Source of the DNA: Alloprevotella sp. OH1205_COT-284
GTDB taxonomy: Bacteria > Bacteroidota > Bacteroidia > Bacteroidales > Bacteroidaceae
Direction: 5' to 3'
DNA length: 64,000 nt
NCBI RefSeq assembly: GCF_003859795.1
Contig: NZ_RQYI01000006.1
Coordinates: 1-64,000 of the forward strand
This document shows, one piece after another, positions 1-64,000 of this stretch; position 1 is the stretch's first letter; every line of letters begins with the position of its first letter. Both the position numbers and the translations under genes were made by a program. A model generated the notes under the pieces. It saw only the letters and a program-made list of their open reading frames with translations, did not search any database and was not told the DNA's origin.

Positions 1-1
1 G

Positions 2-280
2 TCATTGTATTTTTCGGTTGGACTTGGCAAGAAGTGCTTCCACATCCTCACGTTTGTAATAGCACTTATGCCCGATTTGGATAAAGGGCAGCACGGACGT
101 GTCCCGATAGTGCTGGAGCGTTCGCTTGCTGATGTTCAGTATTCGGCACACGTCCCCATTGTGCAATAGGTCGGGGACTTCGGGTTTCGTGCCAAACTCT
201 ACTCTCATACAAAGAGCCAGCTCTTCGATGCTCTTTTTCAGTTCCTCCCAAGCGGAGGTGTCGATGGCGGTAAATCTCAT
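2..280 (-). CDS. Small helix-turn-helix protein (excisionase/MerR-like, HTH_17 type)
   Basis: The 92-residue protein has a polar helical N-terminus (about residues 1-35). A helix-turn-helix follows: LHNGDVCRILNISKRTLQHY at about 39-58, then a wing-like stretch ending in YYKREDVEALLAK. This is the layout of the small MerR-like or excisionase-type proteins carried by Bacteroidetes mobilizable and conjugative elements, where they control excision or transfer genes. The neighbour on the opposite strand is a truncated mobilization gene, which supports a mobile-element origin. The stop lies at the very edge of the window, so genes beyond it are unknown. The DNA-binding role follows from the fold; the role in excision is inferred from context. 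Confidence 0.75.
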   Translation of the reverse strand: MRFTAIDTSAWEELKKSIEELALCMRVEFGTKPEVPDLLHNGDVCRILNISKRTLQHYRDTSVLPFIQIGHKCYYKREDVEALLAKSNRKIQ

Positions 281-306
281 ATCAATATCGTTTTAATTGT
301 CATTTT

Positions 307-657
307 TACGGATCAGCGGAAGATCCGTTTCTTTTTGAGAGGCAGACGTTCAAGGCTTCGGAGATAGGACGAGAGTTTGGGTATAACTCTCTGTTGAAAC
401 AGTTCGGATTGTCCTATGCTGCTCCCTATCTGTCTTCTGTCCCGATTTATCAGCCGAAAGCAGAAAAGCTACAGCCAACACCAAGTCTTGAACCAAGCCT
501 TGTTGAAAGCGTGGTGGAAGTTGCCGAAGGGATTGCATCGGGTGTTGGCGGAGTGTTGGACTTCCAAGTCCACGGAGAGGATTATGCCGAGACCGCCTTT
601 CAGCGAAAATTGCGCAACGAAGCCAACAAGAAAAAGAGACGGGGAAGAAGGATGTAG
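307..657 (+). pseudogene. C-terminal remnant of a mobilization (MobB/relaxase-like) protein
   Basis: An open frame with no convincing start runs to a TAG at 655-657; the last in-frame stop upstream is at 271-273. The translation contains FERQTFKASEIGREFGYNSL and ends in a very basic tail, NEANKKKRRGRRM. I recognise this style of C-terminus from Bacteroides relaxase/mobilization proteins, which are several hundred residues long, so more than half of the gene would be missing. The break lies near 280-310, directly against the divergently transcribed HTH gene. I read this as a deletion scar inside an old mobilizable element. The family assignment is from memory and only moderately sure; the truncation (no start codon, abrupt left edge) is visible. 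Confidence 0.5.
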
Positions 658-693
658 GAAACAAATTCGCCCTTCTCAAAGAAGAAAATCACG

Positions 694-756
694 AAAGAAC
701 GCTCGCTTTCGCTCGCAAATCTGTACCTTTGCAAGTGATAAAAGTGAGCGTTCTTT
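694..756. repeat. 11-bp inverted repeat flanking a promoter-like site
   Basis: AAAGAACGCTC at 694-704 is repeated in inverted orientation as GAGCGTTCTTT at 746-756. The 41 bp between them contain GTACCTTTGC. The rest of the gene-free stretch from 658 to 888 shows no convincing gene. Confidence 0.6.
723..732 (+). promoter_or_regulatory. GTACCTTTGC: promoter -7 element or CTnDOT-type core site
   Basis: The ten bases fit GTANNTTTGC, the core shared by CTnDOT-type attachment sites, and also contain TACCTTTG, a Bacteroidetes TAnnTTTG -7 box. No gene follows closely on the plus strand, while mobile-element remnants lie just to the left. That makes an attachment-site role plausible, but the two readings cannot be separated here. 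Confidence 0.4.
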
Positions 757-888
757 GGCTATTCAAAACGATGTACCTCAAAGCACTCCGCTCATTTCTA
801 AATCGTTACCTATCTATCCACTACTAAATGGTAACACTCTGCTCCTCAGTAAGATAGTTCGCAGGCAAAAAGTATTGGTGGAAGATTT

Positions 889-950
889 TTTTAGCTCAGA
901 CCTAAAATTTCCCACACCGCGGTGCGGCATTTTCCACCGCGCAACCCGTC
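889..950. repeat. Intergenic 21-bp-period palindromic array (three units)
   Basis: Units of about 21 bp start at 889, 910 and 931. The first has TTTTAGCTCAGACCTAAAA, the second CACACCGCGGTGCGG, and the third a decayed CCACCGCGCAACC. The same cores recur in arrays at 18386, 31044 and 39537. Confidence 0.7.
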
Positions 951-1052
951 TTTCTGCGCCACGGAGCGGACAATGCCCCACGGCGAACGACGCTTTTTGG
1001 GGCGGCGCAGGAAGTTTAAGAGAATTTATACCGCTGTTTTCGTCGAAGTTCG

Positions 1053-1060
1053 TATCTTTG
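1053..1060 (+). promoter_or_regulatory. Promoter -7 box TATCTTTG of the DUF4294 gene
   Basis: TATCTTTG ends only 5 bases before the ATG at 1066. If used, transcription would start at or next to the start codon, giving a leaderless or nearly leaderless mRNA. No clear -33 TTTG is seen. Confidence 0.5.
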
Positions 1061-1065
1061 CCCCA

Positions 1066-1716
1066 ATGACCCTCCCCCCCACCCGACTCCTGTCCCTGCT
1101 CCTCGCCTGCCTGCCGCTTGCCCTGAGCGCACAGAGCGCACAGAGCGAAATCGACGATCTCCCTTCCGAAAAAAAAGGCGAGACGCCGCCTGCCGTCGCG
1201 TTGAGCGTGCAGGTCGGAAAAGCCGCATACAAGGGCGACAGCATCCCACACGTCATCATGCCCACGCTCCACAAATATCCGCCCATGGAATTCAAAAACG
1301 AAAAGGAGCGACAACGCTACAACCGCCTCGTGGCCAACATCAAAAAACTCCTGCCGTTGGCAAAAATGGTGAAGATCACCATCATCGAAACCTACGAATA
1401 TCTCGAAACGCTTCCCTCCAAAGAAGCACGCGACGCACACCTCGACGCCATGGAGCGCGGATTGAAACGAGAATACATGCCCGTGGTCAGCAGAATGTCG
1501 CGGTCGCAGGGACGCCTCCTCATCAAACTCATCGACCGCGAGTGCAACCAAACCGGCTACCAAATTGCCAAAGCCTTCATCGGCTCGCTCAAAGCCAATT
1601 TCTACCAAGGCGTGGGATTCATCTTCGGACTGAGCCTCAACAAACACTACGACCCCGAGGGCGACGACCGTTTCACCGAGCGCGTCGTCAGAATGGTGGA
1701 AAGCGGACAGCTCTGA
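1066..1716 (+). CDS. DUF4294 family exported protein
   Basis: The 216-residue protein begins with a signal peptide (MTLPPTRLLSLLLACLPLAL, then SAQS), so it is exported to the periplasm. The mature part carries the conserved block MEFKNEKERQRYNRLVANIK followed by KLLPLAKM and YEYLETLPSKEARDAHL, which is how I recognise the Bacteroidetes family DUF4294. The family has no established biochemical function. The reading frame is open further upstream, but the ATG at 1066 is chosen because it starts the signal peptide. A TATCTTTG box sits immediately upstream. The gene stands alone on the plus strand, followed by a 338-bp gap and rpsO. Confidence 0.85.
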   Translation: MTLPPTRLLSLLLACLPLALSAQSAQSEIDDLPSEKKGETPPAVALSVQVGKAAYKGDSIPHVIMPTLHKYPPMEFKNEKERQRYNRLVANIKKLLPLAKMVKITIIETYEYLETLPSKEARDAHLDAMERGLKREYMPVVSRMSRSQGRLLIKLIDRECNQTGYQIAKAFIGSLKANFYQGVGFIFGLSLNKHYDPEGDDRFTERVVRMVESGQL

Positions 1717-2054
1717 CAACACCCTCCGCTCCGCACCCAACACCGACACTCTACGACGCCCTCCCCACGCACACATCGGACGAACACGCCGCCACGGTCA
1801 CGCGTCAAACGCCCGACGCCACATTTCGTAACGCCTCCGGTTCCCTCGGCAACGTCCTCCACTCCCTCTGCAACGCCCTCTCCGCCGCCCCAAACGCTCC
1901 TTCACGACCGACGACGGCGGCATTTTCCACAAAAACCGGCCTCCAAACCTCGAATTTTCAACCGTTTACTTGGTCGGATAAAAAAGACTTCGTACTTTTG
2001 CACACGCTACGCACGATGCGGAGCGTCTTTTAACTCATAATTTATCTATACACA
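1717..2054. other. Intergenic region before rpsO
   Basis: This 338-bp stretch holds no credible gene. The left two-thirds are unusually C-rich on the plus strand. The rpsO promoter lies at the right end. Confidence 0.6.
1993..2000 (+). promoter_or_regulatory. rpsO promoter -7 box TACTTTTG
   Basis: TACTTTTG is preceded by TTGG at 1970-1973 with a 19-bp spacer, the classical Bacteroidetes layout. The predicted leader is roughly 50 nt, long enough for S15 autoregulation, although no structure was resolved by eye. Confidence 0.7.
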
Positions 2055-2324
2055 ATGTACTTAGATTCTGCTAAGAAGACTGAGATCTTTGGACAGTACG
2101 GAAAGTCTAACACGGACACCGGTTCCGCCGAGAGCCAGGTTGCTTTGTTTTCATACCGTATTTCCCACCTGACGGAGCACATGAGAGCCAACCGTAAAGA
2201 TCATATGACCGAACGCGCTCTCGTAAAACTCGTGGGCAAGCGCCGCGCGCTGCTCAACTATCTCAAAGCTCGCGACATCGAACGCTATCGCGCCATCATC
2301 AAGGCTTTGGGACTCCGCAAATAA
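2055..2324 (+). CDS. rpsO: 30S ribosomal protein S15
   Basis: At 89 residues this is the normal length for S15. S15 binds the three-way junction of 16S rRNA helices 20-22 early in assembly of the small-subunit platform. Diagnostic segments are FGQYGKSNTDTGSAESQVAL (about 12-31), HLTEHMRANRKDH (about 38-50), the basic LVGKRRALLNYL (about 57-68) and the C-terminal ERYRAIIKALGLRK. The gene is monocistronic, with its own TTGG/TACTTTTG promoter and a strong intrinsic terminator 40 bp after the stop. In E. coli rpsO is coupled to pnp; here the next gene is a Fic protein. Confidence 0.98.
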   Translation: MYLDSAKKTEIFGQYGKSNTDTGSAESQVALFSYRISHLTEHMRANRKDHMTERALVKLVGKRRALLNYLKARDIERYRAIIKALGLRK

Positions 2325-2364
2325 ACCTCGCGACTGCTTTTGCAAGCGATCTCGCAAATCCGCA

Positions 2365-2412
2365 AAGGGCTGTGTCGAACTCCGAAATACTCGGATCGAC
2401 ACAGCCCTTTTT
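2365..2412 (+). terminator. Intrinsic terminator of rpsO
   Basis: AAAGGGCTGTGTCGA at 2365-2379 pairs with TCGACACAGCCCTTT at 2395-2409 and is followed by a T run. The apex contains a second short pairing (CTCCG with CGGA). Confidence 0.9.
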
Positions 2413-2546
2413 CTCTCAAACAACACAACACCGAAGACAACCCCAAATCGACAACACACGCCAAACGGCATCATCGGAAATTCCCATTGAACGACATCAC
2501 CCCAAAAGAAAACCTTACCAAGGGGCATGGTTTGCAAACGTTTTAG

Positions 2547-2554
2547 TATCTTTG
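2547..2554 (+). promoter_or_regulatory. Promoter -7 box TATCTTTG of the Fic gene
   Basis: TATCTTTG lies about 90 bp before the ATG at 2645. A TTTG at 2531 is too close to be an ideal -33 element, so the assignment rests on the -7 box alone. Confidence 0.5.
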
Positions 2555-2644
2555 CCTTAGCAAAAACACCCGGATACCGATTCGACAGCCCTCAAAGCAA
2601 GCCGTTTTTTTCCGAAGCCATAAAAATTATTTCAGTCTCCCACC

Positions 2645-3793
2645 ATGCCCAACACCTACCACATCCCCGACCTACCTTTCGCACACGATTTGGAAACCAA
2701 AGCCGTGCTCAAACAACTCAACGAGGCAAACAAAAAGTTGGCGGAACTGAAAGGCTTGGCCAAGACAATTCCCAACGAAAACATCTTGATCAACTCGCTC
2801 TCGCTACAAGAAGCCAAAGAGAGTTCGGAAGTGGAAAACATCGTGACGACCAATGACGAACTCTACAAAGCCGACCTCAATCTGCAAGGCGTTGTGGTCA
2901 ATGCGTCGACCAAGGAGGTGTTGCGCTATCGCGAAGCACTCAAAGCAGGTTTTGAACGGGTGAGAAAAAACAAAATTCTTTCTCTCAACGACATTATCGG
3001 CATCCAATGCGAGTTGGTGGGCAACCGAGCCGGATTTCGTGCCCAACCCGGCACAAAACTGATAGACGGAGAAGGAAAAACCGTCTATATGCCGCCACAA
3101 GATCCCCAAGAGGTGCAACGACTGATGAAGGATTTGGAAGCCTACATCAATCGACAGGAATTGCAAGACATTGATCCGCTCATCAAAATGGCCGTTATCC
3201 ACCACCAGTTTGAAAGCATACACCCTTTCCTCGACGGCAACGGACGCACGGGACGCATCATCGCCATTCTTTATCTCATCATTTCAGATACGCTCGACTT
3301 GCCCATTCTCTATCTGAGCCGCTACATCACACGCAATAAGTCGGAATACTATCGACTGATACAACTCGTCAGAGATACCGCCCCCGACAATTTCGCGGCA
3401 TGGGAGGAATGGGTGATTTTCATGCTCAAAGGGGTGAAAGAAACAGCCGAAGAAACGATAGATCTTGTCGGAAAAATGCAACGGATGATGACCGATTTCA
3501 AAAACATCCTGCGACCGGCATTTGGCAGACAATATAAACATGAGTTGCTCAACAATCTTTTCTTTCATCCCTATACCAAGATCGATTTCTTCGAGAGAGA
3601 ATTGCAAATAGAAAGAAAAACGGCCACTCGCTACTTGGACAGAATTGTGGAATTGGGACTTTTGGAAAAAATCAAGGTGTGGCGCACAAACTATTATATG
3701 AACATTCCGCTCATCAACCTCTTCCTCAATCATTCTTCTTCCCAAACGGAACGAACGGAAAGCATCGAATCCGTGACACCACCGCAAGGGTAA
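2645..3793 (+). CDS. Fic family AMP-transferase, self-inhibited (class II)
   Basis: The 382-residue protein has the layout of free-standing bacterial Fic proteins: an N-terminal Fic_N helical region, a Fic core, and a C-terminal winged-helix part (about 295-365, with FFERELQIERKTATRYLDRI). The catalytic loop HPFLDGNGRTGR is at 193-204, with His193 intact, so the enzyme should transfer AMP (or another nucleotide moiety) to a protein hydroxyl. SSEVEN at 60-65 fits the class II inhibitory motif (S/T)xxxE(G/N) in the N-terminal part, with Glu64 expected to block productive ATP binding. No antitoxin-like partner lies beside it, consistent with intramolecular control. The target is unknown. The gene is followed at once by a 42-bp tandem array. 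Confidence 0.92.
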   Translation: MPNTYHIPDLPFAHDLETKAVLKQLNEANKKLAELKGLAKTIPNENILINSLSLQEAKESSEVENIVTTNDELYKADLNLQGVVVNASTKEVLRYREALKAGFERVRKNKILSLNDIIGIQCELVGNRAGFRAQPGTKLIDGEGKTVYMPPQDPQEVQRLMKDLEAYINRQELQDIDPLIKMAVIHHQFESIHPFLDGNGRTGRIIAILYLIISDTLDLPILYLSRYITRNKSEYYRLIQLVRDTAPDNFAAWEEWVIFMLKGVKETAEETIDLVGKMQRMMTDFKNILRPAFGRQYKHELLNNLFFHPYTKIDFFERELQIERKTATRYLDRIVELGLLEKIKVWRTNYYMNIPLINLFLNHSSSQTERTESIESVTPPQG

Positions 3794-3802
3794 AAAAACA
3801 TC

Positions 3803-4044
3803 ATGTACCCAAAAACGCTGTTTATGGGACATGAGAAAGCGATCATGTACCCAAAAACGCCGTTTATGGGATATGAGAAAGTAATCATGTACCAAAAAAC
3901 GCTGTTTATGGGACATGAGAAAGCGATCATGTACCAAAAAACGCCGTTTATGGGATATGAGAAAGCGATCATGTACCAAAAAACGCTGTTTATGGGACAT
4001 GAGAAAGCGATCATGTACCAAAAAACGCCGTTTATGGGACATGA
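3803..4044. repeat. 42-bp tandem array, six copies, alternating in pairs
   Basis: Copies start at 3803, 3845, 3887, 3929, 3971 and 4013; the last is cut short near 4044. Each begins ATGTACC and contains TTTATGGGA. Odd copies read ACGCTG and GGGACATG; even copies read ACGCCG and, in copies 2 and 4, GGGATATG. This suggests amplification of an 84-bp dimer. Because 42 is divisible by 3, open frames run through on both strands, giving repetitive peptides such as MYQKTLFMGHEKAI. I do not call these as genes. The remainder of the gap (4045-4214) shows nothing recognisable. Confidence 0.9.
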
Positions 4045-4214
4045 TCGTTTTTTCATGGACATCGAAACGTCCGCTTTTCGAGTCCGACGAGGCGAAAGGC
4101 GAGGCAGAAATGCCCGAAAACGTATCGTCCGCATCTCGCGGCAACGCAGAAAACACTGCAATGTGCCGACGGGATGCGGACGATAGGTTTGGACTTTTGC
4201 GTGGGAAACACCGT

Positions 4215-5465
4215 TTATTTCTTCACTTTGGCAATGCCGGTGAAGTCGCCAACCATGATTTCTACCCCTTCGGGGCAAAGATACAAAGCTTGTTCGTCCA
4301 TTTCGCAATCTTCGGGAATGTATAGACGTCGGAGAGCACCACAACTTTCGATGGCATAGTTCTCCAATTTCTTCGTGCCGGGAAGAATAATGATTTCTTC
4401 GACAACGCTGTGATTGTAAACAGTGTTTTTCTCCACCTTTTCCATTGCACGAAGCTTCACAGAGCGCATTTGGCTGGGAATGTAGAACAAGCTCGTGAGT
4501 TTCTTTTGGAAATCGCGACGATAAACAATGCCATGCTCGCTGCCGAAGTCGGCATTTTGAGGATCGACGAAGACGGCCTCATCAAACGAGCGGTATGCTT
4601 TCAGTCCGCAAAAAGATTCGCCCAACGAATGAATGTTACTACCAATATAGATGTGGCGAATGCCGGTAGGGAGAGGTTTGGAGGGATTGAAGCTGCCGAT
4701 GCGGAAACCTTTGATGCTGTATGGAATAACCAAGATTTCAGTGCCTTTCTTCACTTCTTTGATATTGAGATAAGACTCGTTGTAGTTGTAGACAAAGTTG
4801 TCGTCCTCGAAAATATCAATGTTAGCCATCTGAGGCAAGAGATGGGAATAGGCAGCGGTGTTGGAGATGCGCCAAGGCTTCAAATTGTTGGTAGGATCGG
4901 CCACATACCATGCATTATTGACATAGGCATAGACCCAAGCATGGCCGCCGATGCCTTTATAGACGCCATTGACGGCCACAGAGGGGATGTTTTGGGTGTA
5001 GAGCATGGTGCGCAAGAGATTGGAATAACCTTGACAAATGGCTTTCCGATTCTTGAAAACGGCATAAGAACTGTTGTCGGCGTATTCGTAGCGCACAGTG
5101 TTTTTCAGCCATGCGTTGAGCAGTTCGAGCTTTTTGAGGGGCGTATCGGCCGCTTTGACGAGATCGTCTGTGAAAGTTTTGATTTCTTGCAACTGTTCGT
5201 CGTTCACGTCGATTTCCTTTCTTTCGAGTCCGCGTTCGGGATTGGCTTTGATGATCAGTTTATTGAAATTGGCAAGCAGATTGCGCGGATTGAGCTCCTG
5301 ACTTTTATCGGGAGCGGGAAACAGCGAGGCATCATATTCGAGAGCTTTGGGCGATGGCACGAACTGAGCAGTGGCGGCGGCAGGTTGCACGTAATCCTCG
5401 GCATTGGAGCAACCGTAGAAGGCAAACGCCGTGACTGCGGCTAAAAGAAACAGATTTTTTTTCAT
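4215..5465 (-). CDS. Transglutaminase-like lipoprotein with leucine-rich C-terminus
   Basis: The 416-residue protein has a lipoprotein signal peptide ending FAFYGC, with Cys19 as the lipidation site. A transglutaminase/protease-like core follows, with a visible triad: Cys144 in KAICQGYSNLL, His175 in GIGGHAWVYAY and Asp190 in WYVADPTNN. The C-terminal third (about 300-410: IIILPGTKKLENYAIESCGA and LRRLYIP) resembles BspA/Treponema-type leucine-rich repeats, which often mediate surface binding. It probably sits on the cell surface or in the periplasm and acts as a cysteine protease or crosslinking enzyme; the substrate is unknown. It follows the pgpH-like gene by 30 bp on the same strand, so the two are probably co-transcribed. 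Confidence 0.85.
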   Translation of the reverse strand: MKKNLFLLAAVTAFAFYGCSNAEDYVQPAAATAQFVPSPKALEYDASLFPAPDKSQELNPRNLLANFNKLIIKANPERGLERKEIDVNDEQLQEIKTFTDDLVKAADTPLKKLELLNAWLKNTVRYEYADNSSYAVFKNRKAICQGYSNLLRTMLYTQNIPSVAVNGVYKGIGGHAWVYAYVNNAWYVADPTNNLKPWRISNTAAYSHLLPQMANIDIFEDDNFVYNYNESYLNIKEVKKGTEILVIPYSIKGFRIGSFNPSKPLPTGIRHIYIGSNIHSLGESFCGLKAYRSFDEAVFVDPQNADFGSEHGIVYRRDFQKKLTSLFYIPSQMRSVKLRAMEKVEKNTVYNHSVVEEIIILPGTKKLENYAIESCGALRRLYIPEDCEMDEQALYLCPEGVEIMVGDFTGIAKVKK

Positions 5466-5495
5466 TGTAAGTATTAAAAAGGGTTTAGAATGATT

Positions 5496-7601
5496 TTATT
5501 TTTTCCACGTCCAATTTCCACCGAAAAAGCGTGGTTTTCCCGTGTTTTTTTCCTCTTTTGAGCTAGCCGGCTTCATTTCGGGATAGGCTATGCGCGTGTG
5601 ATAGATTGTTTTGAGGCTTTCGATGAAAGTAGCCTTCGCCTCGGCGATGTCGCGGAAAGTCAAGGGACATTCTTTGAGATACCCCTCGGCCATTTGGGCA
5701 TCGACAATGCGATTGACGAGCTTTGAGATGGTTTCTTCGCTGTATTCTTTAAGACTCCTTGATGAGGCTTCGATGGCATCGGCCATCATGAGAATGCCCT
5801 GTTCGCGAGTGAAGGGATTTCGGCCGGGATAGATGAAAGCCTCCTTATCCACATTCTCTTCGCCGTGTTTGTTGCAGGCCTGTATGTAGAAATATTTCAC
5901 GAGTGAGCGACCATGGTGCGTGATGATAAAGTCGCGTATGACTTTTGGGAGATGATGCTTCTCGGCGAGCCGAAGCCCCTCGGTGACGTGCGAAATGATG
6001 ATTTCGGCCGAGCGTTCCTCGGTCAGTTGATCATGAGGGTTGAGTGCGCCTTGGTTTTCGGTAAAGAAGGCAGGATTGATCATTTTCCCGATGTCGTGAT
6101 AAAGTGCTCCTGTCCGCACGAGCTGCACCTTGGCATCGATTTTTGCAGCCACTTCGGCAGCCAGATTGCCCACCTGCATCGAATGTACGAAAGTGCCGTG
6201 CGCTTCCTTGGCCATGCGGCGTATGAGGGGTGTGTTGATGTTGCTCAGCTCAATGAGCGTGACGCTCGACGTGAAGCCGAACATGCGCTCGATGAGGTAG
6301 AGAAAGGGATAAGTGAAGAGCAGGAGCACGCCGTTGAGCCCTATGTGCCAATACCATGCGTTGTCGATGGCGTCGATGGGCGTGCCCTGCGCCAGATCGT
6401 AGCAGAAGCCGAAAGCCCATGTGCAGACGGTGATGATGAAGGCGGTGCGGAGGATTTGGGAGCGTTCGGTCAGTTCCTTGATGCAATAAATGGCGGTCAG
6501 CCCGACCAACATTTGCGTGATGACGAAACGATAATTGGTGTGGAGCGGTATGGAGGCCAAGGCCACCATGGTGATGTGTGACACAAAGGCCGTGCGCGTG
6601 TCCATGAACACCCTCACGATGATCGGCACCATGGCAAAGGGAATGATGTAGACCGTGAAGAACTTATAGGTTACAAGGAGCGACGAGAAAACGGAAAAAA
6701 TGGTGATGAGCGTGAAGATGAGGTGGATGGCATGGGGCGAGTCGAACAGATCTCTGCGAAACATGTGCAAATATATGATCAAGGCGGCGACGATGGCGAC
6801 AATCATGCCCAGCTGCCCGATCCACACAAGCACGAGTCCGCTGTTTTCCTCCTTGCGCCGCTCGCTCTCTTGGCGCAGCGAGTCGAGAATGGCGAGCTGA
6901 TGCCGGCTCACGCGCTCGCCGCGGTCGATGATGCGCTCGCCGGCCAACACCATGCCCGTGTTGAGCGATATGGAGGAGAGTTGCTCCTCGATGTCTTCTT
7001 TGGTTTTTACGCTGTCATACACGAGATTGACCGTGAGATAATGGTGCAGATTGAGGTGGGTCATGATTTCGCGCGAGAACTTCTCGTCGTCGATCATGAT
7101 GTAGTCATAGGCCGTTCGGGGCGAGAAGAGTGCGGCTCGGGGTTTCGCCGTGGCAGCCGTTCCGCTGAGCACGCGCACGCCTTTGGTGTTGCGGTCGGCC
7201 ATGAGGTTCATCACTTCGAGATCGACCACGCCGGCTTCGTAGACCTCTCCAAGACGGGCAAGGGCATGGCTGACGTAGCTGTGGGGCACGCCGGCAAACC
7301 GCCCCTTGGCATGGTCGGCCTTGAAGTTTTTGATTTGCTGCGCGGCAACGGAGCGGTTGAGGTTGAAATAAGGATAAAATCCCTGCAACACGCTGTCGCG
7401 CTCGGCTTTGAGCTGTTCGGGCGATTTATAGATCGGAAACTCGTAGGTGGCGATGAGCGAGGGGTAGTGCCAAGGTTGTTCGAGGCTGTAATCATAGCCA
7501 AATCCGGCGTCGCGCGGTATGGCGAGCAAGATGCCGATCGCACACACCGCGGCAGACACCACAATGTTGAGCCATGTTTTGAAGTTGGAAGTGATCGCCA
7601 T
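5496..7601 (-). CDS. pgpH: 7TM-HD family cyclic-di-AMP phosphodiesterase (PgpH-like)
   Basis: The start is placed at the ATG at 7601, giving 701 residues, because the first membrane segment (LNIVVSAAVCAIGILLAI) follows directly. The order is an N-terminal membrane anchor, a large extracytoplasmic 7TMR-HDED domain (about 35-265), seven membrane segments (about 270-465), then a cytoplasmic HD domain. The catalytic His502-Asp503 lies in LYHDIGKM, preceded by HGTFVHSMQVGNLAAE. Members of this family hydrolyse c-di-AMP to pApA, linking osmotic and cell-wall control to an external signal. A CAAA-N19-CAAAGATA promoter lies upstream on this strand. The transglutaminase lipoprotein gene follows by 30 bp. 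Confidence 0.9.
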   Translation of the reverse strand: MAITSNFKTWLNIVVSAAVCAIGILLAIPRDAGFGYDYSLEQPWHYPSLIATYEFPIYKSPEQLKAERDSVLQGFYPYFNLNRSVAAQQIKNFKADHAKGRFAGVPHSYVSHALARLGEVYEAGVVDLEVMNLMADRNTKGVRVLSGTAATAKPRAALFSPRTAYDYIMIDDEKFSREIMTHLNLHHYLTVNLVYDSVKTKEDIEEQLSSISLNTGMVLAGERIIDRGERVSRHQLAILDSLRQESERRKEENSGLVLVWIGQLGMIVAIVAALIIYLHMFRRDLFDSPHAIHLIFTLITIFSVFSSLLVTYKFFTVYIIPFAMVPIIVRVFMDTRTAFVSHITMVALASIPLHTNYRFVITQMLVGLTAIYCIKELTERSQILRTAFIITVCTWAFGFCYDLAQGTPIDAIDNAWYWHIGLNGVLLLFTYPFLYLIERMFGFTSSVTLIELSNINTPLIRRMAKEAHGTFVHSMQVGNLAAEVAAKIDAKVQLVRTGALYHDIGKMINPAFFTENQGALNPHDQLTEERSAEIIISHVTEGLRLAEKHHLPKVIRDFIITHHGRSLVKYFYIQACNKHGEENVDKEAFIYPGRNPFTREQGILMMADAIEASSRSLKEYSEETISKLVNRIVDAQMAEGYLKECPLTFRDIAEAKATFIESLKTIYHTRIAYPEMKPASSKEEKNTGKPRFFGGNWTWKK

Positions 7602-7634
7602 GGTCGATGTTTGCAAAGCTGAATGATTTGGGCA

Positions 7635-7642
7635 CAAAGATA
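7635..7642 (-). promoter_or_regulatory. pgpH promoter -7 box TATCTTTG
   Basis: Read on the minus strand, TTTG (7662-7665) is followed after 19 bp by TATCTTTG (7642-7635), the full Bacteroidetes consensus. The leader to the ATG at 7601 is about 30 nt. Confidence 0.75.
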
Positions 7643-7825
7643 CGGCATTCTTTTGAAAATGCAAAGCCCTTGCAGGCTGCTTTTGCCATACGCCAAGAGC
7701 AGCTCGCCCCATCCCTCCCGCCCTTGCAAGAAGAGCGACCTCTTCGCCTCGGCGGAGCGGACGGCAGGACTAAACTCGAAAAAACGAAAAAACCGACTTT
7801 TGTTTTGCTTTTCAAAAAAAATGTT

Positions 7826-7833
7826 TATATTTG
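7826..7833 (+). promoter_or_regulatory. Promoter -7 box TATATTTG of the epimerase gene
   Basis: TTTG at 7804-7807 is followed after 18 bp by TATATTTG. The start codon is at 7895, giving a leader of about 55 nt. Confidence 0.7.
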
Positions 7834-7894
7834 CTTTTGAGTAGACGCCACACCCCTACTCTCCCTCATTTCGTAACGCATAATTCGTACTGCC

Positions 7895-8821
7895 ATGCAA
7901 GAACTCCACACTCTCCTCAACGAACATCTCCGCGTCGTCGTTGCCGCCCAAGGGGCTGAAATGCAGTCGCTGACCGACGTGCAAAGCGGACGCGAATATC
8001 TGTGGCACGGCGATGCCGAGTTTTGGAACGGCCGTTCGCCGCTGCTCTTTCCCATTGTCGGCGGTATGTGGAACGGCGTGTGTCGCATCGACGGCCGCGA
8101 ATATCGCATTCCCAAACACGGCTTCGTGCGCCAACGTCAGTGGACGCTCCTCCGCAGCACGCCGACCGCCCTGACTTTTACCCTCGAAAATGCTCCCGAA
8201 GAGGCCGCCCTCTTCCCTTGGCCTTATCGGCTCGAAGTAACCTATTCGCTCGACCGGCGCACCCTCCGATCCGACTTTCGCGTTGCCAATCTCTCGAAGA
8301 CCTCGCCCATGTGGTTTCAGTTTGGCGGCCATCCCGCCCTCCTCATGCCCGACTGGCGGCGCGAGGGACAAGATGTGCAGGGGTATCTGCGCTTCGAGGG
8401 ACGCCCCATTTCCATGCTCCGCGCCTCCGTGCAAGGCTGCACCGAAGCCGCGCGCGTGCCCATACCTTGGAACGACGACATGGAAACTTCCACTGCCCTC
8501 GCCCGTCATCAGCCCGCCAACGCCCTCGTGCCCGTTTGTGTCAAAACCTTTGCCCACGAAGCCCTCATCTTCGACGATCGGCAGGTGTCGGCCGTTCAGG
8601 TACTCGATTTGCAGAAGCGGCTCGTGGCGCGCGTTTCCTCGTCGGCTCCGGCTTGGTTGGTGTGGTCGCCACAGGGGAAGCACGCCCCCTTCGTTTGCTG
8701 CGAACCGTGGTACGGACTTTGTGACCCACAGGATTTTTCGGGTTCTATTCAAGAACGTCCCTACATTCAGCAGGCCGCACCCGGAGCCACATGGACGGGT
8801 TGGTATGCCATTGAGGTGTAG
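7895..8821 (+). CDS. Aldose 1-epimerase family protein (LacX-like)
   Basis: The 308-residue protein has the galactose mutarotase fold signature. The N-terminal part contains GAEMQSLTDVQSGREYLWHG (about 20-39), then SPLLFPIVGGMWNG and the YRIPKHGFVRQRQW block, which holds a conserved histidine used in sugar binding. A later segment, WFQFGGHPALLMP, supplies the second conserved histidine. The length and the PKHGFVR/GGHPA motifs fit the LacX-like branch of the aldose 1-epimerase superfamily rather than GalM itself. It would interconvert anomers of a sugar or sugar phosphate in the cytoplasm. It has no signal peptide, no sugar operon beside it and its own promoter. The exact sugar cannot be told. 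Confidence 0.88.
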   Translation: MQELHTLLNEHLRVVVAAQGAEMQSLTDVQSGREYLWHGDAEFWNGRSPLLFPIVGGMWNGVCRIDGREYRIPKHGFVRQRQWTLLRSTPTALTFTLENAPEEAALFPWPYRLEVTYSLDRRTLRSDFRVANLSKTSPMWFQFGGHPALLMPDWRREGQDVQGYLRFEGRPISMLRASVQGCTEAARVPIPWNDDMETSTALARHQPANALVPVCVKTFAHEALIFDDRQVSAVQVLDLQKRLVARVSSSAPAWLVWSPQGKHAPFVCCEPWYGLCDPQDFSGSIQERPYIQQAAPGATWTGWYAIEV

Positions 8822-8899
8822 CCACGTCCCGACAACGGCACACGCGCCTCGCTGCCGAAGTTTCCGCCTGCCCGCCGCCGACAAACGCGTGGGAGGCAG

Positions 8900-8995
8900 A
8901 AAATTCTAACTCAGAGGTAGGATTTTCTAACTCAGAGGTAGAAAAACCTACATTGGAGGTAAGAAAAACGACATGAGAACCGAGAAAAACGGGCG
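8900..8995. repeat. Intergenic 21-bp tandem array (four units plus part of a fifth)
   Basis: Units start at 8900, 8921, 8942, 8963 and 8984. The first two share TTCTAACTCAGAGGTAG; the next are diverged (CCTACATTGGAGGTAA, CGACATGAGAACCGA) but keep the exact 21-bp step and the A-rich start. The array begins about 80 bp after the epimerase stop. Confidence 0.85.
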
Positions 8996-9090
8996 TTCCC
9001 CGATGAGATGAAGGCATGTGCTTTTTCCTCATCCCTCCCACTACGCTGCAAGCCTTCCTGCATGTTCTATCTATGGGATTGACTACATGA

Positions 9091-9339
9091 GATACTGTAA
9101 AAAGAGTAGATGATACTGTAAAACCGGTAGATGATACTGTAAAACGAAATCCCAAGGAACGGCAAGTTGCGGTCTTGGATATGATGAAAGCAATGCCTAC
9201 CATATCGGCAAAAGAAATGGCCGACAAGCCGGCTGTGTCATACAGCACGATCAGACGAGATATAAATATACTGATGCAAGAGAAAAAGACCAGACGAGAA
9301 GGAGCTGACAAAACGGGGCAGTGGATCGTTTGCCGATGA
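9091..9339 (+). pseudogene. Relic of the C-terminal winged-helix of an AlbA/RecG-like ATP-binding protein
   Basis: An 82-codon frame, preceded by an in-frame TGA at 9088-9090 and lacking a start codon, ends at TGA 9337-9339. It opens with DTVKRVDDTVKPVDDTVKRN, a heptad repeat that is also a 21-bp DNA repeat. It continues into a winged-helix segment with SAKEMADKPAVSYSTIRRDI, INILMQEKKTRREGADKTG and QWIVCR. Proteins with an AlbA_2 domain (formerly annotated as RecG-like ATP-binding regulators) commonly end in DTV-type repeats plus such a winged helix. The DNA-binding part of a gene about five times longer has therefore been left behind. The family call is moderate; the missing 5' end is clear. 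Confidence 0.55.
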
Positions 9340-9380
9340 CCGCAAAAGCAAAAGCGTACCCATAGCAACTACTCACCGAA

Positions 9381-9448
9381 AACAACTCCGCGAGCGAACA
9401 CACGAAACAATAACCATGCTGTTTCGTGTGTTCGCTCGCGGAGTTGTT
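9381..9448. terminator. Perfect 29-bp inverted repeat, bidirectional terminator
   Basis: The arms 9381-9409 (starting AACAACTCCGCGAGCG) and 9420-9448 are perfectly complementary over 29 bp with a 10-base loop. It lies between the relic and the convergent waaA gene. It is much longer than an ordinary intrinsic terminator and the T tract is short. Confidence 0.75.
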
Positions 9449-9489
9449 TATTCTCTCACCGGAGCTTTTTGTTCGTCCTATGGGGAAAT

Positions 9490-10722
9490 TCACGCCGGGG
9501 CGTGAAAGACGTGGCGAAAGATCAGATCGGCCGCGCCGGCATTGTCGGAGATGTAGTTTCCGGCGGCCTTTCCGGCGGCGGCAAGACGTGAGGGATTTTT
9601 CAAGAAGTCGTTCATAATCGCGGCGAAGTCATCGGCCGATGCGATGGCCCGGCAACCGCCGTTGGCCAAGAGGTCGTTGGCCTCGCGGAAACGTTCGTGG
9701 TTGGGGCCGATGACGACGGGCACGCCGTAGACCGCGGCTTCGGGCACGTTGTGGATGCCTACGCCAAAACCTCCGCCCACATAGGCCACGGAAGCATATC
9801 GGTAGATAGAGGAGAGCAGACCGTAGCCGTCGATGAGCAGGCAGTCGTGCGAGGCGACGTTGTCGGGAGTGGCGCGCGAAAGTCGCACGACGGGTCGCTC
9901 GATTTTGTGCTCGATGTCTTGCAGATGACGGTCGTCCACGACGTGTGGGGCGATGACGATGCGCAGGTCGGGGTGGCGATTGAAATAGTCGATGATGATT
10001 TCTTCGTCGGGCTGCCACGTGCTGCCGGCCACAAGTACGGTGTGGTCTTGGGCAAACTTCTCGACGAGGGGCAGTTCGCGCGCGGCTCGGCGGATGTCGA
10101 TGACGCGATCGAAGCGTGTGTCGCCGCTCACGGTGACGTTGCCGGAAACGCCGATGCTTTGCAAGAGGGCGGCCGATTCTTCGTTTTGCACAAAGAAGTG
10201 GCTGATGCGTCGCAGGCAACGGGCGTAGTTGCGGCCGTACCACCGAAAGAAAATCTGCCGGGGGCGGAAAATGCTGCTCACGCTGTAAACGGGGATGCCG
10301 CGGTGGTGAAGCACGTCGATGTAGTTGCGCCAAAACTCATATTTGATGAGAAACACCATTTCCGGCCGCGCGGCTCTGATAAATCTTCGGGCGGCGGTGG
10401 GGGTGTCGAAAGGCAGGTAGCAAACGACATCGACATCGGCGTAGGTTTTGCGCACTTCGTAGCCGGAGGGGGAGAAGAAGGTGAGCAGGATTTTTCGGTC
10501 GGGCTGCTCGCGACGGAGGCGTTCGATGATCGGCCGCCCTTGTTCAAATTCTCCGAGCGAGGCGGCGTGAAACCACACATAGCGTTCGCCCTCTCTGATT
10601 TGGTGGCGGAGTATGCGCCATGTGTCGCGCTGTCCTCGCACCATGAGTCGGGCTTTGGGGTGTCCGAAGAGGGCGAGCAGCTTTACGATGAGGGCGTAGA
10701 GATAAATGCCGAAACTATACAT
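9490..10722 (-). CDS. waaA: 3-deoxy-D-manno-octulosonic acid (Kdo) transferase
   Basis: The 410-residue protein transfers Kdo from CMP-Kdo to a lipid A precursor at the inner membrane, making the first inner-core linkage of lipopolysaccharide. The N-terminal part has a membrane-associated helix (FGIYLYALIVKLLALFG) and the signature FHAASLGEFEQGRP (51-64), whose Glu58 corresponds to the catalytic base of the WaaA family. Later motifs are VFLIKYEFWRNY (about 120-131), the FFVQNEESAALL segment, and AYVGGGFGVGIHNVPEAAVY in the CMP-Kdo domain. The length is typical. gltX lies 3 bp upstream on the same strand, so waaA is read from the gltX promoter. Whether one or two Kdo residues are added cannot be told. 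Confidence 0.96.
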   Translation of the reverse strand: MYSFGIYLYALIVKLLALFGHPKARLMVRGQRDTWRILRHQIREGERYVWFHAASLGEFEQGRPIIERLRREQPDRKILLTFFSPSGYEVRKTYADVDVVCYLPFDTPTAARRFIRAARPEMVFLIKYEFWRNYIDVLHHRGIPVYSVSSIFRPRQIFFRWYGRNYARCLRRISHFFVQNEESAALLQSIGVSGNVTVSGDTRFDRVIDIRRAARELPLVEKFAQDHTVLVAGSTWQPDEEIIIDYFNRHPDLRIVIAPHVVDDRHLQDIEHKIERPVVRLSRATPDNVASHDCLLIDGYGLLSSIYRYASVAYVGGGFGVGIHNVPEAAVYGVPVVIGPNHERFREANDLLANGGCRAIASADDFAAIMNDFLKNPSRLAAAGKAAGNYISDNAGAADLIFRHVFHAPA

Positions 10723-10725
10723 GCG

Positions 10726-12282
10726 TCAGAGGCTGTCGATGGCAAAACGGATGCGGCGCAGCGTTTCCTCCTTGCCGAGAAATGCCGAGAGTTCGTACAT
10801 GTCGGGGCCTTTGCCTGCGCCGACGAGTGCCACGCGCCATGCGTTCCACGGCTTGGCTCCGGTTTGTTCGCACCATGGGTCGATGAGTGCCTTTTGCGCT
10901 TCGGCGGTGAAAGTGGTCAGACTTTCGAGCAGCCGCGCCACTTCGGCCATGGTTTCGGCGGAATCTTCTTTCCAGTTTTTCTTGACGAATTTGTCTTCTT
11001 TGTCGAAGGCGGTGGGCGCAACGAAGCAGAAGTCGCACAGCGGCCAAAGATCCCGGATGAAGCTGACGTTGCGCTTTTTGTTTTGTCCGCTTTGGGCATC
11101 GACATACTCAATGTTTTTCGTTTTCATCATGTCGATCACGGCCGCCGCGCGTTCGGGCGTGGTGTCGATGCCCTGTGCGGCGAGCAGTCGGACAAAGTCC
11201 GGTGCCAATTCTGCGGCAGGTGTGGCGAGCAGGTATTCGCGGTTGAACCACCAGCCCTTGACGTAGTCGAATTTCGCTCCTGCCTTGGAGCATTTGGCGA
11301 GGTCGAATTTGCGAATAAGTTCGTCCATGGACATCAGTTCGACGTCGTCGCCGGGATTCCAGCCCAGCAGAGCGAGAAAATTGATCACTGCCTGCGGCAG
11401 GTAGCCGCTTTCGCGATAGCCGCTGCTCACGGTGCCGTCTTCGCCTTTCCATTCGAGCGGAAAGACGGGGAAGCCCAATTTGTCGCCGTCGCGTTTGGAG
11501 AGTTTCCCGTTGCCGGTGGGTTTGAGCAGGAGGGGCAGGTGGGCAAATCGGGGCATGGTCTGCTCCCAGCCGAGGGCACGGTAGAGCAACACGTGGAGCG
11601 GTGCGGAGGGCAGCCACTCTTCGCCGCGGATGACGTGGGAAATCTCCATCAGGTGGTCGTCCACGATGTTGGCCAAATGATAGGTGGGGAGTCCGTCTGC
11701 GCTTTTATAAAGCACTTTGTCGTCGAGGATGGTGGAATTGATCACCACGTCGCCGCGGATCAGGTCGTCCACGTGTACTTCTTCTCCGGGTTCTATTTTG
11801 AAGCGCACCACATATTGGTCGCCGCGATTGAGGCGCGTTTCGACTTCTTCGGCGGTGAGGGTGAGCGAGTTGCTCATCGTGCCGCGCGTGGTGGCGTCAT
11901 ACTGGAAGTTGGCCGTGGTTTCGCGTCGCGCGTTGAGCTCTTCGGGGGTATCGAAGGCGATGTAGGCTTTGCCCTCTTTGAGGAGGATGTCTACATATTT
12001 CTTATAGATGTCGCGCCGTTCACTCTGCCGGTAGGGGCCTTTGTCGCCGCCGAAACTCACGCCTTCGTCAAACTCGATGCCGAGCCATTTGAACGACTCG
12101 ATGATGTATTCCTCGGCTCCGGGAACAAAGCGGTTGGAGTCGGTGTCTTCGATGCGAAACACGAAGTCGCCGCCGTGTTGTCGGGCGAAGAGATAATTGT
12201 AGAGCGCGGTGCGTACGCCGCCGATGTGGAGGGGACCTGTGGGCGAGGGGGCAAAACGCACGCGTACTTTTCTGTCGGACAT
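10726..12282 (-). CDS. gltX: Glutamate-tRNA ligase
   Basis: The 518-residue class I aminoacyl-tRNA synthetase charges tRNA-Glu in the cytoplasm. It has the HIGH-type motif PLHIGG (17-22) after RFAPSPTG and the KMSKS-type motif KLSKR (260-264). [10 protein letters not shown] and the C-terminal anticodon-binding region are both present. The length suits a Bacteroidetes GluRS. One GltX-type enzyme may be discriminating or may also make Glu-tRNA-Gln; this cannot be judged here. The gene begins the gltX-waaA transcription unit. The -7 box TATTTTTG lies about 85 bp upstream, with TTTG 19 bp further on. Confidence 0.97.
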
Positions 12283-12365
12283 GATGATGGAAGTTTAGTT
12301 GCCGATATGCTGAATCTTACGGGTCTGTCTGCGGAAGAATGCCGCGAAGACCTCTTTTCGATCTG

Positions 12366-12373
12366 CAAAAATA
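12366..12373 (-). promoter_or_regulatory. gltX-waaA promoter -7 box TATTTTTG
   Basis: On the minus strand, TTTG (12393-12396) is followed after 19 bp by TATTTTTG (12373-12366). The leader to 12282 is about 80 nt. Confidence 0.7.
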
Positions 12374-12549
12374 CATGATAAAGGACGAAACGCAAAATTT
12401 TCCGTCCCTTATTGCCGCATCACGACCGCAAGAAAGGTTCTAAGAGTGCTCTGCGCGCCCCATGCTCCGAAGAGCGAGGCGAAAGGCGAGGGGCGAAAAA
12501 CTTCGGCATTTTGATTGGGCTATTCAAGGTAAATGCTTAAATTCGCGAC

Positions 12550-13515
12550 GTGAAATTTCGTTATTCTCTTTTTCTGTGCCTGTGGTGCTTCGTGTCGCTT
12601 CTCCCCATGCGGCTGCACTATTTTTTTGCCGACGTGCTGATTTTTCCGTTCGTGTTTCACGTTTTGAAATATCGCCGCCGGCTGGTGCGCCAAAACCTTG
12701 CGCTCTGTTTTCCCGAACGAAGCGAAGAGGAGCGTGCGCGCATCGAGCGCGATTTCTACCGTTGGTTTGCCGACTACATTGTCGAGACAATCAAGGAGAT
12801 GTCGATGTCGCGCAAGGAGATGATGCGCCGCATCACCTTTGAGGGCATCGAAGAAGCCGAGGCCGAAATGGAGCGCGAGGGCAGGTCGTTTGCGTTTCTC
12901 TATCTCGGCCATTTCTGCAACTGGGAGTGGGTGGCCTCTCTGCCCTATTGGAGCCGCACGGACACGGTGTTCGGCCAAATCTACCACCCTCTCCACAGCG
13001 AAATCATCGACCGCCTCTTTTTGCGCATGCGCGGCCGTTTCGGCGCGCTCAACATTCCGATGAAAGACACGCTGCGCACCATAATGTCGCTCAAACGCGA
13101 AGGCAAAAAAGCCATGATCGGTTTCATTTCCGACCAGTCGCCCAAGTGGGAGGCGATGCACTTTTGGACGACGTTTCTGCGTCGCGAGACATCGTTTTTC
13201 ACCGGCGCGGAGAAAATCGGGCGCAAGGTGGGGGCGAGTTTCTATTACGCCGACATCACACGCCCCCGGCGCGGCCACTATCATTGTGTGGTGCGGCGTT
13301 TGGAGGTCGATGAGAACGGCGGCCGCCATGCCGTGACCGAGGCCTACGTCCGTGCCATGGAGCGCAGCATCTGTGCTTCGCCGCATCTGTGGCTGTGGAC
13401 GCACAACCGCTGGAAGCGCACGCGCGAAGACTGGGAGCGGTTCATGGAAGCCCACGCCCCCGGCCGCATGCGCGGCGGCAGAAAAAAAAGTCGCGCCACC
13501 GCTTCCAAACCATAG
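12550..13515 (+). CDS. Lysophospholipid acyltransferase family protein (LpxL/HtrB-like)
   Basis: The start is the GTG at 12550, giving 321 residues with an N-terminal membrane segment (FRYSLFLCLWCFVSLLPM). The LABLAT acyltransferase signature H-x4-E is in YLGHFCNWEW, with His121 and Glu126. A later RGRFGALNIP segment and DQSPK are also typical. These proteins transfer a secondary acyl chain to a Kdo-lipid A precursor at the inner membrane. The adjacent waaA and the following glycosyltransferases support an LPS role, although other lipid substrates are possible. A weak -7-like box, TAAATTCG (12538-12545), ends 4 bases before the GTG, so the message may be leaderless. It is divergent from gltX and followed by a glycosyltransferase 46 bp on. 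Confidence 0.88.
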   Translation: MKFRYSLFLCLWCFVSLLPMRLHYFFADVLIFPFVFHVLKYRRRLVRQNLALCFPERSEEERARIERDFYRWFADYIVETIKEMSMSRKEMMRRITFEGIEEAEAEMEREGRSFAFLYLGHFCNWEWVASLPYWSRTDTVFGQIYHPLHSEIIDRLFLRMRGRFGALNIPMKDTLRTIMSLKREGKKAMIGFISDQSPKWEAMHFWTTFLRRETSFFTGAEKIGRKVGASFYYADITRPRRGHYHCVVRRLEVDENGGRHAVTEAYVRAMERSICASPHLWLWTHNRWKRTREDWERFMEAHAPGRMRGGRKKSRATASKP

Positions 13516-13561
13516 TCCGAACCACTCTCCCCGACGGGGAAGCCACTTATTTTTCACGCCC

Positions 13562-14377
13562 ATGCGCATCAGCATCATCACCATCAACCACAACAACCGC
13601 GAGGGGCTCGGCCGCACGCTCGACTCCGTGTTTGCCCAAACGCGCCGCCCCGACGAATACATCGTCATCGACGGCGGATCGACCGACGGCGGCCGCGCGC
13701 TCATCGAGAGCGTTTCCCACCGCCTGACCTACTGGGTGAGCGAGCCCGACGGCGGCATCTATCCGGCCATGAACAAGGGCGTTCGCGCCGCGACGGGCGA
13801 TTATGCCCTTTTTCTCAACTCCGGCGACGTGCTTTCGGCTCCCGACGTGTTGGAGCGTGTGGCGCCGTTGTTGGAGAGCGGCAAGGATTTCTACATCGGC
13901 GGCCTGCTCCACGCCGCACGGCCGGGCGGACGCATCGACGCCCCTCGCAGTCCGGGCGCACACTTCATGGCGTGCAACACGCTCTCGCACCAAGCCGCCT
14001 TCATCCGTCTCGACCTGCTCCGTCGCCGTCCCTATCGCGAGGATCTGCGCATCATGGGCGATTGGGAACAGATGTTTTACGAGCTCATCATGCGCAATGC
14101 CTCCTACGAGCGCATGGAGGTGACGGTGGCACGCTTCGACACGACGGGCATCTCGTCGTGGGCAAGTTCGGAGGCCACCCGCGAACGCGAGGTATGCCTT
14201 GTGTTGGAGGAGCATTTGGGGCAGCGACTGACGGAGGCCGTGAAAGGCCGTTCGCGAACGGAGCAGAAAATGCTCTACGCCCTCGACAAGGACGCCCCTT
14301 GGGAGCGCAACTTCAAAATTCTGCGCAACGCGCTCAAACTCTGTCTGCAAACGCTGCTCGGAAAAGCGCGGCGATAG
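13562..14377 (+). CDS. Family 2 glycosyltransferase
   Basis: The 271-residue protein is a GT-A fold inverting glycosyltransferase. It starts at the ATG at 13562 with the nucleotide-binding strand MRISIITINHNNREGLGRTL. DGGSTDG (about 40-46) is the first acidic motif, and SEPDGGIYPAMNKGVRAATG leads into LFLNSGD, the DXD-equivalent region. The frame is open upstream into the acyltransferase gene, but the family's N-terminus begins at this ATG. It is probably co-transcribed with the acyltransferase, pointing to LPS core or another surface glycan. It is clearly related to the gene at 17451 (shared SEPDGGIY and AMNKG blocks), so the two look like paralogues. Donor and acceptor sugars are unknown. 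Confidence 0.9.
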   Translation: MRISIITINHNNREGLGRTLDSVFAQTRRPDEYIVIDGGSTDGGRALIESVSHRLTYWVSEPDGGIYPAMNKGVRAATGDYALFLNSGDVLSAPDVLERVAPLLESGKDFYIGGLLHAARPGGRIDAPRSPGAHFMACNTLSHQAAFIRLDLLRRRPYREDLRIMGDWEQMFYELIMRNASYERMEVTVARFDTTGISSWASSEATREREVCLVLEEHLGQRLTEAVKGRSRTEQKMLYALDKDAPWERNFKILRNALKLCLQTLLGKARR

Positions 14378-14396
14378 CTCCGTCCCTTCTGCCCGA

Positions 14397-14447
14397 AACG
14401 CCTCCGCCCCCTCTTCAAAATCGCTTTGGAGAGGGGGCGGAGGCGTT
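14397..14447. terminator. Bidirectional terminator hairpin between convergent genes
   Basis: AACGCCTCCGCCCCCTCT (14397-14414) pairs perfectly with 14430-14447 around a 15-base loop. It separates the plus-strand GT2 gene from the minus-strand GT14 gene. Confidence 0.8.
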
Positions 14448-14465
14448 GTGCGAGGAAGTGTCCGG

Positions 14466-15350
14466 TCAAGCCGACGGCCGGACGAGGCGGCGCACTATTT
14501 CGGCGGCGGCTTCGGCTGAAAACTTTCGGGCAAACATCAGTTCGCACCGCATCAGTTCGTCGATGTCTTTCACCTGCCACACGTAGGGATTTCCCCGTTG
14601 CCAGTCGATGCGGCGCAGACTGCCGCGCTCGGGGTCGTCGGTGTCGTGGAGGGCGGCACGAAAGGGCGAATGCCACACGAGCGTCTGCTTGTAAATCTCA
14701 TCGGGGCAGAGGGTGTGGCGAAAGATGCGGCGCACGCAGGCTCGGTGTTCGAGCAAATGGGTGCAGAAGCCGTGGGTGATGCTGCACCAGTTGAAGCCCT
14801 TTTGAAAGTCGATGATGTGCCGCCGTCGGTAGCGCGCCATTTTTTGCACCGAGAGGGCGATGTTGCGAAGGGGGGCGGTGAAGCGGTGTCGCCAGCGGTG
14901 AGGTCGGCGTTTGAAGTAGCGGGTGAAGAAATAGCGTCGCGATATTTTGCGTTGCAGGTCGCGGCGGTGGTGTTCGTCGTTCCAAAACCCGATGAACTCG
15001 CGCCCGCCGCAGGTGGAGAAGAAAGCGTGGAGTTCGTCCATGGTTTTGATGGGCAGATCCACTCCCGACAGGAGGTGGTAGTAGGCATAGGTGCCGCGTC
15101 GGTGTGCGGCTTCAAAACATCGGAGTTCGGTTTCCACCTGCGACAAGTCGCCCCACCCCACCTCGGCCGACGGCTCGACGCGAAAGAGGCGTGCGTGTTC
15201 GAGCCGCAGGTCGGCCACGGCCTTGTTGAGGTCGGCGGCGCGGCGGTCGATGTGCAGAAAGATGTCGTTGCGCTCGTCGTCGAGCAGTCGAAGCAGGGCG
15301 AGGAGCACCTCCGGCTCTTGGTGAGCCATGATGAGAAACGCGTGTTTCAT
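14466..15350 (-). CDS. Family 14 (core-2/I-branching type) beta-1,6-N-acetylglucosaminyltransferase-like protein
   Basis: The start is placed at 15350 (MKHAFLIMAHQEPEVLLALL), giving 294 residues. An ATG 19 codons upstream would add a proline-rich stretch atypical for the family. GT14 hallmarks are FLHIDRRAADLN (about 32-43), VEPSAEVGWGDLSQVETELR, YAYYHLLSGVDLPIK, REFIGFW and NWCSITHGF. Animal members add beta-1,6-GlcNAc branches to mucin-type O-glycans; bacterial members are found in surface polysaccharide clusters. It is the last gene of a three-gene minus-strand unit with a GT2-type and a GT11-type enzyme. Donor specificity for UDP-GlcNAc is inferred only from the family. Confidence 0.87.
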   Translation of the reverse strand: MKHAFLIMAHQEPEVLLALLRLLDDERNDIFLHIDRRAADLNKAVADLRLEHARLFRVEPSAEVGWGDLSQVETELRCFEAAHRRGTYAYYHLLSGVDLPIKTMDELHAFFSTCGGREFIGFWNDEHHRRDLQRKISRRYFFTRYFKRRPHRWRHRFTAPLRNIALSVQKMARYRRRHIIDFQKGFNWCSITHGFCTHLLEHRACVRRIFRHTLCPDEIYKQTLVWHSPFRAALHDTDDPERGSLRRIDWQRGNPYVWQVKDIDELMRCELMFARKFSAEAAAEIVRRLVRPSA

Positions 15351-15396
15351 GGGTGTGAGGGGCAAAAAAGGGAGTGGGTCGTGTCGGTCGGGCGGT

Positions 15397-16293
15397 CTAT
15401 TCGGCACAATGCTCCGCCCAAAAGTCGCGAAAACGGTTGTCGGTGCGAATGCCGCCGCAAGCTCTCAGGGCGTCGTGCAGGTGGGTGCCGACGACGCGGT
15501 CGTATTCCGCTTCGAGGCGTCCCTCTTTGTAGAGGGCATAGAAGTATCGCCAGTGTCGTCCGCCGTGTTTGCCGGGATTTCGCTCCAACTCGCGGCCGCC
15601 GTTGATCATCTTTCGGATAAATGCGTCTTTGCCGCGCAGGTTGAAATGATAGACCTTGACGTCGCTGTCTTTTTGGATTTTGGGCAGCATCTTCACCTTG
15701 TGGTTGCCCATGGAGATTTGGAGGTATCCGTCGGCTCGGTGCATCACCTTGTGAGGGTGCGGGCCGTAGATGCCATAGGGGGAGAGTCCCATTTCGGCGC
15801 GCCGCTCCACCTCGTGCGTCGTTTCGTTCCATTCGCACAAGGGTTTGTTTTCTTGGGGCAGCATGCCGACCACTTCGCAGCGCAACACGTTGGCACGGGT
15901 GTCGGCGACTTCGTTTTTGAGCGAGCCGGAGGGGGCATACCAAAACTCGTCGGCGTCGGCGTTGATAATCCAGTCGGCGGCAAACCGCTCTTTGGCCATC
16001 ATCACCATGCGATCCACCCACCGGCGTTGGCGGTAGTCGCGTCCCGGTTCGTCGATGACGGCCAGCACCCAGCCCCGCCTCACGTAGCGGTCGATGATGG
16101 CGCGCGTGCCGTCGGTCGAATTGTTGTCGGTGATGATGAAGCCGTCCACGCCCATGGCTTTGTGGAAACGCAGGTTCATGTCGAGCAACTGCTCTTCGTT
16201 TTTCACGAGCAGCGTCATGATGATGCGCGGCGCGGTCGTGGGGCGCAGCGTAGCGGGAAGTGCGGCAATGGCATTGAGAATTTTTCGGAGCAT
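15397..16293 (-). CDS. Family 2-type glycosyltransferase (Glyco_tranf_2_4 type)
   Basis: The 298-residue protein begins with a hydrophobic N-terminus and then RIIMTLLVKNEEQLLDMNLR, typical of the Glyco_tranf_2_4 (GT92-like) group. Acidic motifs are ITDNNSTDGTRAIID (about 54-68) and WIINADADEFWYA (about 108-120), the latter holding the DXD metal site. KVYHFNLRGKDAFIRKM lies in the C-terminal half. The enzyme should add a sugar to a lipid-linked or core oligosaccharide on the cytoplasmic side. It is the middle gene of the GT11-GT2-GT14 unit, 9 bp after the GT11 gene and 46 bp before the GT14 gene. The sugar is unknown. Confidence 0.87.
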   Translation of the reverse strand: MLRKILNAIAALPATLRPTTAPRIIMTLLVKNEEQLLDMNLRFHKAMGVDGFIITDNNSTDGTRAIIDRYVRRGWVLAVIDEPGRDYRQRRWVDRMVMMAKERFAADWIINADADEFWYAPSGSLKNEVADTRANVLRCEVVGMLPQENKPLCEWNETTHEVERRAEMGLSPYGIYGPHPHKVMHRADGYLQISMGNHKVKMLPKIQKDSDVKVYHFNLRGKDAFIRKMINGGRELERNPGKHGGRHWRYFYALYKEGRLEAEYDRVVGTHLHDALRACGGIRTDNRFRDFWAEHCAE

Positions 16294-16302
16294 GGCGGAG
16301 GT

Positions 16303-17145
16303 TTAGGAAATGTCTACTTTCGTCCACGTTTCGGGCAGGATGGAGGTATCTTCGCTTTGCCGCGTCCACCGACAGGGCGCGATCACCACCTTTTCGGAAT
16401 GCTGCGAGAGCCACGCTCCCCACCACGAGAAGGTGCTGTTGCTGATGATGTGATGCCGGCAGCGGCTCATGAGCATCATGTCCTGCCAGCTGTCCGATCC
16501 GGTGTTCCAATCAACGCAGACGGCATTCGGCAGAGGGAGGTGCGTGCGCACCCATTCGGGGTCGTCGGAAAAGACATAGTAGTGCGGATCATCGACACGG
16601 AGGGCAATGGCGCGGAGGGCGTTTTCAAAATAAGTTTCGGTGCAGATGCCGCCCATCGAGGCATAGTGGCGGGGCAAGAGATAGTCGCCGCGACGCACGT
16701 GTACGGACACGGCCGAGGCGTCGGCGTCGATGCGCGCGGCCAGTGTGGCCGAACGGGCATTGGCGCGGCTCATGTCGAAGGTGAAAGCGCGGCGCACTTC
16801 GGAGCGGATGTCGGCAAAATATTTCTCGTTCTGATAGAAGCCTTTGAAATAAACGAACGGCCACAGACTGCTCTCACGATAGGGGCGCAGCGATCCGCCC
16901 TGCTTGCGTTCGAGCACGGTGCGAAAAAACAGAAACTCCAACACCTTCTTCACCCGACGGGGAAGCAGGAACTCCGTTTTCGGCAGACCGAACACGCGGC
17001 GCATCTCGTAGCCGTTGTGCGCACGATAGTGCATCATGTCGGAGAGGTCGATGCGCGTGTCGGGAAAGTCTTTTTTCATCCGCAGGTAGAGCGCGTAGAT
17101 AAACATCTGGTTGCCCAGCCCTCCGGTCATTTTGATCAGTCGCAT
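16303..17145 (-). CDS. Family 11 (alpha-1,2-fucosyltransferase-like) glycosyltransferase
   Basis: The 280-residue protein starts at 17145 with MRLIKMTGGLGNQMFIYALY, the hallmark N-terminus of GT11. SVHVRRGDYLLPRHYASMGG (about 143-162) is the donor-binding HxRRGD(Y) motif, and FSDDPEWVRTHLPL and NSTFSWWGAWLS are the conserved C-terminal blocks. GT11 enzymes in bacteria add alpha-1,2-linked fucose, usually to galactose, in O-antigens and Lewis-type structures. It is the first gene of the minus-strand three-gene unit. A TATATTTG promoter box lies about 110 bp upstream, divergent from the promoter of the next GT2 gene. GDP-fucose as donor is inferred from the family. Confidence 0.92.
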   Translation of the reverse strand: MRLIKMTGGLGNQMFIYALYLRMKKDFPDTRIDLSDMMHYRAHNGYEMRRVFGLPKTEFLLPRRVKKVLEFLFFRTVLERKQGGSLRPYRESSLWPFVYFKGFYQNEKYFADIRSEVRRAFTFDMSRANARSATLAARIDADASAVSVHVRRGDYLLPRHYASMGGICTETYFENALRAIALRVDDPHYYVFSDDPEWVRTHLPLPNAVCVDWNTGSDSWQDMMLMSRCRHHIISNSTFSWWGAWLSQHSEKVVIAPCRWTRQSEDTSILPETWTKVDIS

Positions 17146-17253
17146 AGCAGCTAAGGGGGTGTTGAAAATAAAACAAGGCTTCTTCGCAGGTCGTTGATTT
17201 CGCTTTGACATCGTCAATCTACTCTCAACACCTACCGATGAAATTTCAACGTA

Positions 17254-17261
17254 CAAATATA
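17254..17261 (-). promoter_or_regulatory. Promoter -7 box TATATTTG of the GT11 unit
   Basis: On the minus strand, TATATTTG precedes the ATG at 17145 by about 108 bp. Together with the plus-strand box at 17315-17322 it forms a divergent promoter pair in the 305-bp gap 17146-17450, which contains no gene. Confidence 0.6.
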
Positions 17262-17314
17262 GTGCTTTCCGCCGTAAAGACGACAACCTGCCGTCGGAAA
17301 TCGAGAAAAAGTTG

Positions 17315-17322
17315 TACATTTG
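17315..17322 (+). promoter_or_regulatory. Promoter -7 box TACATTTG of the GT2 gene
   Basis: TACATTTG lies about 128 bp before the ATG at 17451, giving a leader of roughly 120 nt. Confidence 0.6.
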
Positions 17323-17450
17323 CACGGCAGGCACTGCCCTGTGCAAGCGTTTCCGCCCGGAGCTTTCGCCTCATCGCGCCCCGGCTCTGCCACCGTCCGA
17401 GGCCGCCCTTCGGGCAACGCCCCGGCCTTTCCCTCTCATTTTTCCGCATC

Positions 17451-18380
17451 ATGACCCTCTCCCCTCCGCCGCTGATCACCATTGTCACCGTTTGCCGCAA
17501 CGCCGCCGCCGTGCTCGAAGACACCCTCCGCTCCGTGCTCTCGCAAGACTACACCCCGCTGGAATATCGCCTCGTCGACGGGGCTTCCACCGACAAGACG
17601 GCCTCCATGCTTTGCCACTACGCCCCACGCTTCGCCGAGCGGGGCATCGACTTCCGGTTTTCGAGCGAGCCCGACGGCGGCATCTACGACGCCATGAACA
17701 AAGGGGCGGCCGACGCACGTGGCGAATGGGTGTGTTTCATGAATGCCGGCGACACCTTTGCCGCCCCCGACGTGTTGAGCCGCCTCTTCAAATCGCCTCC
17801 CTCGGAGGACTGCGGTGTGGTCTACGGCAAGGTGGTGTTAAGAAAAGACTTCGGACAAGTCGAAATCGCTCCCAAACCGCTCGCCACGCTGGCCGAGAAA
17901 ATGCCCTTCTGCCACCAGTCGGCCTTGGTGCGCACCGCCCTGCTGCGCAACCGCCCCTTCGACGTGCGCTTCCGCCTCGCCGCCGACTACGACTTCTTTC
18001 GCCATTTGTGGCAACAAGGCGTGGGCTTCGACTATCGCGACATGCCCGTTGCCGTCTTTGAGGCCGAAACGGGGGTGTCGTCGAGCCAACGGCTGCGCGT
18101 CAATCGGGAGCGCGCCCTCATACGGGGCGTGGAGCACACCGCGGCATGGCGCATCAACTACCTCCTCAAATGCCTCGAAGAAGGCGTCAAGGCCATTGCC
18201 CGACGACTTGCCCCCGACACGCTGTTGCGACACCTGCGCGCCGCCAACTACCGCCGTATGAGCCGGGGACGGACGGCAGCCGCACACACCACACCGCCCG
18301 ACACGCTCCAATCACCGCAACCGACGGCGCACCCACAGCGGAAAGACGGCCGCGAGCTTTCGGAAAACAACGGACTCTGA
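17451..18380 (+). CDS. Family 2 glycosyltransferase
   Basis: Starting at the ATG at 17451, the protein has 309 residues; a longer frame upstream crosses the promoter and is not used. The GT-A core has LITIVTVCRNAAAVLEDTL (about 8-26), VDGASTDKT (about 43-51), SEPDGGIYDAMNKGAADARG and CFMNAGD, the DXD-like motif. A basic C-terminal tail of about 60 residues is rich in Arg, Thr and Pro and looks disordered. It shares the SEPDGGIY and AMNKG blocks with the glycosyltransferase at 13562, so the two paralogues bracket the GT11-GT2-GT14 unit. It probably acts in the same surface glycan pathway. Confidence 0.9.
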   Translation: MTLSPPPLITIVTVCRNAAAVLEDTLRSVLSQDYTPLEYRLVDGASTDKTASMLCHYAPRFAERGIDFRFSSEPDGGIYDAMNKGAADARGEWVCFMNAGDTFAAPDVLSRLFKSPPSEDCGVVYGKVVLRKDFGQVEIAPKPLATLAEKMPFCHQSALVRTALLRNRPFDVRFRLAADYDFFRHLWQQGVGFDYRDMPVAVFEAETGVSSSQRLRVNRERALIRGVEHTAAWRINYLLKCLEEGVKAIARRLAPDTLLRHLRAANYRRMSRGRTAAAHTTPPDTLQSPQPTAHPQRKDGRELSENNGL

Positions 18381-18385
18381 ACCTC

Positions 18386-18449
18386 AAAAAACTACCTCAG
18401 AGGTAGAAAATTCTGCACCGCGGTGCAGAAAATTTTAGCTCAGAGCTAA
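18386..18449. repeat. Intergenic 21-bp-period palindromic array (three units)
   Basis: Units at 18386, 18407 (22 bp) and 18429 carry the perfect palindromes CTACCTCAGAGGTAG, CTGCACCGCGGTGCAG and TTTTAGCTCAGAGCTAA. A-rich links separate them. Each unit could form a hairpin or bind a dimeric protein. The rest of 18450-18636 shows no gene. Confidence 0.85.
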
Positions 18450-18636
18450 AAAAACCGGCCTCCCACTCTCTTGCAACGCACGACCGACCGGCCGATGCCG
18501 CACCGCACACACCGTCGCCCGACACTCCCCAAAACACCGCCGCTGCGAACACCCGAAAAAAACACAACCCGCGAAGCGATGAAAAAATAAATGTCCTTTA
18601 CGACGACAACGAAAAGGACTTTTCCTTTTTTTTTAG

Positions 18637-18644
18637 TAACTTTG
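18637..18644 (+). promoter_or_regulatory. dnaA promoter -7 box TAACTTTG
   Basis: TAACTTTG lies 128 bp before the dnaA ATG, after a T-rich run. No clear -33 TTTG is visible. Confidence 0.55.
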
Positions 18645-18772
18645 CCTCTCCGCACGCCCCAAGCTCCTGCCGACGGCGATTTCGCCTCCTCGCGTGCGCT
18701 TTTCTCTGTCTGCGTCCGATCGCCACACGGCCGGTCGGACTGTTTTGCCCCTCACCTCTCAACAGTCGATCT

Positions 18773-20143
18773 ATGCACGAAAACTGGAAAATTTGCCTGC
18801 AAAAATTGCAGAATTTGGTATCGCCCACAGTCTACGACACTTGGGCGAAACCCCTGCACCCTCTTGCTTTGAAGGAGGATATGCTGATCTTGGGCGTGCC
18901 GAGCAAGACGTATGTAAATCTGATGGGCGAGGCCATGGGGCGCGAACTGGTCATGGCCGTCAAGGCCACCTATGGCCAAGGGGTGAGGCTGAACTGGCGG
19001 ATCCTGCAAAGCGACGACCCCAACGCCAACTCCGGAAAAGCCACCACCGGCAACCCACCCGAACGGCAAGCCGTCGTGTCGGCCTACTCGCCGCAGCAAT
19101 CCAACGCCGTCGCCCCCTTGGAATCGTTTCTCAACCCCGGATATGACTTCCGCAACTTCTGCGAGGGGAAAAGCAACCAAGTGGCCACGACGATTGCCAA
19201 GTCGATCGCCGAAAACCCCGACCAAACCACCTTCAACCCCTTCTTTCTCTTCGGCGCTTCGGGCGTGGGAAAAACACACTTGGTCAATGCCGTCGGACTG
19301 GCCGTGAAAGAGAAGTTTCCGACGCGGCGCGTGTTGCTCGTGTCGGCCGCCGTCTTTCGCACCCAATACACCGAGTCGGTCGTAAAAAACAAACTCAACG
19401 ACTTTCTCCACTTCTACCAAAGCATAGACGTGTTGATCATCGACGATTTCCAAGAAATACAAACGCCGAAAACACAACAGGTGTTCTATCACATCTTCAA
19501 CCACCTGCACGCCATCAACCGAAAAATCCTCATCACCTGCGACCGATCGCCCGCAGAATTTGAGGGGCTGGAAGAGCGCATACTCACACGGCTCAAATGG
19601 GGCGTGACGGTAGAAATGGAACGCCCCGACATCGCTCTGCGACGGGACATCCTCACTTCCAAACTGAGAAGGGAAAACATCGAGTTTCCCGAAGAAGTCG
19701 TGCAATACATCACCGAAAACGTATCCGACAGCGTGCGCGAACTGCAAGGCACGATCAACTCCATGATCGCCTTTTCGCTCACCGACTCCTGCGCCATCGA
19801 CCTCGACTTGGCACGCAGAGTGGTGGCCAGACTGGTCAATCAAGTGCGCAAGGAGTTCACCATCGACCTCCTCATGGCAGCCGTGTGTCGGCACTGCAAG
19901 GTAAAACCGGCCGAAGTGACAGGAAAAAGTCGCAAAAAAAACATTGTCGAAGCGCGACAACTGGTAATCTATCTGGCTACGAAATACACCGACTGTTCCC
20001 TCTCACGCATCGGGCGCGAAATGGGAGGACGCGACCACTCCACCGTCGCACACTCACGCTCAAAACTCGAACACCGACTGAGTACCGACAAGGTTTTTCG
20101 ACGAGAAATAGAAGAATTCGAGGCCGGATTGAAGAAAAAATGA
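18773..20143 (+). CDS. dnaA: Chromosomal replication initiator protein DnaA
   Basis: The 456-residue AAA+ protein binds DnaA boxes, melts oriC and loads the helicase. Domain I spans about 1-75 (MHENWKICLQKLQNLVSPTV with the W-containing YDTWAKPL). A short variable linker runs to about 118. Domain III has Walker A GASGVGKT (161-168) and Walker B LIIDD (221-225). The C-terminal DNA-binding domain carries GGRDHSTVAH (418-427). The length and all motifs are normal. Only one TTATCCACA match was noticed, far away inside pgpH, so the replication origin is not obviously next to this gene, as is common in Bacteroidetes. A secreted-protein gene follows after 102 bp. Confidence 0.98.
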   Translation: MHENWKICLQKLQNLVSPTVYDTWAKPLHPLALKEDMLILGVPSKTYVNLMGEAMGRELVMAVKATYGQGVRLNWRILQSDDPNANSGKATTGNPPERQAVVSAYSPQQSNAVAPLESFLNPGYDFRNFCEGKSNQVATTIAKSIAENPDQTTFNPFFLFGASGVGKTHLVNAVGLAVKEKFPTRRVLLVSAAVFRTQYTESVVKNKLNDFLHFYQSIDVLIIDDFQEIQTPKTQQVFYHIFNHLHAINRKILITCDRSPAEFEGLEERILTRLKWGVTVEMERPDIALRRDILTSKLRRENIEFPEEVVQYITENVSDSVRELQGTINSMIAFSLTDSCAIDLDLARRVVARLVNQVRKEFTIDLLMAAVCRHCKVKPAEVTGKSRKKNIVEARQLVIYLATKYTDCSLSRIGREMGGRDHSTVAHSRSKLEHRLSTDKVFRREIEEFEAGLKKK

Positions 20144-20245
20144 CGGCCGATGCAGCCGACAACCAATCTACGGCGGAAAAGCTCCCACACCCTCGCCGCA
20201 AACAAGGCGAAACAAACCTTTCTGTCACATTCATCTCTCCCCAAC

Positions 20246-21250
20246 ATGAAAACCACCCTCTCCCTCCTCCTGCTCCTGCTCGCCCTGTCGCACACGGCGG
20301 CCGGAGCACAAACGGAATATAAGTATGCCTACATTCGCTGTGAGGACAAACACGGCGCATTTCTGCGAAACGACACCATCCGCGAAGAAAAAAGCCGGTG
20401 CTACTTCATCACACCGCCCACCATACCCTTCTACACCGTCACCAACTTCCTGCCCTCCGGCACCAACATCTGCGGAGAAAACGATCTACCCATCACCATG
20501 ACCTACACCACCGAAGCCTACTGCGGCCTCGACAGTCTGCTGAAAGAAAACGTAGAGCACATCGACGACGGCATGAGCTTCGTGATCATGCAAAACGACG
20601 AAGGCATCGATCGTCTGTGGCAAATGGCACCCGACGGCAAGAAACGACAAACGGGACAACTCTCGCGAGGCGGACACGATGCTTATGCCACATGGCAATT
20701 GGTGCAACGCTCCAAAGGTTGGGCTATCTACAATGAAGCGACAAACCGCTATGTCGATCGGCTCGACGAAAAAGACGGACAAACACACACTGCCCCCGTC
20801 ACCTTTACCCTCGAAAAAATCCCCCCGGTGCCCTCAACGGAAAGACAGCGGTGGAAAATCACCGATCCGCGCAACGGTCGGCAACAGATCGTGACGCTCT
20901 TCAAACACAATGCCCGCCCCTATTTCGGCCTAACTCTGCAATACATCGATGCCGAAGGCAAAAAACTGCGCCCCGACTCCCTCGTATTGGTGAGAGCCGG
21001 AAAGGAATTCCGCATCGACGCCCCTCGCATTGAGGGCTACGAACTGAACAACGCTACCCCCACATTTGAAAACGCCGAGACCATCACCGAACACGGATTG
21101 GTAGAATATGTTTACCGCTCGGCCACAAGCATATCCCTGCCTTCGACCGAAACGGAGCTCAAAGCCACCTACGACCTCTTCGGCCGCAAGGCCTTGCGGC
21201 CGCGTTCGGGTCTTCACATCGTCGGCGGCCGCAAGGTGTTGCTGCCTTGA
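20246..21250 (+). CDS. Secreted protein with MucBP-like domain and short C-terminal sorting-like motif
   Basis: Starting at 20246, the protein has 334 residues and a clear signal peptide (MKTTLSLLLLLLALSHTAAG, then AQT). I do not recognise the first 240 residues; a WQLVQRSKGWAIYNEATNRY segment resembles trefoil-like carbohydrate-binding modules. Residues about 225-300 (QYIDAEGKKL to LVEYVYRS) look like a MucBP-type domain. The C-terminus, YDLFGRKALRPRSGLHIVGG then RKVLLP, matches the DxxGR...G(I/L)(Y/H)I(I/V)xG(R/K)K pattern also seen in the sialidase at 49312 and the protein at 54794. This suggests the same outer-membrane export or sorting route. Its role is unknown; surface adhesion is a guess. 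Confidence 0.7.
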   Translation: MKTTLSLLLLLLALSHTAAGAQTEYKYAYIRCEDKHGAFLRNDTIREEKSRCYFITPPTIPFYTVTNFLPSGTNICGENDLPITMTYTTEAYCGLDSLLKENVEHIDDGMSFVIMQNDEGIDRLWQMAPDGKKRQTGQLSRGGHDAYATWQLVQRSKGWAIYNEATNRYVDRLDEKDGQTHTAPVTFTLEKIPPVPSTERQRWKITDPRNGRQQIVTLFKHNARPYFGLTLQYIDAEGKKLRPDSLVLVRAGKEFRIDAPRIEGYELNNATPTFENAETITEHGLVEYVYRSATSISLPSTETELKATYDLFGRKALRPRSGLHIVGGRKVLLP

Positions 21251-21390
21251 CGCCGAAAATCGGCCGAACAAACTCCGCTGCCCGCCGACAAACCCTGCCG
21301 GCCACGGTATATACACCGACGACCACCGCACAAACACCGGCATCCGTGACAACACCCACTCCCTCCGCCCGCCGCTCACGGCGCCTGCCG

Positions 21391-21467
21391 CAGCCCCCTG
21401 CCGATACAACGCGCCCCTCGAAAGACGAAAAGATCGCTTTCGAGGGGCGCGGTCGGCAAGGGGGCTG
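21391..21467. terminator. Large bidirectional hairpin terminator
   Basis: CAGCCCCCTGCCGA and GCGCCCCTCGAAAG on the left pair with CTTTCGAGGGGCGC and TCGGCAAGGGGGCTG on the right, interrupted by a small internal loop. It separates the convergent secreted-protein and mfd genes. Confidence 0.75.
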
Positions 21468-21469
21468 CC

Positions 21470-24400
21470 TTATTCGGACAAACGGGCAATGTTGCTCAAC
21501 ACTTCCACGGCCCGAGCCACGGAAGACACGCCCTTGACGCGAATGAAACGCTTGCCTTTTTGCTCGCCCAATTCGCAACGGCGGAGGTTGTCGGGCGACA
21601 TGGCATAGTCGAGCACACGCTGAAACATCGGACTCTGATAAAACGGACTTTGGGCATTGGCCACGAAATAGAGCGTCATGCGCGAAGACTTGATGACCAA
21701 ACGCTCCGCCCCACACGTGCGGCCGATGCGCCGCAACGGCACAACGCGCAACAACTCCTCGGCTTCGGGCGGCAAAGCTCCGAAACGATCGTCGAGACGA
21801 CGGCGAAAATCGGCAATCTCTTCGTCGGTGTTCAAACCGTCGAGTTCGCGATAGAGCAACATACGCTCGCTCGCCCCCGGCACATAGGTTTCGGGCAGAT
21901 AGGCGCGCAGATCGCACTCCACGTTGCATTCGGCCACAAAAGCGTCGCCCTCCGAGGCGTGGGTCTGACGGTCGAGTTCTTCGGCAAAGAGTTCGGAAAA
22001 CTCGTCGTTTTTCAATTCGGAAACGGCTTCGGAGAGAATTTTCTGATAGGTTTCGTAGCCCAAATCGGCAATGAAGCCGCTCTGTTCGGCTCCGAGCAAA
22101 TTGCCGGCTCCCCGGATGTCGAGATCCTGCATGGCAATGTGGATGCCACTGCCGAGGTCGGAAAAGTTTTCGATGGCCTGCAAACGGCGACGGGCGTCGT
22201 CGGGCAGCAACGAGAGAGGCGGCGCGAGCAAATAGCAAAAGGCTTTGCGGTTGCCGCGCCCCACACGGCCGCGCATCTGATGAAGGTCGGAAAGCCCGAA
22301 ATGGTGGGCGTTGTCGATGAGTATGGTGTTGGCATTGGGCACGTCGATGCCGTTTTCCACAATCGTGGTCGAGAGCAAAACGTCATACTCGTGATTGACG
22401 AAATCGAGGATGATTTGTTCGAGCTTCTTGGGTTCCATTTGCCCGTGTCCGATGACGACGCGCGCATCGGGCACGTGCTTGCGAATGATGCGCTCGATGT
22501 TGGAAAGCGACGAAATGCGGTGGGTGACGACATAGACCTGCCCGTTGCGGCTCATTTCAAAATTGACGGCATCGGCAATGATTTCGTGGCCGAATGAGTG
22601 AATTTCGGTTTGGATCGGGTGGCGGTTGGGCGGCGGTGTGTTGATGACGCTCAAATCGCGTGCTCCCATGAGTGAAAATTGGAGGGTGCGCGGAATGGGC
22701 GTGGCCGACATGGTGAGCGTATCGACATTGACTTTAAGACGGCGCAAGTTCTCTTTGACCGAAACGCCGAACTTCTGTTCTTCATCGACAATGAGCAATC
22801 CCAAATCTTTGAACTTCACGTTTTTTCCGATGAGCTTGTGCGTACCGATCACAATGCCGATGTCGCCTCGTTCGAGATCTTTGAGAATTTCTTTGGTTTG
22901 CGCCGAGGTTCGCGCCCGCGAAAGATAATCGACCCGAACGGGGAAGTTTTTGAGCCTTTTGGCAAATGTTTTGTAGTGTTGCAGGGCGAGCACGGTAGTC
23001 GGCACCATCACGGCCACCTGCTTGTTGTCGCACACGGCCTTGAAAGCGGCGCGCACCGCAATTTCGGTCTTGCCAAAGCCTACGTCGCCGCACACAAGGC
23101 GATCCATGGGGCGGTCGCGCTCCATGTCGGCCTTGACCTGACGGGTCACTTTGAGTTGGTCGGGGGTGTCTTCGTATGCGAAAGAGGCTTCCAACTCTTG
23201 TTGCAGAAAGGAGTCGGGCGAAAAGGCGAAGCCTCGCTCTTCGCGCCGGCGGCTGTACAAAAGAATGAGGTCGCGGGCAATGTCTTTGAGTTTCTGCTTC
23301 GTGCGCTCCTTCATCCGCTCCCAAGCTCCGGTGCCAAGGTGGGAGAGGCGCGGCGGAGTACCCTCGCGACCTTTGTATTTCGACACCTTGTGGAGGGCAT
23401 GGATCGAAACGAAAATGGCGTCGTTGTTGTGGTAAGTGATCTTGATGACCTCCTGCATCTCGCCGTCGCTGCCGGGCAGACGCACCAAACCGGCAAAACG
23501 CCCTACACCGTGATCGACGTGAACCACGTAGTCGCCCGGCTCAAACTGCATGATCTCTTTGAGCGTAAGGGCGATTTTGGCGTTTCGGGCATGGTCGGAG
23601 CGGAGGTTGTATTTATGAAAACGATCGAAGATTTGATGATCGGTGAAAAGTGCCAATTGAGCCGTTTCGTCCACAAAGCCCTCATGGAGGGTGAGAGCGA
23701 CGGGGGTGAACAGCTCCGTGGCGGCGGCACGCTCCTGAGAGGTTTCCATGTCCGTCTGCTGCCGCTCGGCCACGATGTCGCGCAAACGCTCGTTTTGCTT
23801 GTCGCTGTCGGCCAACACATAGGTGCGGATGCCGTCGATGCGGTGACGTTGCAACGTTTGAAGCACAAGGTCGAAGTTTTTGTGAAACAAAGGCTGGGCT
23901 TGGGTGTGGAAAGCGATGCGGGCTTTGGACGCAGACGACGCCACCACGGCTTCGGCACCGACCTTGACACTGCCCGAAATCTCAAAGCGCGGCAGCAGGC
24001 GAAGCCCCCGGCGGAGCGTTTCCCCTTTGATGAGGAGCGTTTCTGCCGAAAGCCGGGCGTGGCCTTCTGCAAGTTCCATTTCCGAAGCGGCGGCCTGCTC
24101 GGCCAAGGCCTGACGGGCGAAACCGTCTTTGAAGATGCGTTCTACGACGTCGATGACAAAAGAGAAATTGCGCACGACCACCACCGTCGATGCGGGCAGA
24201 AAGTCGGTGAAGGATACCAGTTCGGCCGCTCCGTCCGCCCCTTCGCCATCCACATCGGGCACAATGCGCGCCTCCGTGCCGACCTGTCGGGAGAGTTGCG
24301 TCTGCACTTCAAAAGTGCGGATGCTTTCGATCTCGTCGCCGAAGAAGTCGATGCGGAAAGGAAACTCGGAGGAATAACTGAACACGTCGAGAATGGAACC

Positions 24401-24943
24401 GCGCAGGGCATATTCGCCCGGCTCGTAGACGTAGTCGCATCGCCGAAACCCCACTTCTTCCAAACGCCGCGTCAATGCCATGACATCGTGCTCCTCTCCG
24501 GTGTGCAACAGGAGGGTGTGGTCGTCGAGGCTGCGGCGAGAAGCCACACGCTCGGCCAAAGCGGCCGGGGAGGTGACCACAAAGAGCGATGTGCCGTCCC
24601 ACTGCGAAAGACGGGAAAGGGCGTCGGTGCGAAGTATCTCGTTGGCGGCATCGCGCTGTCCGTATTTCACGGCGCGGCGATAGGACGAAGGAAAAAATAC
24701 TACGCCTTCGTCGCCGAGCAGCTGGCGGAGATCGTGATAAGCATAACCGGCTTCTTCATCGTCGTTGAGGATCAGCAAAAAAGGACGGTGCTCGCTCAAA
24801 GACAGCGCAGCCAGCATCACGGCTGCGGCCGATCCGCGAAGACCGTCGAGGGCTACGGGCGAAACGCTCTCCGACAGACATTGGCGCATGGCACAAACGC
24901 CGGGGTGGGATTCAAAGAGAGGAAGAAGTTGGGGAAGTTTCAT
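21470..24943 (-). CDS. mfd: Transcription-repair coupling factor
   Basis: The start is placed at 24943 (MKLPQLLPLFESHPGV), giving 1157 residues, the normal Mfd size. Upstream in-frame codons run through a terminator. Mfd displaces RNA polymerase stalled at lesions and recruits UvrA. The order is UvrB-like N-terminal domains (LLILNDDEEAGYAYHDLRQL, CDYVYEPGEYALRGSILDVF), an RNA polymerase-interacting CarD-like domain (FEPGDYVVHVDHGVGRFAGL), a superfamily 2 helicase with Walker A GDVGFGKTEIA, a DEEQ box and QMRGRVGRG, and a C-terminal TRCF domain. It lies after the ppiD terminator with a short leader. A weak TATTTTTT at 24970-24977 may be its promoter box. Confidence 0.97.
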   Translation of the reverse strand: MKLPQLLPLFESHPGVCAMRQCLSESVSPVALDGLRGSAAAVMLAALSLSEHRPFLLILNDDEEAGYAYHDLRQLLGDEGVVFFPSSYRRAVKYGQRDAANEILRTDALSRLSQWDGTSLFVVTSPAALAERVASRRSLDDHTLLLHTGEEHDVMALTRRLEEVGFRRCDYVYEPGEYALRGSILDVFSYSSEFPFRIDFFGDEIESIRTFEVQTQLSRQVGTEARIVPDVDGEGADGAAELVSFTDFLPASTVVVVRNFSFVIDVVERIFKDGFARQALAEQAAASEMELAEGHARLSAETLLIKGETLRRGLRLLPRFEISGSVKVGAEAVVASSASKARIAFHTQAQPLFHKNFDLVLQTLQRHRIDGIRTYVLADSDKQNERLRDIVAERQQTDMETSQERAAATELFTPVALTLHEGFVDETAQLALFTDHQIFDRFHKYNLRSDHARNAKIALTLKEIMQFEPGDYVVHVDHGVGRFAGLVRLPGSDGEMQEVIKITYHNNDAIFVSIHALHKVSKYKGREGTPPRLSHLGTGAWERMKERTKQKLKDIARDLILLYSRRREERGFAFSPDSFLQQELEASFAYEDTPDQLKVTRQVKADMERDRPMDRLVCGDVGFGKTEIAVRAAFKAVCDNKQVAVMVPTTVLALQHYKTFAKRLKNFPVRVDYLSRARTSAQTKEILKDLERGDIGIVIGTHKLIGKNVKFKDLGLLIVDEEQKFGVSVKENLRRLKVNVDTLTMSATPIPRTLQFSLMGARDLSVINTPPPNRHPIQTEIHSFGHEIIADAVNFEMSRNGQVYVVTHRISSLSNIERIIRKHVPDARVVIGHGQMEPKKLEQIILDFVNHEYDVLLSTTIVENGIDVPNANTILIDNAHHFGLSDLHQMRGRVGRGNRKAFCYLLAPPLSLLPDDARRRLQAIENFSDLGSGIHIAMQDLDIRGAGNLLGAEQSGFIADLGYETYQKILSEAVSELKNDEFSELFAEELDRQTHASEGDAFVAECNVECDLRAYLPETYVPGASERMLLYRELDGLNTDEEIADFRRRLDDRFGALPPEAEELLRVVPLRRIGRTCGAERLVIKSSRMTLYFVANAQSPFYQSPMFQRVLDYAMSPDNLRRCELGEQKGKRFIRVKGVSSVARAVEVLSNIARLSE

Positions 24944-25009
24944 GGAAACCGAAAGGGAGAGAAAGACAGAAAAAATAGAGGAGGAGACAGAAGGAAAAGA
25001 GGGAGAAAC

Positions 25010-25049
25010 AGAAAAAACGGAGTCAGGAGCTTGAACTCCTAACTCCGTT
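25010..25049 (-). terminator. Intrinsic terminator of the ppiD-like gene
   Basis: On the minus strand the stem AACGGAGT/ACTCCGTT plus AGGAG/CTCCT is followed by a run of T (25010-25015). It lies 30 bp after the ppiD stop and upstream of mfd. Confidence 0.88.
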
Positions 25050-25079
25050 GTGATCAATACCGATGGGGCTGACGCTGCC

Positions 25080-27239
25080 TTAGAACTTGTAGCGTTTGTC
25101 CTCGATTTTGGCTTTTTGGGCAAGCACACCGAGCATTTGTTGGGCAAACTGCGAGTAGTTGCGCTGCATCATGCTCATTTCCTGCTTCACGTCGAATTTC
25201 TCTGTGCCTTTGTTTTTGGCCACGATCTGTGCCACATAGGCTCCGGAAGTTCCGATGACGGGCTGGGTGGTTTGTCCCTTGGCGGTGGCAACAATGGCTG
25301 CGGTGAGCACGGGTTCGGGAGCACCGACGGCCGGCAATACGTTGTAGCCGCTGAACGACACGCCGTTGAGGCTGTCTACAACCGCGCCTTTGGCCTTGGC
25401 TTGGGCGATGGTCTTCACGCCGGAAAGTTTGGCGGCGGCAAGCTCGCCTTTTTTGCGGCTCTTGACAACGGCGGTGAGGAACTCTTTCACGTCTTTGTCA
25501 TCCCAAGGGAAATAGCCTTTCTTGTGTACCTTGGAGAGGCCGACCACCAAGAGGTGATTGTTGGCTTCGCCCACTTCGTAGAGGGGTGAGATCTCGTTTT
25601 CGTCGGCAGTGTCGAAAGCCCAACGAACGGCTTCTTTCGATCCGGCCACTCCGGGGAAATAACCGCTTGCGCCGATGTTGCGGGCGGCTGCCGAGAACTT
25701 GTCTTGATCGACCATCTGGTAGCCTTCTTTGGGTGCATTCTTGACGATGTCGGCAAGGGTGCGATTGGCGGCGAGGAAGCGGTTGAATTTACTTATGGCA
25801 GTCTCATAAGTGGCTTTGGAGAAGTCTACGGGAACTTTGGCCACTGCGGCAACATATTTGGTGGTATATGCTTTGCGTTCGAGCACTTGAAGAATGATCT
25901 TCGTGCCGTTGATGTCAAAAGAGGTGTAGGCTTTTGCCGGCGCGTTGTAGAGGGCTTTGATGAAGGTGGCGTTTTCGGGCGTCACGTTGAGCGACTCAAA
26001 TTGTTGCGCGGCGATCCAGGAAGAGTCGGAGGGAGCACCGAGTTTTTTGGCAATATCTGCATATTTCGCTCCGCCGTTGAGGGCTTTGAGAATGGAGTCT
26101 GTGCGAACCTCCGCTGTTTTCTGATCGGCGGCCTGCACGGGGAGTGCGCGATAGAGTATGGAGTCGGGTGCTTGGGTCTTGGCAATGAGCTTCACGACGT
26201 TCATCGTGTTGTCTTGCACGTTGGTGTAGGGTGCTTTGATTGTGCCTACGGCCATAGAGTCGAGCACTTGTTTGATGTCGTTGGGGAATACGCTTCCCGA
26301 AAGCGGAATGTCGGCAAAGCGCACGGTGCTCTTGCCGGCGTTGATCACGGCGGCAGGATCGTGTCCGGCTTGGAGTTTTTGGTAGAGGGCATTCATTTCT
26401 TCGGCGAGTGCCTTTTTGTCGGCCGTTGAGGCGGTGACGAGCACGTCGATATATTTGATGTCGCGCACTTCGTTGTCAAGACGAAATCTTTCTTTGTATT
26501 CGTCGTAAACCTTTTTGAGATCCGAGTCGTCAAAGGTCACCTCTTTGTCGGCAATGGCTGCAAAGGGGAGTGCGGCCACAACGGCGTCGGTGGTGAGGGT
26601 GCGGTTGTCGAAAGCGGTTTTGGCACTGACGGGATTGGTGGTGAACGACTGCATGAGAAGCATTTGATACTTCGTCATGAGCAACTCGCGGCGGAGCTGG
26701 GTGTTGGTGTATGCCCAAAGATCTTTGATGGTTTCGAGCTGTTCTGCCACGGAGGGGTCGATTTGCTTGCCGCGCATCTCCTTATATTGTTTGAAGAAGT
26801 TTTGGAGTGCGGTGTAGTCGAAGCGTCCGTCTTGCCCCATGAACATGGCCATGTTTTGGAAGCTCGAAGCCGTACCCTCGCGGAGTGCCTGCTGCACTTC
26901 GGCTTCGGTGACGATGATGCCGAGCTTGTCGCATTCGTGTTTGATGAGTTGGAACACAACGTATTCCTGCCACACCTGATCGCGGACTTGATCGCTTTGT
27001 GCGTCGGTGAGTGTGCCTCCGGTGCGGAGTTTGAAAACTTCGGTGGCTTCATTGACCATTTTGAAGTATTCTTCTTGCGATAGGCTTTCGCCATACACTT
27101 CGCCCACGTTGCGGTTGCTGTTGGTAAGGGCAAAGATTGTGTTTTGGTCGAGTACCATCGTGATGATGAAGAGGAAAAGCCCCACCCCCATCACTGCAAT
27201 AATCCAAGTATTGCTTCTGATTTTTTGTAATGCTGCCAT
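25080..27239 (-). CDS. PpiD-like periplasmic peptidylprolyl isomerase / foldase (SurA_N and PPIC domains)
   Basis: The 719-residue protein has an N-terminal inner-membrane anchor (SNTWIIAVMGVGLFLFIITM, about 9-28) and a large periplasmic part. The SurA_N-type chaperone region lies at about 35-210 (GESLSQEEYFKMVNEATEVF; YVVFQLIKHECDKLGIIVTE). A parvulin (PPIC) region follows, then a C-terminal helical region ending MMQRNYSQFAQQMLGVLAQK. PpiD-type foldases help newly exported proteins emerge from the Sec translocon; in Bacteroidetes they appear to substitute for several periplasmic chaperones. The gene has its own promoter (TATCTTTG at 27314-27321) and an intrinsic terminator, so it is monocistronic. 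Confidence 0.92.
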   Translation of the reverse strand: MAALQKIRSNTWIIAVMGVGLFLFIITMVLDQNTIFALTNSNRNVGEVYGESLSQEEYFKMVNEATEVFKLRTGGTLTDAQSDQVRDQVWQEYVVFQLIKHECDKLGIIVTEAEVQQALREGTASSFQNMAMFMGQDGRFDYTALQNFFKQYKEMRGKQIDPSVAEQLETIKDLWAYTNTQLRRELLMTKYQMLLMQSFTTNPVSAKTAFDNRTLTTDAVVAALPFAAIADKEVTFDDSDLKKVYDEYKERFRLDNEVRDIKYIDVLVTASTADKKALAEEMNALYQKLQAGHDPAAVINAGKSTVRFADIPLSGSVFPNDIKQVLDSMAVGTIKAPYTNVQDNTMNVVKLIAKTQAPDSILYRALPVQAADQKTAEVRTDSILKALNGGAKYADIAKKLGAPSDSSWIAAQQFESLNVTPENATFIKALYNAPAKAYTSFDINGTKIILQVLERKAYTTKYVAAVAKVPVDFSKATYETAISKFNRFLAANRTLADIVKNAPKEGYQMVDQDKFSAAARNIGASGYFPGVAGSKEAVRWAFDTADENEISPLYEVGEANNHLLVVGLSKVHKKGYFPWDDKDVKEFLTAVVKSRKKGELAAAKLSGVKTIAQAKAKGAVVDSLNGVSFSGYNVLPAVGAPEPVLTAAIVATAKGQTTQPVIGTSGAYVAQIVAKNKGTEKFDVKQEMSMMQRNYSQFAQQMLGVLAQKAKIEDKRYKF

Positions 27240-27313
27240 TATTTTTGTTGTTTATTGTTTTTGTTTTCAGAGCGTTAAGACGCGCCACCGCGGAGCGCGC
27301 GCAGATTTGGCGA

Positions 27314-27321
27314 CAAAGATA
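27314..27321 (-). promoter_or_regulatory. ppiD-like gene promoter -7 box TATCTTTG
   Basis: On the minus strand TATCTTTG (27321-27314) precedes the ATG at 27239 by 74 bp. No good -33 element is visible. Confidence 0.6.
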
Positions 27322-27444
27322 CACAAAAATCTTTGTTTTTAAGGATTTTGCGCTAAAAAATCACTGCCCTGCGGCGTTGTGTTCTTTTCGAGGGGGCGTA
27401 TCGGCGGGTCTTGCCCGTTGGTTGCGGAGAGAAACGGGGGTGGC

Positions 27445-28395
27445 TTACCATGTGGGAAATCCGTTTTCCTCGACGTCGAGTCCGATGTTTACGGTGTCTT
27501 TGGCCACTTGCATCATGCCCAATATGCCGGTGCCGCCGTTGATATTGGTGTGGTGGGGTGTGGGTTCGGCCAAGCCGGCTTCGATCAAGGCGTTGTTGAA
27601 CGAATCTTCGCTCTCGTTGAAAATGCGTCTGAGGTAGCGGTAATAGGATTGGGAGACGGAATAGAGCTTAATGATGCGATCGACACGCCTACGGGCATGC
27701 CCGTTTTCGCCCACTTCGGCGATGCGCAGGGTGTAGGTTTTGCCGTTGATGAGGTCGTCGCTGAAAGCCATGCCTCCTCCGAAGATGTCGAAGAGTGCCT
27801 CGTCGTCTATGGCGTTAAGCCCGTCGAGGGCGGGGCGGAAAACTTCGTCTTTGCTGAAATCCAGCCAGAGTTTCATGTTGTATTTGTCGGTGATGCCGAC
27901 GAAATAGAAGTTTCGTTCGGAGGGGTTGTCGGTGAAAGTGATGCGATAGACGGTTTCGGGCGAGCCGTTGTTGTTTTTCTCGACGAAATGGAAATCTACT
28001 TTTTCTATGGGCGTGAGAGTCGGCATGACGTCTTCCGCCCAAACGCGTCCCAAGTGTGTGTTTACGTCGAGGCGTATGCGATCGCCGGCGCGGGGCACAT
28101 AGTCGGCGGCATAGGCTTTGTAGTGATCGGCCGGGTCGAGGGTGAGTTGCGAATGCGGCGTTCCGTTCACGGTGAGCATGACGGTGGCGTCGGCGATGTG
28201 TTGACGTCGGCGATCGGTCTCGTTGTAGACGACGGTGCGACTGACGGCGGCTTTGAGGGGGCTGTTTCCCGATGCCACGCAGTTGAGCACGACTTTGGGT
28301 TCGATCTCTCGGCCGTCGATTTCCAAGTCTTGCGTACACGAAGCAGTGACCGACAGCATCAGGCAGACTGCATGGAGGATAAATTTAGGTTTCAT
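27445..28395 (-). CDS. DUF4249 domain-containing lipoprotein
   Basis: The start at 28395 gives 316 residues with a lipoprotein signal (CLMLSVTASC, Cys20). The mature protein fits the Bacteroidetes DUF4249 family: early EPKVVLNCVASGNSPLKAAV, then ADATVMLTVNG, YVPRAGDRIRLDV, a central SERNFYFVGITDKYNM-like block and ILGMMQVAKDTVNI near the end. DUF4249 proteins are commonly encoded directly after a TonB-dependent receptor with a CarboxypepD_reg/plug layout, as here (20 bp downstream of the receptor). They are thought to be its surface lipoprotein partner, roughly analogous to SusD. The ligand is unknown. Confidence 0.88.
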   Translation of the reverse strand: MKPKFILHAVCLMLSVTASCTQDLEIDGREIEPKVVLNCVASGNSPLKAAVSRTVVYNETDRRRQHIADATVMLTVNGTPHSQLTLDPADHYKAYAADYVPRAGDRIRLDVNTHLGRVWAEDVMPTLTPIEKVDFHFVEKNNNGSPETVYRITFTDNPSERNFYFVGITDKYNMKLWLDFSKDEVFRPALDGLNAIDDEALFDIFGGGMAFSDDLINGKTYTLRIAEVGENGHARRRVDRIIKLYSVSQSYYRYLRRIFNESEDSFNNALIEAGLAEPTPHHTNINGGTGILGMMQVAKDTVNIGLDVEENGFPTW

Positions 28396-28415
28396 GTCGA
28401 TAGGTGTTTTCGGGA

Positions 28416-30662
28416 TCAGAATTTCAACGTGTAGGACACGGAGGGAATGACGGGGAAGAAGGAGAGTTTTTGGTATCGGGTGCGGTATCGCTGCTCCGAA
28501 CTGCCGGGCAAGTTGAAGCGTTCTTCTTTTTTCCGCACGACGACGGGGTTCATGCGCGAGTAGGCGTTGTAGAGGCTGATGTTCCATGTGCTGCGCCGTC
28601 CGCTTTTGTGGAAGCGATGAAAGTTGATGCCCACGTCGAGGCGGTGGTAGGGCGGCAGTCGGTAGTTGTTTTTTGCGGAGATGTAGTTGAGTTGGGTTTG
28701 GTCGCGATCGGAGGGGTATTTCGGTATGTCGGGGGTGATGTTTTCCGTATATTCATAGTCGGCAAAGGCCAATGTGACGAGGTTTCCGCTCATCAACGTC
28801 CACGAGGCGTTGAGCTCTACGCGTCGCGATGCGCGATAGCTCAGAGCGACGTTGAGTTTGTGGCGGTTGTCGTATTTGGAGGGGAAGGGTCGTCCGCCGT
28901 TGATTTCGGGAAACGTGCGTTCCGTCCACAGCCATCCGTAGCCGAGATAGCCGGCGAGGCGACCGAAGTTTTTTTCGATTTGCAGGTCGAGGCCGTATGC
29001 CTCGCCTTTGCCCGCGGTGAGCTTGTCCGTCCACGAAGACGTGAGGGAGAGGGCAGCGTGTCCTTCGCGATATTCGAGCAGGTGATTCATGTGCTTATAC
29101 CATGCTTCGAGCGAGAAGTTCCATTTGTTTTCTCGCGTGTAGTAGGCACCGACGGACACTTGGTCGCCGACGAGGGGCGAGAAGTGGTCGGTGATGGGCA
29201 TCCAGTAGTCGGTGGGCATGGAGATGTAGGTGTCGCTCACCTGCTGCACGTATTGACTCATTCGGGCGTAGCCGGCTTTCAAGCTCACCGAGGGGGTGAG
29301 GAGGAAGTTGGCAGCAAGGCGCGGCTCGACGCAGAAATAGTTTTTCGACTTGACGTAGAAATCCGACAAACGCAGGCCGGCGTTGATTTTGAGCCACTCG
29401 CGCGGCTGCACCTCGACGTCCGCATAGGGGCTGATGTCGTGGGCGTGGATGGGCTTTTCGTTTCGGGCAAATCCGATGAGGGGATTTTCGGAGGCTTCGC
29501 GGCGTTGTTCGGGTGTGAAACGATGGTGCATATAGTCGATTCCGAAGCGCACGTTGGCGGTGGGGCGTGGTGTCCACAGCCATTGGGATCGCAGGCCGAT
29601 GTCGTCGATGCCGTTGTGCATCTCTTTCCGGCTTTTCTCGCGCTCGTAGGCGGCGGTGCCGGGCTTGCCCTGCGAGAACTCGGTGTCGATGCGGTATTTC
29701 GAGCCGTATCGGGTATAGGACAGGGTGAGGTTGTGCAACCAGCGGTCGCCCACGGGCAATTGCCACTTCAATGCGCCGAGCATGTTGCCCCATCTCATGC
29801 TCATGTCGATTTTGTCGTAAAACTCGTCGTAGTGATGACTGGACGAGGGGTTGGGATTCCAATATTCGCCGCCCACGGCGAGGCGATCCTGCCCGGCATA
29901 GCCGACGAAAGCCAACGTGCCGAGATCACCGAGACGATGACTGAGGTGGAGATTGATGTCGTGAAAAATGTAGCTGCCCGTGTTTTTCTCGCCGTCGGCT
30001 TTGGTTTCGCTGTTGGCCAAGGCGAGGGCAGGAGTGGTGAGCAGGTCGAGCCACGAACGGCGCAGGGAGAAGTGAAAGGCGGTGCGCCCCTTGACGATGG
30101 GCCCGCCGACATTGATATTGGCCGAGGTCAGTCCGACACCGAAAGATCCGGCGTAGCGTTCCATGTCGCCGGGCTTGGTGATGATGTCCACAACGCTCGA
30201 CAAACGGCCGCCATAGCGCGAGGGAAAAGACGATTTATAGAACGCCACGTCGCGCACGGCCTCTACATTGTAGGCAGAAAAGAGGCCGCCGGCGTGGTTC
30301 ATCTGATACACCGGATTGCCGTCGATGAGAAAAAGGTTTTGATCGTCGTTGCCACCTCTGACCATCATGCCGGCAAATCCATCGATGCCGACCGAAACGC
30401 CGGGTTGCATCTGCAAGGCTTTAATCACGTCGGCCTCGCCAAACATGGTGGGAATGCTTTTGATATATTCGGGACGCAAATAACTGACTCCCATCAGCGG
30501 ACTTTGCACTTTGTTTTGACGTTTGCCCACGATGAGCGCACTACCCAAATTGATTTCTTCGATGGTTGTGCTGTCGGCACGCACCACGGAAGTGTCGGCA
30601 GGTATCTGTCCGAAAGTAGAAGCAGCCAATGAGAGAAAAAGCAGAAAAACGGTATGTTTCAT
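28416..30662 (-). CDS. TonB-dependent outer-membrane receptor
   Basis: The start at 30662 gives 748 residues with signal peptide MKHTVFLLFLSLAASTFG. The plug domain begins at about 35-40 (SALIVGKRQNKVQSPLMGVS) and contains PGVSVGIDGFAGMMVRGGND and FLIDGNPVY. The rest is a 22-strand beta-barrel with alternating aromatic strands, ending SYTLKF with the terminal Phe expected for outer-membrane insertion. It imports a ligand using TonB energy. Unlike SusC it lacks the N-terminal carboxypeptidase-like domain. It forms an operon with the DUF4249 lipoprotein gene 20 bp downstream. A TAACTTTG box lies about 160 bp upstream. Ligand unknown; DUF4249-type pairs have been linked to various nutrients. Confidence 0.92.
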   Translation of the reverse strand: MKHTVFLLFLSLAASTFGQIPADTSVVRADSTTIEEINLGSALIVGKRQNKVQSPLMGVSYLRPEYIKSIPTMFGEADVIKALQMQPGVSVGIDGFAGMMVRGGNDDQNLFLIDGNPVYQMNHAGGLFSAYNVEAVRDVAFYKSSFPSRYGGRLSSVVDIITKPGDMERYAGSFGVGLTSANINVGGPIVKGRTAFHFSLRRSWLDLLTTPALALANSETKADGEKNTGSYIFHDINLHLSHRLGDLGTLAFVGYAGQDRLAVGGEYWNPNPSSSHHYDEFYDKIDMSMRWGNMLGALKWQLPVGDRWLHNLTLSYTRYGSKYRIDTEFSQGKPGTAAYEREKSRKEMHNGIDDIGLRSQWLWTPRPTANVRFGIDYMHHRFTPEQRREASENPLIGFARNEKPIHAHDISPYADVEVQPREWLKINAGLRLSDFYVKSKNYFCVEPRLAANFLLTPSVSLKAGYARMSQYVQQVSDTYISMPTDYWMPITDHFSPLVGDQVSVGAYYTRENKWNFSLEAWYKHMNHLLEYREGHAALSLTSSWTDKLTAGKGEAYGLDLQIEKNFGRLAGYLGYGWLWTERTFPEINGGRPFPSKYDNRHKLNVALSYRASRRVELNASWTLMSGNLVTLAFADYEYTENITPDIPKYPSDRDQTQLNYISAKNNYRLPPYHRLDVGINFHRFHKSGRRSTWNISLYNAYSRMNPVVVRKKEERFNLPGSSEQRYRTRYQKLSFFPVIPSVSYTLKF

Positions 30663-30820
30663 TAAAAAGAAAACTTTGAAAAAAAACAGTGGAAGAAAGC
30701 GAAATGAAATGGGCAAGCAAGCGCAATCATATCTGTTAAGAAACCAAACGCCGCAGGCCGATCGACGAGACAAAAGGGGGGCGATGAAGGCCGGGGAAAC
30801 AGCAAACTCGATTTACGGCA

Positions 30821-30828
30821 CAAAGTTA
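30821..30828 (-). promoter_or_regulatory. Promoter -7 box TAACTTTG of the TonB receptor gene
   Basis: On the minus strand TAACTTTG (30828-30821) gives a leader of about 150 nt to the ATG at 30662. The remaining gap 30829-31257 holds only the repeat array at 31044. Confidence 0.55.
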
Positions 30829-31043
30829 GCGTAAAAACAAATAAAGGAAAAGCCTTTCGGCGTTTTTCCCGACACGGTTTCCCTCGGAAGACACATTATT
30901 ATAAAAGGGAGTTTGGAAAAATCAACCGTGGGAAGCCGACTCGCCGCGAGGTTCGCGGTTCTCTCCCGATCGACGGCCGAAACTACGCCGACGCGAAACA
31001 AAATACACGAACCATGAGGCAGAAAGCATGAGCCGGGAAGCTG

Positions 31044-31106
31044 GATATTCTAACTCAGAAGTAGAATTTTCTACCTCAGAGCTAAAAACGGCTACCTCAG
31101 AGCCGG
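31044..31106. repeat. Intergenic 21-bp-period array (three units)
   Basis: Units start at 31044, 31065 and 31086, with cores CTAACTCAGAAGTAG, CTACCTCAGAGCTAA and GGCTACCTCAGAGCCGG. The steps are exactly 21 bp. Cores are shared with the arrays at 8900, 18386 and 39537. Confidence 0.82.
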
Positions 31107-31257
31107 AAAATGGCGGATCTTCCGAGGCCGATGCTTTCAAAGCACAACGATGCAGACGGAGAGCATGTCGAGACAACGGGCGACCTCAAAAGCGGAGGGC
31201 GCGTCTTTTCGACACGCCCTCCGGATAGGTGGAAAAATGTGTGGATGAAACGAAAGT

Positions 31258-32076
31258 TTATTTCATCAGGCTTTCTTTCACGGCAAAAGTGTAGTGAACG
31301 TCTCCGAAGCTTCCGGCCGACACTTTCATGTCGAAGTGGAAATTGTAGACTTTCTTCTCGGCATTGTAGTATTGCTTGTTTTCAAAACCTTCCCAGAATG
31401 CGGAGATCAGACCATACTTGGGATGTACGTAACCGGTGGAGAAAGAAAGCGTTTTGTAGTGGATCTTATTTTTATCATCGACCGAGAAAATGATTTCTCC
31501 TTCTCCCGTTCCCCATGGGTCGGAGAGGCGATAGACTTTGAGTATTTCCGACCATTCCAACACTTTCTGCGAAGCGGCTTCGGCGATGAAGGGATCGTTG
31601 AACTCGCCTTTTGCGAAAGGCGCATAGTCTTCGCGCACAAAGTTCAACCTCACAGAGGGAGTGATGTCCTGCTGCTTGTAGGGATTGAACTCGGCGGGAT
31701 CGACATTGAGGTAGACGGCGTAGTTCTTGAAGGCTTCCATTTTCTCTTTGTTGAGCTGCACCTTCACTTTGGCCACGTCTTCTCCTTCCTTGAAGGTAGC
31801 GACGTTGTCGCAGCTTTTGATCAAATCGTCGTGAACGGTGGAGAAATCGATTTTGACGGTGCGGGCAGCACCCTTGTCTTCACGCTTCACGTCGACGGTG
31901 ACTTCCACATTTTCCTCCAAGAGGAAAGCATGCGTTCCGTTTTGATTTTCGGGAAAATAAACCGAGCTTTTCACATCGGAAGCAGGAGCCGGGACGTAAT
32001 TGTCTTCATCGTCCGTACAAGAAACTGAGAGGACACCGGCGGCCAGCGCAATGATTAGATATTTAGCAAACTTCAT
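31258..32076 (-). CDS. Surface lipoprotein, third gene of the SusC/SusD unit
   Basis: The 272-residue protein has a lipoprotein signal MKFAKYLIIALAAGVLSVSC, with Cys20. The first half (about 35-130: SSVYFPENQNGTHAFLLEEN, TVDVKREDKGAARTVKIDFS, FKEGEDVAKVKV) looks like a Calx-beta or DUF4843-type beta-sandwich. The second half (WSEILKVYRLSDPWGTGEGE to YTFAVKE) is a separate beta-rich domain. Accessory lipoproteins of this kind, encoded after susD, usually bind ligand on the cell surface alongside SusCD. The gene lies 39 bp after susD on the same strand. The substrate cannot be inferred, and the family assignment is tentative. Confidence 0.65.
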   Translation of the reverse strand: MKFAKYLIIALAAGVLSVSCTDDEDNYVPAPASDVKSSVYFPENQNGTHAFLLEENVEVTVDVKREDKGAARTVKIDFSTVHDDLIKSCDNVATFKEGEDVAKVKVQLNKEKMEAFKNYAVYLNVDPAEFNPYKQQDITPSVRLNFVREDYAPFAKGEFNDPFIAEAASQKVLEWSEILKVYRLSDPWGTGEGEIIFSVDDKNKIHYKTLSFSTGYVHPKYGLISAFWEGFENKQYYNAEKKVYNFHFDMKVSAGSFGDVHYTFAVKESLMK

Positions 32077-32115
32077 GTGGCTGTTTTTTTTTGAATGTTC
32101 TGAAAAATATGCGAT

Positions 32116-33768
32116 TTAGTCGGTCACGCCGTCGCGAAGACCCGGATTTTGTTTGGACACGGGAACACTGCCACCTTCGTTGTTGACGATGCCGGCATTC
32201 TGATCCATCTCCTGACGGGGGAAGCGCATATTGAGCCAAGGGTCATTGGCGGCGATGTTGAAGGTGAACTTTTCGGGGAAGTTGCTCTCCACTCCTTCGT
32301 GGAAACGAACGATGGGCTTGCCCATGCGCTTGGCGTCGGAAGTAAAGAAGCCTTCACCCCAAAGTTCCACACGACGTTGGAACCAAATCTCGTCGGTGAG
32401 GGCACGATTGGCGGGAATGGTGTAAGCCGGATCGCGATAGGTTTTGACAAAGTCTTCGAGCACTTGGCGTGCCTCGGCTTCCTTGCCGCTGCGTGCCAAT
32501 CCCTCGGCCTTGATGAGAATCATCTCTTCGACACGCATGAGGGGATAGTCGTTGGCATTGACGGTCGATCCGACGCCTTTCTTCATGCCAAACTTGACGT
32601 TCATGTAGGGAGTGTAAGGCACTTTCACGTTGGGAATGTTGACAAGGGCAATTTCCTGTCCGCTCACTTCCACGGTTTCGTCTTTGTCGGTGTATTTCCA
32701 CACGAGGCCGTTGAGCAGGGGCGACTCCACGCTTTCGTTGAGCCACCAGCCTTTGCGCACGTCGGTAGCGGGAATTTTGTTGTAGAGCAACACGTTGATC
32801 ATGGCCAAGTTGCCGACAGTTGCGGCGGCATATCCCTGTCCGCTGAAAGCAGAGAGCCAAGAGGCCGGAGTGGCATAGGGTCTGATTTCGGCCAAGGCTT
32901 CGGTGATTTGCGCGCCCCACATCCAATTCTTTTCGGCCAGATCGCAGAAAGCAGGCTTGCTCACATCGGCAACGGAGGCCGGCGCATAGCCCTGCATGGC
33001 CATGTCGGCATCAGCAGCGGCTTCGGCGAATTTACCCATATTCAGGTAGACGCGGGCACGAAGACCGTAGGCCACTTTTTGGTCGATCTGAAACTTGTTG
33101 GCACCGCGGTCAAACTCTTTGAGGTTTTCGATGGCATAGTTGAGATCTTCGAGCATGATCTCGTAACACTTCTCGACGGTGGCGCGGGGGTTGTTGTTGA
33201 TCGTTCCTGCGCCGACAATAGGCACGGCGGGCTGATCTTTGGCCACGGCATATCCGAATTGGAAGTAGGGCACGAGCTGCAAGTAGTCGAAAGCACGCAT
33301 GGCACGAGCCTGCGCAATCATGGCGATGATTTTGGGATTTTTGGTGTCGGCCGGGAATGCGGCAATCACGTCGTTGGCTACACCGATCTGCATGTAGGGC
33401 ACCTTGTAGCGGATGTAGGGATTGGCGTAAGTGGCATCACGGCTGGCCAATTCGCTGGCCACGGAAAACCAGTTGTAACCGTTGTCGGCTCCGCTCATGT
33501 CGGCTCCCTCGAAGTCGGCACTGAGCAGGCCGGTGACTATTCCGAATTCATCGTCGCGTGGACGGGTGGTAAAGATGAATTTGGGCTGTGCCATCATGGT
33601 GTACATACCCGAGAAGAGGGAGTTGGCACGATCGGGCACGTTAGAAATGGTACCTTCCAGCTGCTCTTTGGTCTGATCGCTGCCTTCCAAATATTGCTCG
33701 TTGATGTCGGAACAGGAAGCGAATGCCAAAGCCGTCGCCAACAAGAGGGAATATTTATGGAGTTTCAT
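32116..33768 (-). CDS. SusD/RagB family nutrient-binding lipoprotein
   Basis: The 550-residue protein has a lipoprotein signal MKLHKYSLLLATALAFASCS, with Cys19. It has the SusD layout: an early N-terminal SusD-like region with the helical TPR core (ARAMRAFDYLQLVPYFQFGY, KCYEIMLEDLNYAIENLKEF, QKVAYGLRARVYLNMGKFAE) and the C-terminal conserved region containing PLMRVEEMILIKAEGLAR, IWFQRRVELWGEG and FPRQEMDQN. It forms the lid of the SusCD outer-membrane transport complex. It lies 87 bp after susC. No glycoside hydrolase is found next to the operon, so the substrate (glycan or peptide) is open. Confidence 0.95.
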   Translation of the reverse strand: MKLHKYSLLLATALAFASCSDINEQYLEGSDQTKEQLEGTISNVPDRANSLFSGMYTMMAQPKFIFTTRPRDDEFGIVTGLLSADFEGADMSGADNGYNWFSVASELASRDATYANPYIRYKVPYMQIGVANDVIAAFPADTKNPKIIAMIAQARAMRAFDYLQLVPYFQFGYAVAKDQPAVPIVGAGTINNNPRATVEKCYEIMLEDLNYAIENLKEFDRGANKFQIDQKVAYGLRARVYLNMGKFAEAAADADMAMQGYAPASVADVSKPAFCDLAEKNWMWGAQITEALAEIRPYATPASWLSAFSGQGYAAATVGNLAMINVLLYNKIPATDVRKGWWLNESVESPLLNGLVWKYTDKDETVEVSGQEIALVNIPNVKVPYTPYMNVKFGMKKGVGSTVNANDYPLMRVEEMILIKAEGLARSGKEAEARQVLEDFVKTYRDPAYTIPANRALTDEIWFQRRVELWGEGFFTSDAKRMGKPIVRFHEGVESNFPEKFTFNIAANDPWLNMRFPRQEMDQNAGIVNNEGGSVPVSKQNPGLRDGVTD

Positions 33769-33855
33769 GTTGTTTGTCGTTTTGAAAAGCCCGTAGAGGG
33801 AGAGGCTGCTCTCCGCTCTCGGAACATAATGAATATTGCTTGAAACAATGCGGTT

Positions 33856-36800
33856 TTAGAAGGTGATGTTCAATCCTGCGGTGATGGTGCGACTGCCCGA
33901 ATAGCTGCCGCCGGCCATTCCCGAACCTCCGGTCATGGATCCGATACCGAAGTTGTAGCGAGGATCAAGCCCCTTGCGAGCGGTGAGAAGGAAGAGGTTT
34001 TCACCGGACACATACACTCTCATGCGGCTGAATTGAAGTTTTTCCAACCATTGGGTGGGAAGCGTGTAGCCGAGGGTGACATTGTTGAGCGTGAGGTAAT
34101 CGGAGCTGGTGAGGAAACGGTCGATGGCCGTTTGAGAGGCTCCAAAGTCGCCTGCACCGGTAGAGAGGCGGGGAATGTCGGTATTGCGGTTGTCGGGCGT
34201 CCATGCTTTGAGCAGATCCTTGTGCATGGCCAAACCGGCCGTACGACCGTTGTGCATGAGGGTCTGATACTGTCCGTCGTAGATCTTACCGCCGAGCTGA
34301 TAGGAGAAATTCATCGAGAGGTCGAAGCCATAGCCGGAGATGCTCGTTCCAAATCCTCCGAATACAGAAGGAAGAGTGGTGCCGCATTCATAATAGCTGG
34401 CTGCGGAAATGTCGTCCGTGGTGGTTTGTCCGGTCACGTTTCCTGCGGCGTCTTTCACATCTTTATAATAAAGCTCCTTACCGGTTTTGGGATCGATGCC
34501 GGCCGATTTGACGAGATAGGCCTCGTAGCGGCTCGTGCCCTCTTTGAGGATAGAGCTTCCGCCCTTCACCACTTCGCCGCCGAGGTCGGTGATTTCGTTG
34601 TAGTTATGCGTGATGTTGGCAAAGACATCCCATTGCATACGGCTGTCCTTGTAGGCAACGGCGTTGAGCGAGAATTCCACACCGCGGTTCACCATTTCGC
34701 CCAAGTTGGTGGGATAGTCGGACACGGAGAGTGCGGAGGAGAGGGGAAGGTCTTTGTAGTAGAGCATGTCGGAAGTCAGGCGGTTGTAATATTCGAGGCT
34801 TCCGGAGAGTCGATAGTTGAACATCGAGAAGTCGGCACCGAGTGTCCATTGCTTGGAGGTTTCCCAAGTGAGGTTGTCATTGCCGAGAGTGGTCATCTTG
34901 ATGGAGTATTCGCCGGAGGTGCTGTTGTAAGAGGGACGATACTGTTTGGCATAAGCGTGCCAGCTGTCCAAACCGTCGTTTCCTTGCACACCATAGCTGA
35001 CGCGGACTTTGAGGTTGTTGAGCCAAGTGAGCGATTTCATGAAGTCTTCCTTCATCAGCTGCCAAGCGGCACCCAACGATCCGAAGTCGCCCCAGCGATG
35101 ACCGGGAGCAAACACGCTCGAAGCGTCACGGCGATAGGAGGCACTGAGGAAGTAGCGTTCTTGGAAATCGTAGTTCACACGGCCGATGAAACCCATCGTC
35201 ATGTAGCGGTCGGTCTTGGAGTTGGTTTCGCGCTTTTCTTTGCCGTGGGCGTTGTTCAATTCGGGAATGTTGGGATTGAAAAGGTGGTCGTTGTATCCGC
35301 TCAACTCCTGATCGACAATGTTGTATTGCTCGTAACCGGCCAACACGGCAAGATTGTGTACACCGCCGAAGGTGGTGTTGTAGTTGGCCATGTATTGCTG
35401 ATTGACGCTGAACTTGCGAGTGCTTTCTACCACCACTATACCATCGTCGGTGCTACCGCTGGCAAAGCGGCTGGACAGGTCATTGCTGCGTCCCATGATG
35501 GCGGTAGTGTTGAGTGTTGCGCTCAAAGCCAAGCCTTCGAGAGGAGTGGCCACCATGCTCCACTTGCCGGTGAAGACGTCGAGCACGGATTTGCTGATGT
35601 TATACTCGTTGTCGCGCACGGCATTGCCCGTGATGTTGGCACGTTGGAAAGCGGTTTGGCCGGCGTCGTAGACGATGCGACCGTTTTCACGCATGATTTC
35701 TCCGTTGGCATTGCGCACATAGAGAGGATAGATCGGCGCGATGGAGTTGGTGACATAGAAGAGGTTGCCCGAAGAACCCCAGTTTTTTGTGGTATATTGG
35801 GGGCTTCTCGAATCGGAGTGCGTGAAGCCCATGTTGGTGGTGAGTTTCAACCAAGGCTTCACCTGATATTCCATGTTGGTACGACCGGTATAGCGTTGAT
35901 AGTCGGAGTTGTTCACAAATCCGCCGTCGCCGAGGAAACCGAAGCTGGCATAGTAGTTGAAACGATCGGTGGCACCATTGACGTTGATGTTGTATTCCTG
36001 ACGGAACGAGTTGTGAAACGTTTCGTCATACCAGTTGTCGGGGGTGTAGAAGTACTTTCCGTCGCTATATCCCAAAGTGGCATTCGGGTTGAGACGGAAG
36101 TTTGTACCGATGAGTTTCTCACCGGCAGGTACGGTGAAAATCTGATAACCAAGACCACCGTTTTTGGCATCGAGAAGATTTTTGTCGGCAAAAGCATAAG
36201 CCTCCCCGGGGGTTGCACCGTTGTAGAACTTGGAGTTGTAGAGAGCCTTATAATGCGTTTCAAAATATTGCGCAGGATCGCTGATGACATCGTATTGAGG
36301 CACCAGACGGCTGTTTGAACCCCAACGGGCTTCAAAATTCACCTCGGCATCACGATTGAGTTTGGCTTTTTTGGTGGTAATGATGACCACACCGTTGGCA
36401 CCGCGAGCACCGTAGATGGCACTGGCCGAAGCGTCTTTGAGCACGGTGAGGCTCTCAATGTCGGAGGGGTTGATATTGGCAATGCCGGCTTCATAGGGTG
36501 CTCCGTCCACAATATAGAGCGGCGAGGAATTGGCACTGATCGAACCGATACCGCGTACGCGAATGGTGGGGGCCGATCCGGGGCCGCCACTGCCGGTGGT
36601 GGTTTGAATACCGGCCACCTTACCCACAAGTGCAGAAGTGGCAGTGGAGGTGACGTGGTCGGAAATATCGGAGGCTTTGATCTCAGCAGCAGATCCTGTG
36701 AACGACGATTTCTTGGTCGTTCCATAGGCCACGACCATCACTTCATCAAGATTGGTGTTTGACTCTGCCAAAACAATGCTCATATTTCCGGACACGTCTA

Positions 36801-37041
36801 CCGTAGAGGGTTCCATGCCGATATAGGCAACGGAAACTTTCTTCACTCCGGCAGGGAGTTTGGAAATGGTGAAGTTACCGTTTTCGTCGGAAATGGCCAC
36901 CACCTTGTTGCCGGCTTTCACGGAAGCTCCGACGATGGGATGGCCGCCCTTGTCTGTCACCCGGCCTTTTACAACCGTTTGAGCAGCCATCGTGCCGGCC
37001 ATCATTACAGCGGCACTCAGGATTGCTAACTTTTTGTTCAT
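33856..37041 (-). CDS. SusC/RagA family TonB-linked outer-membrane transporter
   Basis: The 1061-residue protein has signal peptide MNKKLAILSAAVMMAGTMAA and a CarboxypepD_reg-like N-terminal domain (about 23-95: VVKGRVTDKGGHPIVGASVK). A TonB-box/plug region follows, with LDEVMVVAYGTTKKSSFTGS, IRVRGIGSISANSSPLYIVD and VLKDASASAIYGARGANGVV. The remainder is a 22-strand barrel ending TITAGLNITF. It imports ligands captured by SusD. It is first in a three-gene operon (susC, susD, lipoprotein). The leader is long, with a candidate TAGATTTG box about 370 bp upstream. No ECF sigma/anti-sigma pair or hybrid two-component regulator is visible nearby. Confidence 0.96.
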   Translation of the reverse strand: MNKKLAILSAAVMMAGTMAAQTVVKGRVTDKGGHPIVGASVKAGNKVVAISDENGNFTISKLPAGVKKVSVAYIGMEPSTVDVSGNMSIVLAESNTNLDEVMVVAYGTTKKSSFTGSAAEIKASDISDHVTSTATSALVGKVAGIQTTTGSGGPGSAPTIRVRGIGSISANSSPLYIVDGAPYEAGIANINPSDIESLTVLKDASASAIYGARGANGVVIITTKKAKLNRDAEVNFEARWGSNSRLVPQYDVISDPAQYFETHYKALYNSKFYNGATPGEAYAFADKNLLDAKNGGLGYQIFTVPAGEKLIGTNFRLNPNATLGYSDGKYFYTPDNWYDETFHNSFRQEYNINVNGATDRFNYYASFGFLGDGGFVNNSDYQRYTGRTNMEYQVKPWLKLTTNMGFTHSDSRSPQYTTKNWGSSGNLFYVTNSIAPIYPLYVRNANGEIMRENGRIVYDAGQTAFQRANITGNAVRDNEYNISKSVLDVFTGKWSMVATPLEGLALSATLNTTAIMGRSNDLSSRFASGSTDDGIVVVESTRKFSVNQQYMANYNTTFGGVHNLAVLAGYEQYNIVDQELSGYNDHLFNPNIPELNNAHGKEKRETNSKTDRYMTMGFIGRVNYDFQERYFLSASYRRDASSVFAPGHRWGDFGSLGAAWQLMKEDFMKSLTWLNNLKVRVSYGVQGNDGLDSWHAYAKQYRPSYNSTSGEYSIKMTTLGNDNLTWETSKQWTLGADFSMFNYRLSGSLEYYNRLTSDMLYYKDLPLSSALSVSDYPTNLGEMVNRGVEFSLNAVAYKDSRMQWDVFANITHNYNEITDLGGEVVKGGSSILKEGTSRYEAYLVKSAGIDPKTGKELYYKDVKDAAGNVTGQTTTDDISAASYYECGTTLPSVFGGFGTSISGYGFDLSMNFSYQLGGKIYDGQYQTLMHNGRTAGLAMHKDLLKAWTPDNRNTDIPRLSTGAGDFGASQTAIDRFLTSSDYLTLNNVTLGYTLPTQWLEKLQFSRMRVYVSGENLFLLTARKGLDPRYNFGIGSMTGGSGMAGGSYSGSRTITAGLNITF

Positions 37042-37593
37042 AATTCTACCTTTAATAATATTATCTTATTGCTTTTTGGGCTGATTGGAAGTCATCGACG
37101 GCAACTCGCCGACGCAATGACTTGGCGAAGAGGCAGGCATGCGCCCCACATGCCGGGTGGCGGAGAAACACTGGAAATGTCTATGTCGAAACACCGCTTG
37201 GAAACAACGGCCGCCGGTACATTTCTCAAACGAAAAAGAGAATAAATAAACACTCTTGTAATACCTAATTCGAGAACCAATTTTCGCGAATTTAGTTTTT
37301 TTGATTATAAAAAGAAAACGAGAACAGAGGAAAAAGCAAGAAAGAAGCTAAAATTAACAACAAAGGCCTAATTATGATATATAGAAATATCAAAAAGCAA
37401 TAACAAAGACAAATCTAAAAAGCAAACGATTTATGCATACTTGCATTTGTCTGCATTAAGCGACGGAAAGAAAGACAAATGGAAACATCCGATTGCATTA
37501 GTTCTTCCATAATTTCAGATTTCACACGCAAAGCTATCAAAAACACGTTTTACATGTATGCAAAAGCCGTATTTTTATCACTTTCAAGCCATG
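37042..37593. other. Long AT-rich leader/intergenic region upstream of susC
   Basis: About 550 bp with no credible gene. On the minus strand the best -7 box is TAGATTTG at 37417-37410, giving a susC leader of about 360 nt that could carry post-transcriptional control. No known riboswitch fold was recognised. Confidence 0.5.
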
Positions 37594-37803
37594 CAGACAA
37601 AAAGCGAAACGGCGAAACCGAAAACACGACGGAAAAACCAAAAAGCACGACAGAAGAACGAAAAAAACAGACACACCGGCAACGCGGCAAAACAACGAAG
37701 CCCCAAAAACACGGAGGAGAAGCCCAAAAGCAAGACGACAAAGCCAAAAAGCAAGACAACGAAGCGGAAAAACAGCCTCATCGCCAAAAAATCGGGAAAT
37801 AAG
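37594..37803. repeat. T-poor tandem array, ten 21-bp units
   Basis: Units start every 21 bp from 37594 to 37783. Members share forms such as AAGCCAAAAAGCAAGAC and AAACCGAAAACACGAC. The plus strand almost lacks T, giving strong strand asymmetry. Frames stay open through it, producing Lys-rich heptads (KPKSKTT in one frame, QKQDDKA in another), but there is no convincing gene start, so it is treated as a DNA repeat. Confidence 0.8.
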
Positions 37804-37827
37804 GCGAGGCGTTCGGATTATAATGCG

Positions 37828-37835
37828 TACTTTTG
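37828..37835 (+). promoter_or_regulatory. Promoter -7 box TACTTTTG of the export lipoprotein gene
   Basis: TACTTTTG ends 20 bp before the ATG at 37856, giving a very short leader. Confidence 0.6.
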
Positions 37836-37855
37836 AAGCTCATTTCGATATTATC

Positions 37856-38674
37856 ATGAAATTCAGCAGTATTGTCGCAACACTGATCGCTCTGATCGCC
37901 CTTTGGAGCTGCAAAACGCCACAAGACGTGGCCTATTTTCAAGACACCGCACCCGCAACCCCTGCCGACACCGCAGCCTCGGCAGCCCTGCTGGCCTCGG
38001 CCGGCGAGAAACTCCGCCTGCAACCCGGCGACAAACTCCACATCGCGGTGTCCAGCTCGAAAACGCCCGACCTCGCAATCGCTTTCAACAAAATCATCGT
38101 GGCAAAAACCCAAACCGGACATCTCCACGGCGAGCAGTCTTTCGCGCCCTACATCATGGACGCCGACGGCAACGTGATCTTCCCCTCATTGGGCGTGGTC
38201 GGCCTGAAAGGTTTGAGCCGAGCCGAAGCCGCCGAAAAACTGCAAAACGAACTGCGAAGCCGCCAACTCCTGAACGACGCCGTCGTCACCGTCGAAATCC
38301 TCAACCAATTCGTGAGCGTATTGGGAGAAGTACACCGACCCGGACGCATCAACTTCGACCGCGACCGGCTCAACCTCGTCGAAACTCTCTCGCGATGCGG
38401 CGACCTCAACATCGACGCAGACCGCAAGGGCGTGTTGGTGTTGCGAAAACAAGACAACAAGGTGAAAGCCTTTGCCCTCGATCTGACCAAACGACACGAC
38501 CTGTGGGCATCTCCCGGCTATCAGCTCCAACCCGGCGACGTGGTCTATGTAGCCCCCAACAAGAAACGGATACGCGAAGCCCAAGCCTACGGCAACGTCT
38601 GGCACCAGCCCTACATCTATTTCTCCCTCATATCGGTGCTCACCTCCGTCGTTTCGCTCATCATCGCACTGTAA
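37856..38674 (+). CDS. Polysaccharide export outer-membrane lipoprotein (Wza-like)
   Basis: The start at 37856 gives 272 residues with lipoprotein signal MKFSSIVATLIALIALWSC (Cys19), followed by TPQDVAYFQDT, characteristic of Bacteroidetes export lipoproteins. The Poly_export domain spans about 55-145 (LQPGDKLHIAVSSSKTPDLA, then VIFPSLGVVGLKGLSRAEAA). An SLBB-type domain follows (VTVEILNQFVSVLGEVHRPG), and a C-terminal membrane helix (YIYFSLISVLTSVVSLIIAL) probably spans the outer membrane as in Wza. It would form the exit channel for a capsule or exopolysaccharide. The expected partner, a Wzc-like chain-length kinase, is not next to it, which is unusual. It is followed directly by a terminator. 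Confidence 0.9.
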   Translation: MKFSSIVATLIALIALWSCKTPQDVAYFQDTAPATPADTAASAALLASAGEKLRLQPGDKLHIAVSSSKTPDLAIAFNKIIVAKTQTGHLHGEQSFAPYIMDADGNVIFPSLGVVGLKGLSRAEAAEKLQNELRSRQLLNDAVVTVEILNQFVSVLGEVHRPGRINFDRDRLNLVETLSRCGDLNIDADRKGVLVLRKQDNKVKAFALDLTKRHDLWASPGYQLQPGDVVYVAPNKKRIREAQAYGNVWHQPYIYFSLISVLTSVVSLIIAL

Positions 38675-38710
38675 TCCGCCGCCCGACACCGACATCTTTT
38701 TTGCAAAAAC

Positions 38711-38742
38711 AAAGCGTCCCCCTACACACGAGGACGCTTTTT
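38711..38742. terminator. Bidirectional intrinsic terminator
   Basis: AAAGCGTCC (38711-38719) pairs with GGACGCTTT (38732-38740), followed by T. The right arm overlaps the last codons of the convergent small membrane protein gene. Confidence 0.8.
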
Positions 38743-39006
38743 CCATTGTCTGAGCCGCTTCACGCCGTCTGCTCCGAGAATGAGCAAACCGCCATATTGA
38801 AACGCTTTGGCCATGCCGAAAAACACAGCCCACAACACCCCTTTGGCCGCCGCCCCCAACCACGCAGACGGCAAAGCCATCTGTGCGAAAGAGAGCACAT
38901 AGAAGGGCACACACAGCGCAAGCACCACCACCCCCGTGCGAAAGGAGAGGGACTGCAAACGGACTCGGAAACGACGAAAAGCGGAAGAAAAAAACGAAGT
39001 TCTCAT
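38722..39006 (-). CDS. Small membrane protein of unknown function
   Basis: The 94-residue protein has a basic N-terminus (MRTSFFSSAFRRFRVRLQSL), two likely membrane segments (TGVVVLALCVPFYVLSFA and AAAKGVLWAVFFGMAKAFQY) and a basic tail (RLRQWKKRPRV), placing both ends on the cytoplasmic side. I do not recognise the family. Support for a real gene comes from a full promoter just upstream: TTTG, a 20-bp spacer, then TATCTTTG, ending 4 bases before the ATG. The gene would therefore be leaderless or nearly so. Its end overlaps the terminator stem shared with the export lipoprotein gene. Confidence 0.65.
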   Translation of the reverse strand: MRTSFFSSAFRRFRVRLQSLSFRTGVVVLALCVPFYVLSFAQMALPSAWLGAAAKGVLWAVFFGMAKAFQYGGLLILGADGVKRLRQWKKRPRV

Positions 39007-39010
39007 GCGG

Positions 39011-39018
39011 CAAAGATA
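39011..39018 (-). promoter_or_regulatory. Promoter -7 box TATCTTTG of the small membrane protein gene
   Basis: On the minus strand TTTG (39042-39039), a 20-bp spacer and TATCTTTG (39018-39011) fit the full consensus. The ATG begins at 39006. Confidence 0.7.
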
Positions 39019-39143
39019 GTCTTTTATCCGAAAACCGCCAAACCGCTCCGCCTTCCTGCGCGCAGTTGGCCGAAAACGAGAGCCGCGCCGATGAAACCAC
39101 CCTTTTCGGACGTTTTTCCACCCTATTTTTTTGTTTTTTGCCG

Positions 39144-39472
39144 TTTTGCCTTCGCAAATTCCTCTTTTCCCCTGACTGTCAGCGCGTTTTGTGCGAAGGC
39201 AAGTGAAGGCAAACTTTCAAGAGAAATCGCAACCCTCTGAAAATCACAGCCCCTACGGTGAAGGCAAATTCCCCTTTTGCCTTCACCTCCTTTCACAGAG
39301 CGCGACACGAACACCGCCTTTTTCCAAGGCAGTGAAGGCAAAATAACACCACAACATACTGACTTCCAGCGACTTGAAAAACAGCTTTTCGTTTTGCCTT
39401 CACTTGCCTTCGCACAAAACACACTGAAAATCAAAGATTTGAATTGATTTGCGAAGGCAGTGAAGGCAAAAA
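39144..39472. repeat. Cluster of direct and inverted GAAGGCAAA repeats
   Basis: About seven copies of GAAGGCAAA or its complement TTTGCCTTC occur in 330 bp. A 29-bp segment at 39186-39214 (GTTTTGTGCGAAGGCAAG...) returns inverted at 39391-39420 with one extra base. A perfect 12-bp hairpin lies at 39257-39287. Half-site variants reading GAAGGCAGTGAAGGCAAA occur at 39452 and, with one change at the start, at 39326. No gene is visible. A short alternating GCGCGC stretch follows at about 39488-39502. Confidence 0.85.
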
Positions 39473-39536
39473 CAATGAACAGGGATACGCGCGCACGCGC
39501 GAGAGCGGCCGTTTTTTAACATTGTCGGGAGGTGGT

Positions 39537-39603
39537 TTTCGCTACCTCTGAGGTGGAAAATTTTAGCTCAGAGCTAAAATTTTCCGCACCGCGGTGCGGA
39601 AAA
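39537..39603. repeat. Intergenic 21-bp-period palindromic array (three units)
   Basis: Units start at 39537, 39558 and 39579 with cores CTACCTCTGAGGTGG, TTTTAGCTCAGAGCTAAAA and CCGCACCGCGGTGCGG. The middle unit sits inside a 29-base perfect palindrome. These are the same three core types, in the same order, as hairpins seen at 889 and 18386 in part. Confidence 0.88.
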
Positions 39604-39932
39604 TTCCTTCTCCCACCCCTTGCCGCAAGTTCCGAGCTTGTTCTCTTCTTCGTGGAACAAGACCTCAGATTTCGGAGGCCTTTTCAAAAGCGACTGATGC
39701 CTTACGGACAGCGGGTGAATGAAATCGTTGGAGATACACCCGGATTTTTCAGTATCGCTTTTTCGATTGAACAAGCATAAGGAAAGACCGTCATCACCTC
39801 CAATCGAACCGACAAACGGCTCGTCGCGAGGTTGGATAAATCCAAAGCAAACACTCATCACTGCCCTATTCTGCTCAAAAGGCGAGTGCAAAATACCCAT
39901 TTTTGAGTATTGTGTCGGTATCGCGGTCTTAG

Positions 39933-39940
39933 TAATTTTG
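39933..39940 (+). promoter_or_regulatory. Promoter -7 box TAATTTTG upstream of the TetR/ABC cassette
   Basis: TTG at 39910-39912, a 20-bp spacer and TAATTTTG fit the consensus. Transcription would start near 39946 and meet the terminator at 40016-40050 before the regulator gene. Confidence 0.65.
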
Positions 39941-40015
39941 CAAACTGAAAAAGCAGATGATATGGCAACAGATAAACTCCATAGACACAGGGGGCGCAAG
40001 CTCTCAACCACACAG

Positions 40016-40050
40016 GCGCATTGTTCGGGCAAAGAGCAATGCGCTTTTTT
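40016..40050 (+). terminator. Intrinsic terminator in the leader of the TetR/ABC cassette
   Basis: GCGCATTG (40016-40023) pairs with CAATGCGC (40037-40044) around a 13-base loop and is followed by six T. It lies 57 bp before the TetR start and about 75 bp after the TAATTTTG promoter. It either ends a small RNA of about 100 nt or acts as an attenuator. A possible 52-codon frame (from ATG 39962) overlaps it. Confidence 0.75.
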
Positions 40051-40107
40051 AATGAGCAAATCAAAACAATGTTCATTATTGCAAATCTCATCAATCCCCC
40101 TTGCCCT

Positions 40108-40722
40108 ATGCAAACATTGAAAGAGGAGACACGCCGGCGCATTATCGACGTGGCACGCAGAGAGTTTATCGCCCACGGCGCGAGTGGCACGTCCATTCGC
40201 ACCATTGCTCACAAGGCAGGCATGGCCGTGGGCAACGTGTACAACTACTTCCGTTCAAAGGACGAGCTGTTTCGCGAGGTGTTGCGCCCGCTCATCGAGC
40301 GACTCGACAGCTACCTTCTTTCTCACAACAAGGAGCAACATCTGCGCCTTGACGTGTTCGACATGGAGGAGCCTCAAAACGAATATCTCATCGCCATGCA
40401 CACCCTCATCCGCAGCTTCCGCCCCGAGCTTCGGCTCTTGCTCTCGGGCGCGGAGGGCACTTCGCTGGCCGGCTACAAGGAACGCATCACCGACCACCAA
40501 ACGCGCATCGGCACGGAATACCTCCGCTTGATGAAAGAGCGTTACCCTCACCTCAACACAGACATCTCGCCGTTCCTCCTCCGCATTGCCGCCTCCACGT
40601 GGGTAGCCATTTTTTGCGAGTTGGTGTACCACGAGGAATACACCGAAGAGGAAATCGAGCTTGCTCTCCGACAGTATGCCCGATACGGCATAGCGGGCTG
40701 GAAAGCACTGATGCAACCATAG
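40108..40722 (+). CDS. TetR/AcrR family transcriptional regulator
   Basis: The start at 40108 gives 204 residues. The N-terminal helix-turn-helix has RRRIIDVARREFIAHGASGT (about 9-28), SIRTIAHKAGMAVGNVYNYF (about 29-48) and RSKDELFREVLRPL. The C-terminal half is an all-helical ligand-binding and dimerisation domain that I cannot match to a known ligand. As the first gene of the cassette it probably represses the downstream ABC and RND genes and itself, and is released by the exported compound or a related signal. The first ABC gene follows by 29 bp. A terminator sits between the likely promoter and this gene, adding a second possible layer of control. Confidence 0.93.
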   Translation: MQTLKEETRRRIIDVARREFIAHGASGTSIRTIAHKAGMAVGNVYNYFRSKDELFREVLRPLIERLDSYLLSHNKEQHLRLDVFDMEEPQNEYLIAMHTLIRSFRPELRLLLSGAEGTSLAGYKERITDHQTRIGTEYLRLMKERYPHLNTDISPFLLRIAASTWVAIFCELVYHEEYTEEEIELALRQYARYGIAGWKALMQP

Positions 40723-40751
40723 TTTCAACCTTCTATAAAAACACAAGAGAA

Positions 40752-42506
40752 ATGTTCAAAACACTTCAACGATTATCCGCCTACATGCAGGGACGCAAAT
40801 TGCTTTTGCCCTGCGCCATAGTTCTTTCCGCGCTAAACGGCCTGCTCTCGCTCGCTCCCTTCGTGTTGCTGTGGCTCGTGGTACGCGTGCTGCTCACCGC
40901 CGAAGGCGACTTTGCCGAAACGCCCGTGTGGGATTATGCCCTTGCGGCTCTCATCATCTCGGTGGCAAACGTAGGGCTCTATTTCGTTGCCCTGTTGCTC
41001 TCTCATCTTGCCGCCTTTCGGGTGGAAACAAACATGCGCCGGCGGGCAATGGAGCGACTGATGCGTGTACCCCTCGGCTTCTTCAACGCACAACAGACGG
41101 GGCAGATGCGCAAAATCATCGACGAAAACGCTTCTGAAACGCACACTTTCGTGGCACATATCCTGCCCGATGTGGCCGGCAGCATCGTTGCTCCTTTGGG
41201 AGTGATTGCTCTGCTGCTCGCCGTAGATTGGCAATTGGGCATCGCCGCCCTCGTCCCTATCGTTTGCGCTTTCGGCATTATGGGATATATGATGAATCCC
41301 AAAAGCAACAATTTTCAGCGGCTCTATCTGGATGCGCAGGAGAAAATGGGCGCAGAGGCGGTGGAATACGTGCGTGGCGTGCCGGTGGTCAAGGTGTTTC
41401 AGCAAACGGTATTCTCCTTCAAGCGGCTGCACGACAGCATCATCAATTATCGCAACCTCGTGATACGATATACCCGCATGTGGCGCACGCCCATGTCGGC
41501 CTACACCATTGCCATTCATGCCTTTGCCTTTATCCTCGTGCCCGTGGGCATCGTCCTCATCGCCCATGGCGGAAACACCGCCCTCGTCATAGCCGACATT
41601 TTCCTCTATGTGCTGATTGCACCGGTCATCTCGGCCAACGTCATGAAGAGCATGTATCTCAGTCGAAACCTCTTCTTGGCCAACGAGGCGGTGGAGCGTT
41701 TGGAACGACTCGTCGATGTTCCCGAACTCCCCACGAGCAAAACTTCCATGCAGGCAAAGTCGCACGATGTGTGCTTTCAAAATGTATCTTTCCGCTACGA
41801 CGGGGCGAAAACGGATGCCGTGAGCCACATCGACCTCACCATTCTCGAAGGCCAAACCGTTGCACTCGTGGGAGCATCGGGCAGCGGAAAAACCACATTG
41901 GCAAGACTTATCCCCCGATTTTGGGACGTTCGTGAAGGCACGGTGAGCATCGGGGGCGTAGACGTAAGAACTATGGACAAGGCGGAACTGATGCGCAGCG
42001 TGTCGTTCGTGTTCCAAAACACACGCCTTTTCAAAACTTCACTCTCAGACAACATTCGCTACGGCAATCCCGATGCTTCAATCGAAGCGGTGAACCGCGC
42101 CATCGACCTCTCGCAGAGCCGCGAGATCATCGACCGGCTGCCCGATGGATTGAACACCGTCATCGGGGCGGAGGGCACATATCTTTCCGGCGGAGAACAA
42201 CAACGCATCGTCTTGGCGCGTGCCATTCTGAAAGATGCACCCATCATCGTGCTCGACGAAGCCACCGCCTTTGCCGACCCCGAAAGCGAACACCTCATTC
42301 GCAAAGCCCTCGCCCACCTCACAAGAGGAAAAACGGTGCTGATGATTGCTCATCGGCTGACCTCCGTGCAAGATGCCGACCGCATCGTGGTGATGCAGCA
42401 AGGACGCATCGCAGAAGAGGGCACGCACGCCGAACTCATGGAGCGCGGATCGGTATATCAGAGTATGTGGAACGAATATCGAAAGGCCGTGGCATGGCAC
42501 CTGTAA
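40752..42506 (+). CDS. ABC transporter half-subunit (permease plus ATPase), first of pair
   Basis: The 584-residue protein has the type IV (exporter-fold) layout: six membrane segments in about 20-310 (LLLPCAIVLSALNGLLSLAP, VWDYALAALIISVANVGLYF, FILVPVGIVLIAHGG) then an ATPase domain. Walker A is GASGSGKT, the signature is LSGGEQQR, Walker B is IIVLDEATAF and the switch histidine is in IAHRLTS. With the next gene it should form a heterodimer. The EATAFADPESEH variant resembles the YbtP/IrtA-like group, which includes exporter-fold importers of siderophores, so direction of transport is not certain. Context with an RND pump and periplasmic carrier favours export. Confidence 0.93.
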   Translation: MFKTLQRLSAYMQGRKLLLPCAIVLSALNGLLSLAPFVLLWLVVRVLLTAEGDFAETPVWDYALAALIISVANVGLYFVALLLSHLAAFRVETNMRRRAMERLMRVPLGFFNAQQTGQMRKIIDENASETHTFVAHILPDVAGSIVAPLGVIALLLAVDWQLGIAALVPIVCAFGIMGYMMNPKSNNFQRLYLDAQEKMGAEAVEYVRGVPVVKVFQQTVFSFKRLHDSIINYRNLVIRYTRMWRTPMSAYTIAIHAFAFILVPVGIVLIAHGGNTALVIADIFLYVLIAPVISANVMKSMYLSRNLFLANEAVERLERLVDVPELPTSKTSMQAKSHDVCFQNVSFRYDGAKTDAVSHIDLTILEGQTVALVGASGSGKTTLARLIPRFWDVREGTVSIGGVDVRTMDKAELMRSVSFVFQNTRLFKTSLSDNIRYGNPDASIEAVNRAIDLSQSREIIDRLPDGLNTVIGAEGTYLSGGEQQRIVLARAILKDAPIIVLDEATAFADPESEHLIRKALAHLTRGKTVLMIAHRLTSVQDADRIVVMQQGRIAEEGTHAELMERGSVYQSMWNEYRKAVAWHL

Positions 42507-42566
42507 AAAGAATGTGCCGGCAAAGACGCCGAACATATTCCTATTGTCTTCAATGTTTCATTTCCA

Positions 42567-44324
42567 ATGTCTAAAACGATGATACGATATTTTCAACACC
42601 GTTTCGCCCTTTCGGAAAAAGGGGCAAAAGACCTGATGCGCGGCATCGCCTACACCACGCTATTCAACCTTGCGCTGATGTTACCGCCTACTTATCTGTT
42701 TCTCTTTCTCACCGAATATCTGGACAAGAGCCGCACACCGCACTCGCCCGCGTTCTACCTGCTCTTGGCTATGGCGGTCATGGCGGTGATGTTCGTCGTG
42801 AGCCGATGGCAATACGACAGCACCTACACCACCGTCTATGACGAAAGCGCACACCGCCGCATCAGTGTGGCAGAAAAGCTGCGCCGATTGCCGTTGGCGT
42901 TCTTTGGCGAGCGCAACCTCTCCGACCTCACCTCTACCGTAATGGAGGACTGCACACACTTGGAACACACCTTCTCGCACGCTGTGCCACAGCTCTTTGC
43001 CTCGGCACTGAGCATGTCGCTCGTTGCCGTCGGCCTCTTCGCCTACGATTGGCGGTTGGCCATCGCCGTGTTTTGGGTGGTTCCCGCAGCGGTGGGGACG
43101 CTGATCTTGGCAAGGCACAAAATAAACCGCGCCTTTGCACGGCTCTATACCGTGAAACGTGGCGTCACGGAACAGATACAAGAGGGCTTGGAGTGCATTC
43201 AGGAAATCAAATCTTACTGCGGAGAGGAAGACTACAACCGCCGTTTCGACCGCCGACTCACACATTTGGAGCAAGAACTTTTCAGCAACGACCTTTGGGG
43301 AGGAGTCTTCGTAAACCTTTCCGCCGCATTGCTCAAACTCGGCATACCTACGGTTATTCTCGTGGGGGCGTGGCTCTTGGAACGCGGCGAACTGTCGGCG
43401 TTTGTCTATATGGCCTTCCTGCTCATCACGGCAATGGTCTACTATCCCATTCAGGAAGTGTGCAACAACATCGCCGTGCTCACGTTTCTCGACGTGCGCA
43501 TCAATCGAATGAAAGAGATTGAAGCCATGCCAACCCAAGAAGGGCGAACGGAGGTGGTGTTGAAAAACTACAACATCGAGTTTCGCAACGTGTCCTTCGC
43601 CTACGAGGAAGGCAAACAAGTGTTGCACAACGTGTCTTTCATCGCCCGACAAGGCGAAGTGACGGCACTCGTGGGGGCTTCGGGAGGAGGAAAAACAACA
43701 ACCGCCAAACTTGCCGCCCGATTTTGGGACGCCGACAGCGGAGAAATATTGCTCGGAGGCGAGCCTTTGTCTTCCATTGATTCCGAATACCTCTTGCACC
43801 ACTACGCCGTGGTGTTCCAAGACGTGTTGCTTTTCAATGCCTCCATTGCCGACAATATCCGCATAGGAAAACGCGATGCCACCGACGAAGAGGTGCGCAG
43901 GGTGGCTCGGTTGGCGCAGTGCGAAGAGTTCATCAACCGCATGCCACAAGGCTACGACACGCTCATCGGCGAAAACGGCGAAACTCTATCGGGAGGAGAG
44001 CGGCAGCGCATTTCCATAGCCCGCGCCCTCTTGAAAGACGCGCCCATCATTCTCCTCGACGAAGCCACCGCCAGCCTCGACGCTGAAAACGAGACACGCA
44101 TACAAGCCGCCCTATCCGAACTGGTGCGCCAAAAGACGGTCATCATCATAGCCCACCGCATGCGAACCGTGCGCCATGCCGACAAGATTGTAGTTTTCAG
44201 CGGCGGCACCGTGAAAGAGCAAGGCACTCCCGAAGCACTCATGGCACAAGGCGGCGAGTTTGCCAAAATGGTGCTGTTGCAGCAAGAGGGAGTGGAAAAC
44301 CGGCACTCGGATGTAGGAATTTAG
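42567..44324 (+). CDS. ABC transporter half-subunit (permease plus ATPase), second of pair
   Basis: The 585-residue exporter-fold protein has six membrane segments (AYTTLFNLALMLPPTYLFLF, FYLLLAMAVMAVMFVVSRWQ, LSMSLVAVGLFAYDWRLAIA and others) and an ATPase domain. Walker A is GASGGGKT, the signature LSGGERQR, Walker B IILLDEATAS, and the switch histidine lies in IAHRMRT. It pairs with the preceding half-transporter 60 bp upstream. Both ATPase domains look catalytically complete. The RND-family gene follows after 23 bp, so all are likely read as one transcript. Substrate unknown; hydrophobic molecules or siderophore-like compounds are typical of related pairs. Confidence 0.93.
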   Translation: MSKTMIRYFQHRFALSEKGAKDLMRGIAYTTLFNLALMLPPTYLFLFLTEYLDKSRTPHSPAFYLLLAMAVMAVMFVVSRWQYDSTYTTVYDESAHRRISVAEKLRRLPLAFFGERNLSDLTSTVMEDCTHLEHTFSHAVPQLFASALSMSLVAVGLFAYDWRLAIAVFWVVPAAVGTLILARHKINRAFARLYTVKRGVTEQIQEGLECIQEIKSYCGEEDYNRRFDRRLTHLEQELFSNDLWGGVFVNLSAALLKLGIPTVILVGAWLLERGELSAFVYMAFLLITAMVYYPIQEVCNNIAVLTFLDVRINRMKEIEAMPTQEGRTEVVLKNYNIEFRNVSFAYEEGKQVLHNVSFIARQGEVTALVGASGGGKTTTAKLAARFWDADSGEILLGGEPLSSIDSEYLLHHYAVVFQDVLLFNASIADNIRIGKRDATDEEVRRVARLAQCEEFINRMPQGYDTLIGENGETLSGGERQRISIARALLKDAPIILLDEATASLDAENETRIQAALSELVRQKTVIIIAHRMRTVRHADKIVVFSGGTVKEQGTPEALMAQGGEFAKMVLLQQEGVENRHSDVGI

Positions 44325-44347
44325 TTTTTAGAAAAAACAGAAATACA

Positions 44348-46732
44348 ATGAAAATTGAAAAAATCAATCACACCTTCGGACGATTGGCCGGGTGGATCGT
44401 GTGCCATCGCCTTGTCGTTGCAGGAATGTTCATCCTCTTGGTCGCCTTCTCTTTCATTGGCACAAAGAGAATGGTGATGAAAACTTCCTTCGATGACTAT
44501 TTCGTGAACGACGACCCGATGCTACTCAAAACCAACGAGTTCCAATCCATATTCGGCAACGACTATTATGTGGCGGTGCTGGTAAGGAACAAAGAACTTT
44601 TTTCCCACCGCAGTCTGACGCTCATTCGTGATCTCAGCAACGAATTGAAAGACAGCCTGTCGTATGCCGACAAACTCACTTCTGTTACCGATCTCGAATT
44701 TGCTGTGGGGACGGAAGAGGGGATGACTATCGAGCAGATAGTGCCGGAGGAGATACCCACCGACTCTGCCTCGCTTGCCGCCATCAAACGGAAGGCATAC
44801 AACAAACCCTATGTAGCCAAGAAACTCGTTTCACAGGATGCCACTATGACATGGATTATGGTGAAGCTCCGCCCTTTTCCCGAAGACAGTGTGTGGAAGA
44901 AAACGAGCGACATCGGTCCCGACATGCTCACAGGCAAGGAAGTCGGACATATCATCGGCAAAGCTAAATATGCAGAACTATCGCCCAATGCTGCCGGAAT
45001 GCCCTACTTGGCGTATGAGAAGTTTGTTTATCTCAAAGGCGAGTTAGGACGACTCTTCTTTTTCGCTTTCATCGTCTCAATCATGGTGATGCTCCTTGTT
45101 ACACGTTCCCTACGTGGCGTAGCAGCCCCTTTGTTCACTTCCATTTTTGCCCTTATCATCGGCTTCGGCGTTATCGGCTGGTCGGGCATCTATATTGATA
45201 TGAGTACGGCAATGATAGCCGTCATCCTCACCTTTGCCTGCTCCATAGCTTACAACATTCATCTCTACAACTTTTTCAAAACACGGTTTGTGGAGACGGG
45301 ACGACGCAAGGATTCCATTATAGAGTCGGTGAGCGAGACAGGCTGGGGGGTGTTGCTTTCGGGGCTGACAACCGTGGCGGCAATGATGACTTTTCTCTCT
45401 ATGCAGATTGTGCCGATGCGTGCCATTGGCATCAACACCTCGCTCTGTCTGCTGGCCGTACTCATCACCTGTCTTTTCATCACGCCCATTGTTCTGTCGA
45501 TAGGCAAGGACAGAAAGCCGGCCACCGATATGAAGAAGAGTGTGGAGGGCTGCATCGGGCATTGTTTTGAGCGGTTTGGAAATAGGATTATGCACCGTCA
45601 CCGTGCAGTGATGCTTGTTTCGATAGCCGTCACCATTTTTTGTGGTGTGGGGCTCTTCTTCATCGAACCTGCATTCGACATAGAAAAGACCATGGGGCGT
45701 AAAATTCCCTATGTGAAACGTTTCCTCGATCTCTGCGAAACGGAATTGGGATCGATGTACGCCTACGACCTGATGATTACCCTACCTAACGAGAACGATG
45801 CCAAAAAGCCAGAGAACCTGCAAAAGCTTGATCGGCTTGCCGAGATTGCCGGTAGCTATAAACTCACCAAGCGGCATAATTCCATAACCGACATTATAAA
45901 AGACATGAATTGCACACTAAACGGTAACGACGCGCAATTCTACACCATTCCCAAGGAGGCCGATATGGTGGCGCAACTGCTCCTGCTCTATGAGAACGCA
46001 GGAGGAACAGAGTCGGAATACTGGTTGGATTACGATTATCGGCGGTTGCGTTTGCAGTTGGAGCTGAAAAGCTATAACTCCCTCCAAGCAGAACAAGAAA
46101 TGGAAGCCTTGCAGATGGAGGCACGGAGGCTTTTCCCCAAGGCGCAAGTTGCTGTGGTGGGCAACATCCCACAGTTCACCGTAATGCAGCAGTATGTGGA
46201 GCGAGGGCAGATGTGGTCGATGCTTCTGTCGGTATTGGTTATCGGTGTTATCCTCGTACTCATCTTCGGCAATTGGAAAGTGGGTCTGGTAGGGATGATA
46301 CCCAACATCGCCCCTGCCATCATCGTGGGCGGTATAATGGGATGGCTGGACTATCCGCTCGATATGATGACTGCCTCGCTCATACCCATGGTCCTGGGCA
46401 TTGCCGTCGATGACACCATTCACTTCATCAACCACAGTCACGTGGCTTTCCACCGATATGGCGGCTATCGCAAAGCTATCAGCCTTACCTTCCGTGTAGA
46501 AGGATTGGCTCTCGTGATGTCCACCGTCATCATTTCGGCTACATTTGCCGGTTTTATCCTCTCCGATGCCACGCAGATGCGCCACTGGGGCTTGCTCGCT
46601 GTGGCCGGTATGGTGTCGGCGTTGTTGGCAGACCTTTTTCTCACTCCCATCCTTTTCAGGTATCTCCGTGTGTTCGGTAAAGAGTATGATCATACGGATA
46701 AAGAAAACATGAACAACAAAAACAAGCATTGA
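44348..46732 (+). CDS. RND superfamily (MMPL-type) inner-membrane exporter
   Basis: The 794-residue protein has the two-fold RND topology: one membrane helix near the start (LVVAGMFILLVAFSFIGT), a periplasmic loop, five helices (LFFFAFIVSIMVMLLVTRSL to LLAVLITCLFITPIVLSIG), then the same pattern again (HRAVMLVSIAVTIFCGVGLF, second loop, MLLSVLVIGVILVLIFGNWK to LLADLFLTPILFRYL). This is the MMPL/HpnN-like branch, known for moving lipids and hopanoids rather than drugs. No membrane-fusion protein is encoded nearby, so it probably hands cargo to the LolA-like periplasmic protein encoded 4 bp downstream. The proton motive force would drive it. Confidence 0.92.
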   Translation: MKIEKINHTFGRLAGWIVCHRLVVAGMFILLVAFSFIGTKRMVMKTSFDDYFVNDDPMLLKTNEFQSIFGNDYYVAVLVRNKELFSHRSLTLIRDLSNELKDSLSYADKLTSVTDLEFAVGTEEGMTIEQIVPEEIPTDSASLAAIKRKAYNKPYVAKKLVSQDATMTWIMVKLRPFPEDSVWKKTSDIGPDMLTGKEVGHIIGKAKYAELSPNAAGMPYLAYEKFVYLKGELGRLFFFAFIVSIMVMLLVTRSLRGVAAPLFTSIFALIIGFGVIGWSGIYIDMSTAMIAVILTFACSIAYNIHLYNFFKTRFVETGRRKDSIIESVSETGWGVLLSGLTTVAAMMTFLSMQIVPMRAIGINTSLCLLAVLITCLFITPIVLSIGKDRKPATDMKKSVEGCIGHCFERFGNRIMHRHRAVMLVSIAVTIFCGVGLFFIEPAFDIEKTMGRKIPYVKRFLDLCETELGSMYAYDLMITLPNENDAKKPENLQKLDRLAEIAGSYKLTKRHNSITDIIKDMNCTLNGNDAQFYTIPKEADMVAQLLLLYENAGGTESEYWLDYDYRRLRLQLELKSYNSLQAEQEMEALQMEARRLFPKAQVAVVGNIPQFTVMQQYVERGQMWSMLLSVLVIGVILVLIFGNWKVGLVGMIPNIAPAIIVGGIMGWLDYPLDMMTASLIPMVLGIAVDDTIHFINHSHVAFHRYGGYRKAISLTFRVEGLALVMSTVIISATFAGFILSDATQMRHWGLLAVAGMVSALLADLFLTPILFRYLRVFGKEYDHTDKENMNNKNKH

Positions 46733-46736
46733 CAAG

Positions 46737-47516
46737 ATGAAAACAAAACATTTTATACTCGCTATCATCGTTCTCTTTACGGTGTGTGGCGCACAGGCAG
46801 CAGAGCTGTCGGGCAGAGACATCATGCAGAAAGTGAAGAACCGCGCGGATGGCGACACGCGCTATGCCGCCATCGAGATGACACTCATTCAGAAGAGCGG
46901 ACACAAGCGCATTCGAAAGCTAGAATCGTGGGCAATGGACGTGGGAAGAGACACGAAAAAAATCATGTTTTTTACCTACCCGGGAGATGTGAAAGGTACG
47001 GGTTTCCTCACGTGGGATTACGATCATGCGAGCCATGTGGACGACAAATGGCTCTATCTGCCTGCGATGAAAAAAACACGCCGCATCAGCGGGAAGTCGT
47101 CTAAGACCGATTATTTCATGGGGAGCGACTTCACTTACGACGATATGAGTACACGCAGCGTGGACGAGGAGACACACACCTTCGTGCGTGAGGAGATGGT
47201 GGGCGAGCATAAATGTTGGTTGGTGGAATCCACTCCCAAAGGCAAGGATGAGATTTACTCACGTCGCCTGACGTGGATAAGGCAAGACTGTCTGATGGCG
47301 GTCAAGGCCGAGTATTACGATAAGCTCAACAAGCTCCACCGCCGTCTCACCATCTCCGGCATAGAAAAGGTGCAGGGCTTTTGGAGTATGCATCACATGC
47401 AGATGGAAAACGTGCAGACCGGACACAAGACCATCATCAAAATGAGTGGACAGAAGTTTAACGTGAAAATATCGCCCAATCTCTTCACGGTGGCGAAACT
47501 CGAAAAAGGACTTTGA
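46737..47516 (+). CDS. LolA-like outer-membrane lipoprotein-sorting family protein
   Basis: The 259-residue protein has signal peptide MKTKHFILAIIVLFTVCGAQ, so it is periplasmic. The mature part is the COG2834/LolA_like fold: LSGRDIMQKVKNRADGDTRY (about 23-42), GHKRIRKLESWAMDVGRD, MFFTYPGDVKGTGFLTWDYD, KWLYLPAMKKTRRIS and FMGSDFTYDDMS. The protein is longer than true LolA and belongs to the group encoded beside RND exporters. It likely ferries a lipid-like cargo through the periplasm from the RND pump to the outer-membrane protein encoded 1 bp downstream. Spacing of 4 bp and 1 bp suggests tight translational coupling. Confidence 0.92.
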   Translation: MKTKHFILAIIVLFTVCGAQAAELSGRDIMQKVKNRADGDTRYAAIEMTLIQKSGHKRIRKLESWAMDVGRDTKKIMFFTYPGDVKGTGFLTWDYDHASHVDDKWLYLPAMKKTRRISGKSSKTDYFMGSDFTYDDMSTRSVDEETHTFVREEMVGEHKCWLVESTPKGKDEIYSRRLTWIRQDCLMAVKAEYYDKLNKLHRRLTISGIEKVQGFWSMHHMQMENVQTGHKTIIKMSGQKFNVKISPNLFTVAKLEKGL

Positions 47517-47517
47517 T

Positions 47518-48834
47518 ATGAAAACATTGCGATTATGTTTGCTTATACCCTTGCTCGTGCCGATGGGAGCGGTGCAGGCAAGGGAACAAGCCGACACCCT
47601 TTTGGTGAACGAGACGGTCACGGAAAAAAACAGTATTTTTTCGAATATCTTTGAAGAAGAAGAGGACAATACTCTGCAAACACGGGTGAAAGGCTTCTTG
47701 GACACCTATCATGCTCTCCGCACGAGCGGAGGCCACTGGATGGCTTCGAGAACTCGGGCGCGAGGAGAACTGATGCTCGAAAAAGGAGCGTCATCCTTCT
47801 TCGTTTCACTCAATGCCACCCACAACGGTATTTTGAAAGAGCGCACGGGTATTGAACTTCGAGAGGCCTATCTCTCCTACGCAAAGAGCAACTGGGACAT
47901 GCGTGTGGGAAGACAGATCGTGGTGTGGGGAGTGGCAGATGCACTGCGCCTGACCGACTGCATCTCGCCGTTCGATTACACCGAGTTTCTCGCACAAGAC
48001 TACGACGACATTCGTATGCCGGTCAATGCCTTGCGCGCAAAATATGCTTTAAAGGCACTAACCTTCGAGGCGGTATGCACACCGGTGGCTGACTTTTTTG
48101 TCCTGCCCACCGACGCGCGCAATCCGTGGGCGATGCGTCTGCCCGTGACACCCTCGGATTACACCTTCGATCTAGAAAGCAGGAAACCCGAGAAACGATT
48201 GAAAAATATCGAATATGGCGGTCGGATAACGGCCAATCTCAGAGGCGCAGACTTCTCGGTGAGTGCGCTCAGAACGTGGAACAAGATACCTGCGCTCGCT
48301 TTGTCGCTCTCGCCCGATGGGAGGCGGCTTTCGGGCACAGGAATATATCGCCGTATGACGATGCTTGGGGCAGACTGCTCGCTGCCCATCGGTCAGTTTG
48401 TGTTGCGTGCAGAGACCGCGGCTTATCTAAGAGAGACGCAGAGTGCAAATTGGGGCAGTGAAGTGGCCAGGCGAGATGTCGTCCATACCCTTTTGGGCAT
48501 GGACTGGTATCCGGGAAACGATTGGAACATCAGTGCGCAATACAGCCATAAATACGTATCGGGCAATCTCGCCATGCTAAATATCTATCGCAACACCGGA
48601 CTTGCCACGGCGAGAATAACCAAAGATCTCTTGCGCAGCACCCTGAAACTCTCCACCTTTGCCTATATTGACGTGGCTGACGGCGACATCTTCAATCGTT
48701 TTTCTGCCACATACAACCTTAATGATCAAATCGAACTCACCGCAGGCTACGACTACTTCCATTCCCAAAGAGGTATGTTTGCCATGTACAGCCAAAATTC
48801 CGAAATATGGGTGAAGATGAAGTATAGTTTTTAA
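47518..48834 (+). CDS. Outer-membrane beta-barrel protein (DUF1302-like partner of RND/LolA-like system)
   Basis: The 438-residue protein has signal peptide MKTLRLCLLIPLLVPMGAVQ and a mature region of alternating amphipathic strands ending in VKMKYSF, the terminal Phe expected for BAM-assembled barrels. Motifs such as LQTRVKGFLDTYHALRTSGG, ELREAYLSYAKSNWDMRVGR and QIVVWGVADALRLTDCISPF recall DUF1302-type porin-like proteins usually encoded with an RND exporter and a LolA/DUF1329-type protein. It is the last gene of the cassette and would be the outer-membrane acceptor or exit. The assignment to DUF1302 is by resemblance, not by search. Confidence 0.8.
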   Translation: MKTLRLCLLIPLLVPMGAVQAREQADTLLVNETVTEKNSIFSNIFEEEEDNTLQTRVKGFLDTYHALRTSGGHWMASRTRARGELMLEKGASSFFVSLNATHNGILKERTGIELREAYLSYAKSNWDMRVGRQIVVWGVADALRLTDCISPFDYTEFLAQDYDDIRMPVNALRAKYALKALTFEAVCTPVADFFVLPTDARNPWAMRLPVTPSDYTFDLESRKPEKRLKNIEYGGRITANLRGADFSVSALRTWNKIPALALSLSPDGRRLSGTGIYRRMTMLGADCSLPIGQFVLRAETAAYLRETQSANWGSEVARRDVVHTLLGMDWYPGNDWNISAQYSHKYVSGNLAMLNIYRNTGLATARITKDLLRSTLKLSTFAYIDVADGDIFNRFSATYNLNDQIELTAGYDYFHSQRGMFAMYSQNSEIWVKMKYSF

Positions 48835-49311
48835 AAAGACAAAAAACAACCAGTTATAGAAACCATCACAAGCCCTCTCAATACAGCCAAACCAAGTCAC
48901 ACATCTACCTAATAATCAAATTCAACATTTGGATGGATGTATGTTTTTCCACAGTCTCTTATGTTTGATACTCTCGCAGACAACCTCCAAAAACCTTCTA
49001 AGTAAAACTTATCCCGATCTCAAAGGAAGTCTTTCCCAACACTCAATCTATGGTGGTGCGCCGTCCGATTCGGCTCGACGGCGGACAGCGGACGGCATCG
49101 AAAAGAGGGTAAAGCACGTTCACGGGGGAACGAATATTCATCATTTCCGCAAAAGAGATGACGACACGGCCAACCGCATTTTTCACCCTGAGAAAAGCAA
49201 AAACAGCCTAAAAGCAATATTTACATTACAATTAGGACATTTAATTTGTCGGAATGAAAATAAATCTTTATTTTTACCCCCGAAATTCCCTTATTAACTA
49301 ATTTCAAAACT
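48835..49311. other. Intergenic region upstream of the sialidase gene
   Basis: The 477 bp hold no credible gene. AAAATAAA-TC-TTTATTTT at 49257-49274 is a near-perfect palindrome 37 bp before the sialidase ATG and may be an operator. No clean TAnnTTTG box is present. Confidence 0.5.
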
Positions 49312-52300
49312 ATGAAACGAGATTTTTACCGTCTTTTTCTGACGGCAGCCTTGGCGCTGTCGGGGTGGGCAACGACTGTGGCACAAAACACGGAAGTTGC
49401 CGTAAACAAAAGTTCCGGGTCGTGGACTGCCACCAACCCGGCAGGAACATGGGCGCGAACGTGGACATCCACACAAGACTCCCCCACCGTCACACTCTCT
49501 TGCACAAGCAATAACATGGATTACTACGACGGAGAAAACATCCGGGTCTTCACCGGCAATGCCTCCGCCAACTTTGCAAGCACCTATACCCTCTCTGTCA
49601 GCGTAGGGTATGAAATCGTAGGCTACAAATTCGACTTCACCTCCGACCAAGATGGAAAAACCATCGTTGTGACCCCATCCGGCAAAGCCTCCGTAAGCAA
49701 TTCCAGCAGCACAACGCCGGCCAACATCAGTGTGACCGATATACACCAGACTTCGATCACGTTCAACGTCAAAGAGGAGCAACAGAAAGTCCATGGCTTT
49801 GCTCGTACCCAAAATTTCGTGGTCACCGTGGCCAAAAACGATGCACAACTCAACAAGTATCTATTCATCACCAACCCGGGCGAAATTCCCTACCGCATTC
49901 CGGCCATGGCCTGCACCCCATCGGGAAAGCTCTTGGCATTTAGCGACTATCGGCCCTGTCGCAGCGACATCGGCTATGGCGAAGTAGACATACAGCTCCG
50001 CATCTCATCCGATAATGGCAAGACATGGGGCAAGGCCGCGACCATCGCCGACGGCACGGGCAACGTAAACGCCTTAGACTGCGGATTTGGCGACGCTGCC
50101 GTTGTGGCCGATCGCGAAAGCGAACAAGTGTTGATGCTCTGCGTGGCCGGAAAAACGCCCTATGGTCAAGCCAACTATTTCGAGGGACGTCCCAACCCGA
50201 TGGTGCGCTTCGTCAGCGAAGACGGCGGACAAAACTGGGGCACCTACACCGATCTCACCGAACAGGTGTACAGCATGTTCAAAACTGCTCCCGGCGTGGG
50301 TATCAAAAGCCTCTTTGTCGGTTCGGGCAAACTCTGTCAAAGCACCACCATCAAGAAAGGCACTCACTATCGTATTTACGCACCCCTCTGCGCTCGCGAC
50401 GGCGGCAACCGAGTGATCTTCTCCGACGACTTCGGCCTGACGTGGAAAGCCCTCGGCGGTGTCGAAGCACGCCCCGTTCCCGCCGGCGACGAACCCAAAT
50501 GCGAAGAGTTGCCCGACGGACGCATTTTGATTTCGAGCCGCGCAAACGGCGGACGCCTCTTCAACATCTTCACCTACTCCGATGAAACAACCGGCGCAGG
50601 CACTTGGAGCAATGCCGTCATGTCGGGTGCGAGCAACAACGGCACCGTGGCACAAAGCAATGCTTGTAACGGCGAAATCATGATTCTTCCCGTCAAGCGC
50701 AACGCCGACCAAAAACAAATGTACCTCGCACTCCAAAGCGTGCCTTTCGGCCCCGGACGCACCAACGTGGGCATCCATTTCAAAGCCCTCGAAAGCATTG
50801 CCGACTACATCACGCCGACCGCTTTTGCCGCAAACTGGACGGGTCACAAACAAATCTCCCAACTCAGCTCGGCATACAGCACGATGATACTCCAAAAAGA
50901 CAACAAAATTGCCTTCTTCTATGAAGAAAGCACTTTCGGAGCCGACTACACCAACGTCTATCAGGCCTTCACCCTCGAAGAAATCACCGACGATGCCTTC
51001 TCCTACGACCCCACTGTGCCCAAACCCAACGACGACGATCAAGCCATCTCTGCCGCCGATCTCCAACGCGCAGAACGTCTACTCTCCTTCAAAGGTCTTG
51101 GCTACCCCGCTGCCGACGCCCCTTCGCGTACACAGCTGATCGAGATCATCAACTCACCGGCCACTCATACCAAGGCACAACTCATGACTGCCATCGAAAA
51201 TCTCCTCGGAGAAACAAAGATCGAAATGCCTCAAAACGGTACGAGCTACACCTTCACTTTTGTCGGCAAAGACAAACAATACTATCTGATCTACACGGGT
51301 AGCGATATCGCTCTCGGCGAACGCAATGCCGACGACATTCCCGCACAAGGACGCTTCACGGCACACACCACTGCCGACGGCCGATTTTTCTTTACCACTG
51401 CCGACGGAAAACACCTTTGCAACCATTCCAAGCGCGCAGGCGTAACATGGTTGGAGAATGAAAGCACCACCGGATTTACGGACACTTTCGACCCCGCCAT
51501 GTCTCCCCTCACGCTCGAAAAAGCCCCTCTCGGCACCAACATGACAAACGGCACGCTCGAAGACCTCTACGGACACTTCGTCATACGCTCCATGCGCGGC
51601 ATCAACAAAAACACCTCCGCAGCAGAAGACGGCTATTGGATCGTCAATACCGAAAACCTTGACTACGACGGTGCCGGAACTCCCTATTGGAAAGACAATT
51701 TCTCTTCCGTCATCCGTTTGGAACAAGCAAAACTCTCGCTCGGCGAACTCATCACCTCTCTCGACAAAATCGAGAACAATAAAGCCTATGTTCTCCACAA
51801 TCCTCACTTCAACGCTTATGCCATAAAAAAAGAAGGAGAAAATAACGTTTGGGTAGCCGAAATGCAAGGCGATTCCGATCACCCTCTCAATAATCCCGAA
51901 TTTGCCAAGCCTCTCGACATTCTATCTCCTTTGAGCAGCTGGCAAATCATCAAGACCGACAACGGCGATTTCTATCTCTACAACATCGGTGCGAAACAGT
52001 TTGCCCAAACACCCGACAACATCAGCGCCTGCACTTTCACCGACGAACAAACTCCCATCCACGTCGTTCAACGTTCTTTGGGTTTTGCTTTCAACACCGG
52101 TTCCAATGCCCTAACCTACTTCTGCGCCGCCCCTCAGCTTGCTCAGTCTCCCATTGCCGTTTGGGCAGCCGACGATGCCGGCTCGAAATGGGTACTCTAT
52201 GAAAATCCCAATATCGCTGCCGATGCAGAAGTGTTGAAAAACATCACCGCCCTCCCTCAATCAGTTCCTACTCCCACGCTCGCTCCAAAGGGTATCTATA

Positions 52301-52392
52301 ATTTGGCCGGACGCTTACTGCCGGAAGTTGATCCCACCCGCCTGCCACAAGGCATCTACATCATCAACGGTCGCAAACGCGTGGTGAAATAA
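49312..52392 (+). CDS. Secreted exo-alpha-sialidase (GH33)
   Basis: The 1026-residue enzyme releases terminal sialic acids from host glycans. Signal peptide (about 1-25), an N-terminal beta-sandwich (about 30-175), then the six-bladed propeller (about 185-560). Visible landmarks are the RIP motif (Arg195 in PYRIPAMA), FSDYR with acid/base candidate Asp212, Asp-boxes SSDNGKTWG (232-240), SEDGGQNWG (302-310) and SDDFGLTWK (371-379), [15 protein letters not shown], and Tyr522 with the FFYEES segment. Residues about 570-1000 form additional beta-rich, probably glycan-binding modules. The end (YNLAGRLL...GIYIINGRK) matches the sorting-like motif of two other secreted proteins here. No sialic acid catabolic or transport genes are adjacent. 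The equivalent gene in relatives is called nanH. Confidence 0.94.
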
Positions 52393-52443
52393 TCTTTCGG
52401 CCGTGTCGGCAGCTCCTTTTACACGCCGACCGCCTCTCTTTGT

Positions 52444-52480
52444 ACAACGCGAAAGCAGCTTCACGCCGCTTTCGCGTTGT
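52444..52480 (+). terminator. Hairpin after the sialidase gene
   Basis: ACAACGCGAAAGC (52444-52456) pairs with GCTTTCGCGTTGT (52468-52480). The T tract is weak. Confidence 0.65.
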
Positions 52481-52589
52481 CGTCTTCGGAACATCATCGG
52501 AAAAGATGACTTTTCTTTGCATTACTCCGAACTATTTGCGCATAAAGCCCAAAAACATCGCAAAATTTGGCATTCCCCTCCTTTTATCG

Positions 52590-52597
52590 TATTTTTG
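52590..52597 (+). promoter_or_regulatory. sufB promoter -7 box TATTTTTG
   Basis: TTTG (52566-52569), a 20-bp spacer and TATTTTTG match the consensus. The ATG at 52673 follows a leader of about 70 nt. Confidence 0.75.
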
Positions 52598-52672
52598 CAG
52601 ACACTTGTCGTGCGCGCCATTTTCAGAAAGCCCACGCCTCACCTCCTATCCACACAACAACACAAAAGCCCC

Positions 52673-54109
52673 ATGGCAGACAACGAATACCTCCGATCAT
52701 TCACCAAGCAAAAATACGAAGCCGGCTTCATCACCGACATAGACACCGAAATCATCGAAGCCGGCCTCAACGAGGACATCATTCGGCAAATCAGTGCCAA
52801 AAAAGACGAACCGGAATGGTTGCTCGAATTTCGCCTCACCGCCTTCCGACACTGGAAAACGCTTCAACAACCCGATTGGGCACACGTGCGCCTGCCCGAA
52901 ATCGACTATCAGGCCATTTCCTATTATGCCGATCCCACGAAAAAGAAAAACGAAAAAAAAGAGATTGATCCCGAACTGCTCAAAACATTCGACAAACTTG
53001 GCATACCGCTCGAAGAACGCATGGCATTAGCCGGCGTTGCCGTTGATGCCGTGATGGACTCCGTCAGCGTCAAGACTACCTTCAAAGAGCGGCTGCAAGA
53101 AAAAGGGGTAATTTTCAGCAGCTTTTCCGAAGCCGTCAGAGAAAACCCCGAACTTGTCCGCAAATATCTCGGTACCGTCGTGCCCTATCGCGACAACTAC
53201 TTCGCCGCCCTCAACTCGGCCGTCTTTTCCGACGGATCTTTCGTGTTCATCCCAAAAGGCGTGCGTTGCCCCATGGAACTGTCCACCTATTTTCGCATCA
53301 ATGCACGCAACACCGGGCAGTTTGAGCGCACGCTCATCGTGTGCGACGAGGGCGGATACGTATCCTATCTCGAAGGCTGCACCGCACCCATGCGCGACGA
53401 AAACCAACTCCACGCCGCCATCGTCGAAATCATCGTCAATGCCGACGCCGAAGTGAAATATTCCACCGTTCAAAACTGGTATCCCGGCGACGCCGACGGC
53501 AACGGCGGCGTGCTCAACCTCGTCACCAAACGCGGACACCTGCGCGGCAAAAACGCCCGGCTGTCGTGGACGCAAGTCGAAACCGGATCGGCCGTCACAT
53601 GGAAATATCCCTCCTGTATTTTATCGGGCGAAGGCTCGCAGGCAGAGTTTTACAGCGTAGCCGTGACCAACAACCACCAAGAGGCCGACACCGGCACAAA
53701 AATGATACACCTCGCTCCCAACACTCGCTCGACCATCATCTCCAAAGGCATCTCCGCCGGAAATAGCCAAAACTCCTATCGCGGACTGGTGCGCATGGCC
53801 AAAAAGGCGAAAGGCGCGCGCAACTACTCCTCGTGCGACTCCCTGCTGCTCAGCTCCGTTTCCGGCGCGCACACCTTCCCCTACATCGACGTGGACAACA
53901 ACGACGCCATTGTCGAACACGAGGCCACGACGTCGAAAATCTCCGAAGACCAACTGCTCTACTGCCAACAACGCGGCATTCCCGTGGAAGACGCCGTGAA
54001 CCTCATCGTCGGCGGATACGCCCGCGAGGTCATCAACAAACTACCGATGGAATTTGCCGTCGAAGCGCAAAAATTGCTCTCCGTTTCGCTCGAAGGCAGC
54101 GTGGGATAA
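52673..54109 (+). CDS. sufB: Fe-S cluster assembly scaffold protein SufB
   Basis: The 478-residue protein is the SufB scaffold, on which Fe-S clusters are built with SufC and SufD using sulfur from SufS. The start at 52673 ([20 protein letters not shown]) is chosen over a longer upstream frame that crosses the promoter. Diagnostic segments are [84 protein letters not shown] and [11 protein letters not shown], with Cys388 at the position of the conserved functional cysteine. sufC, sufD and sufS, normally directly downstream, are absent; a strong terminator follows instead. The gene is therefore monocistronic. Confidence 0.97.
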
Positions 54110-54235
54110 TTGCGACGCGGGATAAAGACGGCATGGAACAATCGGCAGTTCGGCGGCAAAACACCGCACGACGCCACGCCGCTCTTCCAAAGAAAGCCCA
54201 CACGCCGCTCCCCCCCCCTCTTTCTCAACCCAAAG

Positions 54236-54281
54236 CTCATCGGGTCGGACTCCGCAACAAGTCCGACCCGATGAGTTTTTT
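54236..54281 (+). terminator. Intrinsic terminator of sufB
   Basis: CTCATCGGGTCGGACT (54236-54251) pairs perfectly with 54260-54275 around an 8-base loop, followed by six T. Confidence 0.93.
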
Positions 54282-54451
54282 GTGCTCTCGCTTCCTACAT
54301 TGCTCCATGACCGCCAACTCCACTTTTTCCCAATAGAATGATAAACCCAAAGAAGAACCAAAAGAAAAAGCGGAAAAACGAGAAAGAAGAAATAAGAAGG
54401 ACAAAAGAGAAATTTTGAGCACATGGCTGTTCGGAATGAAATGAAAAGAAG

Positions 54452-54494
54452 AAAGACCGCTCTCCTCCCGACGGGGACGGATGCGGTCTTTTTT
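54452..54494. terminator. Terminator hairpin at the end of the minus-strand secreted-protein unit
   Basis: AAAGACCGC (54452-54460) pairs with GCGGTCTTT (54483-54491), with T-rich sequence on both sides. It lies 98 bp beyond the small peptide gene read on the minus strand. The rest of the gap 54110-54591 shows no gene. Confidence 0.7.
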
Positions 54495-54591
54495 CAAATG
54501 GTTTGGCGCGCTCAGCGGAGGCAGTGTTTAGGCAGTTTGGCGAACAATGCGCCGGCCGACACTCCAAAGAGCTTCGCCGCAGAGTGTCGAA

Positions 54592-54774
54592 CTATTCGGC
54601 GTCGAACCATGAGTTTCCGTTAAATTCTTGCGTAGCAAAGTCATCAGACGAGATGATCTTTTCGCTCTCGATCTCGCTTTCTCTCATGGGCATAGAGGTA
54701 ATGGAGGAAGCGATGAGCCCTTCTGCGAGAACTTCAACATTTACAAGTGTGGGGGCAATATATGTTTTCTTCAT
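54592..54774 (-). CDS. Small MKKxYxxP-type peptide (60 aa) of unknown function
   Basis: The 60-residue product starts MKKTYIAPTLVNVEVLAEG and has an acidic C-terminal half with Ser-rich segments, ending NGNSWFDAE. An ATG 15 codons earlier would overlap the stop of the upstream gene and is less likely. Many small Bacteroidales peptides share the MKKxYxxPxxxxxxI/V opening; their function is unknown to me. There is no classical signal peptide or lipobox. It follows the 953-residue secreted protein gene by 19 bp and precedes a terminator, so the two are probably co-transcribed. Possible roles include a secreted peptide, a peptide precursor or an accessory to the large protein; none is shown. Confidence 0.7.
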   Translation of the reverse strand: MKKTYIAPTLVNVEVLAEGLIASSITSMPMRESEIESEKIISSDDFATQEFNGNSWFDAE

Positions 54775-54793
54775 TTTGAACGATCTTAAAAGA

Positions 54794-57655
54794 TTATTGT
54801 TGTACGATTTTCTGACCATTTTTGATATAGACTCCGCCTTTCACGGTCTTCGTCACGCGGCGTCCGCTGAGATCGAATATGGGGGCGTCTTGCGTTGTGG
54901 TGTCTACCGTTTCAATGGCGGTGACATTGTCCTCGCCGAAGTTGAGCGAGAAGGCAGAAACACCTTGGGCAGTGGTAGTGCGCAACACCGCACGGAAAGG
55001 ACGGAAAGGAATATCGGCATTTGTCTTGGCGAAGTAGGCTTCGCTTCCACTCACTTTGAGGCCGTAGTCCCCTTCTGCCGTTTTGTTTGTCGTAGCAGAA
55101 GCCGCTACCGAACCGATCAGCATATTGCCGCTGATATCGGCCGCTCCTTGTACATTTGTGGCAGAAACGGTAAGCGTTGCATTTGTATCGGGAGTGCCTT
55201 TCAACACAATCGCTACTTCACTATTCTCGTTACCAATCACACCGTCCAAAGAGGTTAGCGTGGCTGTTCCGCTACCGGTTTGCGTCACCTTATAGGCCTT
55301 AGTCCCGGAAGAAACGGTCATCTTCACCGTTGCCGGTATCACAAAGGAGGCTACTCCTGCGCTGCCGAGAGGAACTTGAATTTCGGTAACTTCTTCCAAC
55401 TGCAAGCGATTGGCATCATCTCCATCGCGCCAATTTGTGGAGCCGTCCACAAAGGCACTGTTGTCCCTGATCCAAAGTCCTTGCGAATCATAGGTTTCCG
55501 CCTCACCCACCAAAATATTATAATATTTCTTATTAGCAGGAGCAACGCGGAAATGAACATTTTTGGGTTCTTGACCATGAGGAAGCACATAAGCCTTATA
55601 TCCGTCGTTACCGGGCTTAGCTATTACTCCGATACCCTTACCCGATTGCACACCGGTCAGTGTAGTACCATTGTAGTAGAAAAGCGTAGAAGCATCCGCA
55701 CTCGTAACTGTGGAAAGGCGATCTTTATTAACCCCTTCGGCTGTGACGGGATTCATGCTCACATACTTCACTCCTCCTTTGGACTTGATGCGCAGGAATT
55801 GTCCTTGACGTGGAAGATTGAGTTTATATACCTCTCCATTAAGTATAGCTTTAACGCCTGTTTCTATCATAGCAACATCGGCATTGGGGGATTTTGCATT
55901 ATCGTAAGCTTGATTGCTTATTTGGCTAAACTGTTGAAGACTGCTCCCCACAGAAGAAGCATACAAAGCCTCAGCCTCCGACAAACGAGCTTTGGCTGCA
56001 TTTTTGATGTCGGTTTCCGTACTGTTCACCACTTCCACTTTCCATGTTGAAGCCCCTATACTTTGAGCATTCCAACGCACAATGGCATAGCCTATGCTGC
56101 TTGCCATATGCAAACAGGCCGTTTCTTTACCGGAAACATCCTGACACTCAAAAGCTACTTGCTCGTTGTTACCTGCAACAGTCTTCAAGGCATAGTTAGC
56201 GGCTGTGTTATCTGCAAGAATTGCTTTATTGAATTCTGTCTGAGTTTGCACTTTACGGCCGGAGGCTGCATGCGTGAGTTGCAGGGATGCCTTATTGGCT
56301 TTAAGGACAAAGACATGCGAAGCGGTGGTTTCGGTTGTTTCAACCCCCATGAGCTTTCCATACAAATCCACCGCCATACGACGAGTGGGATAAAGCGGAC
56401 AAGTCAGCACTATCTTTTTCCCATTGGCATTTGCATAAAGTCGTTCCATCTCAGCCACGATGGTTTGAACCGCCCGATTACCTTCGGTTTCATTTTCAGC
56501 AGGGTTCAAACCATTGATCGTACTGATAGCACTTGATATATTATCTTCTCCGTAAATTGCTTTAATGGAGGCATTGCCTTTCCATTCATTCAAAAGAGCC
56601 AATGCTGTTGATTTTTCATAATTAAATTCAGCCAAAGGGTTGAATATCTCGGGAGTAAAAACAAAGACACTACCATAATCTGTTTTAGCATTGCCATTCA
56701 CCCAATAGCTGACTTTTTCTCTATAATCGTGGAGGTATCCATTATTGGTAGTGGTAGAGCGGATCACCCAAGCATCTTGACAACGTCCTCTGTCGTATCC
56801 CATTTCGAGACGGAATGTTTTGGCCATGGCCGCTTCGACAGGAAGAACATCTTCATTGGTTGCCACGTTCGCAGAGCCTAAGGCTTTTGTATTGCCTGCG
56901 GCACGATTGTAGATTTTGAACCCATCTCTTGTACCCACAAACTGAAAAAGAGAAGGAGCACCGGGTAAATCCGAAAAATTCATTTTGTTGGCTTCTCTGT
57001 CGTAAGCCACTTTCTTGCCGCGCAGAGTTACGGAATACCATTTTTCGGTAGCATTGTAATTCGTCACAAATTCAGGGGCTGTAAGCGCCATTGCCTCGCA
57101 AATCTGCCAAGAAGAATTGGCGTCGTTTGCATCCCATGTTCCAATCACTTTATTGTGTCCAAAACCACCATGAGGGTTCCAGCAAGGTGCTCTGTTTTCA
57201 TACGCCGTGCGACCTCCTGCAATAATGTCTACAATTTTTGCATTATTGCCATTGTTATTATTCACAATCAACCAAGTATTATTGGCATCATCCGCATTGA
57301 GGACTAATTCCGTTACACTTCGGACATTCGCATTTTGTTTCCATTTGACAAATTTACTTTTCGTCACATTGTAGATTTTGTACTGATTGGCAGTTGCCGT
57401 GGAGAAGATACGAAATACATCGCGCGTGCCATCATTCATCACTTTCAGCTCCGTATCGGTAGAAGACACAAAGTAATCGGGATGATTATTGCTGCGAAAA
57501 ACAACGTCTTTGGAATTATCGGTGGTCGCAACAGTCGCAGTTTGCGGCCATGCCTTTTCGGCGACCGGAACGGCTCGATAGCCCGTATCGGTGGACTGAG
57601 CCGATACCCCTCCGATAGCGAAGACGGAAAGGAGAAGAGTAAAAAGCTTTTTCAT
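54794..57655 (-). CDS. Large secreted protein with sorting-like C-terminus
   Basis: The 953-residue protein has signal peptide MKKLFTLLLSVFAIGGVSAQ. The body is beta-rich with modules resembling trefoil or lectin-like domains attached to Bacteroidales glycan-active enzymes: repeated W-containing segments (NDANSSWQICEAM, CQDAWVIRSTTTNNGYLHDY), ENRAPCWNPHGGFGHNKVIG, and a helical FNPLAEFNYEKSTALALLNE linker. I recognise no catalytic domain. The end, IFDLSGRRVTKTVKGGVYIK then NGQKIVQQ, matches the sorting-like motif shared with the sialidase and the protein at 20246. It may be a surface adhesin or glycan-binding protein. A TACATTTG box lies about 165 bp upstream. The 60-residue peptide gene follows by 19 bp. 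Confidence 0.75.
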   Translation of the reverse strand: MKKLFTLLLSVFAIGGVSAQSTDTGYRAVPVAEKAWPQTATVATTDNSKDVVFRSNNHPDYFVSSTDTELKVMNDGTRDVFRIFSTATANQYKIYNVTKSKFVKWKQNANVRSVTELVLNADDANNTWLIVNNNNGNNAKIVDIIAGGRTAYENRAPCWNPHGGFGHNKVIGTWDANDANSSWQICEAMALTAPEFVTNYNATEKWYSVTLRGKKVAYDREANKMNFSDLPGAPSLFQFVGTRDGFKIYNRAAGNTKALGSANVATNEDVLPVEAAMAKTFRLEMGYDRGRCQDAWVIRSTTTNNGYLHDYREKVSYWVNGNAKTDYGSVFVFTPEIFNPLAEFNYEKSTALALLNEWKGNASIKAIYGEDNISSAISTINGLNPAENETEGNRAVQTIVAEMERLYANANGKKIVLTCPLYPTRRMAVDLYGKLMGVETTETTASHVFVLKANKASLQLTHAASGRKVQTQTEFNKAILADNTAANYALKTVAGNNEQVAFECQDVSGKETACLHMASSIGYAIVRWNAQSIGASTWKVEVVNSTETDIKNAAKARLSEAEALYASSVGSSLQQFSQISNQAYDNAKSPNADVAMIETGVKAILNGEVYKLNLPRQGQFLRIKSKGGVKYVSMNPVTAEGVNKDRLSTVTSADASTLFYYNGTTLTGVQSGKGIGVIAKPGNDGYKAYVLPHGQEPKNVHFRVAPANKKYYNILVGEAETYDSQGLWIRDNSAFVDGSTNWRDGDDANRLQLEEVTEIQVPLGSAGVASFVIPATVKMTVSSGTKAYKVTQTGSGTATLTSLDGVIGNENSEVAIVLKGTPDTNATLTVSATNVQGAADISGNMLIGSVAASATTNKTAEGDYGLKVSGSEAYFAKTNADIPFRPFRAVLRTTTAQGVSAFSLNFGEDNVTAIETVDTTTQDAPIFDLSGRRVTKTVKGGVYIKNGQKIVQQ

Positions 57656-57818
57656 AAAAGGATTGTTTTGAATAAAATGATTAGGATTAAGAAATAGATT
57701 TTATAATAATAAGTACAGTGTGCTGATTAACAAAAAAGTCCGTTGTTATAGGGAAAGGATAAGGTTTTAGTCGAAAAAACGGCAAAGATTTAGCAGTTAT
57801 TTATTATGTTCGGACGCG

Positions 57819-57826
57819 CAAATGTA
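57819..57826 (-). promoter_or_regulatory. Promoter -7 box TACATTTG of the large secreted protein gene
   Basis: On the minus strand TTG (57848-57846), a 19-bp spacer and TACATTTG (57826-57819) fit the consensus. The leader is about 160 nt. The rest of the AT-rich gap 57656-58010 holds no gene. Confidence 0.65.
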
Positions 57827-58010
57827 AAAACTTTTTTCAACATAACAAGAATTAAGCATTAAAAAAATGCTTTAATGATATATTTTCCGTTCAGAAACAA
57901 GCATAAGTACACGAATGACAAATATTTGAAACCACTTTGCAAAAATCGCGACCGCTGCGCAAAAATCGCGTAGCCACACCGCCGAACAAGATAAAAATAA
58001 GTTCGGGCAT

Positions 58011-58136
58011 GCAACTCGTTGCTCGAAACAAACTACTCGTTACTTAGAATTTTCTACTCGTTACTTAGAATTTTCTACTCGTTATGTAGGATTTCCTATT
58101 CGTTGCTTAGATTTTTTCACTCGTTGTTCGGAAATT
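58011..58136. repeat. Intergenic tandem array, six exact 21-bp units
   Basis: Units start at 58011, 58032, 58053, 58074, 58095 and 58116. Units two and three are identical over 20 of 21 bases, sharing CTACTCGTTACTTAGAATTT; all six keep the ACTCGTT or ATTCGTT core. The core differs from that in the arrays at 889-39603, but the period and the AT-rich link are the same. Confidence 0.92.
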
Positions 58137-58201
58137 TGCCCCTTTGAGAGGGCTGCGGCGGCAATTCTTGTCTATGACTTTGATTTTCGGTGATAAAACA
58201 G

Positions 58202-58209
58202 TAACTTTG
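58202..58209 (+). promoter_or_regulatory. Promoter -7 box TAACTTTG of the tsaB unit
   Basis: TTTG (58179-58182), a 19-bp spacer and TAACTTTG fit the consensus exactly. It lies about 90 bp before the tsaB ATG and 65 bp after the 21-bp array. Confidence 0.8.
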
Positions 58210-58299
58210 CAATCTCATTTCCGCGCCCGACGCGGGCTTTTCTCGTGAGAAAAGTTTGCTTTCCGTCGCGTTTTCCGTTTTCATCTTCAAAACCGCCCC

Positions 58300-58992
58300 A
58301 TGTCCTGCATTCTCCACATAGAGACCTCCACAGCCGTTTGTTCCGTTGCCGTGAGCGAGGATTCGCAAGTGATCTTCGAACAAGAAAATCTCATCGGCCC
58401 CAACCACGCCACCGTGCTTGCCCCTTTTGTCGACGAAGCCCTGAGTTTCATTGAGAGCCACGCCATTCCGCTCGATGCGGTGGCCGTGTCAAGCGGGCCG
58501 GGCAGCTACACGGGTTTGCGCATCGGCGTTTCGACGGCCAAGGGTGTGGCCTACGGTCGGAGCGTGCCCCTCATCGCCGTGCCCACGCTGAAACTGCTCA
58601 CCGTGCCCACACTGCTCTATCGCGACGACCTGCCCGACGACGCCCTGCTCTGCCCCATGCTCGACGCCCGACGCATGGAGGTGTATGCCGCCGTGTACGA
58701 CCGCGCGCTCACCCCCCTGCGCGACGTGCAGCCCGACATCGTCGACGCCGACACCTATCGGGAGTGGCTCGACAAGAGCGTGGTGTATTTCATGGGCAAC
58801 GGAGCGGAGAAATGTAAAAGCGTCATCGGCCACCCCAACGCCCGATTTATCGACAACGTCCACCCGCTGGCCAAACACATGGCACCGCTCGCCGAAAAGG
58901 CCTATGCACGGGGCGAATTTGCAGACACGGCCTATTTCGAGCCTTTCTATCTGAAAGAATTTCAGACCACCACGCCAAAAAAAATCTTCTGA
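58300..58992 (+). CDS. tsaB: tRNA threonylcarbamoyladenosine biosynthesis protein TsaB
   Basis: The 230-residue protein is the ASKHA-fold partner of TsaD in making the t6A modification at position 37 of ANN-decoding tRNAs. Motifs are MSCILHIETSTAVCSVAVSE at the start, GPNHATVLAPFVDEAL and the strongly conserved AVSSGPGSYTGLRIGVSTAK (about 64-83), followed by GVAYGRSVPLIAVPTL. It lacks the metal-binding HxxxH of TsaD, as expected. It leads a cluster on the plus strand and its stop overlaps the ATG of the next gene (TGATG), indicating translational coupling. Confidence 0.96.
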   Translation: MSCILHIETSTAVCSVAVSEDSQVIFEQENLIGPNHATVLAPFVDEALSFIESHAIPLDAVAVSSGPGSYTGLRIGVSTAKGVAYGRSVPLIAVPTLKLLTVPTLLYRDDLPDDALLCPMLDARRMEVYAAVYDRALTPLRDVQPDIVDADTYREWLDKSVVYFMGNGAEKCKSVIGHPNARFIDNVHPLAKHMAPLAEKAYARGEFADTAYFEPFYLKEFQTTTPKKIF

Positions 58993-59540
58993 TGGCAGAC
59001 CACAACACGCCCTCCTCTCCCCTGCTCCACAAGGCCTACGGCCGATGGGTGCAAAACATGGTGCAACAGGCACTCGACATTGAAGACCGCGACGAGCGAA
59101 CGACGTTTGCACACCGCATCGTCGAGGTGATGAAATCCGTGAGCGGACAGACGCGCCCCTCGCAGGAGGTGTGGGTGAAGCTCTGGAACCATTTGGCACA
59201 GATGTCCGGCCACCGGCTCGACATCGACTATCCCTGCGCCATCGAGCCGCACGCCGAAGACCAACGACCGCCGCGCCTGCCCTATCCGTCGCACCCCATA
59301 CGCCTGCGTCACTACGGCGCGCTCTTGGAACGGCTGACGAGCGAAACCGCTGCCAGCGACGACGCCACACACCGCGCCGCCATGCTCCGCGCCGTGGTCA
59401 CACGCATGAAGCGCAACCTGAGCGAACTGCGCGGCGGAGCCACCGACGTGCGAAGAGCGGCCAACGACATAGAGATGCTCACCGACGCCAAAATCACCGC
59501 CGAAGAAGTGCTCGCCGCCCTCGGCAAAACATCAGCTTAA
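58992..59540 (+). CDS. DUF4290 family protein
   Basis: The 182-residue cytoplasmic, mainly helical protein belongs to the Bacteroidetes-specific family DUF4290: KAYGRWVQNMVQQALDIEDR (about 14-33), then VEVMKSVSGQTRPSQEVWVK, LWNHLAQMSGHRLDIDYP, and a C-terminal helical part ending DAKITAEEVLAALGKTSA. No biochemical function is established. The gene overlaps tsaB by one base and precedes murA by 9 bp, an arrangement typical of Bacteroidales, which hints at a link to cell-wall synthesis or translation; this is only an inference from position. Confidence 0.88.
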   Translation: MADHNTPSSPLLHKAYGRWVQNMVQQALDIEDRDERTTFAHRIVEVMKSVSGQTRPSQEVWVKLWNHLAQMSGHRLDIDYPCAIEPHAEDQRPPRLPYPSHPIRLRHYGALLERLTSETAASDDATHRAAMLRAVVTRMKRNLSELRGGATDVRRAANDIEMLTDAKITAEEVLAALGKTSA

Positions 59541-59549
59541 CCTCACGCC

Positions 59550-60854
59550 ATGGCTTCTTTCATCATCGAAGGCAACCACCGCCTCAAAGGAGAAATCACA
59601 CCGCAGGGTGCAAAAAACGAAGCACTCCAAGTGATCTGCGCCGTGTTGCTCACCTCGGAGGAGGTGCGCCTGCAAAACGTGCCCGACATCGTCGACGTCA
59701 ATAACCTCATTCTCCTGCTGCGCGACATCGGCGTCAAAGTGACCTACAACGCACCGGGCGACATCACCTTCAAGGCCGACACGCTCAACCTCGACTATCT
59801 CCGCTCGCAGGAGTATCTCGACCGCTGCGCATCGCTCCGCGGATCGGTGCTCACCGTGGGGCCTCTGGTGGCGCGCCACGGAAGAGCCGTCATCAGCAAA
59901 CCCGGCGGCGACAAAATAGGCCGCCGACGCCTCGACACTCACTTCTACGGATTGCAGAAACTGGGTGCGGCTTTCAACTTCGACCCCGACAACGACATCT
60001 TCGAGATGACGGCCGAACGCCTCAAAGGGGCATACATGTTGCTCGACGAAGCCTCCGTCACCGGAACGGCCAACATCGTCATGGCCGCCGTGCTGGCCGA
60101 AGGCACAACCACGATCTACAACGCCGCCTGCGAACCCTACCTGCAACAGCTCTGCCGACTGCTCAACAGCATGGGGGCACGCATATCGGGCATTGCCTCA
60201 AATCTCCTCACCATCGAGGGCGTGAAGGAGCTGCACGGAGCCACACACCGCATACTGCCCGATATGATCGAAATCGGCTCGTTCATCGGCATCGGAGCCA
60301 TGGTGGGCGACGGCATCACCATAAAAAACGTTTCGCTCCCCGACCTCGGCATCATCCCCGACAGTTTCCGACGCCTCGGCATCGCCATCGAGGAGCGGGG
60401 CGACGACCTCTACATACCGGGCGGCAGGGGCTACGAAATCGAATCGTTTATCGACGGCTCGTTCATGACGCTTGCCGACGCGCCGTGGCCGGGACTGACC
60501 CCCGACCTCCTTTCCATTCTCATCGTCGTGGCCACACAGGCCAAGGGGAGCGTGCTCTTTCACCAAAAGATGTTTGAAAGCCGCCTCTTCTTCGTGGACA
60601 AGCTCATCGAAATGGGCGCGCAAATCATTCTCTGCGACCCCCACCGCGCCGTGGTCGTGGGCCACAATTTTGAACACCTGCTCAAAGCCCGACGCATGGT
60701 CAGTCCCGACATCCGCGCCGGCATTGCCATGCTCATCGCAGCCATGAGTGCAGAGGGCACAAGCCGCATCGACAACGTGGGACAGATCGACCGCGGATAC
60801 GAACGCATCGAAGAACGACTCAACGCCCTCGGAGCAAAAATCACACGCCTCTGA
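59550..60854 (+). CDS. murA: UDP-N-acetylglucosamine 1-carboxyvinyltransferase (Cys-to-Asp variant)
   Basis: The 434-residue EPSP-synthase-fold enzyme catalyses the first committed step of peptidoglycan synthesis, adding enolpyruvate from PEP to UDP-GlcNAc. IIEGNHRLKGEITPQGAKNE at the start contains the conserved Lys-Asn pair, and LLDEASVTGTANIVMAAVLA and MIEIGSFIGIGAMVG follow. The active-site loop reads ISKPGGDKIGRRRLDTHFYG: Asp121 replaces the usual cysteine (Cys115 in E. coli), the residue alkylated by fosfomycin. Asp variants stay active and are resistant, as in Mycobacterium and Chlamydia. It sits between DUF4290 and rimM in a co-directional run. Confidence 0.97.
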   Translation: MASFIIEGNHRLKGEITPQGAKNEALQVICAVLLTSEEVRLQNVPDIVDVNNLILLLRDIGVKVTYNAPGDITFKADTLNLDYLRSQEYLDRCASLRGSVLTVGPLVARHGRAVISKPGGDKIGRRRLDTHFYGLQKLGAAFNFDPDNDIFEMTAERLKGAYMLLDEASVTGTANIVMAAVLAEGTTTIYNAACEPYLQQLCRLLNSMGARISGIASNLLTIEGVKELHGATHRILPDMIEIGSFIGIGAMVGDGITIKNVSLPDLGIIPDSFRRLGIAIEERGDDLYIPGGRGYEIESFIDGSFMTLADAPWPGLTPDLLSILIVVATQAKGSVLFHQKMFESRLFFVDKLIEMGAQIILCDPHRAVVVGHNFEHLLKARRMVSPDIRAGIAMLIAAMSAEGTSRIDNVGQIDRGYERIEERLNALGAKITRL

Positions 60855-60897
60855 CGACACAAAACGCTTTCAACAAACAAACGCCATTTCTTTCAGC

Positions 60898-61464
60898 ATG
60901 ATCACTCCCGAAGAAGTATTCCTCATCGGACGCCTCACCCGAACACACGGCACGCGAGGCGAAGTGGAGCTGCGATTTACCGACGACGCCTTCGACCGTG
61001 GCACGGCCGAATATCTCGTGCTCCTGATCGACGGCATTTTCGTGCCCTTCTTCTTTGAAGAATACCGCTTCAAAAACAACGAGGCCGCGCTCTTCAAATT
61101 GGAAGACGTGGACAACGAGACCGACGCCCGACGCCTCGTGGGGCTTTCCGTCTATTATCCCCACGCCGCCCTCGACGAAGAGGCCGCCGGGGAGATGCGC
61201 AGTCTGCAAGCCCTCACCGGATTTCGGGTGCTCCTGCCCGACACCGAAAACACCCGCTCCGACGACGAAGGCATCGCCACGCGGGAACTGGGCACGGTGG
61301 TGAACGTGGCCACAACGCCCGCCACAACACTGCTCACCCTCGAAAACGAAGCGGGCGGGGAACTGCTCATCCCCTATCACGAGGATTTCCTTGTCGATGC
61401 CGACTTGCGCGAGCGATACATCGTGCTCAATCTGCCCGAAGGATTGCTGGAACTGAACGATTGA
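60898..61464 (+). CDS. rimM: Ribosome maturation factor RimM
   Basis: The 188-residue protein starts at 60898 (MITPEEVFLIGRLTRTHGTR), just after murA. RimM binds S19 and helps 16S rRNA processing in the 30S head. The N-terminal beta-barrel RimM domain spans about 5-90 (GRLTRTHGTRGEVELRFTDD, LFKLEDVDNETDARRLVGLS). A PRC-barrel-like C-terminal domain spans about 105-180 (ELGTVVNVATTPATTLLTLE, LLIPYHEDFLVDADL). The linker is longer and more acidic than usual. The position in the murA-rimM-dxr-rseP run is typical of Bacteroidales rather than the rpsP-rimM-trmD order of Proteobacteria. Confidence 0.94.
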   Translation: MITPEEVFLIGRLTRTHGTRGEVELRFTDDAFDRGTAEYLVLLIDGIFVPFFFEEYRFKNNEAALFKLEDVDNETDARRLVGLSVYYPHAALDEEAAGEMRSLQALTGFRVLLPDTENTRSDDEGIATRELGTVVNVATTPATTLLTLENEAGGELLIPYHEDFLVDADLRERYIVLNLPEGLLELND

Positions 61465-61593
61465 CAGACCGTTCTTTTTCTTCATCTCCGTCCGCCGCGA
61501 AACTCCGTCTTTCCCTTTCCGAAAACAGAGGTTGCTCCCCGATGCCTCTCCCTGCTGACGGGAAAATAAGAAAACGCTTCACACACAAGTTTC

Positions 61594-62739
61594 ATGAAAC
61601 GAATTGCCATTCTCGGCTCCACAGGCTCCATCGGCACGCAAACGCTCGACATCGTGCGCGAACACCCCGACCGCTACGAGGCCTACGCCCTCACGGCACA
61701 CAACAACGTCGAACTGCTCATTCGGCAGGCACGCGAGTTCCGTCCCGAAATCGTCGCCATTGCCAACGAAGACCACCATGCGCAGCTGCGCGAGGCCTTG
61801 GCCGATTTGCCCGTCAAGGTGTTTGCCGGAGCCGAAGCCCTTTGCGACGTTGTCCGCATGAGCGAGGTAGACGTCGTGCTCACCGCCATGGTGGGCTTCT
61901 CCGGACTGCGTCCCACCATCGCCGCCATTGAGGCCGGAAAAGACATTGCCTTGGCCAACAAAGAAACACTCGTCGTGGCCGGCGAACTGATCACGCGGCT
62001 GGCCGTCGAGCGAAAGGTGAGCGTGCTGCCCGTAGACAGCGAACATAGTGCCATTTTCCAATGTCTGGTGGGAGAAGACGGCAACGACATCGACAAGATA
62101 CTGCTCACCGCATCGGGAGGGCCTTTTCGCCGGCACAGTCTCGACGAACTCGACCGCGTCACCGCCGCACACGCCCTGCAACACCCCAACTGGGAGATGG
62201 GCGCGAAAATCACCATCGACAGCGCCACGATGATGAACAAGGGTTTTGAAATGATCGAGGCCAAATGGCTCTTCGGCATCGAGCCGGAGCGCATCGAAGT
62301 GGTTGTGCATCCCGAAAGCATCGTACACAGTGCCGTGCAGTTTGCCGACGGATCGGTGAAAGCACAGCTCGGCGTGCCCGACATGCGCCTCCCCATACAA
62401 TACGCCCTCTCCTTTCCCCGACGCGACACCCTCGGCGGAGAGCGACTCGACCTCTTCGCCCTGCGCAACCTCACCTTCGAACGCCCCGACTTCGACAAAT
62501 TCGACTGCCTGCGCATCGCCTACGAAGCGGCCGAAACGGGAGGCAACATGCCCTGCATCGTCAATGCAGCCAACGAGGTGGCCAATCTCGCTTTCAGACA
62601 GGGACGCATCGCCTTTCGCGACATCGCAAGACTCATCCGACGCGCCATGACCGAAGCCGACTTCTGCGCCCGACCCGACCTCGACACCTATCTGCACACC
62701 GATGCCGAAACGCGACGCATCACGGCGGCCTGCATCTGA
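61594..62739 (+). CDS. dxr: 1-deoxy-D-xylulose 5-phosphate reductoisomerase
   Basis: The 381-residue enzyme converts DXP to 2-C-methyl-D-erythritol 4-phosphate with NADPH, the committed step of the MEP route to isoprenoids. The N-terminal NADPH fold has ILGSTGSIGTQTLDIVREHP (6-25). IALANKETLVVAGELI and LLTASGGPFRRHSLDELDRV carry substrate- and metal-binding residues, and TIDSATMMNKGFEMIEAKWL is the second conserved block. The C-terminal helical domain is complete. Length is typical. It lies 129 bp after rimM and 36 bp before the rseP-like gene. Confidence 0.97.
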   Translation: MKRIAILGSTGSIGTQTLDIVREHPDRYEAYALTAHNNVELLIRQAREFRPEIVAIANEDHHAQLREALADLPVKVFAGAEALCDVVRMSEVDVVLTAMVGFSGLRPTIAAIEAGKDIALANKETLVVAGELITRLAVERKVSVLPVDSEHSAIFQCLVGEDGNDIDKILLTASGGPFRRHSLDELDRVTAAHALQHPNWEMGAKITIDSATMMNKGFEMIEAKWLFGIEPERIEVVVHPESIVHSAVQFADGSVKAQLGVPDMRLPIQYALSFPRRDTLGGERLDLFALRNLTFERPDFDKFDCLRIAYEAAETGGNMPCIVNAANEVANLAFRQGRIAFRDIARLIRRAMTEADFCARPDLDTYLHTDAETRRITAACI

Positions 62740-62775
62740 TTTTCTCACACCACTCACTCATCTTGAACAAGATTT

Positions 62776-64000
62776 ATGGAAATTTTTCTCATCAAAGCCC
62801 TGCAACTCATTCTCAGCATCTCGCTCTTGGTCGTACTCCACGAGTTCGGCCACTTCTTCTTCGCCAAACTCTTCGGCATCCGCGTTCATCGCTTCTGCCT
62901 CTTTTTCGACTTTTGGAAAGGCGGCCGCAAAGCCCTCCCCCTCGGACGGTGGGGCAACACGGACTTTGCCATCGGCTGGCTGCCCCTCGGCGGCTACGTC
63001 GACATAGCCGGCATGGTCGACGAAAGCACCGGAGCCGACGCCGTGGCCAAGGAAGAAGCGAAAATCCCGGCCGGCGAACTTTTCAAAAACAAACCGGCTT
63101 GGCAGCGACTGCTCGTGATGGTGGGCGGAGTGTTGGTCAATTTCCTTTTTGCACTCTTCGTTTACAGCATGGTCATGTTGGCGTGGGGCGAAGAGCGTTT
63201 GCCCGTGCGCAACATCACACACGGATTTTCTTTCTCGCCCACGGCCGAACAAATGGGCTTTCGCGACGGCGACCTCATCGTGGGGGCAGACAACGAAACC
63301 TACACCTATTTCAACCAAACCCGAATGCTGCGCGACTTGGGTAAGGCGGAAGTCATCCACGTCATGCGCAACGGACAACGCCTCGACATCCCCCTCGACG
63401 GCAACATCGATCTGCTTAAAATGGTCAAAGAGCAACCGCCCTTCGTGGCACTCACAACGCCCTCGATCGTAGACAGCGTCATGGCCGACGGAGCAGCCGC
63501 AAAAGGCGGACTGCGCAGCGGCGACCGCATCGTGGGTATGAACGGAAAAACGATCTCCACGTGGAACGAAATCGACGAACAACTCGCCGTCGTGCAAGAC
63601 CAAATTGCCGCCGTGGAAGGCAAAGTGGAACAAAAAGTGTTGAAAACGACGCTCCTCGTCGAGCGGAAAGGAACGGCTCAAATCGACACACTCGCCTTTG
63701 CACTCAGTAACGAAGGCAAGCTCGGCGTGTTCAAACACAACGTGTTGGCCGACTACGCCACCGAAACCATCTCCCACAACCTCCTCTCGTGCTTTCCGGC
63801 AGGCATCACCCACGGCTGGGAGGTATTGAGCGGCTACGTGAGCGATCTGCGCTACATTTTCAGTGCCGAGGGAGTAAAGAGTGTAGGTTCGTTCGGCACG
63901 ATTGGCAGCATCTTCCCCGCCACATGGGATTGGGCAGCGTTTTGGCAACTGACGGCGTTCATCTCCCTCATGCTAGCCTTCATGAACTTCCTGCCCATCC
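62776..64000 (+). CDS. rseP: RIP-family intramembrane metalloprotease RseP (partial, runs off window)
   Basis: The window contains the first 408 codons; the 3' end is missing. The start at 62776 gives MEIFLIKALQLILSISLLVV, then the zinc-binding HEFGH with His22, Glu23 and His26. LPLGGYVDIAGMVDE and LLVMVGGVLVNFLFALFVYS are also family features, followed by two PDZ-like regions (FRDGDLIVGADNETY and LRSGDRIVGMNGKTI). The sequence stops at AFMNFLPI, right before the expected LDGG/NxxPxxxLDG metal-ligand motif. Site-2 proteases of this family release membrane-bound regulators and clear signal peptides. It closes the tsaB-to-rseP run. Confidence 0.95.
   Translation, partial: MEIFLIKALQLILSISLLVVLHEFGHFFFAKLFGIRVHRFCLFFDFWKGGRKALPLGRWGNTDFAIGWLPLGGYVDIAGMVDESTGADAVAKEEAKIPAGELFKNKPAWQRLLVMVGGVLVNFLFALFVYSMVMLAWGEERLPVRNITHGFSFSPTAEQMGFRDGDLIVGADNETYTYFNQTRMLRDLGKAEVIHVMRNGQRLDIPLDGNIDLLKMVKEQPPFVALTTPSIVDSVMADGAAAKGGLRSGDRIVGMNGKTISTWNEIDEQLAVVQDQIAAVEGKVEQKVLKTTLLVERKGTAQIDTLAFALSNEGKLGVFKHNVLADYATETISHNLLSCFPAGITHGWEVLSGYVSDLRYIFSAEGVKSVGSFGTIGSIFPATWDWAAFWQLTAFISLMLAFMNFLPI

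Follow-up and report, generated by a model that had tools for sequence, protein, structure and literature searches.

Dispersed, gene-free inverted arrays in Alloprevotella sp. OH1205_COT-284 and their relation to VapE–DUF3874 helicase genes

In the window, the 64,000-nucleotide stretch of DNA that was analysed, the element under study has a 340-bp core (39134–39473, forward strand; aligned with 39 other genomic copies), followed by a CG-alternating tail, ATACGCGCGCACGCGCGAGAG (39485–39505, forward strand); all 40 copies have CGCGCG no more than 60 bp downstream. The core, which we assign to family A, is quasi-palindromic: the family profile also fits most copies when they are reverse-complemented, along almost their whole length, and for the window copy the match to its own reverse complement scores 160 bits, again over nearly the full length. 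A simple coding scan upheld the description of this element as gene-free in the initial annotation, finding no gene inside 39 of the 40 copies; the single overlapping open reading frame flagged (in L043) was taken as spurious. The same annotation had counted about seven copies of a 9-mer or its complement, and there are exactly seven exact copies of GAAGGCAAA or its complement at 39145–39470; the whole window holds 12, versus 0.92 expected from dinucleotide-preserving shuffles (0 of 100 shuffles reached 12). Its perfect 12-bp hairpin was confirmed as well (GGTGAAGGCAAA at 39257–39268 and TTTTGCCTTCACC at 39276–39287; 39257–39287 as a whole, unstranded), and its 29-bp inverted repeat, about 180 bp apart, is present but longer than described, with 41-nt arms (39173–39213 and 39393–39433) that are 90% complementary and separated by 179 nt.

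The core follows a grammar in which words of the form GYGRARGCAAA stand as inverted pairs around four TGAnnnTCA dyads, with dyad centres spaced by 65, about 121, and 65 bp. A conserved box, identified by alignment of copies and running from GATGAAACCACCCTTTT... to CCCTATTTTTTTG (39090–39133, forward strand), precedes the core, and GATGAAACC occurs within 200 bp upstream in 25 of the 40 copies. Within the core, the outer left arm word TTTTGCCTTCGC (39144–39155, reverse strand; sequence checked) lies in invariant or nearly invariant columns, and is followed by dyad 1, the conserved TGAnnnTCA dyad TGACTGTCAG (39173–39182, forward strand; family consensus TGATTTTCAG), by the double word TGCGAAGGCAAGTGAAGGCAAA with two sites 10 bp apart (39192–39213, forward strand), and by dyad 2, CTGAAAATCA (39237–39246, reverse strand). 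Beyond the hairpin lie the word AGTGAAGGCAAAA (39331–39343, forward strand; sequence checked), dyad 3, TGACTTCCAG (39360–39369, forward strand), the double word TTTTGCCTTCACTTGCCTTCGC (39392–39413, reverse strand), a 22-mer that was also counted genome-wide, dyad 4, TGAAAATCAA (39425–39434, forward strand), and the outer right arm double word TGCGAAGGCAGTGAAGGCAAAA (39450–39471, forward strand); dyads 2 to 4 and the double words TGCGAAGGCAAGTGAAGGCAAA and TGCGAAGGCAGTGAAGGCAAAA were placed by alignment. Downstream of the tail, a remnant of a 21-bp array of the GAGGTAG/CTACCTC type (39530–39606, forward strand) contains two perfect palindromes (39555–39585 and 39578–39605).

A blastn-type search of the genome aligned 40 places over at least 363 bases at 69–100% identity, and a sequence-only covariance model built from 40 aligned copies recovered 60 near-full copies, one half remnant, and four copies truncated by contig ends. 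On contigs read nearly or wholly through, copies scored above 200 bits with three exceptions: a copy truncated where its contig stops, a duplicated end, and the solo-end remnant at C1:178360. The initial annotation had proposed looking for further copies and had considered that a strain-unique sequence with no conserved structure would speak against it; the search instead gave about 64 dispersed intergenic copies in this genome, and neither strain-uniqueness nor a lack of conserved structure was found.

Conservation among the copies is concentrated in the words and the four dyads, which hardly change from copy to copy. Of the alignment columns, 161 are conserved at 90% or more and 96 fall below 60%, a strongly bimodal distribution. 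In the four closest copy pairs, columns that are conserved across the remaining 38 copies show differences at 0 of 118–122 positions, while the variable columns differ at 23–28 of 97–99; three further close pairs differ at 1, 5, and 3 conserved columns. The spacers are fixed in length but near saturation, with a median difference of 0.68 versus 0.65 for independent draws. This word-level constraint suggests, on the evidence of the alignment, selection at each copy for protein contacts; the same pattern could instead reflect recent arrival of copies from a diverse pool. Recombination between copies was considered as the cause and set aside, as the mosaicism observed (mean minimum segment distance of 0.295 versus 0.322 when permuted) is insufficient to explain the constraint. 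The words also show an unusual regularity: every second base is invariant, and the bases in between change only by transitions (G-Y-G-R-A-R-G-C).

Among the options raised by the initial annotation, a protein-binding site fits best because the short words are conserved while the fixed-length spacers vary, and binding is what we infer from this pattern. A structured or cis-regulatory RNA, which the same annotation had listed with covariation as its check, is very unlikely. The perfect hairpins and long inverted repeats do give a low predicted energy, but RNAalifold assigned only −0.78 of −53.3 kcal/mol to covariation; the stem arms hardly vary, most of their pairs being the same in every copy, column pair 19–329 is broken in 9 of 40 copies, and both sides are changed in any sequence for just 6 of 49 predicted pairs. 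Genes surround the copies in every orientation, and no Rfam family reached its cut-off within the window. On the grounds of covariation and the Rfam search the RNA candidate was rejected, and the pattern suggests a DNA–protein platform under selection rather than a structured RNA.

We then consider the distribution of the element. The core 22-mer, allowing up to three mismatches, matched 122 times in this genome and 0 or 1 times in each of 57 congeners. Uniqueness to a single species, as suggested by this 22-mer, was overturned by other dialects of the words in congeners and other genera: a relaxed grammar pattern accepting any word of the CYTYCRC/GYGRARG type gave 86 hits in the congener G064, 20 in G784, 18 in G005, 13 in G687, 12 in G063, 9 in G824, and 8 in G702. 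By this pattern a minority of the family's genomes carry the arrays in multiple copies, most having 0 or 1, near control counts; related arrays are thus patchy in Bacteroidaceae, with one Parabacteroides record in addition. The exact GTGAAGG pattern was absent from 393 genomes across the order, a weak negative since this pattern also misses the present genome. A plasmid search returned no match to the window element, and the VapE protein had no match among viral contigs. A phage or plasmid origin of the window element was discarded; judged by eye, the two exact viral-contig matches of a 19-mer look like coincidences within coding sequence.

Comparison of the present genome (G000) with G064 ruled out positional conservation: for 40 G064 elements, the orthologues of the flanking genes lie at a median of 4.2 kb from the nearest G000 element, versus 3.4 kb for random genes. 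Two G064 elements with 21-bp array words, the two cases read in detail, fall between genes that are about 40–50 bp apart in G000, one site being beside a porin-like gene and the other between uvrC-like and dtd-like genes, where G064 has an extra gene (gene names by sequence reading). Because these two congener-filled sites are empty here, the elements come and go; read by eye, both empty-site junctions are too diverged to define a target duplication. In another genome, what looks like a nested insertion, about 290 bp long and bounded by inverted GATTATCCGCAATC...GATTGCGGATAATC, splits an array at L112 (G082:C76, about 570–860). Several copies (L030, L039, L045, and L046) have yet another dispersed palindrome nearby on their upstream side, similar to GTGTCCGATAAAAGTTTT...AAAACTTTTGTCGGACACT.

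The initial annotation had called the element unlike the 21-bp arrays of the window. This is not right, because many copies have such arrays immediately downstream. Counted strictly, 17 of 40 copies have at least two GAGGTAG/CTACCTC words within 200 bp downstream and none has them upstream, and the same criterion is satisfied by 0.7% of random 200-bp windows.

Related arrays also flank replication-helicase genes in other gut bacteria. In five records, three of them with DUF6078, arrays flank BT4734/VapE/DUF3874 helicase genes. At G082:C55 the flanked gene encodes 685 aa, in which BT4734-like_N and VapE-like domains were recognised and DUF3874 matched weakly; at G454:C37 arrays flank a 742-aa BT4734/VapE-type gene and a DUF6078 gene; and at G082:C138 arrays with the word GGTGTAGG flank a 712-aa open frame and DUF6078. 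A helicase gene of Bacteroides finegoldii (NZ_OY725909.1) is array-flanked by eye with the word GCTGACAATA, as is, also by eye, one from Parabacteroides distasonis (NZ_OY725757.1), where the dyads are weaker and were missed by the detector. PF05272 matched the array-linked proteins scanned with E values of 3e-25 to 3e-33, and no transposase, integrase, or relaxase was found in the array-flanked units read.

A detector built from the grammar reported 92 units versus 1 in reversed sequence, as tested on its own design set. Around DUF3874/DUF6078 genes, units lay within about 100 bp of a DUF3874 gene end at six further loci (L369, L370, L374, L375, L376, and L377, of which L375 is G082:C138 again), against 0.13 by chance (p about 6e-9), both figures being estimated post hoc from the reversed-sequence control. 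At the DUF3874/BT4734 loci L382, L384, L385, and L386 the detector found no unit; by eye, GGTGAAA or GGTGAAGG words lie just downstream at L385 and L387. DUF3874 was present in 12 of 12 array genomes versus 7 of 14 others (p = 0.005; comparison genomes hand-picked). No array-flanked coding copy was found in the present genome, where the one full DUF3874 gene, on C68, starts about 600 bp downstream of a family A copy, with an array only on its 5' side; its VapE relative in G064, 62% identical, starts about 220 bp downstream of an array.

Two more DUF3874 fragments, with nearly equal scores, occur at contig ends in G000, at C2:80–289, near the first base of that contig, and at C16:40644–40853, in a short open frame; they may be termini of a repetitive coding element at which the assembly broke. 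Separately, L138 (G000:C43, 6108 bp) carries Mob_Pre relaxase, Toprim, and VapE-like genes and no GAAGGC-type words, and looks like a mobilizable element or plasmid fragment.

At E = 5e-9 the 742-aa protein matched PDB 7pds, an entry whose description likens it to D. nodosus vapE and which we take to be a SaPI5 protein. In SaPI Rep helicases the C-terminal domain recognises an iteron origin directly downstream of the rep gene; Cch2, whose closest homologue is the SaPI5 Rep, binds such repeats through its C-terminal domain (PMC7581432). The coding units of other genomes resemble this layout, with iteron arrays directly downstream of a VapE/SF3-type initiator helicase gene, whereas the arrays in G000 and G064 lie upstream of the VapE gene. 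By analogy, the arrays may be iterons and DUF3874 a candidate reader of their words. The present arrays also differ from those of SaPIs in being inverted, in often bracketing the gene, in carrying TGAnnnTCA dyads, and in having dozens of gene-free dispersed copies; integrase and phage-packaging genes were not seen in the units read, and origin activity here is putative.

We also found the copies to be widely spaced, and more evenly than at random. Family A neighbours that share a contig are never closer than 9.07 kb (39 gaps), whereas random placement on contigs of known length gave a mean of 14.7 gaps below 9 kb, with at least one such gap in every one of 20,000 simulations. Self-comparison of roughly 0.82 Mb revealed a second family, B (about 500 bp, 13 copies), which has the layout of family A with different words, GTGTAGAC/ATGTAGAC. 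No B copy comes within 7.5 kb of an A copy, a separation unmatched in 20,000 random placements of B copies; for both families combined, the gaps have a coefficient of variation of 0.40 versus 0.91 at random, and a minimum of 7.5 kb where random placement expects 18 gaps below 7 kb. In G064 the minimum gap among the listed elements is 5.8 kb, versus 7.9 expected gaps below 5.5 kb. Such spacing would be expected of chromosome-organising sites, that is, platforms for boundaries, insulators, or nucleoid proteins, whether native or domesticated, needing quasi-regular spacing of about one per 10–30 kb, for which the helicase link would be historical. The large minimum gap in family A, the mutual avoidance of A and B despite their different words, the similar spacing in G064, and the lack of decay in the copies read, with just two solo-end remnants, all agree with this explanation. 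We nevertheless consider it rather unlikely: most congeners have none or one, and there is therefore no general chromosome function; positions differ between G000 and G064, with two sites empty in G000; and exclusion during insertion could yield identical spacing.

Spacing of this kind resembles transposition immunity, and would also suit a conventional MITE family served by a DDE or other transposase that has gone unrecognised and shows target immunity; the words would then be where the transposase binds at the ends, and the VapE genes would be passengers. The label MITE-like, offered by the initial annotation, holds for the roughly 64 dispersed intergenic copies, the inverted-repeat architecture, the patchy distribution, and the two congener-filled sites empty here, but not for the rest of the definition: neither a transposase nor a target duplication was found, and the copies are not decaying as ordinary MITEs do. 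The coding units share the inverted arrays, but encode VapE/DUF3874 and DUF6078 and no transposase; spacers near saturation with words intact in every copy are unlike dead MITE copies; and cross-exclusion of families with different words requires a shared factor. We consider a conventional MITE family unlikely. REP/BIME sequences, far shorter than the present element, have a tyrosine transposase (RAYT) as partner, whereas the gene linked here is a helicase. The likeness lies in their being high-copy intergenic palindromes able to bind proteins (PMC2817692). BrickBuilt, a MITE of P. gingivalis, is likewise an intergenic Bacteroidales repeat with flanking segments and short tandem repeats, of 23 nt versus 21 nt here; it has IS-like terminal repeats, target duplications in three of four intact copies, and 19 copies per genome (PMC4596501). 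IS-like ends and duplications were not found for the present element, whose motifs appear to be held by selection and whose copies are spaced.

With moderate confidence, we lean towards reading the window element as an array-only, probably non-autonomous and probably mobile copy of iteron arrays recognised by VapE–DUF3874 initiator helicases. Its coding relatives are units in which such arrays bracket a primase-helicase-like gene of the BT4734/VapE/DUF3874 type, in many cases joined by a gene for DUF6078. The VapE–DUF3874 protein or a partner would bind the repeated words, with two dyads per arm, 65 bp apart, and a symmetric complex would assemble and melt or replicate the DNA, as SaPI Rep does at downstream iterons. 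Array-only copies would use, or would once have used, this helicase machinery in trans, and would thereby have spread into intergenic sites; they would stay intact because they are still bound and selected, and an exclusion effect would keep them at least about 9 kb apart. The data show the dispersal of the copies, the constraint on their motifs, the grammar common to the families, the minimum spacing, gain or loss between congeners, and the physical linkage of arrays to VapE–DUF3874 genes, whereas protein binding, origin-like function, movement in trans, and what causes the spacing are inferred. Against this reading stand the lack of a transposase, integrase, or relaxase to move the array-flanked units read, the lack of an array-flanked coding copy in the present genome, the DUF3874/BT4734 loci at which the detector found no array, and positions that differ between congeners. 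More tentatively, and with some doubt, these elements may represent a recombinase-free mobile class, in which inverted iteron arrays surround a primase-helicase (VapE–DUF3874, often with DUF6078), array-only copies spread in trans, each family has its own words, exclusion acts over at least about 9 kb across families, and the copies also partition the chromosome.

The coding units lack the transposase that a MITE family would need, and they share the layout of SaPI-like origins. The arrays look like a type of mobile or chromosome-structuring DNA not described before. A search of the open-access literature found no described bacterial repeat that joins sequence-unrelated families with one grammar, constrained intact copies, minimum spacing, and linkage to an initiator helicase; it found no paper on DUF3874 or DUF6078, and nothing on spaced arrays of this kind. 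The favoured reading would supply a candidate function for these two protein families of unknown function, would make DNA-word recognition by DUF3874 directly testable, and raises the testable question of what holds the copies about 10 kb apart.

Other repeats were observed in the window. A 21-bp tandem array, CTACTCGTTACTTAGAATTTT (58033–58126), lies upstream of an open frame and is of the type that elsewhere follows family B, with no recognisable B core. At 8880–9000 and 9091–9145 there are stand-alone 21-bp repeats of the GAGGTAG type with a different 21-bp repeat, GATACTGTAAAACCAGTAGAT, beside them, and a 42-bp tandem repeat of 5.8 copies with 93% matches occupies 3800–4044.
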